NCBI RefSeq assembly: GCF_016097555.1
Contig: NC_054708.1
Span: forward strand, 6,026,334 to 6,090,333
DNA length: 64,000 nt
Reading direction: 5' to 3'
Source: Gigantopelta aegis
Taxonomy: Eukaryota; Mollusca; Gastropoda; Neomphalida; Peltospiridae
This document shows positions 1-64,000 of this stretch, in pieces. The notes beneath the pieces were generated by a model, which saw only the letters and a program-made list of their open reading frames with translations, ran no database searches and was not told the DNA's origin. The number at the start of each line of letters is the position of its first letter. The stretch's first letter is position 1. The position numbers and the translations under genes are program-made.

Positions 1-317
1 AACGATTCCCGCCATCAGAGCGTCTACACGATGAAAACTGCATTTATTCGTGACCTAGATTCGATTACGCACAACAGGAAATGGAAATGGACAAATGGGA
101 CGTCACGCGGAAAAACCACCTGGATAATTATTTTAACTCGGGAGTTAAGTGAAAGAAGAATTTGTATGTCTTTCATTTATCTCCGAACTAACATACCGGT
201 TGTTGTTTATTGGTTGTTTGTTTTGTTTTTTGCTCTTTTTCAATTGTTGTTGGTGTTTTTGGGGGTGGCGATGGGGGAGTGATTTTATTTTTTGGGAGGG
301 TGTGTGTGGGTTTCTTG

Positions 318-361
<44 letters not shown>

Positions 362-1379
362 TTTTGTTGTTGTTATTGTTTTTTTACGTCCAACAATTAT
401 GCTATAGAAGGGTTTTTTTTCTTCTTATAACTAGCCTTGACATGACGTGGTTTCACATATGAATAGCAATATCATCATTCAAATTACCATAAAAGAATGT
501 GCTCCGGCATAAATCAGACTCGGAGACTGGTCGAGGGGTCAGACTGTACGCTTTGTTCAGTGTGTGATTTCGGTAAACTGACACCATCTTTAAGAACTAC
601 TTATAAGAAATTCAAAGCACGCGCTTGCTTTTCATCTTGATAACCAGTTCTGGTTTCTGATTTCTTGTAAGTGTGTTTGTTTTGATATTTGGAGTAGATA
701 GATTTATTGTAGTACCAGTCCCAGCAGTAACGTGGGTAAGACAAACACAGAAATGTATCTTAAACAAACGTAACCTGTAGGTTTACGACAAACACGATGA
801 CATATAGCCGACAGTCACCTATATAACGTGTCCTTGATTTCAGTCATTCCATTAAAACATATATTATTTTGTCCGAGTTCTCTATTGTTGTGCAAAGCGT
901 TATAACGGTAACGATAATGTAATAAGAGCAACATTTTGCCCTGCGTCTTATTCTTACAAGGATGTTTAGGGATAGGCATGTACTAGTAGTTTCTAAGAAT
1001 ACTTTTTCATTTGTATAATATAATTTTTCTTTTAACTCTTCATGGAAGAAACTGGAAAGTAACATTCATTCCCGACATAGGATAAAAGAAATGAGAGAAA
1101 ATCAGTATGTTATAAATATTATAATTCCAACACAACTACTTATGTGTTTATGTATGTATTTTCTGTGTATGCGTGCGTGCGTATATATGTAGTGCTCTCT
1201 CAGTGCAATGGATAGTGTCCCCCTCCCCCCAAAAAAACAACAACAACACAAAACACCACCTCTCTGATACTCTCTCTTTCTCTCTCTGTGTGTGTGTGTG
1301 TGTGTGTAGTGCGCGTGTGTGTGTGTGTGCACGCGTGTTTCGTGATGCATATTTGTTGTAGATTGTCATACTTGTGTTT
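1..1379. other. AT-rich stretch without a recognisable gene
   Basis: No gene is visible. A T-run of about 40 lies at 319-358, next to G/T-rich low-complexity DNA at 190-320. A CT tract followed by a TG tract with CG steps lies at 1261-1333. Open frames here are short and come from the low-complexity tracts. Confidence 0.6.
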
Positions 1380-1567
1380 GGTCATAACGGTATGTGTTGT
1401 AACATCTCGGAGATAACCCTGGTCATAACGGTATGTGTTGTAACATCTCGGAGATAACCCCATTCACCAATTTTAATCTCACGGTAGTAATATACATACC
1501 CATATCTCCCCGATTGTATATACATACATATCTCCCCGATGATAAAATACATACCCATATCCCCACG
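1380..1567. repeat. 41-bp direct repeat (2 copies) plus a second short repeat
   Basis: A 41-bp unit starting GGTCATAACGGTATG occurs twice in tandem at 1380 and 1421 with near identity. Just downstream, a motif reading roughly CATACCCATATCTCCCCGAT recurs three times at 1495-1567, the last copy diverged. No open frame runs through both. Confidence 0.8.
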
Positions 1568-1788
1568 ATGAGAACGACGACGAAGTAGAGAACAATGGTG
1601 AGGACGTCGCCCCAGTGCAATGACGTCGTCGAGCTGATTGCCTGACATGTGGCCGCCATGGCCGTCGTGGACAGACCAATATGTCACAGCGTGCTACTCC
1701 ACCAGAACCACCCGACTTCTGTGAAAACTTCAGCCAGGATCCCAGCCTTGACCCGCCCTACATTGCAGCTGTCAGACGACAGTCGTGA
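1558..1788 (+). pseudogene. Possible coding relic, unrecognised
   Basis: One frame reads an acidic segment (HDENDDEVENNGEDVAPVQ), one TGA at 1621, then a segment with CLTCGRHGRRGQTN and a proline-rich part (ATPPEPPDFCENF), ending at a stop at 1786-1788. The base composition is clearly more GC-rich than the flanks, and the acidic/proline/Cys composition looks protein-like rather than random. I do not recognise the family. It could be the decayed end of a transposase or of an old gene, or chance. There is no support beyond composition. Confidence 0.25.
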
Positions 1789-2077
1789 CCTGGTGACAAG
1801 GTGTTCGTTTATTGCCAGGTACCGCAGGTTTGTACTTTGGCTATAGCTCACACATTCCACGGGGGTTAATACACTGGTGGGTGGGGTGGGGGTGTCAGTG
1901 GTAGCGCTCTCACAAGATCGCTCTAGGTGTTCGTTTTTTCACCGTCCAACCCAGTGTTTTACGATTGGTACGTTATATTGTGTTATCCTGTCTATGGGAA
2001 AGTGCATATATATATATATGATAATAAACGAGTTACCAGTTATTATCAAATTTATGTCCCGAGTGAAATAATTTCAC

Positions 2078-2079
<2 letters not shown>

Positions 2080-2142
<63 letters not shown>
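2080..2142. repeat. (CT)n(CA)n microsatellite
   Basis: About 15 CT units are followed directly by about 16 CA units. A G-run of about 20 lies separately at 2350-2370. Confidence 0.95.
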
Positions 2143-2144
<2 letters not shown>

Positions 2145-2399
2145 TTATTCATTGCTACTATTTACGGTGGAAGCAGCCTATATGGTGGTAGCGAATTTCC
2201 TCTCGTTATTCTTTCTCGGTCAAATATAGAAGTACTCATAAGTTAGACACCAAATAGACACAGTTAGAAGCGTGTAGAGGTATCACTAACCAAATATTCC
2301 TATCAGATCGACAAGGCCAATGGCGTCATTTGCTGAAGAAAAGTGTTGTGGGGTGGGGGGGGGGGGGGGGTTATATTTTTGTTGAGCAACCGCCGTTCA

Positions 2400-2635
2400 C
2401 CCAGAACTGATGTCTTTTGTACATTCCAGGGCAATAGCTAGCGGGTGGAAAGGGGCAATTCACCCCATTTTTTAAATTAAAAATCAAGCAAAAATAAAAG
2501 AAACTTAAAGAAAATCCTATTATTGGTTTTAAGTATCTAACCTCCTTGAAATGGCTGCAAAATGGTGTTTTAGAGCATGTAGATTTTAAAATGTCTAGGG
2601 GGCATGCCCCCGGTCCCCCTAGTGTCTTGTTCTCA
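2400..2635. other. Low-information stretch, possible old repeat
   Basis: A non-coding stretch ending in a G/C-rich palindromic bit (GGGGGCATGCCCCCGG near 2600). It looks like an interspersed repeat end, but no second copy is visible in the window. Confidence 0.3.
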
Positions 2636-2873
2636 TTTCAGCCAGTGCTCCGCAAAAGGTGTAACAAAGGCCGTGGTATGTAATATCCTGTCTGTGGGAT
2701 AGTGCATATAAAAGATCCCGTGCTGCTAATCGAGTAGCCCATGGAATGGTGACAGCGGGTTTTCTCCTTCAGTATATGTGGTTCTTAACCATATGTCTGA
2801 CGCCATATACTACTAACCGTAAATAAAATGTGTTGATAGCGTCGTTAAATAAAATATTTTCTTCCTTCCTTCC
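2636..2873 (+). mobile_element. tRNA-derived SINE, 5'-truncated, tail type A
   Basis: This copy matches the body and tail shared by many elements in this window: GCCAGTG, then GGCCGTGGTATGT, CTGTCTGTGGGATAGTGCAT, a tail with TCTGACGCCATATA, and an end at CGTCGTTAAATAAAATATTT followed by CTTCC repeats. The tRNA-like head is missing, so the copy is 5'-truncated. It is non-coding; short open frames across it are artefacts. Confidence 0.85.
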
Positions 2874-3061
2874 CTAGTGTTTTGCGCCTTCCATGCTCCT
2901 TCGTTCAAATAATTCATCTGCCGCCCCCACCCCTAAAAATAAATACTTTAAGCACTTTAATTAGACCGTGTTGTAGGCATATAAGAACATAATGAACAAA
3001 ATTAGTTACGAGTATTTGTAGCAGACGGTCTAAGGGAGGCAACTGAAGCCAGAAATAGGCT

Positions 3062-3190
3062 ACAATTTTTCGAAGCTGTCTTAGCGCTATAATATCGTAA
3101 AAACGTCGTAAGCTATGACGTACCAACGTCACTTGCCATACCCTACGACGGTTTTACGATATCGTAGCGCTAAAATGGCTTAAAAAATCT
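3062..3190. mobile_element. Short palindromic element (MITE-like)
   Basis: Arms face each other around a short loop. The left arm has TTAGCGCTATAATATCGTA and the right arm, reversed, has TTTTAGCGCTACGATATCGTA. Both arms continue into a CGTCGTA box. It is about 120 bp and has no coding potential. I see no clear target-site duplication. Confidence 0.6.
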
Positions 3191-3240
3191 GGGCCCAGGA
3201 ATGTTTGGACACCTCAGCACATTTTAAACTACGGTTCTTG

Positions 3241-3510
3241 AAATGAATGAATGAATGAATGAATGAATGAATGTTTAACGGCACCCCAGCACGAAAAATA
3301 CATCGGCTATTGGGTGTCAAACTATGGTAATGCAAACAAATAAAGTGATGATCAACATCAATATAAAAATTCAAGATTTAAACAAAAACAGTGTAAAGAA
3401 CCGTGTAAAAACACAAATATTACAGATAGATACCAACTTTTAGTCAACATTTATTTGTGCTGTATTGGCCATTCTCAAAGGGAATGTTACACCCCTGCGC
3501 CACGGTGAGG
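3241..3510 (-). mobile_element. Full-length SINE with (ATTC)n tail
   Basis: On the minus strand it starts CACCGTGGCGCAGGGGTGTA, runs about 270 bp and ends in GTGCTGGGGTGCCGTTAAAC followed by ATTC repeats. It is flanked by a 10-bp target-site duplication, ACGGTTCTTG, at 3231-3240 and 3511-3520. A second copy with its own duplication lies at 10,234-10,505. The 3' end resembles the tails of the other SINE types here (GACACCCAATAGCCGATG, GTGCT, GTTAAA). Confidence 0.88.
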
Positions 3511-3654
3511 ACGGTTCTTGGAAGCAAATCAAATGATTATTTCGACAGTTGGTTTAGAATACGAAAGGAAATCCATGGCAGAGTACTTTCGAATAAAAGC
3601 AAATATTCTGATATCCAATTTTCCAAAACAGACCTTTAATAGTTGCTGACACAC

Positions 3655-3818
3655 TCGAAAACACACACACATACAAGACACACAAACACACACTCACACA
3701 CATACAAGACACACACACACACAAACAAGACAAACACACACACACACACACAAACAAGACAAACGCGCGCGCGCGCACACACACACACACACAAGACAAA
3801 CACACACACACACACACG
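3655..3818. repeat. (CA)n microsatellite with a (CG)n core
   Basis: CA-rich repeats are broken by CAAGA interruptions and by an alternating purine-pyrimidine CGCGCGCGCG run at 3764-3775. Long open frames on both strands here are artefacts of the repeat. Confidence 0.95.
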
Positions 3819-4450
3819 GCCGTACATAAAGAGCGTTGACGCGTTTGCGTCAAAAAGAATCGATGATTATTGCAATGCAACTCTATAATGAATAAACTTA
3901 AAATTTGTATTATAACATATTAAGTTTTAAACCCGTACTAACTCACATATAATTTTTTTTAAACAAATTTATATGTAAATAAGAAATGTGAATACAAAAA
4001 TGCTAGAACAGCTTCACTATCGATACTGCAGTATACGGATACTAAAGGTAGAATTGCGCGTGCTTTAGTTTGGCTGTTTCACCAGTTGCCTTCACACCTA
4101 TGTCAAAAAAGACGATCTAACCTATGCAATTTGATTTTAAATTTAAAACAAACTGAAAAAAATCTGTTTTCATTTATACTGAAGTTGAATTGTATTGGTA
4201 TGGGTTTAAATTTTAATGTTTTTATATGGATTTTATTATTCGTTATAACGTTACATGCCAATCGGTTCCCTTTTGACGCAAACGAACTGTAGTAACAACT
4301 TGTATTAAAAAAAGGCGTCCTCCAACAGCCTAGCTTAATGATTTAATAATGCTAAACAGAAAATATACATGTTAATGTCTAGGAGTATGGGTTTATTGTC
4401 TCTGTCCATTTATACAGTTCATAACTATTTATAATAACCACTGTACACAT
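3819..4450. other. AT-rich non-coding stretch
   Basis: No gene, repeat copy or splice-like structure was recognised. Confidence 0.6.
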
Positions 4451-4456
4451 TGTGTG

Positions 4457-4457
<1 letters not shown>

Positions 4458-4544
<87 letters not shown>
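4458..4544. repeat. (TA)n(CA)n microsatellite
   Basis: About 30 TA units then about 12 CA units. It is the left part of the microsatellite that flanks the element at 4545-5018; a second TA run follows at 5019-5070. Confidence 0.95.
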
Positions 4545-4545
<1 letters not shown>

Positions 4546-5016
4546 TTCAAAAAAGTAGGGGAACCTGAAATATTAATGTTAATATCAACTATTAGACCGA
4601 ACATACGTTTTGACCACAGACATCCTAGTAAAGAACGTTCAGGTCTGTTTATCAACACACCGAAACACATTCCATAGTTTGCACGTGCATCAAGCAGTTG
4701 CCCCGTACACGTGCGTGGGGTGTCATTCTCGATTTTGACAATGTCCTGGAAGGTCGATTAATCACTGTGGAACATTATTTCTGTCATTCTTTTTCATTTT
4801 GTTGATCATACAGTTGTTATTGTTTTGAATTTGCGATTTACTGATTCACTTTTGACCCCAGTCGTCCTTCAGGATCTTTGGTGGTCATAAAACTTACTGT
4901 AATAATGAACTACCTGTTGTAATGTTTGCGCAATTAATTCGCTATTCCCCATAGCTAATATACCTTACAATTTTGGCAGTTGTAAATTCTTAATAGAGTT
5001 CCCCTACTTTTTTGAA

Positions 5017-5018
<2 letters not shown>
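4545..5018. mobile_element. Inverted-repeat element (MITE) inside a TA microsatellite
   Basis: The termini are perfect 20-bp inverted repeats: CTTCAAAAAAGTAGGGGAAC on the left, its complement ending TTTTTTGAAG on the right. On the left lie (TA)n then (CA)n at about 4458-4544; on the right (TA)n continues at 5019-5070. This fits insertion of a Tc1/mariner-like non-autonomous element into a TA-rich target. The 434-bp interior has no transposase frame. Confidence 0.8.
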
Positions 5019-5075
<57 letters not shown>

Positions 5076-5270
5076 GACGGATTTTTTTATACTTGACGTA
5101 CTCAATAAATATATTAGTGTAGAATCTCAAAGTAAAGTCAAAGCACTTTTCAACACGTGTCAATGATGTAATGATACAAAATAATAAATAAAAAGCACTT
5201 ATTTTTCATCAAATAGATGAAAGCCACAATAAAGATTTCAGTGGAATAATCCGAGCAATTTGTCTTTAAC

Positions 5271-5551
5271 CAAAGGGGATAGACACGATCATGTAATATA
5301 CACAATCAACATGAAAATGATGACAATACGAAACGTTTAACCAAAGGGGATAGACACGATCATGTAATATACACAATCAACATGAAAATGATGACAATAC
5401 GAAACGTTTAACCCAAGGGGATAGACATGATCATGTAATATACACAATCAACATGAAAATTATGACAATACGAAACGTTTAACAAAGGGGGATAAACACG
5501 ATCATGTAATATACATAAACAACATGAAAATGATGACAATACGAAACGTTT
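5271..5551. repeat. 71-bp tandem repeat, 4 copies
   Basis: A 71-bp unit starting CAAAGGGGATAGACACGATC and ending near ACGAAACGTTTAAC repeats four times with a few substitutions. No frame is conserved through it. Confidence 0.9.
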
Positions 5552-6031
5552 GCGAATTACATATTACTATTCAAGACTTGGTAAACATTTAGTGAAATAT
5601 AAATATGTACAACTGGAATCAAACAAGAAGAACGGGCACGTCTACGGCACAGAGCGACCGTCCCAATATTTGAGGGAAGAGTTGCCGGAATGCATGACCA
5701 GAACACATCCACTGTTTTCGCAAATTTACATTCTTGTCCCAACTCGCTAGGGATATTTTTTCCTACAATTTCATATACACTCATATATTCCTCTGATACC
5801 CTTCCTGATTATGAAATCTGGCTCTTTTTATAACCACAAAAAACTAAGTTTCTACATGATAGTCGTTTGATACGTGTGTACCACTCATCACATCATTGCC
5901 AGGTTCAGGAGAGCTAGCATCACGGACAGTTCGATGGGTTTTCACCTTCCTAAGGTATCCAATTAACGTTAGGCGCAAAAACCAGTCTAGCAAGTGACGG
6001 TGAGCGCTCGACCTCCTGAACTCACTTGAGA

Positions 6032-6037
6032 TTTATT
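6032..6037 (-). promoter_or_regulatory. Candidate polyadenylation signal (AATAAA) for the receptor gene
   Basis: AATAAA is read on the minus strand about 175 bases past the receptor stop codon. It is the first canonical hexamer downstream. Position is the only support. Confidence 0.4.
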
Positions 6038-6209
6038 TCATGTGTGTCTTTCAATTCCCAGCGGAGAAGCGATTCATTTAAAATCATTGTTTTTAAATAT
6101 ATATTAAGACTAGTAATATATTAAATAATACCAAAATAGGAAATTTATCAGATAGTGTAAAAAGATGTATGTATACAGAAAGTTCCTACACAAGTTCCGA
6201 CACAAGCAT

Positions 6210-7676
6210 TCATCTACACGATTTACAGGTGAGGAGTTTGACTAGCTCAGTTCTAAATCGTTGACAGCATAGACCGTAGACGATTGGGTTGGCGACACTG
6301 TTAATGAAGTACGATCGTATGATAATGTTGTGTACCAGCTCTGTGGCGCCCCCTTCTCCACTCAGAGAATTCTTGTCCAGGGCCTTCGTGGCCATCAGCA
6401 CGAGGTGGGGCAGGAAGCTCAGTATGTACACGACAGTGATTACAAACAGCATCAGAGTTGTCTTCCTTGCGTTCGATTCCCTTCTCGAGACTCCAGACTC
6501 GGTGGAATGCTGCCTGTCAAACGACAGTTTCGAGTTCTGAGATAGACCGCTTGGGTTTCGTTTTCCGATGGTGCCTTGGTCTCGGTGTGCTGCACATCGT
6601 GGACACGCACTGCGTTCATTTTGACTGGCCTCCCTTCCAAAACCAAACATACTGATTCTTCTAAATCGGTTGATTGAGCTCTCTCGGCATTGGGGTTTCA
6701 TTTTACTGTTTGATTTTTCGTCGTAACCATTCAACTTTGGAATGTCTTTGTCGGTTATGGGCCACTTCAAAGAGTTGGATTCTTCCTCTGGAGTTGTCTG
6801 ACAGGTACAGATCCTGGAGTGATTCCGGCTTAAGAAGATGTGTTTTTCTGTCACCGTTGAACAATCGTCCTGGGGGTCGTTAAAGAACTGGGGTGCTCCT
6901 CTGTTGTTGGTGTAGACGTAGGTCGGAGAGCCGGCCGCCTCCGTAGAGTTGTGGCTGCTGTCCGTACCGGAAGAACTGCTTTTAGCCGACGGTCTTATCC
7001 CTTTAGTCTGAAACCTCCTGTGACGCCATATCCGTTTACCAATGAAAAAGTACAAAATACTCAGACCCACTGCGCCTATCACAAACACGCAAAACTGCAG
7101 AGAGTTGTACATAATCGGCCAACTCGTCCCATGATATCTGTCTTGTGTGGAACAATCGGATCCATTAACGGATCCATCTCCGATTAACACGGTTTTCTCC
7201 CCATATAGAAAAACGCCAGGTAGCGAAAGAAGCAGCGATATGACGAAGCAGATGAGAATGATGACGTTGGCACTTCTGGTGGAGATCTGGTGACCAAGGG
7301 GACTGCAGATCTTCTTGTATCGGTCGACGGCCACCACGAAGAGGATGATCCCGGACGCAAACGCCGAGAACGAGTTGATGGTCCTCATCATCTTGCAGGC
7401 GGGCGACGTCCCGAACGTGTAGTTCTGCAGCATGTCGACGATCTCTCCGGGCATGGCCACGGTGCAGCTGATGAGGTCAACCATGGCCAGGGTCAGCACG
7501 AAGCTGCGGGTGGTGTTGTGCTTCAGCTTGGCCTGGTAGATGTAGAGGACCAGCAGGTTTCCGATCAGCCCTATGCCCATCAGCGTCCCCAGCAGGCCCA
7601 TCGCAGGCAGCATCAGGTTGGCGAACTGCTGGTTGTGCTTGCGCAGTATGTACAACATGTCGTCCGTGTTGTTCAT
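6210..7676 (-). CDS. Class A (rhodopsin-like) G-protein-coupled receptor, orphan
   Basis: This is an intact 488-aa frame, so the coding part is a single exon. It is a seven-helix plasma-membrane receptor. Visible landmarks are an N-glycosylation site at N2; TM1 with GNLLV (N40); TM2 with AMVDL (D67); Cys94 and Cys175 for the extracellular disulfide; DRY at 118-120 ending TM3; TM6 SFLPH with P423; NPIVY at 463-467 ending TM7; and a CC pair (470-471) suited to palmitoylation. Intracellular loop 3 is very long (about residues 213-404) and rich in Ser, Thr and Arg, with likely phosphorylation sites. TM6 has Phe where many class A receptors have Trp. The family is probably an invertebrate peptide- or amine-type orphan receptor; the ligand cannot be told from sequence. 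The first Met fits the family N-terminus, and an upstream splice acceptor at 7755 suggests a separate 5' UTR exon. Confidence 0.93.
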   Translation of the reverse strand: MNNTDDMLYILRKHNQQFANLMLPAMGLLGTLMGIGLIGNLLVLYIYQAKLKHNTTRSFVLTLAMVDLISCTVAMPGEIVDMLQNYTFGTSPACKMMRTINSFSAFASGIILFVVAVDRYKKICSPLGHQISTRSANVIILICFVISLLLSLPGVFLYGEKTVLIGDGSVNGSDCSTQDRYHGTSWPIMYNSLQFCVFVIGAVGLSILYFFIGKRIWRHRRFQTKGIRPSAKSSSSGTDSSHNSTEAAGSPTYVYTNNRGAPQFFNDPQDDCSTVTEKHIFLSRNHSRICTCQTTPEEESNSLKWPITDKDIPKLNGYDEKSNSKMKPQCRESSINRFRRISMFGFGREASQNERSACPRCAAHRDQGTIGKRNPSGLSQNSKLSFDRQHSTESGVSRRESNARKTTLMLFVITVVYILSFLPHLVLMATKALDKNSLSGEGGATELVHNIIIRSYFINSVANPIVYGLCCQRFRTELVKLLTCKSCR

Positions 7677-7754
7677 CGTGCTGGGTAGAACGGGTTCTGT
7701 GTGAAACTAGTGCTGATGTCAGTCTTCAACAAAATACTCGGCCTAGAGGTGTAT
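7677..7754 (-). other. 5' UTR part of the receptor exon with a splice acceptor
   Basis: On the minus strand a good acceptor, CATGTTTTACAG followed by ATACACC, lies 78 bases before the start codon. It implies an upstream non-coding exon. The UTR between them contains no ATG that would compete in frame. Confidence 0.5.
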
Positions 7755-8202
7755 CTGTAAAACATGAAAACAAAAACCTGTTAACATGAAGATAAAATTA
7801 CAGTCAGTCAGTGTGTCCGTAAAATATAAAACAACACTGTTAAAATTAACAATACATAAACAGCCAAGCAGGGCTAAATGGTGAGTAGGGAAGAGGGAGT
7901 GGATCTGAAACACCACCCCCCCCCCCCCCCCCCAACAAACAAAAAAACAAACCAACAACAAACAAACCGAAATGTCTTTTTCGTTTCGTTTCGTTTAAAA
8001 ATATATAATGAAACAGCAGTTAATTACTAATAGAATATGATATATTATGAGCTATAATTGTCAGTTTTGACAATTTGTAACGTGTAATATGATATCACTT
8101 CTTATAACTTGCTTGCACAATTATGTTTTTGTATGTTTGTAAACATAACAGTAAATGCCATGGTTTCGAATCGAGTGTTTTGGTTTACACTATTCAGGGT
8201 CA

Positions 8203-8500
8203 GGGGCGGGAAGTAGCCCAGTAGTAAAGCGCTCGCTTGATGCGCGATCGGTTTACGTTCGATCCCCGTCGATGGGCCCATTAGGCTATTTCTCGTCACA
8301 GCCAGTGCACCACGACTGGTATATCAAAGGCCGTGGTACGTGCTATCCTGTATGTGGGATGGTGAATATAGATCTCTTGCTACTAATCAGAAAATGTGGC
8401 GGGTTTCCTCTCTATGACTAAAAAATTATCATGTTTGACATCCAATAGCCGATGATTAATAAATCAATGTGCTCTAGTGGTGTCGTCAAACAAAGCAAAC
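8203..8500 (+). mobile_element. Near-complete tRNA-derived SINE, head I, tail type B
   Basis: The head carries tRNA-like promoter boxes: AGTAGCCCAGTAGTAAAGCG (A-box region) and GTTCGATCCCC (B-box). The body is the shared GCCAGTGCACCACGACTGG module. The tail is type B: TTTGACATCCAATAGCCGAT, then TGTGCTCTAGTGGTGTCGT. It is non-coding. Confidence 0.9.
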
Positions 8501-8879
8501 TGTTTTAATAGACCGAGTGTTTCACAGTAAAGATTCGTAACTAACGATTAAGAGGCTTATATTTTTTAAGAATCCACTTTGGCCATGTTGATAAAACGCT
8601 GGGCTGTCAAGTGCCATACGAATCGGTGCAGTAGGTTCGAAACCTGCCAATTGACACTTGATATTGTTTTTAATAATTAAAATTATGGCCGTTGTGTGTT
8701 AGCAAAGACTGCTGGATAACATTTATTAACTGATATTCGTTACTTCTCGTTTGAAGAGAAATGTTTACCATTTGTAGTTCGAATGACTAAACCGCACCGA
8801 GATGCAAACCGCTTTAAGATTTAAATTCTTATCTATAATGAACGGATGCGACACATGCACTCGTTAATGTCAGATTGTC

Positions 8880-9200
8880 TGCGTTTCTTGAACGGTCGCC
8901 ATAACCTGGCAGTCCTCTGACGTCAGGGCGCGGACCGAACGAATGGTGTCGCCGAGGGTAACCGCGGTCAACTGTCGGGCGATCAGACTCTGAACGCGAC
9001 ACCCCATCTCAAGAGGCACTGTTAGGTGATTGTGCCTCTGAACGCGACACTATCTCAAGAGGCCGGTAAATGTGTGTTTCCGATTGATGTAACTGTCTTA
9101 TTGTGGACACTGCCACTGTGAAAAGTGGCCACGTTATGTCGCCCGGAGAACGGGTCCAAGGGTCCTTCGTCTCAGAACTAGCACGTTGCTTGGATACAGC
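8880..9200 (-). promoter_or_regulatory. GC-rich block with a palindromic CRE; candidate promoter of the receptor
   Basis: It is one of the few GC-rich, CpG-containing blocks in this half of the window. It contains a perfect CRE palindrome TGACGTCA at 8918-8925. A segment with CTCTGAACGCGACAC and ATCTCAAGAGGC is present twice (near 8987 and 9033). It lies about 1.2 kb upstream of the receptor's coding exon. Assignment as promoter or first exon is inference from position and composition. Confidence 0.25.
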
Positions 9201-9615
9201 TTATAGTCCAAACTATCAATAAAGACCATACAAACAGATCAACGATATAGTTTGTTAGGCGATCGTGATTCATAGGTAAAATAATATGTGCAGTATTTGA
9301 CTGGCATCTTTTATTGACCGAAGCCTAAAATTTGAAGTGTACCGAAGAAACAAACATGTGTACAGGACCGTAAAACCGATATCTGGAAAGGGGAGGGGTC
9401 ACATCCTCCCCAGTGGGGCCACAAGCCATATTTTTACCTTCATTTATAATGAGTACGACCAAAAAAACGGGAGGGGGGGGGGGGGGGGGGGGGCACACAC
9501 ACACACGCGCGCGCGCACCTGTCCATACTGGGTAAACGAATGTATGATTCTAAAAAGTGATATTACACACGATGCTCTGTTTGTAATTGCATTTTTGTTA
9601 AAGCCGCACACCCTA

Positions 9616-10187
9616 CAGGTGATGCGCCAGTTCCGGATTACTTCAAACAAAATTGTGAATTCTGTCAACATGCGCGCGTATGACTTTAAAAGAAATTCTT
9701 GGTAATAAAGATAATCAACCATATAAATAAACAGTGATATAAAATGTAAATTTAGGTAAACATTTGGCACCAAAAACAGTGTTGTTCTAGCTGGCGTACT
9801 TACGCCAGTTGCGGATCACTTTGTCCAGTTCCGGATCACTTTCGAAAAATAGAGGCTTACCCCTTCAAAAACACTATTTCCAACATGTTAGCACTTTCAG
9901 CACGTTCGTGGATCCTGCCGGACATATTTTATGATCATTTGCAACTCCATAGGGTTCCCACCCCCCTGATTACGCCCCTAATTAGCAATTTCTAAAATCG
10001 ATTGAAAATCAACGATGGCGTCCCATGACGTCAGATATACGGGGCGTGTGTCAAAAGTAAAGGTGCGCGATCCTTATTATTTTCGTTGAATTATATTTGA
10101 TTTCTGGCATTCTATTATATAATAATAATAAATAATATTATTATTACTAATAATAAATAATTGTTTTCATTTATTATCGTATATATC

Positions 10188-10222
<35 letters not shown>

Positions 10223-12619
10223 ATTGATGACTTGAATGAATGAATGAATGTTTAACGACACCCCAGCACGAAAAATACATCGGCTATTGGGTGTCAAACT
10301 ATGGTAATGCAAATAAATAAAGTGATGATCAACATCAATATAAAAATTCAAGACTTAAACAAAAACAGTGTAAAGAACTGTGCAAAAAAAACGAATTTTA
10401 CGGATACTGAATTTTACTCAAAACTTCAATTTTGTGCTGTATTGGCCATTCTCAAAGAGAATGTTACACCCCTGCACCACGGTGAGGTTACAGCACACGC
10501 AGAGGATATTGATGACTTTTAAAAGTCACATTTTCTTTGTGAAAGGAACAAAGGCTTGAAAATAGAAAAAAATGACATAGCAAAATATCAACTTTGGGAA
10601 GGCTTGAAAATAAAATAAAATGACAGCAAAATATCAACTTTGGGACAGTTTAGTATTTATCATAATACAGGGGCGGATTATGCTTTAGGTGTGTGTGTGG
10701 GGGGGGGGGGGGGGGGGTCCGAAACAATATGTAAATGTTTATAATTTGAAATTATAAATCTTACAGGTTATCTACGTGGTGGGGGTGGGTTTTGTTTTTT
10801 AACCGGAAATAATCCGCTCCTGTTTAAATATTAAAATTAAGCAAATAAGTTTGAAGCAGGACGGTTAGACCCCTTGTTAATAATGATAAATATTAATATA
10901 GTGACACACGCTAAACAGTCACAAAAGTGAATTATTAATTATTATTTTTGACGTGTTGTTCTATTTGCCCTTTTCTGGTTAGTCTCCCCCCCACCCCACC
11001 CCCCACCCCACAAAATAATTCCTGGATCTACTCCTGAATACAGAAGTATTTTCAACGACGGTCTAAAGGCTAGGGCTAGCTCAGATTGACCGTGTGAATG
11101 CACAAATCAGTGGCCGACTGACTCTCCTGCATCAGAATGCGATTGTGTAAAACAAAAAATCCACTGAAAAAAATAATCCACCCTATAGTGGTACAGACTG
11201 TTTAAATGCGAATTATAATTAAGCCGAATAAGAGATTTTCACTTCGTTGACAAAACCAAATAGAGGACCCCTTCCCCCTCTCTCCCAAAGTCGAGCATTC
11301 GAGTAGTCGAGTATGCGAAAAGCACGTGCAATGGCACATGCAAAACAGACCACTGGCGGTGGCATGGTTTTATAAAGGTCCTCATGTCAAACTTGTGCCG
11401 ATTCTTTTCTTTGTACAGTAAACCTTTTTCTTTTCTTTTTCAATCAATCAATCAAGCAAACAATGGGGTGGACGGCTCTCACACTGAGGAGGGCGGGCAA
11501 CATTACTGAATAGTCTTATGGGGCAAATATAAGACACGTGTACAGCGATTTTAGCGATTCTAGACTGGCGATCTAACAGGTCCTACGGGCTCCTACTTTT
11601 GTAGGGGGCAGGGCAGACTGATTTTTGCCCGAATTAAACGAAAATGGAATTTTAAAAAACTAAATTTTATTTATATTAGCCATATTTGTGAATGACTGCG
11701 GCTGGTATTTGTACGAATGGCTAATTACATGTAGGCCTACAAATATAACGTGAGAGACAAGTGGACGAACACTTAAAATCGTAGTTTCAGTTTATAAAAT
11801 ACGTGTCTTTGCATTATATACATATTGTCATTACCTGTAGAAAACAAAAATAATACAAGAAAAATAGGTGGAACTACAACGATTAATATAATATTTTGTA
11901 GAGGATGACTGGCCATGGGACGAACAGTCTAGGGCTACTAGTACATGGGGCCCCCGAGACATACAGAGTCGAATTATTATGAACCAGTGGTTAAAATGAC
12001 GAATCAAGAGAGGTTTAAGAAGAAAATAATAATAATAATAATTATTATTATTATTATTATTATTATCATCATCATTATTATTGTTATAAAGTTATAAAGG
12101 AAGGGGGAAAAGTGGGAGAAAAAAATTCCACTGTGTTCAACGTTTTTGAGTCTTGAGATAAACCCTGCGTTCATCCTTCCGTTTTGTGAGTGATCCGCAA
12201 CTGGCGTATCAAGTGTGTCCCCTTTGAGGAGTTACAGTAAGTCGTTTGCAGCATCACTTTTTATAAAACTAGTCATACACAATCTATAGATGTTTCCCCT
12301 ACTCGTACAATAAAATTTCAAAGGATATAAAAAGAAAAACATCAAAAACTTCATCTCTCTTTTTAAACGTCTTCTTTTTTTCATGTCGTCTGCTCGTGTA
12401 AAGTTTTAATAGTGGTTATGTATCGCCGTCCAAAATAAAACCAAGACTATATGCTGTTACAGTTATTTTACGTACAATTTCAAGAAACATGTATTATTTG
12501 TTTGTTAGAATATTTGTTTAATGAAATTTACATAGAAATGACTAAAAATTTAATATACCGACAGACTGATCGGTAACTACAGGTGATCCGGAAGTGATCC
12601 GGAACTGGCGCATCACCTG
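9616..12619. mobile_element. 3.0-kb element with inverted ends and TA target duplication
   Basis: The termini are inverted repeats, CAGGTGATGCGCCAGTTCC on the left and its complement on the right, flanked by TA at 9614-9615 and 12,620-12,621. Removing the element rejoins the TTAA transposon exactly. A motif close to GCCAGTTCCGGATCAC recurs near both ends: about 9625, 9804 and 9822 on the left, and inverted near 12,187 and 12,588 on the right, like transposase-binding subterminal repeats. The TA target fits the Tc1/mariner superfamily. There is no transposase frame. The interior holds a SINE (10,234-10,505), G-runs near 9477 and 10,698, AAT/ATT trinucleotide tracts (10,120-10,225; 12,030-12,075) and otherwise featureless DNA. 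Confidence 0.8.
10234..10505 (-). mobile_element. Full-length SINE with (ATTC)n tail, second copy
   Basis: It is the same family as 3241-3510. It is flanked by a 13-bp target-site duplication, ATATTGATGACTT, at 10,221-10,233 and 10,506-10,518. It lies inside the 3.0-kb TA-flanked element, so it is the third level of nesting or was carried in with it. Confidence 0.9.
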
Positions 12620-13412
12620 TAGTTCCATCCAGCGAAAATAAATTATAATTTGGTTAATCTACAAACCTGTAACACACTTAGATCACGTTTTTATCAAATG
12701 GAGTGAAAAAGCAGGTTTTATATCGATAAATACCATGGGAATCCCCATGTCCCAATTGCTTGAAATAATTTTGAAAGTTAGTATTCTGATGTCACCGGTA
12801 GAAACACAACAATGCCTACGTCACGACAAATTTCACAGACTTGGGGTGCGTTCGTTTCACCTCTCCTGGACATGTTCCAACTGTTCTGTCCTGGTTGTAT
12901 CCCCTCTCCAGATATCGTAAGACTTAGCAAAATTATTGGTTTTAAGGGTTTGTAACGTTTTGTATTGAGACACTTACTTGTCTGAACTTTATTGTTACTG
13001 AAAATGTTCACGAACTGTGAAGAAAAAATCTCACAAATGAACAACAACAAATCGGATGTTGATTGCGCGAACCGTCCACGAGAAAACAAACCGAACCAAA
13101 ATGATAACGGTCACGTGTTATACCAACGTCTGTGACATTGAAATGGAAATATCCCCTCTAAAAATAGATTGGACCTCGCTTGCTTAACGGTTTTTTCTTG
13201 ACAACACGTTTTGTGAAAAAATGCAAAAAATGCATTTCGTGGTTTTACAAACATCAGGATTACCAAAAAGCACTTCAGGTAAATGGAAACGTGTATTCTA
13301 AATAATAAAATGTAAGTAAAGTGTAATTTTATTTGTGAAAAATGGGGTTTAATAGCGAAAAACAACGCCGTAATGGTTAACAAATAAACGTAACTAGGGT
13401 GTGTCCCTTTAA

Positions 13413-14640
13413 CTAAAATAAAATTTGAGTGCAAATAATATGGAACTTGCTGCCAAACCAAACCAAGGTTACTAGCCATAGAAGATACGGCAAATATTAC
13501 AAGCATCAACCAAAATGCGATACTTTTGCTTGTAAAATGATACATATTTTACCATGCCTGTGAAATGTTCCCACAGTTTACTTCCCTGGGAACTGTTTAT
13601 AGTATAGTTTATATGTTGTACTTAAATTTCATCTCACTCTGACATAGAGGGTATAAATTTAATGTTAAGATTTATTGCGACCACAAATTGGGAGATGTAT
13701 CTTGCCGCAAAAACTAAACTTCCGATGACAAAGCAAAAAAAAAAAAGGTTGAAAAAAGTTGGTATTTTAAAGGAAAAAAAAAGAAGGAAAAATAGGACAA
13801 ACGCCAAAAAGTAGGAAAAGTTTGATCGTTGAACAGCCTGGTCTTGTTACCACAATATAATTCACCAGATACTCGTAGGATGCGATTTAAAAACACAAAT
13901 TGTTTGCTTTTTGTTTTGTTTTTGTTTCGTTTTTGTGTTTGTGGGTGGGAGTTGGTCGATGTCAGTAATGTATAGTTTAGAAAAGAGTAAAAAATTGAAA
14001 ACCAAACAAATGGTAGTTCGAAAAGTCTAGTGGAGTCTACTCTATTAGAGCACAACAAATATTACAGTATCACATTTCACCTAGTTTTGATGGGCACACC
14101 CTGAGGCGTGATGGCAGTGGGTTTCTTCTCCAAAACTTTACTTTAAGTCGTAAAAAAACCCATATGTTAGCGACCTAACAGCCGTTGCGAAAATCGTGTA
14201 GGGGCCTACTGGGGTGTCCTTTCATTCCCTTTCTGTTTTGGATGCGCACAAAATGGCTTCAGTTTATTTGTTTATTATTATTATTGACAGAATGTGTAGC
14301 AGGTTAAGTGGGTACACACTCGGTGTCCTCTGTCAATGCACCACTTCACACAAATTAGATCGGAGCATCACCCTGACCGCACCGGAAGCGTTGATGAGTC
14401 GACTATCACACCGCCATGTTGATTTGGGACAAACGGAAGTGACACCCAGCACGTGCGTGGGTTGAGCTGGACCTATGACCTGTTGTTGCAGCAGATATAT
14501 AAATATAAATATATACATCCAGGGGAAGTTTATTTTCCTGTTTCTGTTTCTTGTGTCTTTGTTTTCATATCACGTAACAGATAAAAAGAGTCCACAATGA
14601 GAAGACTCCTTTCATATGTAACCAAAATAAAGACACATTT
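13413..14640. other. Non-coding stretch, nothing specific recognised
   Basis: AT-rich with an A-run near 13,736. The part at 14,330-14,470 is more GC-rich and has CACGTG-like boxes, but no coding exon or repeat copy was recognised. Confidence 0.5.
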
Positions 14641-14654
14641 AGTAAACAATAATG

Positions 14655-14788
14655 GAGGTGGTGGTGGTAGTAGTAGTACTACTAGTAGCAGCAATAGTAG
14701 TATCTATCGTTAACTGATTTAATTTCATGTTGCATAGGTTGATTTATTGGCAAATAAGCTTTTTGTTGCTATTCTTGTCTTTCTTCTT

Positions 14789-14835
<47 letters not shown>

Positions 14836-14838
14836 ACT
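14655..14838. repeat. Trinucleotide repeats (GGT/AGT, then CTA and CTG)
   Basis: GGT and AGT triplets lie at 14,655-14,702, and a CTA tract followed by about 12 CTG triplets at 14,788-14,835. A serine-rich open frame across the CTG tract is an artefact. The CTG tract abuts a SINE tail. Confidence 0.9.
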
Positions 14839-14841
14839 ACT

Positions 14842-14911
14842 TTTGTTTGACATCCAACAGCCGATGATTAATAAATCATTGTGCTCTAGTGGTATCGTTA
14901 AACAAAACAAA
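14842..14911 (+). mobile_element. SINE tail fragment, type B
   Basis: Only the tail is present: TTTGACATCCAACAGCCGAT, TGTGCTCTAGTGGTATCGTT and AAACAAAACAAA. This is a strongly 5'-truncated copy. Confidence 0.8.
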
Positions 14912-15611
14912 TTATGAAAAAACTTTTTTCTTGTTGTTCGCCTTCTTCGTATTCCTATTGCCCAGTGATTGCATACTTGTGAGTTTTAAAGATGCAGATG
15001 AGGTATTAGTTTGTTTTCGCTTACCAAGTTACACCGATATTCATACAGCATCCACCACACTACAAAAACGGTTTACCTTCTGTTTCCCTATCTCGCTCTT
15101 ATAGCTGTCGGTAAATCTAAACCGCATTCTTAATTTGAGATCCACGCTGAAAGCATTGACACATGTTCGCTCGATACCTCCTGATCTTCATCAGTTCTCA
15201 ACCAAATGATCAAACCGCTATATTATAATATATGTCTGCGTGTCATGTTTTATAGCTGATGTTCGACGTATGATGTTCGAAGAGTTTGCATTGCGTTATG
15301 AACTAAGTCACAGCTACAGATATTCACGTGCACCTAACATGGGCGCTAATGAATATATATTTCACACACAGGTGCTGTAAGAAAAAAATGGCAGACACGG
15401 TGTCTCGTAACAAACAGTCGGCATGCAATAATTCTTACACGGCGTCAGATGGACTGTCTTAAAGAAGATGCAACCACAAAAAAGAAAGAAGAAAAAGAAC
15501 AACTATCTGTTTAACGATGTCATTTAGCACCATAACGGATACGATAGGATGGGCCTTTTTTTAACTGTAGATTATTTCCATACGTTTCAATGATTTCCAC
15601 CGAAGGGAAGA

Positions 15612-16004
15612 AAGAAAGAAAGAAAGAAGTGTTTTATTTAACGACGCACTCAACACATTTTATTTACGGTTATATGGCGTCAGACATATGGTTAAGGACC
15701 ACACAGATTTTGAGAGGAAACCTGCTGTCGCCACTACATGGGCTACTCTTCCGATTGGCAGCAAGGGATCTTTTATTTGCGCTTCCCACAGGCAGGATAG
15801 CACAAACCATGGCCTTTGTTGAACCAGTTATGGATCACTGGTCGGTGCAAGTGGTTTACACCTACCCATTGAGCCTTGCGGAGCACTCACTCAGGGTTTG
15901 GAGTCGGTATCTGGATTAAAAATCCCATGCCTCGACTGGGATCCGAACCCAGTACCTACCAGCCTGTAGACCGATGGCCTGCCACGACGCCACCGAGGCC
16001 GGTC
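15612..16004 (-). mobile_element. Full-length tRNA-derived SINE, head II, tail type A, with 12-bp TSD
   Basis: On the minus strand the head reads GGCCTCGGTGGCGTCGTGG with a B-box-like GGGTTCGGATCCCAG. The middle has CCATAACTGGTTCAACAAAG and the tail GACGCCATATAACCGTAAAT, then GTGCGTCGTTAAATAAAACA. It is flanked by a 12-bp duplication, CCGAAGGGAAGA, at 15,600-15,611 and 16,005-16,016, so it is a young, complete insertion. It has a different tRNA-like head from the elements at 8203 or 23,750 but the same tail type A. Confidence 0.92.
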
Positions 16005-16100
16005 CCGAAGGGAAGACGTACAGCACACAAGAATCCAGTGCTGTGTTAATATGAGTGTACCATGTGACCTGACCTGGCACTATGTGATCATGATCACGCA

Positions 16101-16770
16101 GAAGCAGACACGACTGTTACATGCTCTCCATTGTGCACAGAACAGTACTGATCAGATCGGCTGACACTCACGTTGTGGTCCATACAATAGTAATTTTTTA
16201 TACTTTAGCTCTTGATGAGCCACGGTTTGTCTATGGCATGAAGAGAAACTATTGCAGCCAGCCTAGGGGAACACAAGGCAAGGAACTTCAGAGGTTCTAT
16301 TCAATCAGTGGGTGTGACACATCACTGTCGTTCACTAGTCAGCTTAGACACTTAGTCAGTTGTTACGTGACCCATGCATCTGCTAGCATCACAGATGAGA
16401 GCATGTATCAGCTTCAAAGGTTCGACATACTTTGGTTTCGACAGGACAAACGAAAACACCCAGATGTACCAGGTAAAGAAGGCGCTCTTTGCCAAAGTGA
16501 GGCAGCTAGATAGTTTACCTTAAACAAAAGGTGCCCTTACCAAACATACTAAGAGGGCTGCATACCAAGCCGGGTGTATCTGGAACCAATCACTGGCAGC
16601 TACACAACAGCTACCAAACAAGTGTGGTTGAGAGTAGACCCTGAACCCTAATGATCAATTGATTACTTTCTAGGCAGCATGTCTAGAGGCAGCCAAATCA
16701 TGTATGGATCTGATTAAAAGTTTCTGCAAGAAGGCATGCAATGCAGACCTTTCAAATGTTTTACAGCATT
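16101..16770 (+). pseudogene. Decayed copy of a multi-copy invertebrate gene family (EADT / IRSADT / SGCDT motifs)
   Basis: Translation across several frames gives, in order, an EADT-like start, VLIRSADTHVVVHTIV, FYSISGCDTSLSF, TDESMYQLQRF, AAYQAGCIWNQSLAA and EAAKSCMDLIKSFCKKAC. From memory, this order matches a repetitive gene family of cnidarians and molluscs with EADTR, IRSPDTDV, TGCDTTS and AAKSC-ELIKC-CKKGC blocks, usually annotated as uncharacterised. The longest open stretch is 16,121-16,513. Frame changes and stops separate the blocks, so it is a pseudogene. No function should be assigned. It is next to, but not part of, the SINE at 15,612-16,004. Confidence 0.5.
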
Positions 16771-16779
16771 GATTCCATG

Positions 16780-17198
16780 ATCTGAACTATGTACTTATCC
16801 TACAGACTGACTATAAATGGGATAATCTGCAACGAATTTGGGTTTTCACAATGTTTTCTATCTAATGATTCCCACATTTGATTTTAAAGGAAAACAACTA
16901 AATATACATTAGTGTTATCATGTGTACTGAGTTCCTTGGATGTGAAAACATGAGATTAGCCACTTAAATCAAGTATTTATAAGTTCTGGGAGCCAAAACA
17001 TTAGCAATTTGTTGTTTTCAATGGCGGCCATTTTGAAAACAAGATGGCGGCCGCAATCGTGATCAGATCACGTATGTCCTGCTTTTAAATGAAAGAGAAT
17101 TAAAAACTGTACCAGTAGGCACATTTTTATGCTTTTTTCACATTCTGAACAATTCAAATATATTTTGACATAAGCTACTAGACAGACAATTCAAATAT
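16780..17198. other. Non-coding stretch
   Basis: Nothing recognised apart from AT-rich DNA with two GGCGGCC-like boxes near 17,025-17,050. Confidence 0.5.
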
Positions 17199-17512
17199 AA
17201 GGAAGGAAGGAAACGGTTTATTTAACGACGCACTCAACACATTTCGTTTACGGTTATATGACGTCGGACATATGGTTAAGGACCACACATATATTGAGGG
17301 AGGAAACCCGCTGTCGCCACTTCATGCGTTACTCTTTTCGATCTTTTATATGCACTGGCCCATAGGCAGAATAGCACATACCACGGCCTTTGATGTACCA
17401 GTCGTAGTGCACTGGCTGGAGCGAGAAATAACCCAATGGGCCCAGACGAGGATCGATCCCAAACCGACAGCGCATCAATCGAGCGCTTTACCACTGAGCT
17501 ATGTGTCGCCCC
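17199..17512 (-). mobile_element. tRNA-derived SINE, head I, tail type A
   Basis: On the minus strand it runs from the tRNA-like head (CTCAGTGGTAAAGCGCTCG, then GGGATCGATCC) through GTGCACTACGACTGG to the tail CGTCGTTAAATAAACCGTT, followed by CCTTCC repeats. It is essentially full length. Open frames over it on both strands are artefacts. Confidence 0.9.
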
Positions 17513-18168
17513 AGACAGACTATAAGACAAGTACAGAAAGTGAAAAACGTTATGTTTACAGAGTGTAGATGTGCGCGCGTGCGTGTATGCGTGCATATGT
17601 GTGAACCCAATTACAGGCTTATAAATTATAAGCTTATAACAGGCCATTTCTCTCTACTGGTTACGATGTAAAATCGCCAAGTATTGATAATAAGTTTGTT
17701 TTAAACGTTTAACAACAAAAAGGATTACTGTAGACATTTCCACACGTGCACGTTTCCCAAGTAAAGATATAATCTATCAGATACAGCAGATGTTATTTAG
17801 TGATTTCTGCATGATAAACAAGTATGTTGCGAAAGAAATCGCACAATCTGAAAATCTTTACGAAACAGAGCTCCAACCGTGTGATAAGATCCGTGAACTG
17901 GGCTAACATTACAAGCTATTGAGGTCTGGGGATGTTTTAATGCAAATTTGGGGTCTTTTTTATGCAGAAAGAGTTTAATGTAACAAACGCAATCAGCTTG
18001 TATTTGTATTTCAAATATCGCCTTACATACGCGACAGACCGATTTTAATTGATAGTAATGAGTTATAAATCAGAATACAGCTTTACAAACATGTTGGAAA
18101 CTTACGACCGTAGTTGGCATTTTTGGGAGGCAGGCGCGCGTGTGTACAGGACTTTTAGCTCGGGGTGG

Positions 18169-18199
<31 letters not shown>

Positions 18200-18490
18200 G
18201 GGGGGGGGGCAGGCTATATGTGGCCGGTCTAGCGTCGCGAGCGAAATTTATACTGAGTCGATTCATTCTACCCCGGAAAACATATTTTTTAAAAAGAGAA
18301 AATTGGCTTGAGCCTGGGGGGTCGAAACCGGAAACCCCCATGTACACGCGTCTGTGAGTGTGTATTTAGATATAAGTATTCAACACATATATTATACAAA
18401 ATGTTTAAGTCGGTAGACAATTACAAAATATATTACAGAAGCAAATTGTTGGTCATTAACAAACCTATACATTAACATGAAATAATGATT
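17513..18490. other. Non-coding stretch with a long G-run
   Basis: Holds a G-run of about 28 at 18,182-18,209 preceded by GT repeats, and no gene. Glycine- and proline-rich open frames across the run are artefacts. Confidence 0.6.
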
Positions 18491-18495
18491 GTTTC

Positions 18496-18760
18496 ACACC
18501 CCAGCACATTTATTAATAATCGGTTATGGTGTGTTTACATTTGTCTACAGAGAGAAGAAACCCACTGCTATAATATGGCTGATATTGTCTATTAGCGAGA
18601 ATGAGACTGTTAAATGCAAAACCATCATAATCATTTAGCGACTATTCATATATCAGTTGTGGAGCACTAGCTGGAATACAGTGGGTGTGTCCTCTAAGGA
18701 GGATAGATCCCACGACCCCTCAGACAAACATTCGACTACTAACCTACATCCTGTACATTT
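18496..18760 (-). mobile_element. Old, decayed SINE
   Basis: Blocks of the SINE consensus appear in order but strongly diverged: a tail-like CACACCCCAGCACATTTATT, a GAAACCCACTGC block, TTGTGGAGCACTAGCTGGAA and a head-like GATAGATCCCACGACC. The order fits a minus-strand copy of the SINE superfamily described here. Confidence 0.5.
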
Positions 18761-19250
18761 CCGTGGAATACTTACATACCGTCTATATATGCAGCTATGA
18801 AACAGTGTTAGCCTAAATTGGCGCTAGAATAATGAGCGGTTAAGAAAATACCACCCATGCGCCGTCTAGAGCCGCCTGCCCGTAACATGAGCGTGGAACA
18901 CGTGTTTTCGATAAAGTCAAATATTTTAATTTCGCACAGACAACATTAGATACACTGTCACTCACCACAGAAGAGTGTCTCGATTTTCCCTAAAGAAACT
19001 ATTTTATCTTTTGTGTTATTTTTGTGTAAATTGTTTACATGTAGTTACTTACAAGTGCTAGTTCATCGTGATTAATGTTTACAAGTATCAAAGGGTGATA
19101 ATAATAATTGAAAGAAATATTTATTTAACTAGACTTCAGAACATACTATTTTACGGTTATTTTGTGTTACCGCTATTTCGATTCCTGGAAAGAGAGAGAG
19201 ACATAGAAAGGAAGGGGGAGGGTTTGGGGGAAAAAAGCAGCAAGTTATCT

Positions 19251-20214
19251 TTTATACCCCCTTTAATATACCTTTATATACCTTATATCCCTTTTAATAT
19301 ACCTTTATATACCTTATATCCCCTTTAATATACCTTTATATACCTTATATCCCCTTTAATATACCTTTATATCCCCTTTAATATACCTTATATCCCCTTT
19401 AATATACCTTTATATCCCCTTTAATATACCTTTATATACCTTATATCCCTTTTAATATACCTTTATATACCTTATATCCCCTTTAATATACCTTTATATA
19501 CCTTATATCCCCTTTAATATACCATTATATCCCCTTTAATATACCTTTATATACCTTATATTCCCTTTAATATACCTTTATATACCTTATATCCTCTTTA
19601 ATATACCTTATATCCCCTTTAATATACCTTTATATCCCCTTTAATATACCTTTATATACCTTATATCCCCTTTAATATACCTTTATATCCCCTTTAATAT
19701 ACCTTTATATACCTTATATTCCCTTTAATATACCTTTATATACCTTATATTCCCTTTAATATACCTTTATATCCCCTTTAATATACCTTATATCCTCTTT
19801 AATATACCTTATATCCCCTTTAATATACCTTTATATCCCCTTTAATATACCTTTATATACCTTATATCCCCTTTAATATACCTTTATATCCCCTTTAATA
19901 TACCTTTATATACCTTATATTCCCTTTAATATACCTTTATATACCTTATATCCCCTTTAATATACCTTTATATACCTTATATCCCCTTTAATATACCTTT
20001 ATATACCTTATATTCCCTTTAATATACCTTTATATACCTTATATCCTCTTTAATATACCTTATATCCCCTTTAATATACCTTTATATCCCCTTTAATATA
20101 CCTTTATATACCTTATATCCCCTTTAATATACCTTTATATACCTTATATTCCCTTTAATATACCTTTATATCCCCTTTAATATACCTTTATATACCTTAT
20201 ATCCCCTTTAATAT
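19251..20214. repeat. AT-rich satellite of about 31-bp units
   Basis: About 960 bp is built from CCCCTTTAATATACC followed by one or two of the short blocks TTTATATACC and TTATAT, giving alternating units of about 21, 22 and 31 bp. The unit lengths follow a patchy higher-order pattern. It is non-coding. Confidence 0.95.
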
Positions 20215-21079
20215 ACAAAATCAACTCAATTTTGGAATCACCTTCATCATAGTTCAGGGTTTCTGCCAGAGAGTCAAATGGGTATGGCGCCATATACCTA
20301 AATTATTATTTTTTTAAGTTAACATTTTGACAAAATTAATGATTGCTAGGGATTGCTGAAAAAAATAATGTACTCATATTAGGCATCTTCATTCTACAGT
20401 TACAGATATAATATTTAAAAAACATGATAATCACAGGGCATATTAAATTTCATTATATCACTTGCAAAGCTGTATATATATATACAGGATGAAGTGTATT
20501 GGGGTAGTACGAAATGTACAATCGTTTAAAAATAATAATGCTTAATTACAATACTGAAAAGTTTCTTGCATTTCGCAATTGTGACTGGATCAAATTTGAT
20601 CAACGCAGGTTGAACTACAAACATTTCATTAAATAGTTGTTGTTTTGGGTTAAAAAGACTAGACTGTGTTTGTTTTAAACATATCAAACAAGAATCAACT
20701 TGTATTAATATAGAGAAAAGGCTTTCCGTATTTACAAATATATTTCTCTTACTCTCCCTCTCTTTCCTTTCGTATAATTCTTATGCAAGTATATATCTAT
20801 ATACTATTTATTTTATTTTATTTATATTTTATTCATTTATTCTGTTGCAAATAATTGTGTCTTTTCTCTTCTTTTTGTTGTTGTTTTGGGGGTTTTCTGG
20901 AATCCAATGGTATATAAATCCAATTGCTCCCAATATACATCTCACAATATATAAATTTACAAACAATAAGCTTAACATCTAATGACATAATCGTACATGA
21001 GTGTGCTTTTATAGTAACAAATACTGTTCTCAAATTGTTGTACAGAATACTTTTTTCAACATGTCTTTATTAATTAAAT
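20215..21079. other. AT-rich non-coding stretch
   Basis: Nothing recognised beyond a short TA run near 20,473 and T-rich tracts. Confidence 0.5.
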
Positions 21080-21314
21080 CGTTCCAGCCAGTGCACCACG
21101 ACTGGTATATCAAAGGCCGTCGTATGTACTACCCTGTCTGTGGGATGGTGCATATAAAAGATCCCTTACTGCTAATCGAAAAGAGTAGCCCATGAAGTGG
21201 CGACAGCGGGTTTCCTCTCTCAATATCTGCATGGTCCTTAACCATATGTCTAGACGCCATATAACCGTAAATAAAATGTGTTGAGTGTCGTTAAATAAAA
21301 CATTTCTTTCTTTC
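21080..21314 (+). mobile_element. tRNA-derived SINE, head missing, tail type A
   Basis: It starts at the body module GTTCCAGCCAGTGCACCACG, continues with CTGTCTGTGGGATGGTGC and ends with GACGCCATATAACCGTAAAT and CGTTAAATAAAACATTTC plus TTTC repeats. Confidence 0.88.
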
Positions 21315-23379
21315 GTTATTAATTAAATGTATTAGTATAGTTTTTGAGTCCCCAATCCTAACATTACCAATGTATTTTGGGGTAATAAAAATTTAACCAC
21401 AAAACAGAAGAACATTTTCTTAACCCTAACCCTAAACGTAACCCATTTTCTTTCTTACCCCCTTTTGACTGTGGTTGCATTCAATTCCATAACGCCATAC
21501 ACCTAAATTTCTTTCTGGCGGGAACACTGTAGGTGAACCAGATATGTAGTTTTAAATGTTTTAACAACCGGAAGCCAGTTGTTCAAACGTTCGTTAGCTT
21601 AACCAAGAGCAGAAATTATCAAAAGATTACAAAGACCAATTGAAAAGATATGTTGAAATTTGACTTAGAACGGCACAAGGTATCCACTCATAATTAAACA
21701 TCCAGACAATTAATATGGCCAAACACAACTGAACTAATGAACATCGTCTCTTTTGTGGCAATGACTGGTCTGATGATTTGATTAACGAAGAACGAGAAGA
21801 AGATAATTAAACAAACGTTTTTTAAATTTTATTTATACAAATTTATATATTTAAAGAAAAAACACCAGGCTAACATGCTTTGAACAACTTGGCTCTGGAA
21901 TACATTGTAAGATGTGAACTGTTACGTGGAAGCAAAGTCTCTAACATACCATATGGGACATTTATTGACTTAAAATCTGGCGTGCTCTAAGATTTGACAG
22001 TTGGCGAGTGCGGGCGTTTTGCTATGCGTTCCTCCGCTTGTTTAATAACAAAACACGAATTATCGTGGCGTGCAATTCATAGGTTTTTTGAGGGATGACA
22101 GCCTTCATGTCGGACGCAGCTGGAAAGGCATCTGGTGGAAAGGTACCTTCTGTTTTTTCTGTCTCTGAGTATTAGACTGTTTCTCAGCCGATGTGTAAAT
22201 GCGGAAATGTGGCCAGTGAAACTGGATTTAAAGTGAACAGTAAGAAAGTTATCTGGCGCATCATCACACGCACCATTGACGTGAACTAATAAGAATGTTA
22301 TTGCAGTTGGCGTCTTACTACCAAAAGTCGTGGCATATGTCAGCGCGTCTGTTTCGCCCGTTAAGACCATCTCTCCGGCAGAGGGCAGAGACATATAATT
22401 TACAAGCTGAACATCTTATCAAGTGTGCCGTTTTTAATTAGGAGCAGACCTGATAGGATTAAGTCCTCAACCTATTTAGTCATTTCTCACTGTCCAAGGA
22501 TAAATGTACGCCTTACGTGTGTTTCATTTTCCTTAGTTTATTTATTTATTTTATTTATGTATTTTTATTATTTTTTATTTATTTATTTAGTTTAGTTTGT
22601 TTTTTTATTTACTGAAAATTATTTATTTATTTCACCTGTTACCATTTTTGGAACAGTCCTAATTTTAACACAATTTCTTTCTGTAACTGACTCACTACTG
22701 AATTGACAAAAATTGTAACACAAATATAAAATAATTTTAATTTATACATAAATGAAACACTACGTTTTTACTGTAGGGCCTATTACTAAACAATTTTTTT
22801 TAACTTTTGTTTTAAATATCCCAATTAATATTACTGCACATGAATATTATTTGTGACAATATCTAGTTTTGTGTTTACCAAATTGTTGTATATATACCAA
22901 TGGCGTAGCCAGCATGAGGCAGTAGAGGCGGAATTTCCCCAGATTAATTTTATTTTTCCCATGACACTGATATTTACTTTACAGGTCTGGGTTTGCCTCG
23001 TACAGGACAGTACACACCACGGCTTATTGTGTGCCAGTCATGGGACACTGGTTGGGACAGGAGAGGGGACCCAGTCCACCAAGTGCGATCGACCCTGCAA
23101 ACCATATCACCTCAGACGAGCATTCTACCACTGAATTACATACAGACCTGTATGAACGATATCTGAAGTTTGTGTGTGTTGGAAGATGGGGTGGGGGTGG
23201 GTGTGGGTGTGGGTGGGGGGGGGGTAGTGGTGGGAGGAGATAGAATCTAATAGAAACAAGCTAAAAAAAAAACCCATACATTTTCGTTCTCAAGTATTTC
23301 ATGCTTGATATATCCAATACCGTCAGTGGGTTTGTAAACAATCAATCGTTTTATTATATATTACAAAAATGCTAGATAC
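21315..23379. other. Gene-poor stretch; one unexplained minus-strand frame
   Basis: Two or three telomere-like TAACCC units are seen near 21,421-21,450, too few to mean much. A 105-codon open frame at 22,077-22,394 (minus) has an unusual, non-repetitive composition (for example SAGEMVLTGETDALTYATTF) and may be a relic of a repeat-encoded protein; I do not recognise it. T/A-rich tracts fill 22,530-22,640. The part at 22,900-23,130 has the order of a degraded SINE (GTACAGGACAGTACACACCA, then GTGCCAGTCATGGGACACTGG). Confidence 0.4.
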
Positions 23380-23380
23380 A

Positions 23381-23471
<91 letters not shown>
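23380..23471. repeat. (CT)n microsatellite
   Basis: About 45 uninterrupted CT units. Confidence 0.97.
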
Positions 23472-23474
<3 letters not shown>

Positions 23475-23749
23475 CCTCCTTTCTTAGTAAACACTGATAT
23501 ATACGTGATGGGTTTAGAAGAGGGTGCAAGCTAAGCTGTGGCTAGTGAAATTTATGAGGGGTTAAGACATGTTTCCCCGGAAAAAAACGTATTGACAAAA
23601 AGAAAAATATGCTTCATCAAGGGGAGGGTTCGTCTGCCTCTGCACGTCTCCTATGTTTGTAATTATATAAGAACCGCTTGTCATTTTTAAATACATTTAT
23701 CAATGTACAACTGCCACAAACTGCATAAAATTGTGTAGCGTAGAAAATG

Positions 23750-24080
23750 AAGGAAGGAAGGAAATATTTTATTTAACGACGCACTCAACACATTTTATTT
23801 ACGGTTATATGGCGTCAGACATATGGTTAAGGACCACACAGATTAAGAGAGAGGAAACCCGCTGTCGCCACTTCATGAGCTACTCTTTTTGATTAGCAGC
23901 AAGGGATCATTTATATGCACCATCCCATAGACAGGATAGCACATACCACGGCCTTTGATGTACCAGTCGTGGTGCACTGACTGGAGCGAGAAACAGCCCA
24001 AATGAGCCCACTGACGGGGATCGATCCCAAACCGACCGCGCATCAAGGAACACTTAACCGCTGGGCTACGTCTCGCTCCC
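23750..24080 (-). mobile_element. Near-complete tRNA-derived SINE, head I, tail type A
   Basis: Minus-strand order: tRNA-like head near 24,080 (GGGAGCGAGACGTAGCCCAG, then GGGATCGATCC), the body with GTGCACCACGACTGGTACAT, and the tail ending CGTCGTTAAATAAAATATTT plus CCTTCC repeats. It is one of the best-preserved copies of the type. Confidence 0.92.
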
Positions 24081-24851
24081 ATCAGAACATGACGTCATTT
24101 CGTCAAATGGGACATCATTACGTAAAGCAGATAGATCTAATGGGAAGAACGTTAGAAAATTATTTATGAATTGTGTCTACTTTTAACTAAATAAGTTGAG
24201 CTGTTTGTAATTATAAGAATTGTTCGTCATTTTGCTGTGAATTTATCGATCACAAATTTAGTATAAAATATAAACAAATTTTGCACCACCTCGAAGAAAA
24301 TATTTTTTGTCACATTGTAAAAATTAATATAATAACTGATATATGATAGAAAGATAAATTCTTACTTGATTTCAGAGCGAGCTGTGTATGTTGATGCAGT
24401 CAAACCATCTTGAATGAAGTTGGCGCTCGCGCTCGCTCAAACAGCCACAAGAGTGTGACTAGCTCGCGAGGTCACGTGACATATTTTATCACTCCAACCA
24501 CGTACTTCCTGGACACCAATATCGGTCCCCACATCAAAGGTGTAGTGTTGGGTTCTGGAGTGCAACACTATACTCAATCATTATACAAAACGTCGTTTCG
24601 TTCATTGTAAACATAACTGTAAAGAAATTGTTATTTAAAAAAAACCCTGACAGACCGGGTCTATTTATTACGAGTCATAATACATCTTAAATCAGAACAA
24701 AAGCAGGGTTGGTAGAGTGAACGTCTTGGGAGCCGGTGCCCAACATTCAAAAACCTAACAGCGGAGCTTTAACTAAGTTAATTTAATTGAAGCTCCCAGT
24801 CTAAGAGGTAGAAGAGTTTAATTATATAATTCTAGATACGATCGAAGGTTT
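24081..24851. other. Non-coding stretch with a short CpG-rich patch
   Basis: Between 24,415 and 24,480 there are GCGCTCGCGCTCGCTC-like CpG steps and a GTCACGTGAC palindrome. It could be regulatory, but no adjacent exon was found. Confidence 0.35.
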
Positions 24852-25045
24852 GTCAAGTCTTCTTTATATAAAAATTGGGTCTTCTCCAAAATCCAAGGCA
24901 CATTAATATCGGGACTTCTTCAAGAACCAGGATAAAAATTGGGTCTTCTTCAAAATCCAAGGCACATTAATATCGGGACTTCTTCAAGAACCAGGATATA
25001 CTACTATTGATTCTTCTTCAAGACCAGGGTATAGTGATTAATACT

Positions 25046-25165
25046 CAGAGGCGGATTTAGGGGGAGCCAGGGGTCCGCCCCCCCCCCCCCCCCACCTTCA
25101 GTTTTGCGAGTTATAAATTCATTATATATTAATTTTCAGTTTCATTGACATTCCGCCTCATGTCA
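25046..25165. mobile_element. Short GGCGGA-type repeat copy
   Basis: It begins AGAGGCGGATTTAGGGGG, has a C-run, then TTTTGCGAGTTATAAATTC and CATTCCGCCTCATGTCATT. It shares these blocks with the copy at 28,293-28,463. Its right end is cut short. Confidence 0.6.
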
Positions 25166-25308
25166 TTAATATTTGGTCTTCTTCGAGAACTAGGGCACAG
25201 TAATATTGGATCTTTTTCAACAATTAGGGCACAGTAATTAATATTAGGTCTTCTTCAAGGACCACGGCACAGTAATTAATATTAGGTCTTCTTCAAAGAC
25301 TATAGCCT

Positions 25309-25523
25309 TCCGGCCAGTGCATCACAATTGGTATATCAAAGGTCGTGGTGTGTGCTATCCTGTCTGTGGGATGGTGCATATAAAAGACTCCTTGCTACTA
25401 ATGGAACAATATAGCGGGTTTCCTCTCTAAGACTATATATCTGAATTATCAAATGTTTGACATCCAATAGCCAATGATTAATAAAGCAATGTGCTCTAGT
25501 GGTACCGTTAAACAAAACAAACA
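25309..25523 (+). mobile_element. SINE, head missing, tail type B, inside the 34-bp array
   Basis: Body from CCGGCCAGTGCATCACAATTG to the type B tail TTTGACATCCAATAGCCAAT, TGTGCTCTAGTGGTACCGTT. Array units lie on both sides, so it inserted into an existing array. Confidence 0.88.
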
Positions 25524-27712
25524 ATCTTCAAGGACCAGAATACAGTAATATATATTGGGTCTTCTTCAACAATAAGGGTACAGTAATATTAGGTCTTCTT
25601 CAAGAACCATGGCACAGTAACATTAGGTCTTCTCCAAAACACATGGTACAGTAATATTGATTCTTCTTCAAGAACCAGGGTACAATAATATAGATTCTTC
25701 TTCAATAACCAGGGTACAGTAATATAGATTCTTCTTCAATAACCAGGGTACGGTAATATAGATTCTTCTTCAATAACCAGGGTATGGTAATATAGATTCT
25801 TCAAGAACCAGGGTACAGTAATATTGATTCTTCTTCCAGAACCAAGGTACAGTAATATAGATTCTTCTTCAATAACCAGGGTACAGTAATATAGATTCTT
25901 CTTCAGTAACCAGGGTACAGTAATATTGATTCTTCTTCAAGAACCAGGGTAAAGTAATATTGATTCTTCTTCAAGAACCAGGGTACAGTAATATAGATTC
26001 TTCTTCAATAACCAGGGTACAGTAATATAGATTCTTCTTCAATAACCAGGGTACAGTAATATAGATTCTTCTTCAATAACCAGGGTACAGTAATATAGAT
26101 TCTTCCAGAACCAGGGTTCAGTAATATTGATTATTCTTCCAGAACCAGGGTACAGTAATATAGATTCTTCTTCAAGAAGCAGGGTATAGTAATATAGATT
26201 CTCTTCAAGAACCAGGGCACAGTGATATTGATTCTTCTTCCAGAACCAGGGCACAGTGATATTGATTCTTCTTCCAGAACCAGGGTACAGTAATATTGAT
26301 TCTTCCTCCAGAACCTGGCTACAGTAATATAGATTCTTCTTCAAGGACCAGGGCACAGTGATATTGATTCTTCTTCAAGAACCAGGGTACAGTAATATTG
26401 ATTCTTCTTCAATAACCAGGGTATGGTAATATAGATTCTTCAAGAACCAGGGTACAGTAATATTGATTCTTCTTCCAGAACCAGGGTACAGTAATATAGA
26501 TTCTTCTTCAATAACCAGGATACAGTAATATAGATTCTTCTTCAGTAACCAGGGTACAGTAATATTGATTCTTCTTCAAGAACCAGGGTAAAGTAATATT
26601 GATTCTTCTTCAAGAACCAGGGTACAGTAATATAGATTCTTCAATAACCAGGGTACAGTAATATAGATTCTTCTTCAATAACCAGGATACAGTAATATAG
26701 ATTCTTCAAGAACCAGGGTACAGTAATATTGATTCTTCTTCCAGAACCAGGGTACAGTAATATAGATTCTTCTTCGAGAACCAGGGTATAGTAATATAGA
26801 TTCTTCTTCAAGAACCAGGGCACAGTGATATTGATTCTTCTTCCAGAACCAGGGCAGTGATATTGATTCTTCTTCCAGAACCAGGGTACAGTAATATTGA
26901 TTCTTCCTCCAGAACCAGGGTACAGTAATATTGATTCTTCTTCCAGAACCAGGGTACAGTAATATAGATTCTTCTTCAAGAATCAGGGTACAGTAATATA
27001 GATTCTTCTTCCAGAACCAGGGTACAGTAATATTGATTCTTCTTCAATAACCAGGGCACAGTGATATTGATTCTTCTTCAATAATCAGGGTACAGTAATA
27101 TTGATTCTTCTTCCAGAACCAGGGTACAGTAATATTGATTCTTCTTCAATAACCAGGGTACAGTGATATTGATTCTTCTTCAATAACCAGGGCACAGTGA
27201 TATTGATTCTTCTTCAATAACCAGAATATTGATTCTTCTTCCAGAACCAGGGCACAGTGATATTGATTCTTCTTCCAGAACCTGGCTACAGTAATATAGA
27301 TTCTTCTTCCAGAACCAGGACACAGTGATATTGATTCTTCTTCAATAACCAGGGCACAGTGATATTGATTCTTCTTCAATAACCAGAATATTGATTCTTC
27401 TTCAAGGACCAGGGCACAGTGATATTGATTCTTCTTCAAGAACCAGGGTACAGTAATATTGATTCTTCTTCAAGAACCAGGGCACATTGATATTGATTCT
27501 TCTTCAAGAACCAGGGTACAGTGATATTGGGTATTCTTTCAGAACCAGGGCAGAGTGATATTGGGTCTTTTTCCAGAACCAGGGCAGAGTGATATTGGGT
27601 CTTCTTCCTGAACCAGGGCAGAGTGATATTGGGTCTTCTTCCTGAACCAGGGCACAGTGATATTGGGTCTTCTTCCTGAACCAGGGCACAGTGATATTGG
27701 GTCTTCTTAAAG

Positions 27713-28292
27713 TAGACAATATGGGTTTATTTCCGGTGGCAACTCCATCCCATGTAATCTACACTCACACACACACACAAAGACACACACAAACAAACAC
27801 AAAGACACACACACACACACACAAACACAAACACACACCTTCACTGGCTACGCCCTTGCACCAATGCTATAATCTGTCTCTCTTGTACAGAACAATGTAG
27901 GAAATGCGTTGCATGTATAACATTTCAGGTTATTGAAACTGAAATCTGAACGATAAAATCATTAGCATATTCCAGAACGTTGGGAAGACCGTTGTGGAGG
28001 TTTCCTAGTCAAAAGCAAACACGTGTGTTGACAGCAACACTTAACTAACACGCGGGCGCCATACAAACTGTGACGTGATGAGATAACATCTCGCATTTCA
28101 CTTCCGTCGGGCTTTTTAAAATTTTACACACCATCTGTGATACATTTCCAAAACAGAGACAAGAGGTTTCAATGGATACTATGGGGTTTTTTTTTTATGT
28201 CCACACACTGCAAAATACGGAATAGAAAAACCAATCACAAAGCTATGTTCTGTTTTGAATATATGTAAAGCTACTTGATTACCAATTCACAT
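27713..28292. other. Non-coding stretch with a CA microsatellite
   Basis: (CA)n with AAA interruptions lies at 27,763-27,838. The rest shows no gene or repeat copy. Confidence 0.6.
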
Positions 28293-28463
28293 TTAGAGAC
28301 GGATCTAGGGGGGAGGGACAGCTCCCTAAATTTTGCGACAATTATAATTTTATTATATATTACTTTTCATTTTGTTTTACGACTCCCTACAAAGTTCTCT
28401 TGGCATTCCGCATCATGTCATTGACCCCACCCCAAATGGATTTTGTGGATCCGCCACTGACAT
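28293..28463. mobile_element. Short inverted-repeat GGCGGA-type element
   Basis: The left end reads AGACGGATCTAGGGGG and the right end, inverted, reads AGTGGCGGATCCAC. Interior blocks TTTTGCGACAATTATAATT and CATTCCGCATCATGTCATT match the partial copy at 25,046-25,165. It is non-coding. Confidence 0.65.
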
Positions 28464-28542
28464 TAGAGGCGGCGTATCGGATGCCAACTGCAGGTAGAGA
28501 GAACATAAAAGAAAATGAATATTTGATGGAGAGGACAGACAG

Positions 28543-28762
<220 letters not shown>

Positions 28763-28947
28763 TAAGTGAGACGACGGAGCAAGAGCTGGCGCGTGTGCTG
28801 TGGGAGGTACCTCTTCTTACAACCTGCGATTTTTTTTAACTCTCCTAGAAACTTCGCTACCCCCTAGAACCTTCGCTTGCCAGTGTATACCTTCCCCACC
28901 CAATCCCGGCAAAGTGCATAAATGTCTGCACACGCGCTAGAAGTGAG

Positions 28948-29268
28948 GAAGGAAATGTCTTATTTAACGACGCACTCAACACATTTTATTTACGGTTATA
29001 TGGCGTCAGACATATGGTTAAGGGCCATACAGATATACATAGAGAGGAAACCTGCTGTCGCCACTTCATGGGCTACTCTTTTCGATTAGCAGCAAGGGAT
29101 ATTTTATATGCACCATCCCACAGACTTTGTTATACCAGTCTTGGTGCACTGGCTGGAATGAGAAATAGCTCAATGGGGCCACCGACGGGGATCGATCCTA
29201 AACCGACTGTGCATCAAGTGAGCGCTTTACCACTGGGCTACGTCCCGCACCCCCCCCCCCCCCCCCCC
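28948..29268 (-). mobile_element. tRNA-derived SINE, head I, tail type A, with 9-bp TSD
   Basis: Complete from the tRNA-like head (CGTAGCCCAGTGGTAAAGCG, GGGATCGATCC, read on the minus strand) to the tail and CCTTCC repeats. It is flanked by AGAAGTGAG at 28,939-28,947 and 29,269-29,277. A run of about 19 C lies at its head end. A 27-bp stretch of the usual body (from the GATGTACC/GGCCGTGG block) is missing near 29,125. Confidence 0.9.
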
Positions 29269-30570
29269 AGAAGTGAGAGACAGATAGCGAGGGGTAAGAC
29301 ACTGCACATCACTTGACGACTCTAACGAGTAAATAAAACCAAGATGATCCTCTTGAATCCTTCGTCATTTTATTTGTACTACGCGGCTTTTGAAGCCAGC
29401 AAACATTTTGACAATAAAAGCCAATAACCTCGTCTAACATCACAAACATTAAAAGATCTATTTTGACAAAATAGCTCTAAAATACCGTACAAAATCGTAG
29501 TCATAATTTATAAAATGTTAAATCAATTGTTTGTCTAAAACAATGTAAATATTCTTATAAAATTGTAAATGTTTGATAAAATATACAAAAGTTTAAAAAA
29601 AATGTATTTAGTTATTAATTTTGGCTTTGCATAGACCACATAATGCATCTATTTTACTTTTTAAAAAAATAATGTAAATCGCGAATTGCAGTAGACATGA
29701 AAAAATACAACACTACTACAAATCTAGCATGGCAATGACTAAAAAAGAAAAGAACATAACAAACAAATGCTGAACCTTGAATGACTTCATAACTGATCTG
29801 TTCAAAATGTGAATTATTTATTTTTAAACATCTGAATTGATTTAAAGATGTGATTTCATATCAAGACTGATCAATATGTAGAACAATTTTCATTGAGCAA
29901 TACACATTACAAAAATAGCATTGTAGTTCTCACAATTTTTGATTTTAAAAAATGCACCAAAAGTTACAGGGTTTAAAGAGCTGAACGTAATATATCCAAG
30001 ATCTACTGTCGTGCTGCCAATGGTCAATTACATGTAGTTTTAAATCAGTTATTAGTAAAATATGTATATATATATATATATATATATATTCACAAACCTT
30101 GAACAGTGGTTGTTCCCAAGTTGGCATATACCGTATTATGCAGCTAATCATTGTGACGTAACCTATAATCGTAACCTATAATCATTATGACGTAACCTAT
30201 AATCATTAAGACCTAAATCATTAATACCTAAAATAATAATAATATTATATATATATATATATATATAAAAAATAATAATAAAAACAGAAAAAAAGAGAAA
30301 AGGTTGTGACCATATTTTTTCAGTAAGATAGGTCAGATTTTTATTTTTTATTTTTTTTACTACTTTTTTTTTTTTTTTAAACTGTTTTCATCTAATGGTT
30401 AATTGTGTTGGGATTTCTTGCAACACTTTTTAAGCCTTCCATTTATTTATTTTTCGGTCTTGCCTCATACAGAAATAGTACTTTAACAAACATAATATAT
30501 ATAGGTGCTAACTCTAGCTTCAAATATACGTACATGGACCTGTATTTTTCTCAGTAAGCACATAATTAAT

Positions 30571-31098
30571 TTTAAGCTACAACAGGCTTTCAAGCAAGAT
30601 TTTGTGAAAAATAAGGGCTTTTTTTAGGGCAAAATTCTTAAAAAATAAGGGCTATTTATAATCAATATAAAAGAAAAACATTCTGTACTCACCTCCAGGG
30701 AGAACATAAATACAAAAGCTAATTACCAACTCAGAAGATCATGCCAATGGTCATCAACAGCGATATTCAGCATATCAATACAACCAGATTAAAGTAATCC
30801 GATATGGTGCAAATCCATGCTGAATATGATGCTGATAACCACCAAGATGTCTTCTGAGAAATACATTAATTCAACATATTCATTATCTGAAAGTATACTA
30901 AGGCTAGATTTAATTAATTCCAACACTTATTTTATGTTGCATTTATCAAAAAATTTGAAATTTTAAAAATTTAGGATTTTCACCAAAAAATTAGGGCTTT
31001 TTAAGATTTTGAAGCTTTAATAAGAAATATTACGGCTGCTGTCAAAAAATAAGGAAAATTAGGAAAATAAGGGCCCGCTTGCAAGCCTGCTACAATAA
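30571..31098. mobile_element. Inverted-repeat element of about 515 bp
   Basis: The left end reads ACAGGCTTTCAAGCAAG and the right end, inverted, CAGGCTTGCAAGCGGGC. Each is followed inside by AATAAGGGC-type blocks. GCTACA flanks the element on both sides, a likely 6-bp target duplication. There is no coding potential. Confidence 0.65.
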
Positions 31099-31339
31099 AC
31101 TCCAGAATGACCAGAAACCTATTTATATTACTTTAAGTAGCAGAACTTTTTAACACAACCTAATAACTAGGGCCAGCAATTTTCAAAAGACCCACCATCC
31201 CATTCTCAAATATCTCACCCATGAGCAACTGAGCCTTTGTGACTGGCCTGTCATACAAAAATATAACTTTCAAGATAGCATATGCAATTGTTCATAATAA
31301 TTTTTACAATGTTTACAATATCAGACTTGTGGCTATGAT

Positions 31340-31375
<36 letters not shown>

Positions 31376-32760
31376 GAAAAGAAAGCGAAATGATACATGA
31401 AAAAAAAAAAAAAATTAATGTTGTAACAAATGATTAGCAAAATGAAGTACATTAAACATGATACATGGTGAAAGTAACAAAATATGCATGGACAGAAATA
31501 AAATAAAATATATGTATGTATGTACAGCAATTCTTTCAGAGAGAATAATACAGTGGGTACCGGTATATCTTCTAGGGTTCACACACTTCTTGTCATAAAG
31601 GTTTTTGAAGAAAATATTTTTTTAATCTGGGAACTACATGTACTAGTAATCAGCAACCATTTTAAGTACAGATCTAAAAATGCAATAAAAACTGTATCAA
31701 AACTATACAATGTTTTTCAGTTCAAATATAATTTTTTGACAATGGGACTAATAGAACAAATGGTAAGAGACAGACAGTAAGCCACGTGTACAAAACATAA
31801 TGATTCATCCTCGACTAGGATATAACTGGACAAAGACATGGAGTTATAAACATGTTGGTTGTGCAAGCACTACTGTCTGGCCAAACATCACTACACACAG
31901 GTATGTACATCACATTCTACAAACTGACAAGCAGCACTGTCTGTAGTTAAAACACATGCACATGAGCATTTTAACATCAGAAACGTATTAAATACAAAAT
32001 AATTACCTTAGTTGTGGTTATATATAAACACTTTCATTTGGAGAATTCAATTCAGAATGGCCCTGGTTCATGTGATATATTGCTTCAATACATAACTTCC
32101 TGGGACATGTTTTACAATGCGATCTTAGTGCTAATATCACCACAGACCTGTATATACGGTAGTTACAAATTTACAGTAATCTTAGCCCTAAGACTGCTTC
32201 GTAAAATGGGGCCCAGGTCGGACCATCACATCTGATACATAATCAGGGTTTGTGTTACATAATGCTAAATAAATTAATATGCGAGCTGTTGTTCTTGGCT
32301 TCATATTTCATGCACAGCCCGTCACTTTTTAAACTGGCACTATTTACAATAAGTTTTAAAAACATGACATTTCACACAAGGTTTGCAATGGAACACATTT
32401 TGTTTTAGCCACTTTTCAGATAGATAGACCATTTCCTTGAAAATTGTTAAAATGTGGTTAATTTAAGGAATATTTTACTAGCCAAAGACTAAATGTTGTA
32501 CAGTAACCACTTAGTATACAAATGATCAATTGGCCAATTTGGCAAGGGGCAGGTTGAGACCACTCACTTGCAGGCAGACAAATGGACTGTCTTTCAATTA
32601 ACAGACACTGGGATAAAGACAGACAGAGAAACTTGTGAACTGATGGGGCCACAAACATAAAATTAGAACAATATTGATCATGAAATGCCAAAATCTATAT
32701 GAAGGTGATCGGGATAAGTTCTTCATTTAGTTATTTCTACATAAGTGGGTGTTTCTCTCA

Positions 32761-33348
32761 ATCTAATTAAATTTAGCTCCACTATTACATGTGGATCTAA
32801 CACCAGCCAGTTGGAGCTCATGTCCACCAATCAAAACCTTACTTGCAGAATCCTGCCAGTGATTTAAAACTAACAACACTGCGTAGTCCCCAATGTCCAG
32901 GTAACATTTCGTCTGTAAATAATAATTTAAATATTGACCAATCACACTTCGCCTTTTATAACGTTATTTGGGAGCATACAAATTCTAAAAATATCGGGCG
33001 AGTCTATTTTAGTGGCCGCAGTACAGCGAACCATACCAATACGTACGGGGTGGGTTATCAGTCTTCAATTTTACATTAAAAATTATTTATTTATTTATAA
33101 AAAACTAAAAACTAAATCAGTCTTCAGTTTTACATTACAAATTATTTATTTTATAAAATAAAACATGTTTTAAGGCATTTGTAATTCACACGAAACATGT
33201 CGTATACCCTCAGGATAATTCGGAATGTTTTCAAATTATTTTTAAATCACTGGCAGGATTCTGTAAGTAAGGTTTTGATTGGTGGACATGAGCTCCAACT
33301 GGCTGGTGTTAGATCCACATGTAATAGTGGAGCTAATTTTAATTAGAT
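32761..33348. mobile_element. Foldback element with about 110-bp inverted ends
   Basis: The left arm (32,761-32,872) and right arm (33,235-33,348) are near-identical inverted copies. They contain TTAGCTCCACTATTACATG, then TTGGAGCTCATGTCCACC and CCTGCCAGTGATTTAAAA. GTGTTTCTCTCA flanks both sides, suggesting a target duplication of about 11-12 bp. The interior (GTCCAGGTAACATTTCG, CGCCTTTTATAACG) matches the related copy at 51,393-51,924. It is non-coding. Confidence 0.8.
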
Positions 33349-33589
33349 TTGTGTTTCTCTCATTTTAAATGGACATGGCTATCCATTCTCTATTTTTCTT
33401 TCCATCTTGAAAATCCTGGCCTCATTTTATCTTCACAATCAAGACTTTGATCATAAAAAGATGTTACTTATCTACAATGTCATTTGAGAGAACAACAAAA
33501 GGAAGGCACCTCACAACAATTACAGCCTTTGAGCATTCTAACAGTACTGTAAAGATAAAAAATACATGTTCCCCATTGGGCCCAACAAA

Positions 33590-33752
33590 ACCTCGTATTT
33601 CCTAACTTCAAGAACCGTAATTTAGTCAAAAAAGGGTCATTCTTCATGTACGGCTAACCTGATTCATTAGTAACTCTATATAATAAAGCTATACACCAAA
33701 TTTCATCTCAATATCTTGAGGCATTGCAAAAAGAAAAAAAAGTCTGGAAAAC
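33590..33752. repeat. Interspersed repeat fragment
   Basis: Contains ACTTCAAGAACCGTAATTT, AAAGCTATACACCAAATTTC and CTCAATATCTTGAGGCATTG. From memory, similar blocks occur in many copies in molluscan genomes. There is only one copy here, so the boundaries are approximate. Confidence 0.4.
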
Positions 33753-34136
33753 TCAAAAAGACAGATGTCAGACAACCTATAGTCCCCTGTAATTGGACCG
33801 GTAAGGGACTAAACATGAGATAAAGTACCACAACTCTGTGAAAATAAAACAGTTAACAGATGGCTTACATCTGTTTGGTACTGATCAATGATCTTACACA
33901 GGTTAAGCTTGTTTTAATCTATCAGCAAGTTCAAAATCACTTTTGCGCACAAAAGAGGAAGACTATACAATGGTCACACAGTACAAATCTGAATGTCCCA
34001 AAGTCATAAAACACATATTACTACAAAGATCTATTTTAATTATCATAGTTATTAAAAAATAATAATAATAATATAATGCTGATGAAATTAAAATCCTATT
34101 ATGTCAGTCAGTAGATGTCGAAGGGCTAAACTCGGT

Positions 34137-34267
34137 TCACATATACACGGATAGATACAATACAAATGGTTAACTACTGGTCACATATACACGGATAGAT
34201 ACAATACAAATGGTTAACTACTGGTCACATATACACGGATAGATACAATACCAATGGTTAACTACTG
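34137..34267. repeat. 44-bp tandem repeat, 3 copies
   Basis: The unit starts TCACATATACACGGATAGAT and ends near GGTTAACTACTGG. The three copies are nearly identical, so the amplification is recent. Confidence 0.95.
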
Positions 34268-35615
34268 TCCAAATCAGCACATGGAAACAGTAGCCAGATT
34301 ATGTTTGGAAGACCTTTTGCCAAATGTGTATTGAATTTATAACCATACATATGCCAGCACTACGTCCGATTATCAGATCCATTTTTCATTTGCTGCATGA
34401 TCAAATCTGTATCCGTGTATATATGTAAGCATAGCTTTAAACACGGAAGGCAATAACACACACTGAGTTCAGCAGCACAGTGACACACACACATTTCAAA
34501 ATCCATCCATCTACGCAGCGACAAACAAAAACATTCAAATAGCAATCACACACAGTGATGTGGTTTTATAATAGAATGGATCTAACTAGATGAAAACAAA
34601 CCTCTACATACAGGTCATACAAGCGACTTAAGTAGTGGACCAAAACCAAATCCCTGCCTCAAATAGTAAAATATCAATGGCATACACCATTCAGTGGTTT
34701 TGAAGGCAGCAGTTTGTGATCAAATTAGTAGCATTATATACAATGACTACTGTTTTAGTTACTTCAATCCCTGCAACTGACCACGGCAATCCGCAATGTC
34801 ATGGAGTTTATCATTCTTCACAGCCCTTTTTTTTTTGCTGTGGATCATTTCAAGTCATGCGTTTTGCCGTGGACATTTTCTTACTAGCTGGGGTTGTTAC
34901 TTCCTATAGAAACAGATGTATTTATTTTACTATGAATCGGACTCTATTCGCAAACAGATTACATGTCTAGTCAAAACCTTTTTTAAGAAAAGGCCAGATG
35001 TCATTCTGAAGATACTCTACATATAAATATTGCACATAATTTCACAGACATTAGCGTCCATTATGCTCTTCTTTCACACAAAAGTAACATGATGCCTTTC
35101 TGAAGCAAGAAATGATTATTGCTATATTTCACAAATTAAGTATATGTACTAACAAAGCAAAACATCATACATCTAAACTGAATATGAAAAATGCCTGGTG
35201 AGAAAATCTTTGGTTATAAAACACTAATAATAAATGTGCATATACATCTAAAATGTGTTATTTAAAGTAATCTTTGGTCACAAACTTTCGAATCTGATAA
35301 CAAAATCCAAGTTTACAAATGTCAGTTAAAAACGAGCACTTTATCCAGCGAAATAAATGAATAGCACACTTATTCTAATTCCGGCCTTCTCAAAGAGTTC
35401 CATCCCACCCTTCCTCAATTCAAACTCCATCCAGCTTAAGGCAATTTTTACAAACTACATCAAAACTTTCCCAGCATGCAGCAGTAAATATGGTCTTAAT
35501 AAGGTGTACAAGATCACAACACATTACTTGTCGAAATTTTAACAACACATATTTTATGTTTGGAGTTTACCAGTGCAAATATAATTAATGTCTTTACAAA
35601 TGAAAAGTTTTACGC

Positions 35616-35621
35616 TTTATT
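35616..35621 (-). promoter_or_regulatory. Candidate polyadenylation signal for the membrane-protein gene
   Basis: AATAAA on the minus strand, in the context CAATAAAGCG, about 820 bases past the stop at 36,443. Others lie further on, so this is only the nearest well-placed candidate. Confidence 0.3.
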
Positions 35622-35631
35622 GAAAATTATT

Positions 35632-35681
35632 TAGTGATTCATAAATTAATGTGCTCTAGTGGTATCATTAAACAAAACAAA
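35632..35681 (+). mobile_element. SINE tail fragment, type B
   Basis: Only the final block survives: TAATGTGCTCTAGTGGTATC, ATTAAACAAAACAAACG. Confidence 0.65.
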
Positions 35682-36442
35682 CGTTAACTTTAACGAAAGG
35701 AGTAGGACTGAAAATGATTATTAGTTTAAACAGGGTATAAGAATAGACACTGGAATACATATATACACCAGCTTTTAAAAGCTTTCTGGTTGATTCTCTT
35801 GTCCAGGTTAAACAATCAAAATCCATCCTCCATCTAAAGTTTTCCCCATTTTACTTTCAGATACTTTTTTACAAAACAGCGTGTATTTGTTTTACGTAAC
35901 AATAGCTTTAACCTAATGATAGCCAAGTATTGCAATGGAATAAGAATGCCTTCTTCATCAACGAAACAGGACACTGTGATAAGTATGTATAGATTTAATC
36001 GATCTACACACAATGATTTCTTTTTAATTATTTTTACAAATGGCCCATTTTAAAAAGTATGGGACGGTTGCAAATGGATGTTAAAAATTAAAACATCTGA
36101 TTTCACCAATAAATATTTATGTTAATTAAAGTAACAAGTTAAATTGGAAAATGGTTTTTGTTTTGATTTGACACTAAACTGGACAAAATAAACAACACTT
36201 GTCGAAAACTTGATATTACTATAATGAGTATGCTTTTTCATAGGAGGATTACTTTTGATGGTCATCCTGGATTTACAAAGACTAGCGACATTCCTCGTCC
36301 TGGGACTGAAACCAACCTGGATCACATGTCAGCCTTGTCGAATACACGGACAGCAATTCAACGTACTGATGAAAAAATAAATAAGCCATCAATAATAACA
36401 AAAAAAATACAAAAACATAATCATGCAATGCAACGGCTTTCT

Positions 36443-36756
36443 CTACATGGGAGGTGCTGTGGCCTGTTGTCGGTATGACTCATTTTGATCGTTCATCTGA
36501 GCACTGTCGGGTCCCATGGGGGGGTAGCCCTGCCTGCCCATGGTTCCCTGGCCCTGCTGTACGGGGCCCATTGACTGCTCGCCTGACCCCGAGTCGGGTG
36601 CACCAAACACAGCCAGGGTGACGGGCTTCTCGCACGGAGGGACAGGGTAGATGTTGGGGGGAGACATCGTGTGCACTGGCTGTTGAAGTAAGTAGCCCGG
36701 GTATATCGGGTGCGGCATGGGGTGATTCAACTGGTGCCCGGGGTAACCTGGATGAG

Positions 36757-36800
<44 letters not shown>

Positions 36801-36831
36801 TGTTGTTGTTGATGATAAAGAGAAACCTGAC
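36443..36831 (-). CDS. Terminal coding exon of a single-pass membrane protein with polyQ/proline-rich tail
   Basis: This is the last of three coding exons (46,182-46,086; 37,733-37,464; 36,831-36,443; 756 bases, 251 aa). The acceptor is TATTTTCAG before GTCAGG. It enters in phase 1 and joins the previous exon in frame (GGA G|GT CAG). It encodes a run of 18 glutamines (mixed CAG and CAA), then a Pro/Tyr/Gly/Met-rich cytoplasmic tail with HPGYPGHQLNHPMPHP, SPPNIYPVPP and a C-terminus ending QQATAPPM, stop TAG. The tail has several Pro-Tyr-type sites that could bind WW or SH3 proteins, which is inference. I do not recognise the protein. Its layout (short ectodomain, one helix, Cys-rich juxtamembrane, proline-rich tail) recalls Shisa- or WBP1-like adaptors, but no family signature is complete. 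Confidence 0.75.
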
Positions 36832-37463
36832 CTGAAAATAAATATTAATAAGTATTACATTTATGATTATTTTATTTTAGATTTATGAATATTATTTTCG
36901 TACAAGACACTAAAATTAAACATCTGGAATAATGTTTGTATTTTATTAAATTTTCTTTTAAATCGAATCTAACCTAGAAATCGTAATCAACCAACGTGTT
37001 CCGAATCCAGTTTGCTGATTGCAAAAAAATCAGGGATCATGATTTTTGCTTCAAACAATTTCAGGGTCGCTACATAAAATAAGGGTAGGTCGGGAAACCA
37101 GAAACACATATTTTATATTAGGCCTTATTTCTATAGTTGTGTCAATTGGGAACGCCTTTTTTTATGATATGGAATTTTCTCCATGTACAAGTTATTTATT
37201 TCAGGAAACAAATATTTTCTAAATTGCACACAATCACTTTTACTTTTCTTCTTAAGTCAAACCAAACTAAAATCATTTACGAAAAAACTAACATTTTTGT
37301 AAGAAGACAGGACAGACTATAGATCTTTAAAAAATGATTAAATATGCTGACCGTGGCAACATTTCAAGATTCAGTGCCATGTTATATATAAAAATTAACC
37401 TCCTGGCCAAATAAATATGCACTTCTGACAAAAAGCCTGACAACATAATGGTTGACATATTAC

Positions 37464-37733
37464 CTCCATGATTTGGTGCAGTCTGGTTGTGGATGGTTGT
37501 TGCTTGAGTCGACTGCGTGTCTGTCGTTGCCGTCATGGGATATGCTGCTTCCTCATTGGCCGCTTCAGACATTGCGGCTCGCGTATAGAGCGCCCCCTGT
37601 GAGTCCGGTGGCTGCTTCTTGCGGCAGACGCAGCAGATGATTGTAATCAAGATGGCTGCTCCAACAAAGGCCATCGTGAGGCCGACAATCAGGACCACAG
37701 ACGGCCCACTCTCTTCCTCTCTTGGGTCGTAAT
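37464..37733 (-). CDS. Transmembrane exon of the same membrane protein
   Basis: The acceptor TTTCTAG lies before ATTACGACC, and the donor GGAG|GTAATATG at 37,463. It encodes an acidic stretch DYDPREEESGP, then one transmembrane helix (SVVLIVGLTMAFVGAAILIT), then CCVCRKKQPP. This fits a helix followed by a palmitoylatable Cys cluster and a basic stop-transfer. A Ser/Thr/Ala-rich segment with TTIHNQTAPNHGG follows. The positive-inside rule puts the N-terminus outside and the tail in the cytosol. Entry and exit are both phase 1, so the exon is symmetric. The long open frame continuing beyond 37,733 reads into the intron and is not coding. Confidence 0.78.
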
Positions 37734-37789
37734 CTAGAAATAAAATCATGTGTGTACTCAGCTTTAACATATACATACTAGTGTTTTCC

Positions 37790-38118
37790 CTAGCTTGTTT
37801 TAGCATGGTGCAGCACCATGCCTCAATAGTCTAGCACCATTTTCCCTCAATCAGCGCCATGCTGCCCTGATATTAAAAAAGCCTTTTTCAATAATTAATT
37901 CTAAAACTGACTTTATAAAACACTTAAAAAGGTATTATTAATGAATGAAATATGCCGTTTATATATTTTGCCATTCATTTATTAAAGCAAACATATAAAT
38001 TACATTAATGTTTATTTCAATTTTTTTTTTTAAATGAAAAAGTGCCCCGAAAATGGTGAAAATGCCCCAAAAGTGTTTGGTCTACCATGCCTTGCCTAAT
38101 TTCTAGGGAAATAACTAC
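37790..38118. mobile_element. TTTCCCTAG-ended inverted-repeat element, unbroken copy
   Basis: The left end is GTGTTTTCCCTAGCTTGTT and the right end, inverted, GTTATTTCCCTAGAAATTAG. Internal marks are GCATGGTGCAGCACCATGC and GTTTGGTCTACCATGCCTTG. A second copy, split by a TTAA transposon, is at 44,576-45,645. It lies in the intron just upstream of the transmembrane exon. Confidence 0.75.
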
Positions 38119-38157
38119 ATACATGTGTGCATAGCATCTTAGAGTATATAAGCACAG

Positions 38158-38344
38158 CAGTGTTCGAGATTAAAATTTTGGGGCAGTATCCCAGTTGGAT
38201 ACTAACATTTCAAAATCTGGTATCCCACCTGATAATTTAGTATTATATGGTATCCCGGTGGGATACTGGGTTCTTGAAGTCTGGTATCCAAAATTAAATT
38301 CTGGTATCCCCGGGATATCGGGATACTGTTAATCTCGAACACTG
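38158..38344. mobile_element. 187-bp inverted-repeat element
   Basis: Perfect 15-bp inverted ends, CAGTGTTCGAGATTA and TAATCTCGAACACTG, are flanked by CACAG on both sides. The interior is made of imperfect GGTATCCC repeats. It is non-coding. Confidence 0.8.
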
Positions 38345-38502
38345 CACAGTGCTTTAGATGGCATCAAAGCTGAGGCGATAAAGGGTGTGCCCAAAATATG
38401 CAACCCAAAATTAAGTACAAACATGCTCACCTCAAAATCAATGGAATGTTAAGTTTTAATTAGATTAAAATAACTTAAAATGCATTTCTGAATTTATGTA
38501 CA

Positions 38503-38615
38503 TAGAGGTTATTACCAGAGTGTTTTTCGGTATCGTCAATATCATATATTAGAAAAAACATTTTTATTATGCGAGCCTCTGGCAATACCGAAACTCACGA
38601 GGGTAATAATCTCTT
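38503..38615. mobile_element. Small palindromic element
   Basis: The arms AGAGGTTATTACC and GGTAATAATCTCT face each other, with a second inner pair TTTCGGTATCG / CAATACCGAAA. About 110 bp. The AATGACGTCA-like DNA after it may or may not belong to it. Confidence 0.5.
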
Positions 38616-40700
38616 CATCATATAATCTCAAGCTTAATAAAAACTGTTTTTGTAAACAGTATACGCAACTTTAATTCCAGTTACCCATTATGCGATATTC
38701 AAATGATGTAAGAATATGTGGCACGGTTTCTTTTTCAATAGAAATGACGTCAAACATGAATGACATCATTTTGGATATGTAGCTTAGATAATAATAAACT
38801 AGTGCTTATTGTTTTTTGTTTTGTGAATGCTGGACAGCTTGCAGTTTAAAGTTGCTATTGGAATGTTTTTGAATGATGACTATGAATGCATACATGTACA
38901 ATTTTCAAAGTTATCAAATTCTCAAAGTATGTGATCTGAAAAATATCACATACTTTGATTGCACTGGAAATGCTAGATATTATATGATAATACTCCTTAC
39001 TAGATATTATTAACATTACTTCACTAAAAATACTTTGGTGGGCTAAAAACAGGCAAAATGTCTCGAATTGTTGTTTTTTCCCACAGTAATTTTTGTCTGT
39101 TTGAATTAACATATGATTTCACTTAAATGTATTCAAAATTGTCTGCAACTTTCATATAATTTTCAGACTTTGTAATTACAATAAACTTTCTGAATTGGAG
39201 TTTATATTAAATAAGGTTCCTTGTTTGAATATTTTTGTCAGATTAAAAAAAATATATAGCATATAAAATATCCCAAATGGTTTATAGTGATAATTATATT
39301 ATATTCAAGTATGTAATACATTTATGATTAAGTAAATTATCACCCCATATCTCTCATGGTATACTCACCTATTCTTTAAATTCATAACTGCTTATTTGTT
39401 TGTGTACAGAAAATGTTATAAGATATACTTACCTATATTTTTAATTCACAAAATTAATGCTTATTTATGTACAGAATGCTTTATAAGATTTACTCGCCAA
39501 TTTAAAAATTTGTATTAATCACAAGTGATAATTTCAAGCAATGCTAAATTACTTTAAACTAACGAGCTGTAACAGAAAAAACGTTTTACAGTTGACGACA
39601 ATACAATGTTACCGATCAAAATAAGTCTGACAAATTACACAGATTTCCTCACTCATCGCGGATATCAAGTCTGAACACCATTTCTTGTCATTGTATTGTA
39701 CATTCAATTATTTCTATTGATGGTCAAAATGCATAAATTATATAAAAATTTATAACCATTTTGCTTAATGTTTCTTTGACCTGTCCGAGTTACGGTAGTA
39801 ATACCTCAAGTAAAATGGTGGTAGCTTTTAATGTAAGAAAGTATGGTAATTAAATGAAGGCCAGCAATTCTGCAGAAATAATAAAATACCATGCGCTAGA
39901 AAACTGGTGACGTGTATCTGTAAGCAAGATTAATAATTGCTGTTTTGTTACTTTGTCAATTACAGAAACGTCTATCAAAAACAGCACTAACAATACAGTG
40001 AACAATATAGCCTAAAAAAAAGTTGTTGTTTTTTGTAAATAATTTCAGTTTGGTTCCATGTAAGAAAAGTAAAAGTGTTTTGGAAATAACAAATTTTAAA
40101 CATTAGTTTTGTGTGCGATTTAGAAATAATAGGCTCAGAAATAAATAACTTGTAGTAAATTCCATATTATGATAAAAAAGACTTCAAAGTTTTGTTATTT
40201 TTGTCAGGTGCACATTGCAAATTACTTGGCGATTCTAGACTATTTTTCACTGTCATACACTAGTACCATGACACACTATAACAATAATGAATTAATATGA
40301 CAGTAAATCACCTATAATTCATCTCATATCCCTACTCAAATGTTTTATGTAAATAATTTCAGTTTTGTTTGACGAAAAAAGAAAAGTAAAATACTATTTA
40401 GAAAACAATCGGCTCAGAAATAAATAACTTGTAGCAAACCCATAGCCGAATTCAGCTGCCCCCCCCCCCCCCCCCCCCCCCCCCAAACAAAACATCCTAG
40501 CTATGGCCCTGATATCCACTTTGCTGGGATCTAACTAGGACAAAAAACATGTAATTTCTTGCTGTCTGTCATCACGATTGCATTACATCATAATCAACGC
40601 GTCATGCCGTGTTCAATTACGTCACATCCTTCCATGCCGCCGTTCAATAATTGGGTAACGTACGCTCTCAGTCAGAACCACGTTGTTAACAAAGTCCTAC
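38616..40700. other. AT-rich intronic stretch
   Basis: Part of the 8.3-kb intron. Nothing recognised except a C-run of about 26 near 40,459-40,484 and short direct repeats of a CAGAAATAAATAACTTGTAG block (near 40,137 and 40,413). Confidence 0.5.
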
Positions 40701-42573
40701 AACAAATACGCTGCTATCTCTGGCTTGAAAATAAATTACTCAAAATCGAAAGTTATTTGGATAGGCAGTAAAAAATTCTCAAAGGAGGTTTTCCATTATA
40801 CAAGATGGAGGCTAGAATGGGGTTCTGACCAATTTACTCTTTTAGGGGTGAATTTTTCTGTAAATCTTGAAGATATTGTTATTAAAAATTTTGAACCAAA
40901 AATAAGGAAATTAACAGCATTAGGTAGAATTATTGTTCTGAAAACCTTAATAATCCCTAAAATAACTCATCAGATTATTTCTCTACCAAATGCGCCTGAA
41001 AAATTTATTAAAAACATAAATAAACTGTTCTTCACCTTCATTTGGCAAAATAAACCAGAAAGGATAAAGAGGGAAATTTTAGTACAAGACTATAAAAATG
41101 GGGGTTTGAAAATGTTACATATTTCTAATTTTATAACTGCATTAAAATCCACATGGATCAGAAGAATTCTTACATCCAATTCTAAATGGAAAACACTTTT
41201 TGAAACTGTTACAGGTTTAACCACTGAAAAGCTGGTTTCTTATGGAGACTATTTTATTCAATATAAAAATAAGAAACTAACTAATCCTTTTTATAAAGAT
41301 GTGCTCCATAGTTGGCTGTTGATTCAGCAGAAACAAATATTTGAGAAAATGGAAGAAATAATGAGATTTCAGTACAGTAAAATAACAATTGATGGAAAGC
41401 CTATTTTGTACAAGACATATTTTGAAAAAGGTATTGTGTTTATCCAAGATTTGATGGATGAATATGGATATTTCATGAATTATGATACATTCAGAATTAA
41501 ATATAATTTAAAAACAAATTTTCTTGAATATGCCTCTTTGTTAAATGCTGTAAAGTTATTCTGTAACACTGTAAAAACACAAGTAAACCAAATAAATCCT
41601 GTAATGAATAACCCAATATTACCTTATAAATTACAGATTTTTTTAAAGGAGGAAAAGGGTAGTCGGGTAATGTATAAAATATTACATTTTTCTAGTATCT
41701 GCCCAATTTCACAAACAAAATATATGGAAAAAGGGTGTACATTTTCCCAAGATGAATGGAAAAAATATTACAGTATACTTTTTTCAAACTTAAAAGATCC
41801 TACTCTTATATGGCTTCAGTATAGAATCTTACACAGAATAATAGCAACAAACACATTTTTATACAAAATCAAATATGTTGATTCTACTATTTGTAATTTT
41901 TGTCAACTTCAACCAGAGACCCTGGAACATTTATTCTATGAATGTCCTAAAGTTGCTGTCTTATGGAATGCAGACACTGAATAAAGGTGAACATACGAAA
42001 TTTGATAAATATGTGGTACTGTTTAGAATTATAAACAAACAAAACAAATTTTTAAACTGGTTAATTGTCAATATAAAATATTATATTTATATTATGAAAA
42101 TAAGAAAAGCCAAATTGAACAAAGATGCCATTAAAAATATTATATATAAAAGTTGAATGTTGAAAAATTTTGTTTTCTAAAAATTGTAACTATAAAGAAT
42201 TTGATGAGTATTGGTCACCTTGGTTGAGTGTTTTAGAAACAAGTAACAATTAATAGGAACATATTGTGGTAAGAGCAGAGAAATGTAAGGTTGGTAATAC
42301 AGTTTGTTACGTATGATAGACATATATAACTCGGGACTTGTCTAAAACCTGTTCTTTTTCTACATCAATCTTCTGTGTGTGTGTGTATCTGTGTACATGA
42401 GTTAGTTTGTGTGGGTGTGTTGTTGCTTTGGTATAATTTTTTCTCTTTTTTTTTTATATTGTGTAGTTATGTCTATACATGTGTGTAAGGTAATGTTTCA
42501 GGGCCCCATCCCTGACATTGCCAAATTGTTTTTGCTGGGACAATAAATAATTTTTAAAAAAAGAGGAAAAAAA
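40701..42573 (+). mobile_element. 5'-truncated L1/Tx1-like LINE with 10-bp TSD
   Basis: The frame 40,701-41,984 encodes the C-terminal part of a reverse-transcriptase polyprotein: SGLKINYSKSKVIWIGS, FTLLGVNFS, LGRIIVLKTLIIPKITH, FIWQNKPERIKREIL, KNGGLKMLHI, and a zinc-knuckle-like CNFCQLQPETLEHLFYECP. The end of the usual C-terminus (LFRIINKQNKFLNWLIVNIK) continues in another frame to 42,156, so there is one frameshift. The catalytic FADD part is lost through 5' truncation. A 3' UTR of about 400 bp ends in an A-rich tail. AAAGTCCTAC at 40,691-40,700 and 42,574-42,583 is the target duplication. It lies antisense in the intron of the membrane-protein gene. The copy looks young. Confidence 0.92.
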
Positions 42574-43175
42574 AAAGTCCTACGATAAATTACTCAACTA
42601 CCTAGATTTCCCCAACATTCTGTCCACACAGAAAACGTGATTTTTTTTTATATTTTGACAGATTTCACATACTAAATTGCAACCATGTCACCTATATCGA
42701 CTTTACTGAAATCTCTTGGAGAAACAGCCTGTAATTTTTCGCTGACTGCCAGTTTTCTATTTTTTTTCAAATGGAATACTTTTCAAGAGGGGTGAAATCC
42801 TTCAGACAATGTGTCGTAATTAATATGACATCATGACAATTGTTTTATATACCATAACGAGTCACATGCGCACATATATTGACTAGATAGTATATACAAT
42901 ACAGTGTACGTGCATGACTCGTTCGATCGAGTGGTACTAACTAATCACCCATACACCAGGAACCTAACGCCCGTGGGAACACATACACTTATCTCTCTCT
43001 ATATATATATTATATATACACACAGTGACATATTTATGCAGCGTATTTAATTTATCTTGCTTGCTCTTGTTTCGAGGTTTTACCTAGTTAATATTAAATT
43101 AGTATAACCATGTTAGGTGACTGCTATTCAATGTGTTAGCCTATATTTATCAACATTTTGTCTTCTTTATTTCTT

Positions 43176-43430
43176 GCCCATTGGGCTATTTCTCACTCCA
43201 TCTAGTGCACCACGACTGGTACATCAAAGGCAGTGGTATGTGCTATCCTGTCTGTGGGATGGTGCATAAAAAAGATCCCTTGCTGCTAATCGAATAGAGT
43301 AGCCCATGAAGCGCGACAGCCGCTTTCCTCTCAATATGTGTGTGGTCCTTAACCATATGTCTGACATCATATAACTGTAAATAAAATGTGTCGAGTGCGT
43401 CGTTAAGTAAAATATTTCCTTCCTTTTCTT
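43176..43430 (+). mobile_element. tRNA-derived SINE, most of head missing, tail type A
   Basis: Starts at GCCCATTGGGCTATTTCTCA, has GTGCACCACGACTGGTACAT and ends with TGACATCATATAACTGTAAA and CGTTAAGTAAAATATTTCC plus TTCC repeats. Confidence 0.9.
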
Positions 43431-43448
43431 CTTTAGTTGTTTTTTTGC

Positions 43449-44478
43449 ATTTACATGTAGTACAATTGAACTAAATCACCAAAGGTACTAAATGTGATGA
43501 ATTCTAATAATCATCATTTACATGTAGTACAATTGAACTAAATCACCAAAGGTACTAAATGTGATGAATTCTAATAATCATCATTTACCTGTAGTACAAT
43601 TGAACTAAATCACCAAAGGTACTAAATGTGATGAATTCTAATAATCATCATTTACATGTAGTACAATTGAACTAAATCACCAAAGGTACTAAATGTGATG
43701 AATTCTAATAATCATCATTTACATGTAGCACAATTGAACTAAATCACCAAAGGTACTAAATGTGATGAATTCTAATAATCATCATTTACATGTAGTACAA
43801 TTGAACTAAATCACCAAAGGTACTAAATGTGATGAATTCTAATAATCATCATTTACCTGTAGCACAATTGAACTAAATCACTAATAATCATCATTTACAT
43901 GTAGCACAATTGAACTAAATCACCAAAGGTACTAAATGTGATGAATTCTAATAATCATCATTTACATGTAGCACAATTGAAATAAATCATCATTTAAAGG
44001 TACTAAAATGGTACTAATGAATTCTAATAATCCCCATCCATTCTGATTTGGGGACCTGTAGCACAATTGAACTAATTTAAATCATATATCTAATTTGTTG
44101 TATAGTATGTTATAATCATCGTATATAACAATTTACATTTGTAGCACATTATTGAACTAAATCACCAAAGGTACTAAATGTGATGAATTCTAATAATAAA
44201 TTGATCAATTATGCACCTGTAGCACAATTGAAAAATAAATCACCAAAGGTACTAAATGTGATGAATTCTAATAATCATCATTTACCTGTAGCACAATTGA
44301 ACTAAATCACCAAAGGTACTAAATGTGATGATTCTAATAATCATCATTTACATGTAGCACAATTGAACTAAATCACCAAAGGTACTAAATGTGATGAATT
44401 CTAATAATCATCATTTACATGTAGCACAATTGAAATAAATCACCAAAGGTACTAAATGTGATGAGTTTTAATAATAAT
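43449..44478. repeat. 67-bp tandem repeat, about 14 units, several damaged
   Basis: The unit runs from TTACATGTAGTACAATTGAA through ATCACCAAAGGTACTAAATG to TTCTAATAATCATCA. The first seven units are nearly identical. At 43,863-44,225 units are shortened or carry foreign inserts, and regular units resume to the end. It lies in the membrane-protein intron. Confidence 0.95.
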
Positions 44479-44575
44479 TATTTCTCAGTACCAGCGCTAT
44501 GTACACGAAGAAACCCGATGCCACTATGCAAAACAAACCTGCGCTGTATTTATTTGTGGTGACATAGAGAAAAGT

Positions 44576-45645
44576 AGTGTTTTCCCTAGCTTGTTTTAGC
44601 ATGGTGCAGCACCATGCCTCAATACTCTAGCACCATCTTGCCTTAATCAGCACCATGCTGCCCTGAGATTAAAGGTATTATTAATTAATAAAATATGCCT
44701 TTTATATCTTTTGCCATTCATTTATTAAAGCAAGCACGTAAATTACATTAATGTTATTTCAATTAATTTTTGTGTTTTTTAAAGGGACACACCCTAGTTA
44801 CGTTTATTTGTTAACCATTACGGCGTTGTTTTTCGCTATTAAACCCCATTTTTCACAAATAAAAGTGCACTTTACTTACATTTTATTATTTAGAATACAC
44901 ATTTCCATTCACCTGAAGTGCTTTTTGGTAATCCTGATGTTTGTAAAACCACGAAATGCATTTTTTCACAAAACGTGTTGTCAAGAAAAAACCGTTAAGC
45001 AAGCGAGGTCCAATCTATTTTTAATATCACAGACGTTGGTATATCATGTGACCGTTATCATTTTGGTTCGGTTTGTTTTCTCGTGCACGGTTCGCGCAAT
45101 CAACATCCGATTTGTTGTTGTCCATTTTTGAGATTTTTCTTCACAGTTCGTGAACATTTTCAGTAACAATAAAGTTCAGACAAGTAAGTGTCTCAATACA
45201 AAACGTTACAAACCCTTAAAACCAATAATTTTGCTAAGTCTTACGATATCTGGAGAGGGGATACAACCAGGACAGAACAGTTGGAACATGTCCAGGAGAG
45301 GTGAAACGAACGCACCCCAAGTCTGTGAAATTTGTCGTGAGGTAGGCATTGTTGTGCTTCTACTGGTGACATCAGAATACTAACTTTCAAAATTATTTCA
45401 AGCAATTGGGACATGGGGATTCCCATGGTATTTATCGATATAAAACCTGCTTTTTCACTCCATTTGATAAAAACGTGATCTAAGTGTGTTACAGGTTTGT
45501 AGATTAACTAAATTATAATTTATTTTCACTGGATGGAACTAGGGTGTGCGGCTTTAATAAAAAAACAAGTGTCCCCAAAATGGTGAAAATGCCCCAAAAG
45601 TGTTTGGTCTACCATGCCTTGCCTAATTTTTAGGTTAACAACTTG
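44576..45645. mobile_element. TTTCCCTAG-ended element split by a TTAA transposon
   Basis: The left part, 44,576-44,778, matches 37,790-38,030, and the right part, 45,558-45,645, matches 38,030-38,118 (GTTTGGTCTACCATGCCTTG). The insertion at 44,779-45,557 sits between them. Confidence 0.8.
44779..45557 (+). mobile_element. TTAA-type DNA transposon (MITE), unbroken copy
   Basis: It runs from TTAAAGGGACACACCCTAG at the left to CTAGGGTGTGCGGCTTTAA at the right, 779 bp including both TTAA. It matches 12,620-13,412 in the opposite orientation along its whole length. Several open frames over 60 codons occur in the same place in both copies, but none looks like a transposase. Confidence 0.88.
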
Positions 45646-46085
45646 TAAGTTTAATGTCACGACTTAACTCAAGAATAATCAAATTAAAGTTCTGTGGCAT
45701 CAGATTTAGAAAACAATGTGTATTTTAGACACGTCACACAGTAGCTTGCGACCAGTTGGTTGTCAATGATTGCCAAAGCATTACAGTTTCCTCTAGCCTT
45801 ACCCTACATATCAATATCAATGGGTACTCTATGGGTACCAGACGTTTTGCCCCCAAATAGGATGTCAGTTCGCCTCCACGTGCATAACCAGTTCGCCCCC
45901 ACAAAGGTACCAATTCGCCTCCATAAAGATACCACAGTGTCGATGCGAATGTGTGGTCTGGACCCATTTGTGTGTGCCGAGCTTCCTCTAGTGTTTTAAG
46001 ATGATAATCTTTTTCGATGTTCATGGTTACTAATTAGTGGCCAAAAGAACCCATGCAATAATCCCTCAATTAGAATAATGCTCAC

Positions 46086-46182
46086 CAGAAGAGGCCATAT
46101 TGAATTTCGGTTCAAAGCCCTCCGAGGTGTTTGCTGAAGATGAATAATCAGCATCAAGGTTATATAGCTTATCAACCATCAT
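46086..46182 (-). CDS. Probable first coding exon of the membrane protein
   Basis: The frame begins ATGATGGTTGAT at 46,182 and encodes MMVDKLYNLDADYSSSANTS, then EGFEPKFNMASS, ending at a good donor (TCTG|GTGAGC). The exit phase is 1 and joins the exon at 37,733 exactly (G|AT TAC). An in-frame TGA lies five codons upstream of the first ATG. There is no signal peptide, so either the protein inserts through its internal helix or a further upstream exon exists and the true start lies elsewhere. The link across the 8.3-kb intron rests on phase and composition only; the 97-bp exon could have been missed or extended. Confidence 0.5.
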
Positions 46183-46371
46183 TTTAAAATCAAATCAGGT
46201 GGAGGTTTATTTCCTTTTATATGTGATAGTTTGTAGATGCATTCTTTTAACTCAAATTCTTTCTTCATTCTTAAAACAGATCCTATCTCTAGCAGGATTT
46301 GATGTTTTAATAAAATTAATGTTGATGATGTGGTTTATATGTTCATTAGTTCATTACTAATGTGATGCTTT

Positions 46372-47752
46372 CCAGACGGTACGTCCTCTGGACATTTCGT
46401 CCACCGTACAATTCGTCCACCCACCTCGGACAATTCATCCACTCGATTACAACATTTAAACAAAAAAATCTAAAATGATATTTCTTAGCCATTGAAATGG
46501 TCAGTTATTTTCGTTTTGTGGTAAACTACTATAGTATATGAAATGAACTAAATTTTAGTGTTACTATCAACTTGTTATTGTCTGTCTGTGTCCATTAAGG
46601 CCTAGTACTTTATTGATATGTTGTTATTCAAATTGCTCTTCAATTACACCTATAATTCTGATATACTATTTAGAAAACAAAACTTGTAACCACAATTCCG
46701 TCATTTATGTCAAAAATGTCATAACGTGACGTCATTCGATGTAACCAACCAATAAACAACGATATTATCTCCATTTCGCTACCAAGTTCCAGCCAAGTTC
46801 TAAATTTCATTACTATTTTTTTTGTATCCTACTGCCCTCTTTCCTTTCTGAATTTGATCTCATTTCTTCCCAATCTGGCAATTCCTCCTATCTTTCAACT
46901 TCTTTCACTGTCCACCTGCACATCCCAGTCCTTGTCTCTCCAACCGCGACAGGTACTTGTCTCTTGTGGGTATCTGTGCCACACACCTGCCATTTCCCAT
47001 CAGCATTTAGCTGTGGGCTTAGTCTGACCCCTTTGGGGAGTGTGTAGTAGTGTACATGTATAAAGTGCTCCTACTGGCAGTAGCTAGTGGGAATTTCCCT
47101 AATTAGCTCATATGGTTCGAATGCCCTCAGTGGAGGTTGATATTTATCTGTTACATTTTGGAGCCGATGTAGGGGCTGGGTGTTTTCTTAACACAAGAAT
47201 ACAATTATAACCCAGTTAGAACCCGTAACAGTCAACTGCCTGTGGCCCACAGCTCTGGGACATAGCTTCACTTGAGGGGGAAGTATGTAGTAGTGTTGGT
47301 ATAAAGTGCTCCTACTGGCAGTAGCTAGTGGGAATTTCCCTATTAGCTCAGTTGGTAGAGCGCTGGACTCTCGTACTGAGAGTCTGTGGTTCAAATGCCC
47401 TCAATGGAGGTTGATATTTATCTGTTACAAGTTTTTAGTGGTTACTTCTGGCATTGTTAAGAGGCCCTTAACTGTAACCACCTACTATGCATCCCTACTA
47501 GTTACCGGCTGTCGTTAGTTAATGCCATAGGTCAGACCAGCTTTATTAGCGGCAGAGGACGAGGATGCCAGGTGGGTGCAGGGAAATGCACAGAGACTGC
47601 ACCCATGGAGGAAGTTCTAAATTTAACTATAAATATTATAGTGGACGAATTGTACAAGAACAATTTTTGGTTGTGGACGAATCGTCTCACGTTCAACAGT
47701 GAACGAATCGTCTGTGGACGAAACGTCCAGAGGATGAATCATCTACATCCCA
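46372..47752. mobile_element. Inner element with inverted GGACGAA motif clusters
   Basis: The left end has CGTCCTCTGGACATTTCGTC and two further TTCGTCCAC copies (46,382-46,445). The right end has inverted GGACGAATTGTAC, GGACGAATCGTC and GGACGAAACGTCCAGAGG (47,641-47,735). AATGTGA flanks both sides (about 46,369 and 47,752), a possible 7-bp target duplication. No transposase is seen. Confidence 0.6.
46840..47605 (-). repeat. Interspersed element with two tRNA-like direct repeats
   Basis: A block with TGGCAATTCCTCCTATCTTT and a block with GTGGGTGCAGGGAAATGCAC recur inverted at 49,230-49,320 and 49,790-49,905. Between them two direct repeats (47,043-47,160; 47,285-47,430) share AAAGTGCTCCTACTGGCAGT. 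The second contains a full tRNA-like TTAGCTCAGTTGGTAGAGCG and GTGGTTCAAATGCCC; the first has lost its middle. This is probably a SINE-containing composite. Confidence 0.55.
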
Positions 47753-48792
47753 ATGTGACCTCTCTTGCTTACATTTGATCTGTGTACCTAAGGATAGCTT
47801 TTGACGTCATTGCTTTTCTTTCGTGATGTCATCACTTTCCTCAGACTTTCACGTCTTGTATTTTATATAGTTTGTGACATGTAAGAAGTTTAAGTTTCTA
47901 AATAAATACAATAACCCACTCAATACTCGGAATTACGGATTATCTGTCCCTTATGAAATTAATAAAGAAACACACACACACACACACACACACTTTAACA
48001 TGCCTCAAAAGAAACAATACAATAATTGTTTTAAATTAACAAATAATTGGGAAGTTGGGGGCGAACTGACTAAAATTTTGGGGCGAACTGACAAATAGTT
48101 GGGGGCGAAGAGGTCAAACTGGGGGCGAACTGACTGGGGGCGAACTGTCATGGATTCAATATCAATAAGGGGAGAGCTGGAGGTGACTCAACGTCTCAAG
48201 CCAAAGCTTCTGTGACTGTGACAGTGTGATGGCTAAGTGACTAAGTCACTGTGTCACTATTGTGTACATAACCAGTCTAAAAATAGTCACTCAATACTTA
48301 CAGTGGTCATCCCAATACCTGGTGGAAGTGGAATAGTCAAAAGACATACTCCATGCAGACAGAAAAAAAAAGTTAATTCAATTTTACACCAACATTGGCT
48401 TTCTACTGAAAATGGTCGAGAAAACGTCGTCACTTTGACAAGGCAGTTTCACGAAAACAGTGAAAATTCCTTGAATAACGGTTTCACGTTAACCCTTGCA
48501 TCATACGTTACGCAAGACTGCGACACGAATATTAACTACACAGTCTGAAACAACTAAAACATCGACTTTTCTCCCGTCTTTGTCCCGATCTCGGCTTTTG
48601 ACAAGAAAGCGGAAGTGATTAAGAGTTATGGGACGTGCCTATTTTACCCGGCGTCAAATTGAATGCTGGGAAATTTTAACATTACGGCGGTAAAGTTCAA
48701 ACAGTACTGTGGTAGAGTGGGATACGTGAGGTGGTTTAGCATGTTTAAAAAGAAAGAAATTATTCGCGTGCGTTTGTCCTTAACACGCCACA
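47753..48792. other. Non-coding stretch
   Basis: Holds a (CA)n tract at 47,970-47,993 and the right motif cluster of the outer element. The part at 48,540-48,720 is GC-richer with GGAAGTG, but no exon was recognised. Confidence 0.4.
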
Positions 48793-48978
48793 CAGGGCCG
48801 TACCCTGATCAAAATCCTGGGGGGTGGGGGGACTACTTTTTTTTATAAATAAATGAAACACTATACAAATTAAACCCTGAGAATGAGATGTGTATGCTAT
48901 TTTCTGGAGTAAAAAAAAAGGAGGTTCTCAGGGGGTAACTGTCCCCCACCTCCGCCCCGGAGGGTACGGCCCTGTCAC
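48793..48978. mobile_element. Short inverted-repeat element
   Basis: The ends CACAGGGCCGTACCCTG and, inverted, TGACAGGGCCGTACCCTC enclose G/C-runs and an AT-rich centre. It is non-coding. Confidence 0.7.
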
Positions 48979-48999
48979 ACAGCCACTGTCAATCAGTAT

Positions 49000-49912
49000 A
49001 TTCGGGAGGCGGGGTGTTGCTGAACAACAAGCTGACCATAGTGGTTCAAATCCCGTCAAAAGCTGGCTCACACTTTCATTCATCTATCACCCTCTGCCTA
49101 TCAGTATCATTCTCATTCCTAATATATAAAAAAAACTTTCCAATTTCTCCCACGATTTCAATCTGTTTTGACCCTTTAAACTGTCAGTTTCCTACGACTT
49201 TCCTGTTCCAAACCATCGCCTAACCGTCTCAATTTCCTCCACGGGTGCAGTCTGTGTATTTCCCTGCACCCACCTGACATTCTCGTCTTCTGCCGCCAAT
49301 AAAACTTGTCTGACCCACGGCACTAATGACCGCCGGTAGTAGGGGTGTATAGTAGGTAGTTACAAGTGCCTTTTAAAGGGACATTCCTGAGTTTGCTTTA
49401 ATTTTTAAGATGTTATCGACTAAAAGAGACTTTTTAACGATTGTAATTACATAGCAAATATATTTTTCTGCATAAAATATTAGTGGCTGTATATTAAACG
49501 TGTTTCTGATCATTCTAATATTTGTACTAGGTTACATTTCATTTTAGTTCCTAAAATATATTTTTTCGTACGTACGAAATTATTTGAAGACAAAATTCAG
49601 TTTGGGCTTCTTACAAATATTAAGACGACCAGAAACACATTGAATATACAGACACTAATATTCTTAACAAGAAAATAGATTTAATATGTAAGTTTAATCG
49701 TAGAAATATTGTATTAGTCTGGAACATCTTACAATTCAGCAAACTCAGGAATGTCCCTTTAATAATCCCTGAACACTCCCCGAAGTGGCCAGACAAGGAC
49801 TGGGATGTGGAGGTGGACAGCGAACGAAGTTGAAAGATAGGAGGAGTTGCCAGATCGGGAAGTAATGAAACGGAATTCAAAGGAGAGAAAGGAAAGGGGC
49901 AGTGGGATAATA
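49000..49912 (+). repeat. Second copy of the 46.8-47.6 kb interspersed element, split by a TTAA MITE
   Basis: Blocks CACGGGTGCAGTCTGTGTAT, CTGCACCCACCTGACATTCT and, after the MITE, GATAGGAGGAGTTGCCAGAT correspond in inverted order to 46,840-47,605. A B-box-like GTGGTTCAAATCCCG lies at 49,041. Confidence 0.6.
49373..49762. mobile_element. 390-bp TTAA MITE with long inverted ends
   Basis: TTAAAGGGACATTCCTGAGT on the left and its complement ending in TGTCCCTTTAA on the right, with TTAA at both outer edges. The arms stay partly complementary for about 25 bp. The AGGGACA start resembles that of the 779-bp TTAA element. It is non-coding. Confidence 0.88.
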
Positions 49913-50031
49913 TACACACACACACACATATATATATATGTGTGTGTGTGGTTGTGTGTGTGTGTGTGTGTGTCTGGTTGTGTGTGTGTGGTTGTGTGTG
50001 TGTGTGTGGTTGTGTGTGTGTGTGTGTGTAT
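49912..50031. repeat. (CA)n(TA)n(TG)n microsatellite
   Basis: Short CA and TA tracts followed by TG repeats with regular GGTTG interruptions. Confidence 0.95.
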
Positions 50032-50242
50032 TATCCCACATTTTCAGTCCAATCAAAGTATGATATTTTTCAGCAGATCACATTCTTTAAGAATTTGATA
50101 AGTTTGCAAATTAGATGTAAATTAATCGAGGTCACGGCACTACGTTTATTGACATTTAAGCAAACGTACTTGGGTGACACTCCATAATTGACGTATGAAT
50201 TCAGTCATCAAATAAAAACATTTCAATAGCAATTTTACACTG

Positions 50243-51392
<1,150 letters not shown>

Positions 51393-51924
51393 AATCAAAT
51401 TAAAATTAGCTCCACTGTTGCATGTGGATCTAACAGCAGCCCGTTGGAGCTCATGTCCAGCTGACCTTTTATTCGACCAATAAAAACCTTACTTGCAAAA
51501 TCATGCCAGTGATTTGAAAAGAATTTGAAAACATTCGGAATTATGCCGATGGTATACGAATTACGAAGTATGCCGGAAACTAATTTCAATGTAAAATTTT
51601 ATATAAAATTCGTTTCAAGACCAACAAAAAACGTGATGGTATTGCCATAAAATCTGTTTATACCAGTATACAATCCAGAGTTTATTACTGCACTTTTCCC
51701 CCTGTTTTTTTAATGTTGAAATAGACCAACAAGTTCGCCTATTGCATAAATAGTGTCTCCCGATATTTTTAGAATCTGTATGCTCCCGAATAACGCTATA
51801 AAAGGCGATGTGTAATTGGTCGATATTTAAATTGTTATTTATAGATGAAATGTCACCTGGACATGGAGTCCACGCAATGCTGTTAGATCTACCGGTATAT
51901 ACCAGTAGAGCTAATTTTAATCAG
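51393..51924. mobile_element. Second member of the foldback element family
   Basis: The left arm has TTAGCTCCACTGTTGCATG and TTGGAGCTCATGTCC; the right end, inverted, has TTAGCTCTACTGG and GGACTCCATGTCCAGGTGAC. The interior shares blocks with 32,761-33,348. Unlike that copy, the two arms differ beyond the first 20-30 bases. Confidence 0.7.
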
Positions 51925-53270
51925 ACTGATTTTATACTAGGCTAGATACTGGATACGGCCGTGCTATTTCTAGTGTCATTCACCGGTTTATGCATTCTAA
52001 TAAATATCTGTACATTTTAAGTATTTCAATCCCAATAATAGTTCTGTAATTAAAACAAAAGATTTGACTTGAGCCTAGACATCGTGTACCTGGTAACATA
52101 TCTACATTAAATATGCATACTAGACTCTTTTAATAAGTTTTCCTCAAATTGGTGTTTTTAGGGTTTATATAATGAATGTTGAAATATTTAACAAATACAT
52201 GTATATCATTGATGTTCACACCAGGCGACTTGCCAGATTAAGCCTTGAAATTCCGTTATAAAACGCCAAAAGTTACCTCCCATATTGAATCTGATACATG
52301 TGGTTGACATGTATAAATATCACGAATTTCTTGAATGTAATGCCATTGGACAATTTTATTATATCACTGTTTACCTTGAAATTAAAATCTGTCATATTTT
52401 CAAGTCTGTACACATTGCATGATTAACATAGAAGAACAACCCAGTTGTATCATCCGTTTAACATATTCTGGTCATTTGCATACAAATGTAAATACAAATG
52501 TATAAGCTCAGTATAAACAACTGTACCAGCACTTTCGTGAGCATCGCTTAGACTGTCTGACATAAAGATAAGATTGTTTCTATAAACGTACTGGAAAGAG
52601 ATACTATAGCTAGTATGGGGTTGATACGGTAAGACACCGTACTCGTGGAAAGTACATACTATGTCAAGAATGGGTGAGCATTTATCTGTCACCTTCTGAT
52701 TTCTGTCTATACAATTATTGATGAAATCAGAACAAATAGATACAGTATATTATACGCCTTAAGTCTTCTTCCTCCACTCATTTGGCAGCCACCAGTAACT
52801 GGTTTAGACCGGTTTCGTGCAGAGCTGACTAGTCGAGGAACTAGATTCCCCCACAGTGACGTCATGCGTGGGTACATGTGATCTTTGACCGACATGTTGG
52901 TGTTCAGAGCGAAGTACGATTCAGAAGTGTCGTTGAACTCTGGCCAGCCATTTGGAATCTTGTTTGAAAGACTGGCACTGGGGTTTCTGTAACAAAGAAC
53001 AATATAAATTTGCTTCAATATTATGGTTATGTTTAGGTACGTTTAACATGTGCAACGGCAGACTCGTGTGCAGGTTATGCGGTGAAGGTTGGGGGTGTCT
53101 AGACTGTGGTATGTGAAGTTTTTAGGAGCTTTGAGTCATGCTCCTCTGGATAATATGTGGTAAACAAAACTGAGAAAGAAACTTCGTGTTGAGCAGGGGA
53201 ATCGACCCCCAAGATAATCCGTACACGCACCTGAACAATTAATAATTCGGGAATATAATAATAATGTTGT

Positions 53271-53348
53271 TTGTATTATGTTTTTAGTTGTTTGTTGTTG
53301 TTTGTTGTTGTTTTTGTTTGTTTTTTGTGTGTTTTTTGTGTGTGTGTT

Positions 53349-53379
<31 letters not shown>

Positions 53380-53480
53380 GTTTGGGGTTTTTTGTTTGTT
53401 TTTTTGTTGGGTGTTATTATTTGTGGTTTGTTATTGTTTTTGTTCGGTTTTAGTTTTGTTTGGTTTTGGTGTGGGGTAAC
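53271..53480. repeat. T/G-rich low-complexity tract
   Basis: TTTGTTG-type repeats, a T-run and a G-run of about 20 near 53,358-53,378. Phe/Gly-rich frames here are artefacts. It lies in an intron of the pseudogene. Confidence 0.9.
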
Positions 53481-54094
53481 AATGGCCTAATAATTTGTAG
53501 CCTTTACTTCAACAACATCGTGTTAATACACGATTGTATCTAAAACACGTCCATCTATGTTTGTCCAATCGTGCTGGGGATTTTTTTATTTATTGGATAT
53601 GACCTAGGATCAGCCAGTCGTATATTTTGAAATTGTTAACACAGGTACATGTGTAAATAAATATGTGTTATCAAAAATAGAGAATGATGTTATTACCAAC
53701 GAGTGTGTAAGAAAATGACTTAATACTGAAAAGACCGTTATATATACATTTAATTCGCTTTTAGATTTGTTATGGCTGTATAAAATACATAGATCTAATT
53801 AATGTAGGACTGAATGCCAATAATTTGGCAGTGATTACGTGTAGCATGGTTAACAGCCTGATACTGTGGATGAGGATTATTATATAGTTTTAGTTTTATT
53901 GCAGTCACCATTTGCTATTGCTACATGTGTGTTCCCTTCTTTAATTCCGTCAGTATAGTATATAACAAAGACTATGTCTACGTACCTTGTTTTGGCAAAA
54001 TCCGTCAAAAACGTTATGAGAACATTCGATATTTCCATTTCCGATGGAGATATTGTAGTGGTAACAGCTCCAGTAAAAGCCTTCATCTGAAACT

Positions 54095-54758
54095 TGGTAA
54101 AGCCGAATGTGTAGATCAGGTCAAAACCGTGTATCATGCCTGAAAACAGAACGTATGGTAAAGCCCAATGTGTACACCAGGTCAAACCGTGTAACATGCC
54201 TGGAAACAGAACGTATGGTAAAGCTGGATGTGTAGACCAGATCAAACCGTGTATTATGCCTGGAAACAGAACGTATGGTAAAGCTGGATGTGTAGGCCAG
54301 GTCAAAACCGTGTATCATGCCTGAAAACAGAACGTAATGTAAAGCCAGATGTGTAGACCAGGTCAAACCGTGTATCATGCCTGGAAACAGAACGTATGGT
54401 AAAGCCGGATGTGTAGACCAGGTCAAAACCGTGTATCATGCCTGGAAACAGAACGTATGGTAAATCCGGATGTGTAGACCAGGTCAAAACCGTGTATCAT
54501 GCCTGGAAATAGAACGTATGGTAAAGCCGGATGTGTAGACCAGGTCAAAACCGTGTATCATGCTTGGAAATGGAACGTATGGTAAATCCGGATGTGTAGA
54601 CCAGGTCAAAACCGCGTATCATGCCTGGAAACAGAATGTATGGTAAAGCCGGATGTGTAGACCAGGTCAAAACCGTGTATCATGCCTGGAAACAGAACGT
54701 ACGGTAAAGCCGGATGTGTACACCAGGTCAAAAGCGTGTATCATGCCTGAAAACAGAA
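54095..54758 (-). repeat. Exon-derived 60/61-bp minisatellite, 11 units, in the esterase pseudogene
   Basis: Read on the minus strand, each unit holds a 3' splice acceptor (CTGTTT(T/C)CAG) followed by the first 45 bases of the catalytic-histidine exon (GCATGATACACGG to GGCTTTACCA). The unit nearest 54,095 runs into the real exon. Most units are 61 bp; three lack one T and are 60 bp. The outermost unit joins an intron sequence (AAATTTATAATTTC) also found next to the array in the right copy. Confidence 0.95.
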
Positions 54759-54854
54759 ATTATAAATTTTACCCAATTTTGAATGTAGATATTTTATAGA
54801 CTAGATAACATTGCGGCTAAAATCCGATTTCACTTTCCACTGTAACCTGAAGGT

Positions 54855-55040
54855 TTCCATTAAAATATCTTAGGGAAGGAAAGGGATGTTTGTTTCACAA
54901 CACGTCAGTACATTTTAAACAAGAACTGTTTGGTGTAGAGCGTGAGGAGACCCACTGTCGCCACGTTTATAAACTGTTCCTACGGAATACCAAAGACAGG
55001 AACGTACAAACCAAGACCCTTGATGAACCAGTCGTGGAGC
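54855..55040 (-). mobile_element. Old SINE relic in the pseudogene intron
   Basis: Diverged SINE blocks in order: GTTTCACAACACGTCAGTAC, GGAGACCCACTGTCGCCACG, CAAAGACAGGAACGTACAAA, TGATGAACCAGTCGTGGAGC. It corresponds in position to 61,580-61,750 in the right copy, so it predates the duplication. Confidence 0.65.
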
Positions 55041-55102
55041 AGTAATTCGGATGATTAAATAACGGGTTCACTGAGGCCGATCGATTGTACAACTCGTCGA
55101 AC

Positions 55103-55430
55103 GTTATTAGTAGAGTCCTAGTCCCTGCTACGTCACTCTCTGTCGTTAGTAGAGTCCTAATCCGTGTTACGTCACTCTCTGTCGTTAGTAGAGTCCTAGT
55201 CACTGCTACGTCACTCTCTGTCGTTAGTAGAGTCCTAGTCCCTGCTACGTCACTATCTGTCGTTAGTAGAGTCCTAGTCACTGCTACGTCACTCTCTGTC
55301 GTTAGTAGAGTCCTAGTCACTGCTACGTCACTCTCTATCGTTAGTAGAGTCCTAATCACTGCTACGTCACTCTTTGTCGTTAGTAGAGTCATAGTCACTG
55401 CTACATCACTCTCAGTCGTTAGTAGATATT
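55103..55430. repeat. 39-bp minisatellite, 8 units
   Basis: The unit is GTTAGTAGAGTCCTAGTCAC, then TGCTACGTCACTCTCTGTC. 39 bases equal 13 codons, so both strands carry long frames (VVSRVLVTATSLS on plus, TLLTTESDVAVTR on minus). It sits in the pseudogene intron and is absent from the right copy, so it arose after the duplication or was lost there. It is not considered coding. Confidence 0.93.
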
Positions 55431-56660
55431 GGCAAATCCAAATTTATCCCCTGTCCAATCGACCTCACCAAAATTCCATCCACAATAAGCTGCGAGAAGC
55501 TTAACATACGAGTATTGAGAATGACTGTTCACGGCGAAAGGTGACCTGGATACAGAATAATGTTGGATTATGTCAAATCTACTGACTGAGAGCGCCATGA
55601 CGGCGCTGACAGTAAGATCATGTTTTTCTTGGACTGGTCACACTGCCACCAACTGTTTGGCCAATTCATTGGGAACAAAATGTAAAGTAATTATAGAAAT
55701 ATAACAATACTTTGTTTGGAGACACCATTTTGATAGTGTTAATGGTTTTGTTGATCATATTAGTAAAATCATATTTGACACCACCTTGTTTTGAGCTTAA
55801 TGATATTACATTGTAACAATAAACAGTACACGTTTCAGTTTCAGACTTACCTTTGAAAAATCCGAGCCAGATTTTGATCATGATCGAACAGACAGACATA
55901 CGTCTTTCCTGACCCTGGGACGTCTGAGTGTGTCCTAGCCAGATCTGACGCAGACGTCACAAAGACGTCATTGATGAACCTAACGGCGGAATCCTTTTTA
56001 ATCAGTTCTGTTGTGAAATTCAGAGGGTAAATATATTCAAACGTTAACTTTGGATGCCATATACATCCTTTACATATGGTGTTATAAGTTCCGACTGACA
56101 CGTCTTCTACATGCTAAAAGCGTGTTTGTCTCAAGTATTGCATTTCTTGTCATTCTCCATGGCATGTTGTTAGGTTGTTTTTTTTTAATATAAGAAATTG
56201 TTTGTTTTGGAGGGTTTTGTTTTGGTAGTTACATCTCTAGTGTTAGCTGGTTTCCTAAGTTGATGTATTTCGAACAGTAATTTTGTTCAGTTTTAATATC
56301 AATTTATTCCAAATATTTCATTACGTTTCATTGGTACAGTACCCCCGAGCAGGCAAGATCATTTCCAATAAATGGGTTCAAACTCCAAAAATGCCCCATG
56401 AATCCAGTAATTTGCTTTTAGATAAAACTCTTTATTAAAATCTGCATGGTACCGAGTCCTTATATTTGGTCTCAAGAGTCCTATCTGGTTGTATCTATGG
56501 GCACTATTTGACAATTAGTGTACACTTTGAAAATACCATTTACAATGTTTTATAGACAGAAGCCATGTGTATGTCCACTCATTTCCTTTCTGTCCTTGGT
56601 TTATTAGACCATCTTCAGTAGCACTCGCTGTTATTGACTGTATAAACCTTCAGCGTTATG

Positions 56661-56950
56661 AAGTTTGTTTTGTTTAACGACACCACTAGAGCACATTGAT
56701 TTATTAATCATCGGATGTAAACATTTGGTAATTTTAACATATAGTCTTAATGAGGAAACCCGCCACATTTTCCCCGTTAGTATCAAGGGATCTTGTATAT
56801 GCACTATCCCACAGACAGGATAACACATACCACGTCCTTTTATATACCAGTCGTGATGCACTGGGTGGAACGAGAAATAGCCTAATGTGGGATCGAACCC
56901 TGACCGACCGCGCATCAAGCGGGTGCTTTAACACTGGGCTACGTTCCGCC
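56661..56950 (-). mobile_element. Complete tRNA-derived SINE, head I, tail type B, with 13-bp TSD
   Basis: The minus-strand head GGGCGGAACGTAGCCCAGTG, the body with GTGCATCACGACTGGTATAT and the type B tail ACATCCGATGATTAATAAAT, TGTGCTCTAGTGGTGTCGTT. A perfect 13-bp duplication, CTTCAGCGTTATG, flanks it at 56,648-56,660 and 56,951-56,963. It is a young insertion. Confidence 0.95.
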
Positions 56951-56963
56951 CTTCAGCGTTATG

Positions 56964-57900
56964 TTATCCAGGGATTCCTGGCGACATTCAACAAGATTTA
57001 TGGTAGACATTTGGAGGCTGTATCTACAAAATACGATCCATCACTGACCAAAATAACGTCTGATGCTATTGAACATTTTGAACTTGTGCATACATTTTCA
57101 TGACTTTGATGAAACTCTTACACATGTTTTTATCGTTTTAGATCAAGTGGCGGACTTGACAGCTGAGATGGAAGTACCCATAGCGGGTGTCACTGGTGGC
57201 CAGGATATACTCACCTTTCGCGGACACCTGATATCATCAGTTTTCATAAGTGCATGTTATCACAGCAATATTTATTCCAATGACCTCTGTCCTGTGCTAG
57301 CTTTGATTTAGAAACTAGTCTGGAAGTGGCAACCCTCTTTGCACGGTGCAGCAAAGATGTTTGTCCAGTGAAGGATCTCCTAGGAAGTAGCTGTCCTCCT
57401 ATAGACTAGGTACTAGATAGAGTGACAGAATCAACACTATTTTGTCAATTGCCCATTCGACTCTGCATTGTGCAGAGATACGTGCTTGATAATGGAAAAT
57501 AGTGTTGTCGTTCATATTCTTCTAACGTTGTCAATTGTACGATGGTTTTACAGTTCATTATAAACTGTAACAATTATTATATGTTTTGGGTTGTTGTGTG
57601 TGTTCGTTTGTTTGGGTTTTTTTAGTGGGTTTTTTTTTTAATGAATAACAATTATTTCTCGTTCCTAATTAAAACCTTTATTTTTGAAACATGAGACTGG
57701 CGAAGTGACTTTAAAGGTACAATCATGCTCTTAACACAGACAATATTTACTAGGTAAAATGACCAGTGGTTCGCTCTATATACCACTGGGTGGGCATACG
57801 TTTATACGTTTACCTGAGGCAGGATATGCTCACCTTTCACGAATTCACATTAATATTATTAAAGTATACTACATACGGTGTTAACATTTTCTACAGTTAT
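56964..57900. other. Stretch between the two esterase copies
   Basis: No recognised gene. A plus-strand frame at 56,950-57,103 (QRYVIQGFLATFNKIYGRHL) looks non-random but is unrecognised. A short motif AGGATATRCTCACCTTTC occurs twice (57,203 and 57,819); on the minus strand it reads as a splice donor (GAAAG|GTGAG), so two dead or unseen exons may end there. Confidence 0.35.
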
Positions 57901-58084
57901 TTATTTTTAAAATGAATCATTAAATATTTTACAAATATATCGTTGATGTTCATATCAGGTGACTTCGCAGAGTAAGCCTTGAAATTCCGTTATAAAACAA
58001 CAAAAGTCACCTCCCATGTTGAAACTGTCACATGGTTGTTACACATAAATTTATATGACGATTTCTTTTCATAAGACCACCGGT

Positions 58085-59724
58085 CTCGGCAGTGTTATGG
58101 TTAAGGCATGATAAGGAATTCAAAGCTGTTTGGAAACATACAATGTATGAATGTCTTGGTAAATATTTGAATATGAATTTATCTTATAATACATTTAATA
58201 TTGTTTATAATAAAACTGCTTTGGATGCTAGAGTCTTGTTATAATGGGATACTGTCTGAAATAGTGAACCTTTTTTTTAAAGTTAGAGTTTGATCAATTA
58301 TGGTCTCAACCACCTTTCCACAATCCCATTATTACTTATAAAAACACGTTGTTTTTTAACTCATTTATTGAAATTGATATTAGAACTATTGCTGATGAAA
58401 TGATACCTGGGTTTTTTCCTGTATCACCCATTATTGAACATATTTACGAAAAGTGTTCTGATATTTTTGTCAACGATATTTTTTCTGCGTATTATGTAAT
58501 CTTGAACTCTATTCCAGATGAATGGAAACATCTTATTGTAAACAATGATGCAAATTAGTCTCAAGTTTTTAATTTATTTTAAAATAATAATGGGGATACT
58601 ATTAATGTAAATAAATTCAGTGTGAAATTAATACATTCCATATTAATTTCACAGAAATTTAAAATGCCTTCTTGTTTAGCAAAATGGCATGATATGGGTT
58701 TTAATATATTTTGGAAATCTGTTTGGAAAATATATATATATTATAGTGATGAAACGTCTGAATGTATTGATTTGGATTTTAAAATTACACCTAACGTTAT
58801 TTTTACATATCGTAAATTACATGTATTTAAATATGGCAAACTTTTATCAAGTGTATTCAAAAGAAGATGAAGATATGTGTCATTTATTTTTGTATTGTGA
58901 TAAACTTTATGATCTATTTTTTTCTTTTTCATGAAATATTGTTTTTGTCTTTATAACAGCTTAAAAACTATTACTCTTTGGTTGTTGTGTTAAAATACAG
59001 TGCTGTTCGGTGGAATTCGTAAATGTGTTGTTGTCTATATATATATATACAGAGAGAGTATCTTTAACAAGAGACGTATAATAGCTGAGGCAAAGGGTTC
59101 AAACATCAATATCGTATTGTTCTTCAAACATTATAACGTCAGTACTTTACAGTTCTCTTTAATCATTATCGCTATCATAATACATTTTCTATTTTTATAA
59201 ATAAATATGTTAAAAATAATGTTTACCTGGATATCAAACATTATTTAATGGTCTTTAAATATCTCCGTGAAGACGGATTTTTTGTTTCTTTTCTGTTTCG
59301 TACATGTATCTATAATCAATATCCCTCAATTTTAAAATTTATTATGGAAGTTAGTGTGAGTGGGTCTTTGGCGCGCGCGTGCGTGCGTGTGTGCGTGCGT
59401 GCATGTGTGTGTGTGCGTGCGTGTGTGTATATGTGTGTGTGCATGTGTGTGCGTCGTGTGTGTGGTTTCTTGTGGGTGCCTTTGTTTGTATATATGTTTT
59501 TTGTATTATTATTATAAGGCTGGAAGGTGCTGGCGTCGCATCCCGGTAGCGGCTCCCACCCAGAGCACTTGTTAACAACTCATTGGGGAGGTGCAAGACC
59601 TACACCGACTTCTCTCTCACTAACCACTAACCCACTGTCCTGGACAAACAGCTCAGATAGCAAACGCGTGTGCTAAGGACAGCGTGGGATATAAGCACGA
59701 ACATAAGTTAAAATGAATAAATAA
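58085..59724 (+). mobile_element. Head II-type SINE split by a LINE, in the flank of the right esterase copy
   Basis: The SINE start GGTCTCGGCAGTGTTATGG is at 58,085-58,109. Its remainder, from GGCTGGAAGGTGCTGGCGTC to GATATAAGCACGAACATAAG, is at 59,516-59,724. The target duplication is ATAAGACCACCGG on the left (58,073-58,085) and ATAAGACCACTGG on the right (59,726-59,738). The left copy of the segmental duplication has the uninterrupted site near 52,346, so the insertion came after the duplication. Confidence 0.75.
58110..59515 (+). mobile_element. Decayed L1/Tx1-like LINE fragment
   Basis: Broken frames read IEIDIRTIADEMIPGFFPVS, NSIPDEWKHLIVNN, MPSCLAKWHDMGFNIFWKSV, LHVFKYGKLLSSVFKRR and a zinc-knuckle-like DMCHLFLYCDKLYDLFF. 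These correspond in order to the C-terminal part of the LINE frame at 40,701-41,984. Several stops and frame changes are present. It ends with an ATT-rich tail after a CG/TG microsatellite (59,369-59,465). ATAAGG at both junctions is the possible target duplication inside the SINE. Confidence 0.65.
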
Positions 59725-60050
59725 GACCACTGGATAATTTTATTATATCTGAATTTATCTTGAAAGTAAATACCCTTTACAGCTTTTCGACTTTGTATAT
59801 GTACACTATTAACTTCGAAGAACATATATATAATCCGTTTATAATTTTAATATATACTGAATATAATTCGTCAGCTGTAACAGCACTTTCGTCAATGTGG
59901 CTTCTATTTTTGACCAAAAACCCCCCATAACATTGTTATTTTTATAAACTTATTGGAAAGTGATGCTAACAGTAATGATACGGTATGGTACTGCTCATGG
60001 AATGGAAGAACATCTTTCAGCTAAATGTTCTGTCGTCTTCTGATTTCTGT

Positions 60051-60336
60051 CTATATACTAGTAATTATTGATGAAATCAGAACAAATAGGCACAGTCTGG
60101 AATACGACGTAAGACTTCTTCCTCCACTTGTTTGGCAGCCACCAGTATCTGGTTTAGACCGGTTTCGTGCAGAGCTGACTAGTCGAGGGACTAGATTCCT
60201 CCAGAGTGACGTCATGCGTGGGTACATATGATCTTTGACCGACATGTTGGTGTTCAGAGCGAAGTACGATTCAGAAGTGTCGTTGAACTCTGGCCAGCCA
60301 TTTGGAATTTTGTCTGAAAGACTGGCACTGGGGTTT
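60051..60336 (-). CDS. Last exon of the intact cholinesterase-type carboxylesterase
   Basis: The acceptor is TTTGTTACAG before AAACCCC. With the previous exon it reads FAKTG-NPSASLSDKIPNGWP, the usual TGNP motif near the end of the esterase fold, then WPEFNDTSESYFALNTNMSV. The tail has an SGG-type small-residue site followed by a hydrophobic end (RLCLFVLISSIITSI), stop TAG. A hydrophobic C-terminus after a small-residue site suggests GPI anchoring at the cell surface, as in some cholinesterases; this is inference. Confidence 0.88.
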
Positions 60337-60730
60337 CTGTAACAAAGTACAGCATGTTTCGGTTAAATACTTGTAAACTGTGTAACAGTTAATAGTTTCT
60401 AAGGAATATAGTAACACTGCTGTATGTATTTTTATTTTTATTTTTTGTTTGTTTGTTGTTTATTTGTTATTGTTTTTCTTGGTTTGCTTTTTGTTTGCTT
60501 TTGTTTTTGTTTTCTTTCTTCTTCTTTTTTTTTCTTCTTTTTTTGTTGTTGAGGGGGAGGGGGTGGATCATTTGTGAGGAAGGACAGTCATCTAATGTGT
60601 AGATTCTTTGACCACATTTTGATAATATATGACTGTATCTAAAACACTTTCATCTTTGTCCGTTTATATTACAATGATTTGATGCTGAAAAGGACTTATA
60701 TAAAAGCTAGGCTAGGTCTAGACTACATAC

Positions 60731-60884
60731 CCTGTTTTGGCAAAATCCGTTAAAAACGTGATGAGAACATTCGATATTCCCCTTTCCGATGGTGAGATGG
60801 TGGTATCAGCAGATCCAGTGAAAGCTTTCACCTGCAGCTTGGTAAAGCCGAATGTGTAGACCAGGTCAAAACCGTGTATCATGC
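60731..60884 (-). CDS. Catalytic-histidine exon of the carboxylesterase
   Basis: 154 bases, with acceptor CTGTTTTCAG before GCATGATAC and donor CAGG|GTATGT. It encodes GMIHGFDLVYTFGFTK, with His as the third member of the catalytic triad (compare the conserved HGYEIEFVFG of cholinesterases), then the stretch to TFLTDFAKTG. It joins the large exon in frame (AAA G|GC ATG) and the last exon in frame (ACA GG|A AAC). The acceptor and first 45 bases are repeated nine more times upstream. Confidence 0.9.
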
Positions 60885-61450
60885 CTGAAAACAGAACGCA
60901 TGGTAAAGCCGGATGTGTAGACCAGGTCAAAACCGTGTATCATGCCTGAAAACAGAACGTATGGTCAAGCCGAATGTGTAGACCAGGTCAAAACCGTGTA
61001 TCATGCCTGGAAACAGAACGTATGGTAAAGCTGGATGTGTAGACCAGGTCAAAACGGTGTATCATGCCTGAAAACAGAACGTATGGTAAAGCCGGATGTG
61101 TAGACCAGGTCAAAACCGTGTATCATGCCTGGAAACAGAACGTATGGTAAAGCCGAATGTGTAGACCAGGTCAAAACCGTGTATCATGCCTGGAAATAGA
61201 ACGTATGGTAAAGCCGGATGTGTAGACCAGGTCAAAGCCGTGTATCATGCCAGAAAACAGAACGTATGGTAAAGCCGGATGTGTAGTCCAGGTCAAAACC
61301 GTGTATCATGCCTGAAAACAGAACGTATGGTAAAGCCGGATGTGTAGACCAGGTCAAAACCGTGTATCATGTCTGAAAACAGAATGTATGGTAAAGCCGA
61401 ATGTGTAGACCAGGTCAAAACCGTGTATCATGCCTGAAAACAGAACGTAT
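60840..61450 (-). repeat. Exon-derived 61-bp minisatellite with ten splice acceptors, in the esterase gene
   Basis: There are ten units. On the minus strand each has TACGTTCTGTTTTCAG (16 intron bases) plus 45 exon bases, GCATGATACACGG to GGCTTTACCA, including the catalytic-His codon CAC. The last unit (60,840-60,900) is the real exon start, where TTTACCA continues into AGCTGCAGG; in the others TTTACCA joins TACGTTC. Most upstream units have TCC where the real exon has TTC (Phe). 61 bases shift the frame by one per unit, so splicing to the next upstream acceptor reads HDTRF and stops. Confidence 0.95.
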
Positions 61451-62414
61451 AAATTTCACGCAATTTCGAATGACAAACAAACCACATTGGGATCGCCGTT
61501 TTATAAAGTACGGATTAGATCGCATTCCAACTAAAAGCGGAGTTTATTGTCCATTCTAACGTTGACCTTTCCATTGACAGGTCTATGGAAAGAAACACAA
61601 CATTTGTTAAACGACATCTGAGCACATTGTAAAATGCAGATAGTTGGTGTCTAAGCTTTATGGTGTGTCTAACGGAATACTAGAAATTATCTTTTTATAT
61701 TATCACTTCCATAGACAGCGCAGTACAAACCCAGGTCTTTGGTGTACCAGACGTGGCAACATGGTTCACATAACATAATTATTCAAGATAAAATCATGCC
61801 ATTAACGTAGAAAGGAATTCTGAAAGAATGATGTTACAAATGATGTAATGCAGTTTAACAAACTGTTGTTTTTCTTGGGATGTTGGGGGGGGGGGGGGGG
61901 GGGGGGTAATGAGATGGAATTAATAATCATTTTAGAAAAAGATTTAACAATTGTATAACGCTGTTATTTAAAGTCATCGGCTTTAGTTCTCGAGGTACCT
62001 GCACCTTCTTCTATTATGGAAATACATGAGTAACGAGAAAGGCACTGGATTTGCCAATATATAATATTTTTGTACGAGAATGAACTAGGTATCTTTACGT
62101 GCAATAACCAAGCTAATTTTTGGTCGACTATATGCAATTTACCGCTAAAAAGGATGTGGATGTCAAAAATAAATGATCACGTGCTTTAATTTCTAGTTTT
62201 TGTCGAAATAAGGTTCACACACACAACCTGAGGACACACCCCCAGCTATCTTGGCGTGTCTGACCAAGACGGTGAGTTAGTAATTAGTTCTTGGTGCTTT
62301 TGTGATTACTATTTAAAGGGTGTGGCGGACAAAAATGAGGGACAGTGCCTTTAATGGTTGATAGAGCAACAAACTAATATTATTTTACAGTACACATTTC
62401 AGTTTCACACATAC
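61451..62414 (-). other. Intron upstream of the array
   Basis: Contains an old SINE relic (61,580-61,750) that matches the position of 54,855-55,040 in the other copy, and a G-run at 61,886-61,906. No other feature recognised. Confidence 0.6.
61580..61750 (-). mobile_element. Old SINE relic, paralogous to 54,855-55,040
   Basis: Diverged blocks ACAACATTTGTTAAACGACA, TCACTTCCATAGACAGCGCA and TTTGGTGTACCAGACGTGGC in SINE order. Shared position in both esterase copies marks it as older than the duplication. Confidence 0.6.
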
Positions 62415-63541
62415 CTTTAAAAGAAATCCGAGCTAGCTTTTGATCGTGATTGAACAGACAGAGGTACGTCTTCCCTGACCCTTGGACCTCCGAATGGGAC
62501 CTAGCCAGATCCGATGCAGACCTTACAAACATGTCATTTATAAACTTAACCGCGTAATCCTTGTTAATAACGTTTGTTGTGAAGTCCAGCGGGAAAATAT
62601 ATTCAAAAGTTAATGTGTTCAATAGTTCCTTACTTTGGACACCATATCGATTCTTTACATATGGTGTTATAAGTCCAGACTGAAACGTCTTCAGCATTGT
62701 AAAATCTTGTGTTTCTGAAGTATTGAATTTCTTGTCATTCTCCATGGCGATATAGTAGAAAGCTCCACCTTCCACGTTGTTTACTGACATCATGAGGTCT
62801 ACGTCTGGGAAACTGGTTGTCTGTAAGTAATCTCGGTCAACAAGTAGGTCATAAAGATCTCGTGGAATGAAGTCTCCGTCAATTGTTGGTGTATACAGGA
62901 AATCAAGAACTCCAACCTTAACATTATCACGGAGAGGCCAAGAAGCCTTATATAGAACTTTTGCGTCTATATCCTGTAAACACTTTTTAATATTATTGTG
63001 AAGGTTCCTCTTGGAAACAGTCATATGATTCGTTGGGAAGCAGTCGACCAGTTTGGCAAGTTCGTAGGTTACAGGAATTGGATTCTTTTTAATACAGTAA
63101 TATAAACTCTGTGCGACTGCTCTCTTAAACAGACCTTTGGGTTTTGCAGACATTAGATGCATATTAACACTGCACGCCCCGGCAGACTCCCCAAATATTG
63201 TAACTTTCTCTGGATCCCCTCCAAAATATAAAATGTTATCCTTGATCCAGCGAAGGACTGTCAGTTGATCCCAAAGACCATAGTTTCCCGGAATGACGTC
63301 ATCCGAAGTGCTGAGAAAGCCAAATGGTCCGAGGCGATATTGTATGACCACCATGATTACGTCGCCTTGGATTGCTAGACTGGAACTGTCGAACTGCTGC
63401 GCCTTTCCCGTAACGAACCCACCGCCGTGAATCCAGACCATGACGGGTTTTGGGTTTTTAGAAGAGTGATTTGTGGGAGCGTAAATATCTAGGAATACAG
63501 TCTTCCTGTCCATCCACACGTCCATCTTCAAAAACCACTGT
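62415..63541 (-). CDS. Large catalytic exon of the carboxylesterase (alpha/beta hydrolase fold)
   Basis: The acceptor TTTTCAATAG at 63,542 and the donor AAAG|GTATGT at 62,414 bound 375 codons. It begins at QWFLKMDVW, so one or more exons for the N-terminus and signal peptide lie beyond the window's right edge. Landmarks by exon residue: LDIYAPT at 17-23; oxyanion-hole HGGGF at 38-42; [11 protein letters not shown] at 68-78; nucleophile Ser119 in FGESAGA; and Glu in [10 protein letters not shown]. With the His exon this completes the Ser-Glu-His triad, so the enzyme should hydrolyse carboxylic esters. Substrate and acetylcholinesterase activity cannot be inferred. Minus-strand order with the other exons gives an in-frame product of about 521 aa from this exon onward. 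The open frame beyond 63,541 is intron. Confidence 0.92.
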
Positions 63542-63623
63542 CTATTGAAAACAGAAGAAGAAATAATGATATTACTAAAACAAGATATATGTCCACATTG
63601 CATATAAACAAACTCATCAAACC

Positions 63624-63627
<4 letters not shown>

Positions 63628-63715
<88 letters not shown>

Positions 63716-63813
63716 AGAGAGAGAGAGATGGAGATGGAGGGGAGTTAGAGAGATATACATATATATTGAGAGACAGAGAGCGGACACAGAGAGAGTTTTT
63801 AGAGGAGAGTATT

Positions 63814-63847
<34 letters not shown>

Positions 63848-64000
63848 TGAATGGGATTGATAGAAGACTTTATAGTGAGAACGAGACAGACTGATATATA
63901 TATTTATAGAGGAAGGGAGAGAGAGAGGAGGAGAGATAGTGGAGGGGATTGAGAGAGGGAGATACATTATAGTGGAAGAAAGACAGTGCGACACAGAAGA
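63628..64000. repeat. (GA)n microsatellite and degenerate GA-rich tract
   Basis: About 40 GA units at 63,629-63,712, then GA-rich DNA to the window edge. It lies in the esterase intron upstream of the large exon. Ser/Leu-rich frames are artefacts. Confidence 0.95.

Follow-up and report, generated by a model that had tools for sequence, protein, structure and literature searches.

The window, which is the whole stretch of 64,000 nucleotides of Gigantopelta aegis DNA that was analysed, contains a carboxylesterase/cholinesterase-like gene (gene A) and a tandem paralogue 6.7 kb from it. A minisatellite of 61-bp units (array A) lies at the acceptor of exon B of gene A, and 11 units of this repeat (array B) lie at the same boundary of the paralogue. 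An earlier sequence-only reading of this DNA had recognised array A, and the paralogue with array B had been missed. The features of both copies are listed below.

62415..63541, (-) strand: exon A of gene A, 1127 nt, with the catalytic Ser and Glu; the family frame is broken near its 5' end
63494..63510, (-) strand: frame-change stretch of gene A, a net 2-base deletion relative to homologues directly after the conserved EDC, located by tblastn and alignment
61434..62414, (-) strand: intron A-B of gene A, 981 nt to the first (decoy) acceptor and 1530 nt to the last
60840..61450, (-) strand: array A, 10 x 61 bp, with the catalytic His codon in each exonic part and the acceptor AG intact in 9 of 10 units
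60731..60884, (-) strand: exon B of gene A, 154 nt with the last acceptor, followed by the donor GTATGT; its junction is present in the public protein P0001
60051..60336, (-) strand: exon C of gene A, which contains the stop codon
55851..56163, (-) strand: exon A' remnant of the paralogue, 3' part only, with 19-nt and 2-nt deletions relative to gene A and a broken frame
54095..54758, (-) strand: array B of the paralogue, 11 units of the array A repeat, with the AG intact in 10 of 11
53986..54139, (-) strand: exon B' of the paralogue
52707..52986, (-) strand: exon C' of the paralogue, with 9 differences from exon C in the first 210 nt

Exons A, B, and C of gene A join in frame with GT-AG borders, given that the last acceptor (60884) is used. 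The three-exon structure that had been proposed before therefore stands, and its Ser (GESAG), Glu (NNVEGG), and His (GMIHG) residues align with those of the homologues. The joined exons encode 521 amino acids that are 100% identical over their full length to P0001 ("cholinesterase 2-like", Gigantopelta aegis, 562 aa). P0001 contains the junction to the last acceptor and is presumably a computed gene model. The COesterase (PF00135) domain was identified with Pfam at residues 16-472 (E=9.1e-95, 319 bits against a cut-off of 27), and the sequence matches to solved structures are neuroligins, bile-salt lipases, and cholinesterases. The alignment of ten proteins exhibits an invariant S160 and nearly invariant E298 and H420 (P0001 numbering), which we take to be the catalytic triad residues. 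The Ser-Glu-His triad of the COesterase family is thus present in gene A.

Array A consists of ten 61-bp tandem units (94% matches, 0% indels; Tandem Repeats Finder). Each unit consists, in transcript direction, of 16 nt of intron 3' end followed by 45 nt of exon start, and the tandem unit straddles the intron-exon boundary provided that the last-acceptor gene model is right. The ten units of 16 + 45 nt were found as had been described, except that the acceptor is not present in every unit, with the AG being lost in one of the ten (61250). The consensus unit has a single AG, which is the acceptor, and a second AG occurs in some units, namely those at 61067 in array A and at 54320 and 54259 in array B. 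The acceptor AG is kept in 19 of the 21 units of both arrays. Homogenisation accounts for this retention, and selection could account for it too. The copy number in the one assembly is 10 units for array A and 11 units for array B, and the mean unit differences are 4.4 positions between the arrays, 3.0 within array A, and 5.5 within array B. The window contains 25 tandem arrays with a period of at least 20 that make up 11.9% of its bases, some of which are simple repeats counted at a longer period. An array that falls across an acceptor is unremarkable here because the window is rich in tandem arrays.

Most of exon A is absent from the paralogue, which is truncated and frameshifted and reads as a pseudogene now. 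No further gene copies were identified in the window by self-BLAST (at least 150 bp, E up to 1e-10), tblastn with eight homologues, or the tandem-repeat table. The paralogue intron also contains a 39-bp array of 8 units (55107-55426) through which long frames stay open on both strands.

Reading frame and divergence of the two copies

An uninterrupted frame from the family N-terminus, as in an intact COesterase, is not found in gene A. The next-best homologue (P0002) aligns by tblastn in two frames, where residues 29-52 are in frame -1 (63565-63494) and residues 48-412 are in frame -2 (63510-62410). A net 2-base deletion relative to the homologues therefore lies between both segments. The gene had been called a working-looking esterase, and this description has to be withdrawn since the tblastn of P0002 places the conserved EDC segment in another frame than the remainder of exon A. 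The E-D-C motif is present in 9 of the 10 aligned proteins, with P0001 as the exception. Another frame of exon A is readable right up to the break and soon reaches a stop after it. Gene A shares the domain and the triad positions with the cholinesterase-like proteins of the COesterase family, whereas gene A as assembled no longer has the N-terminal frame of the family or the cysteine of EDC.

The first residues of P0001 were not found in the window, and they do not resemble the family in the alignment of ten proteins. The start of P0001 fits the family motif near RFSRP when it is read one frame over, with 9 of 3000 shuffles reaching its score. The scores of the two other frames for the same motif are reached by 1803 and 2150 of 3000 shuffles. 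The first 41 residues of P0001 look like an upstream exon in the wrong frame. Gene A as assembled is considered to be broken near its 5' end because of the two-frame alignment of P0002 and the wrong-frame fit of the P0001 start.

The comparison between gene A and the paralogue outside the array gave a dS of 0.55, a dN of 0.11, and a dN/dS of 0.20 for 35 codons of exon B, and a dS of 0.57, a dN of 0.12, and a dN/dS of 0.21 for 63 codons of exon A'. These 98 codons acquired 27.5 synonymous and 24.5 non-synonymous changes, where the neutral synonymous share is 24% (one-sided binomial p=9e-6 for the synonymous excess, run on 27 of 52). The dN/dS of exon C is 0.29 in the first 70 codons, 1.31 in the last 24 (which lie partly past the stop of the paralogue), and 0.60 overall. 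The flanking coding sequence thus exhibits past purifying selection between the copies (dN/dS ~0.2) that is not uniform and is less clear in exon C. At least one of the lineages would have remained a functioning gene during much of the period after the duplication.

The explanation that gene A is fully functional, with the array as a harmless passenger, has to be weighed at this point. The net 2-base deletion could be an assembly error, and in that case gene A may be intact. This explanation is consistent with the remainder of exon A, which is open over ~375 codons and conserved, with the presence of all triad positions, and with the past purifying selection between the copies. However, the available text of PMC7895826 describes an assembly of PacBio reads by wtdbg2 that was polished with Racon and Pilon, which includes short-read polishing. 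P0001 also does not have the family N-terminus, and its first 41 residues resemble the wrong-frame upstream exon (9 of 3000 shuffles). A fully functional gene A is thus judged to be unlikely.

The copies differ unevenly along their length. The exonic part of the last unit is identical at 44 of 45 positions compared to 90 of 109 in the remaining exon B (Fisher p=0.008), and there are no synonymous differences in its 14 codons compared to the dS of 0.55 in the flanking exon. The B-C introns of gene A and the paralogue gave a 61% alignment with 625 gap columns, and the A-B intron gave no self-BLAST match of at least 150 bp outside the array. The last unit and exon C are far more alike than the remaining exon B and the introns, and this suggests that gene conversion took place between the two copies. 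The last exons (52713-52985 and 60054-60335) exhibit 9 differences in the first 210 nt and 16 in the next 72, a pattern that is likely a conversion tract with an abrupt end.

The unit order that is common to both arrays is weak (p=0.016 when all array B units are shuffled, 0.051 when only the interior ones are; 5000 shuffles each). This weak shared order does not clearly make the array older than the duplication, and the last unit has diverged much less than the exon next to it. Because of that low divergence, conversion after the duplication would be at least as likely as an array older than the duplication.

Choice among the acceptors of array A

The upstream units of array A keep the AG in eight of nine cases (61250 is without it), in a context that is nearly that of the last acceptor. 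All nine upstream acceptors lead to a stop ~78 nt on, which is 135-623 nt ahead of the exon end. The stop comes after RHDTRF in seven of the nine units and after variants of RHDTRF in the other two, in agreement with the earlier claim that a decoy acceptor leads to HDTRF and then a stop. An early stop that far before the exon end makes a transcript a target of decay by the usual rule, and transcripts from the upstream acceptors would therefore be decay targets. The inclusion of units as in-frame exon variants was ruled out by the same nine stops.

With the exception of the first unit of each array, every unit has branch-point-like motifs (yUnAy) at 43 and 20 nt before its acceptor, so that 9 of the 10 units of array A have both motifs. 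The first unit of each array has a branch-point-like motif 17 nt upstream of the acceptor. Under the first-AG rule, counting starts from the branch point. A branch point placed shortly before the last acceptor would reach the last AG ahead of any other, so the rule is not broken here.

The introns that flank exon B are 1530 nt (to the last acceptor) and 394 nt long. The exon is 154 nt long with the last acceptor, compared to 215-703 nt with the upstream acceptors. In human data, exons whose flanking introns exceed ~250 nt have been reported to favour the splice sites with the shortest distance between them across the exon (Carranza et al., 2022, PMC9225289). Under this exon-definition rule, the exon of 154 nt is expected to win over those of 215-703 nt. 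The finding of Reed and Maniatis (1986) that the upstream of two competing acceptors is chosen is confined to the intron-defined mode, in which introns are short, as given in the available text of PMC9225289. The choice of the last acceptor would thus need no special signal under the exon-definition rule, which comes from human data. This choice had been presented as a puzzle in the sequence-only reading, of which the in-frame junction at the last of ten acceptors is retained, and the puzzle itself is smaller than it had been made.

The 740-nt array stretch forms a less stable fold than shuffled versions of it (z = +1.86), with 20 of 20 shuffles folding at least as well. RNA structure as the selector of the acceptor was rejected, as this stretch shows no sign of a selected fold.

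Origin and role of the arrays

We propose that a 61-bp piece across the intron-exon boundary of a carboxylesterase/cholinesterase-like gene became a minisatellite by tandem duplication. The array is carried by both members of an old tandem pair and would have been homogenised between the copies, presumably by gene conversion. Exon definition would pick the acceptor nearest to the downstream donor, which is that of the last unit, and the upstream units would be treated as part of the intron. If one of these upstream units were used now and then, the product would be out of frame and soon reach a stop. The array itself is most probably functionless. It probably sits in a decaying gene today because the paralogue reads as a pseudogene and the assembled gene A lacks the family frame. 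A probability of about 0.7 is given to this reading as a whole, which is a passenger minisatellite in a tandem esterase pair, with the last acceptor taken by exon definition, no function of the array itself, and a decaying gene around it.

A boundary-spanning minisatellite is regarded as an already known type of structure, of which the present case is found in a mollusc. The "mirage" minisatellites of amphioxus have been reported to keep splice signals in many, though not all, units and to exhibit signs of concerted evolution (PMC3087553), where the original amphioxus Adh work is cited as Canestro et al. (2002). The unit of amphioxus BflGb6 consists of the intron 3' end and the exon 2 start and its copy number is 6 in one haplotype and 3 in another, and the Adh3 data together with globin RT-PCR suggest that regular splicing is undisturbed, according to the available text (PMC3087553). 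The snail arrays are similar to the mirages in their boundary-spanning unit and in the splice signal that is present in many units (AG in 9/10 and 10/11). However, the BflGb6 units are 150-160 bp long in 6 and 3 copies, and the snail units are 61 bp long in 10 and 11 copies. The snail arrays also differ in that they belong to a mollusc esterase, lie in two paralogues with an apparently broken frame, and are known here from sequence alone.

Human segmental duplications have been reported to include 27 intron modifications that are driven by internal tandem repeats (De Grassi & Ciccarelli, 2009, PMC2812944). Minisatellite copy number alters the structure of duplicated genes, including exon-intron boundaries, in both the human and the snail cases. 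However, the human work, in its available text, concerns recent paralogues with transcript support, and the snail case is known from the DNA. No report of mollusc minisatellites at intron-exon borders, of tandem acceptors with VNTR, or of intron gain with minisatellites was found in the open-licence literature, which does not imply absence from print. The present arrays add a mollusc to amphioxus as a carrier of boundary-spanning minisatellites, and their units are shorter, more numerous, and found in two paralogues. The ten near-identical acceptors in series also offer a natural test of exon definition against first-come acceptor choice.

Length-based control of the enzyme would have the upstream acceptors compete with the last one, where more units give more truncated and decayed transcripts and less enzyme. 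Leakage is plausible since eight of the nine upstream units keep the AG in a near-identical context, and every leak would end in an early stop. However, the paralogue is truncated, and arrays of the mirage type have been reported in amphioxus not to interfere with regular splicing (available text of PMC3087553). The broken frame of gene A further lowers the likelihood of control by copy number, which we consider quite improbable. The claim that the repeat array has been kept and homogenised as a splice-acceptor ladder, of which the length sets the share of early-ending transcripts and the copy number dials the esterase output, is given very little credence.

Long-read assemblies can distort repeats, and the array might be read as an assembly artefact. 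This is hardly credible because array B in the paralogue has 11 units that carry variants of their own. The units of array A also differ from one another, and the reads used (subreads over 4 kb; PMC7895826) far exceed the 611 bp of the array. The exact copy numbers of the arrays may be off. Stepwise removal, in which each 61-nt unit would be a GC-AG mini-intron and the CAG/GCATGA border would act as an acceptor and also as a weak GC donor, can be set aside almost entirely: CAGGCATGA fits 6 of the 9 donor consensus positions and no other site in the consensus unit is more donor-like, but GC donors usually require an almost perfect context, an intron of 61 nt would be very short, and a direct jump to the last acceptor requires no steps.

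Other repeats were also identified in the window. A 34-bp minisatellite of ~65 copies lies at 25552-27712 (consensus ATATTGATTCTTCTTCAAGAACCAGGGTACAGTA), and shorter arrays related to it lie just upstream at 24868-25296. An inverted pair of ~820 bp with 93% identity is found at 12620-13441 and 44751-45541, which is possibly a mobile element. A SINE-like dispersed family is present in both orientations near 2630, 15611, 17196, 21079, 23749, 28940, and 43176, where the copies are ~180-330 bp long and ~76-90% identical. A further short repeat family is found near 8199-8501, 25308-25522, and 56662-56951.
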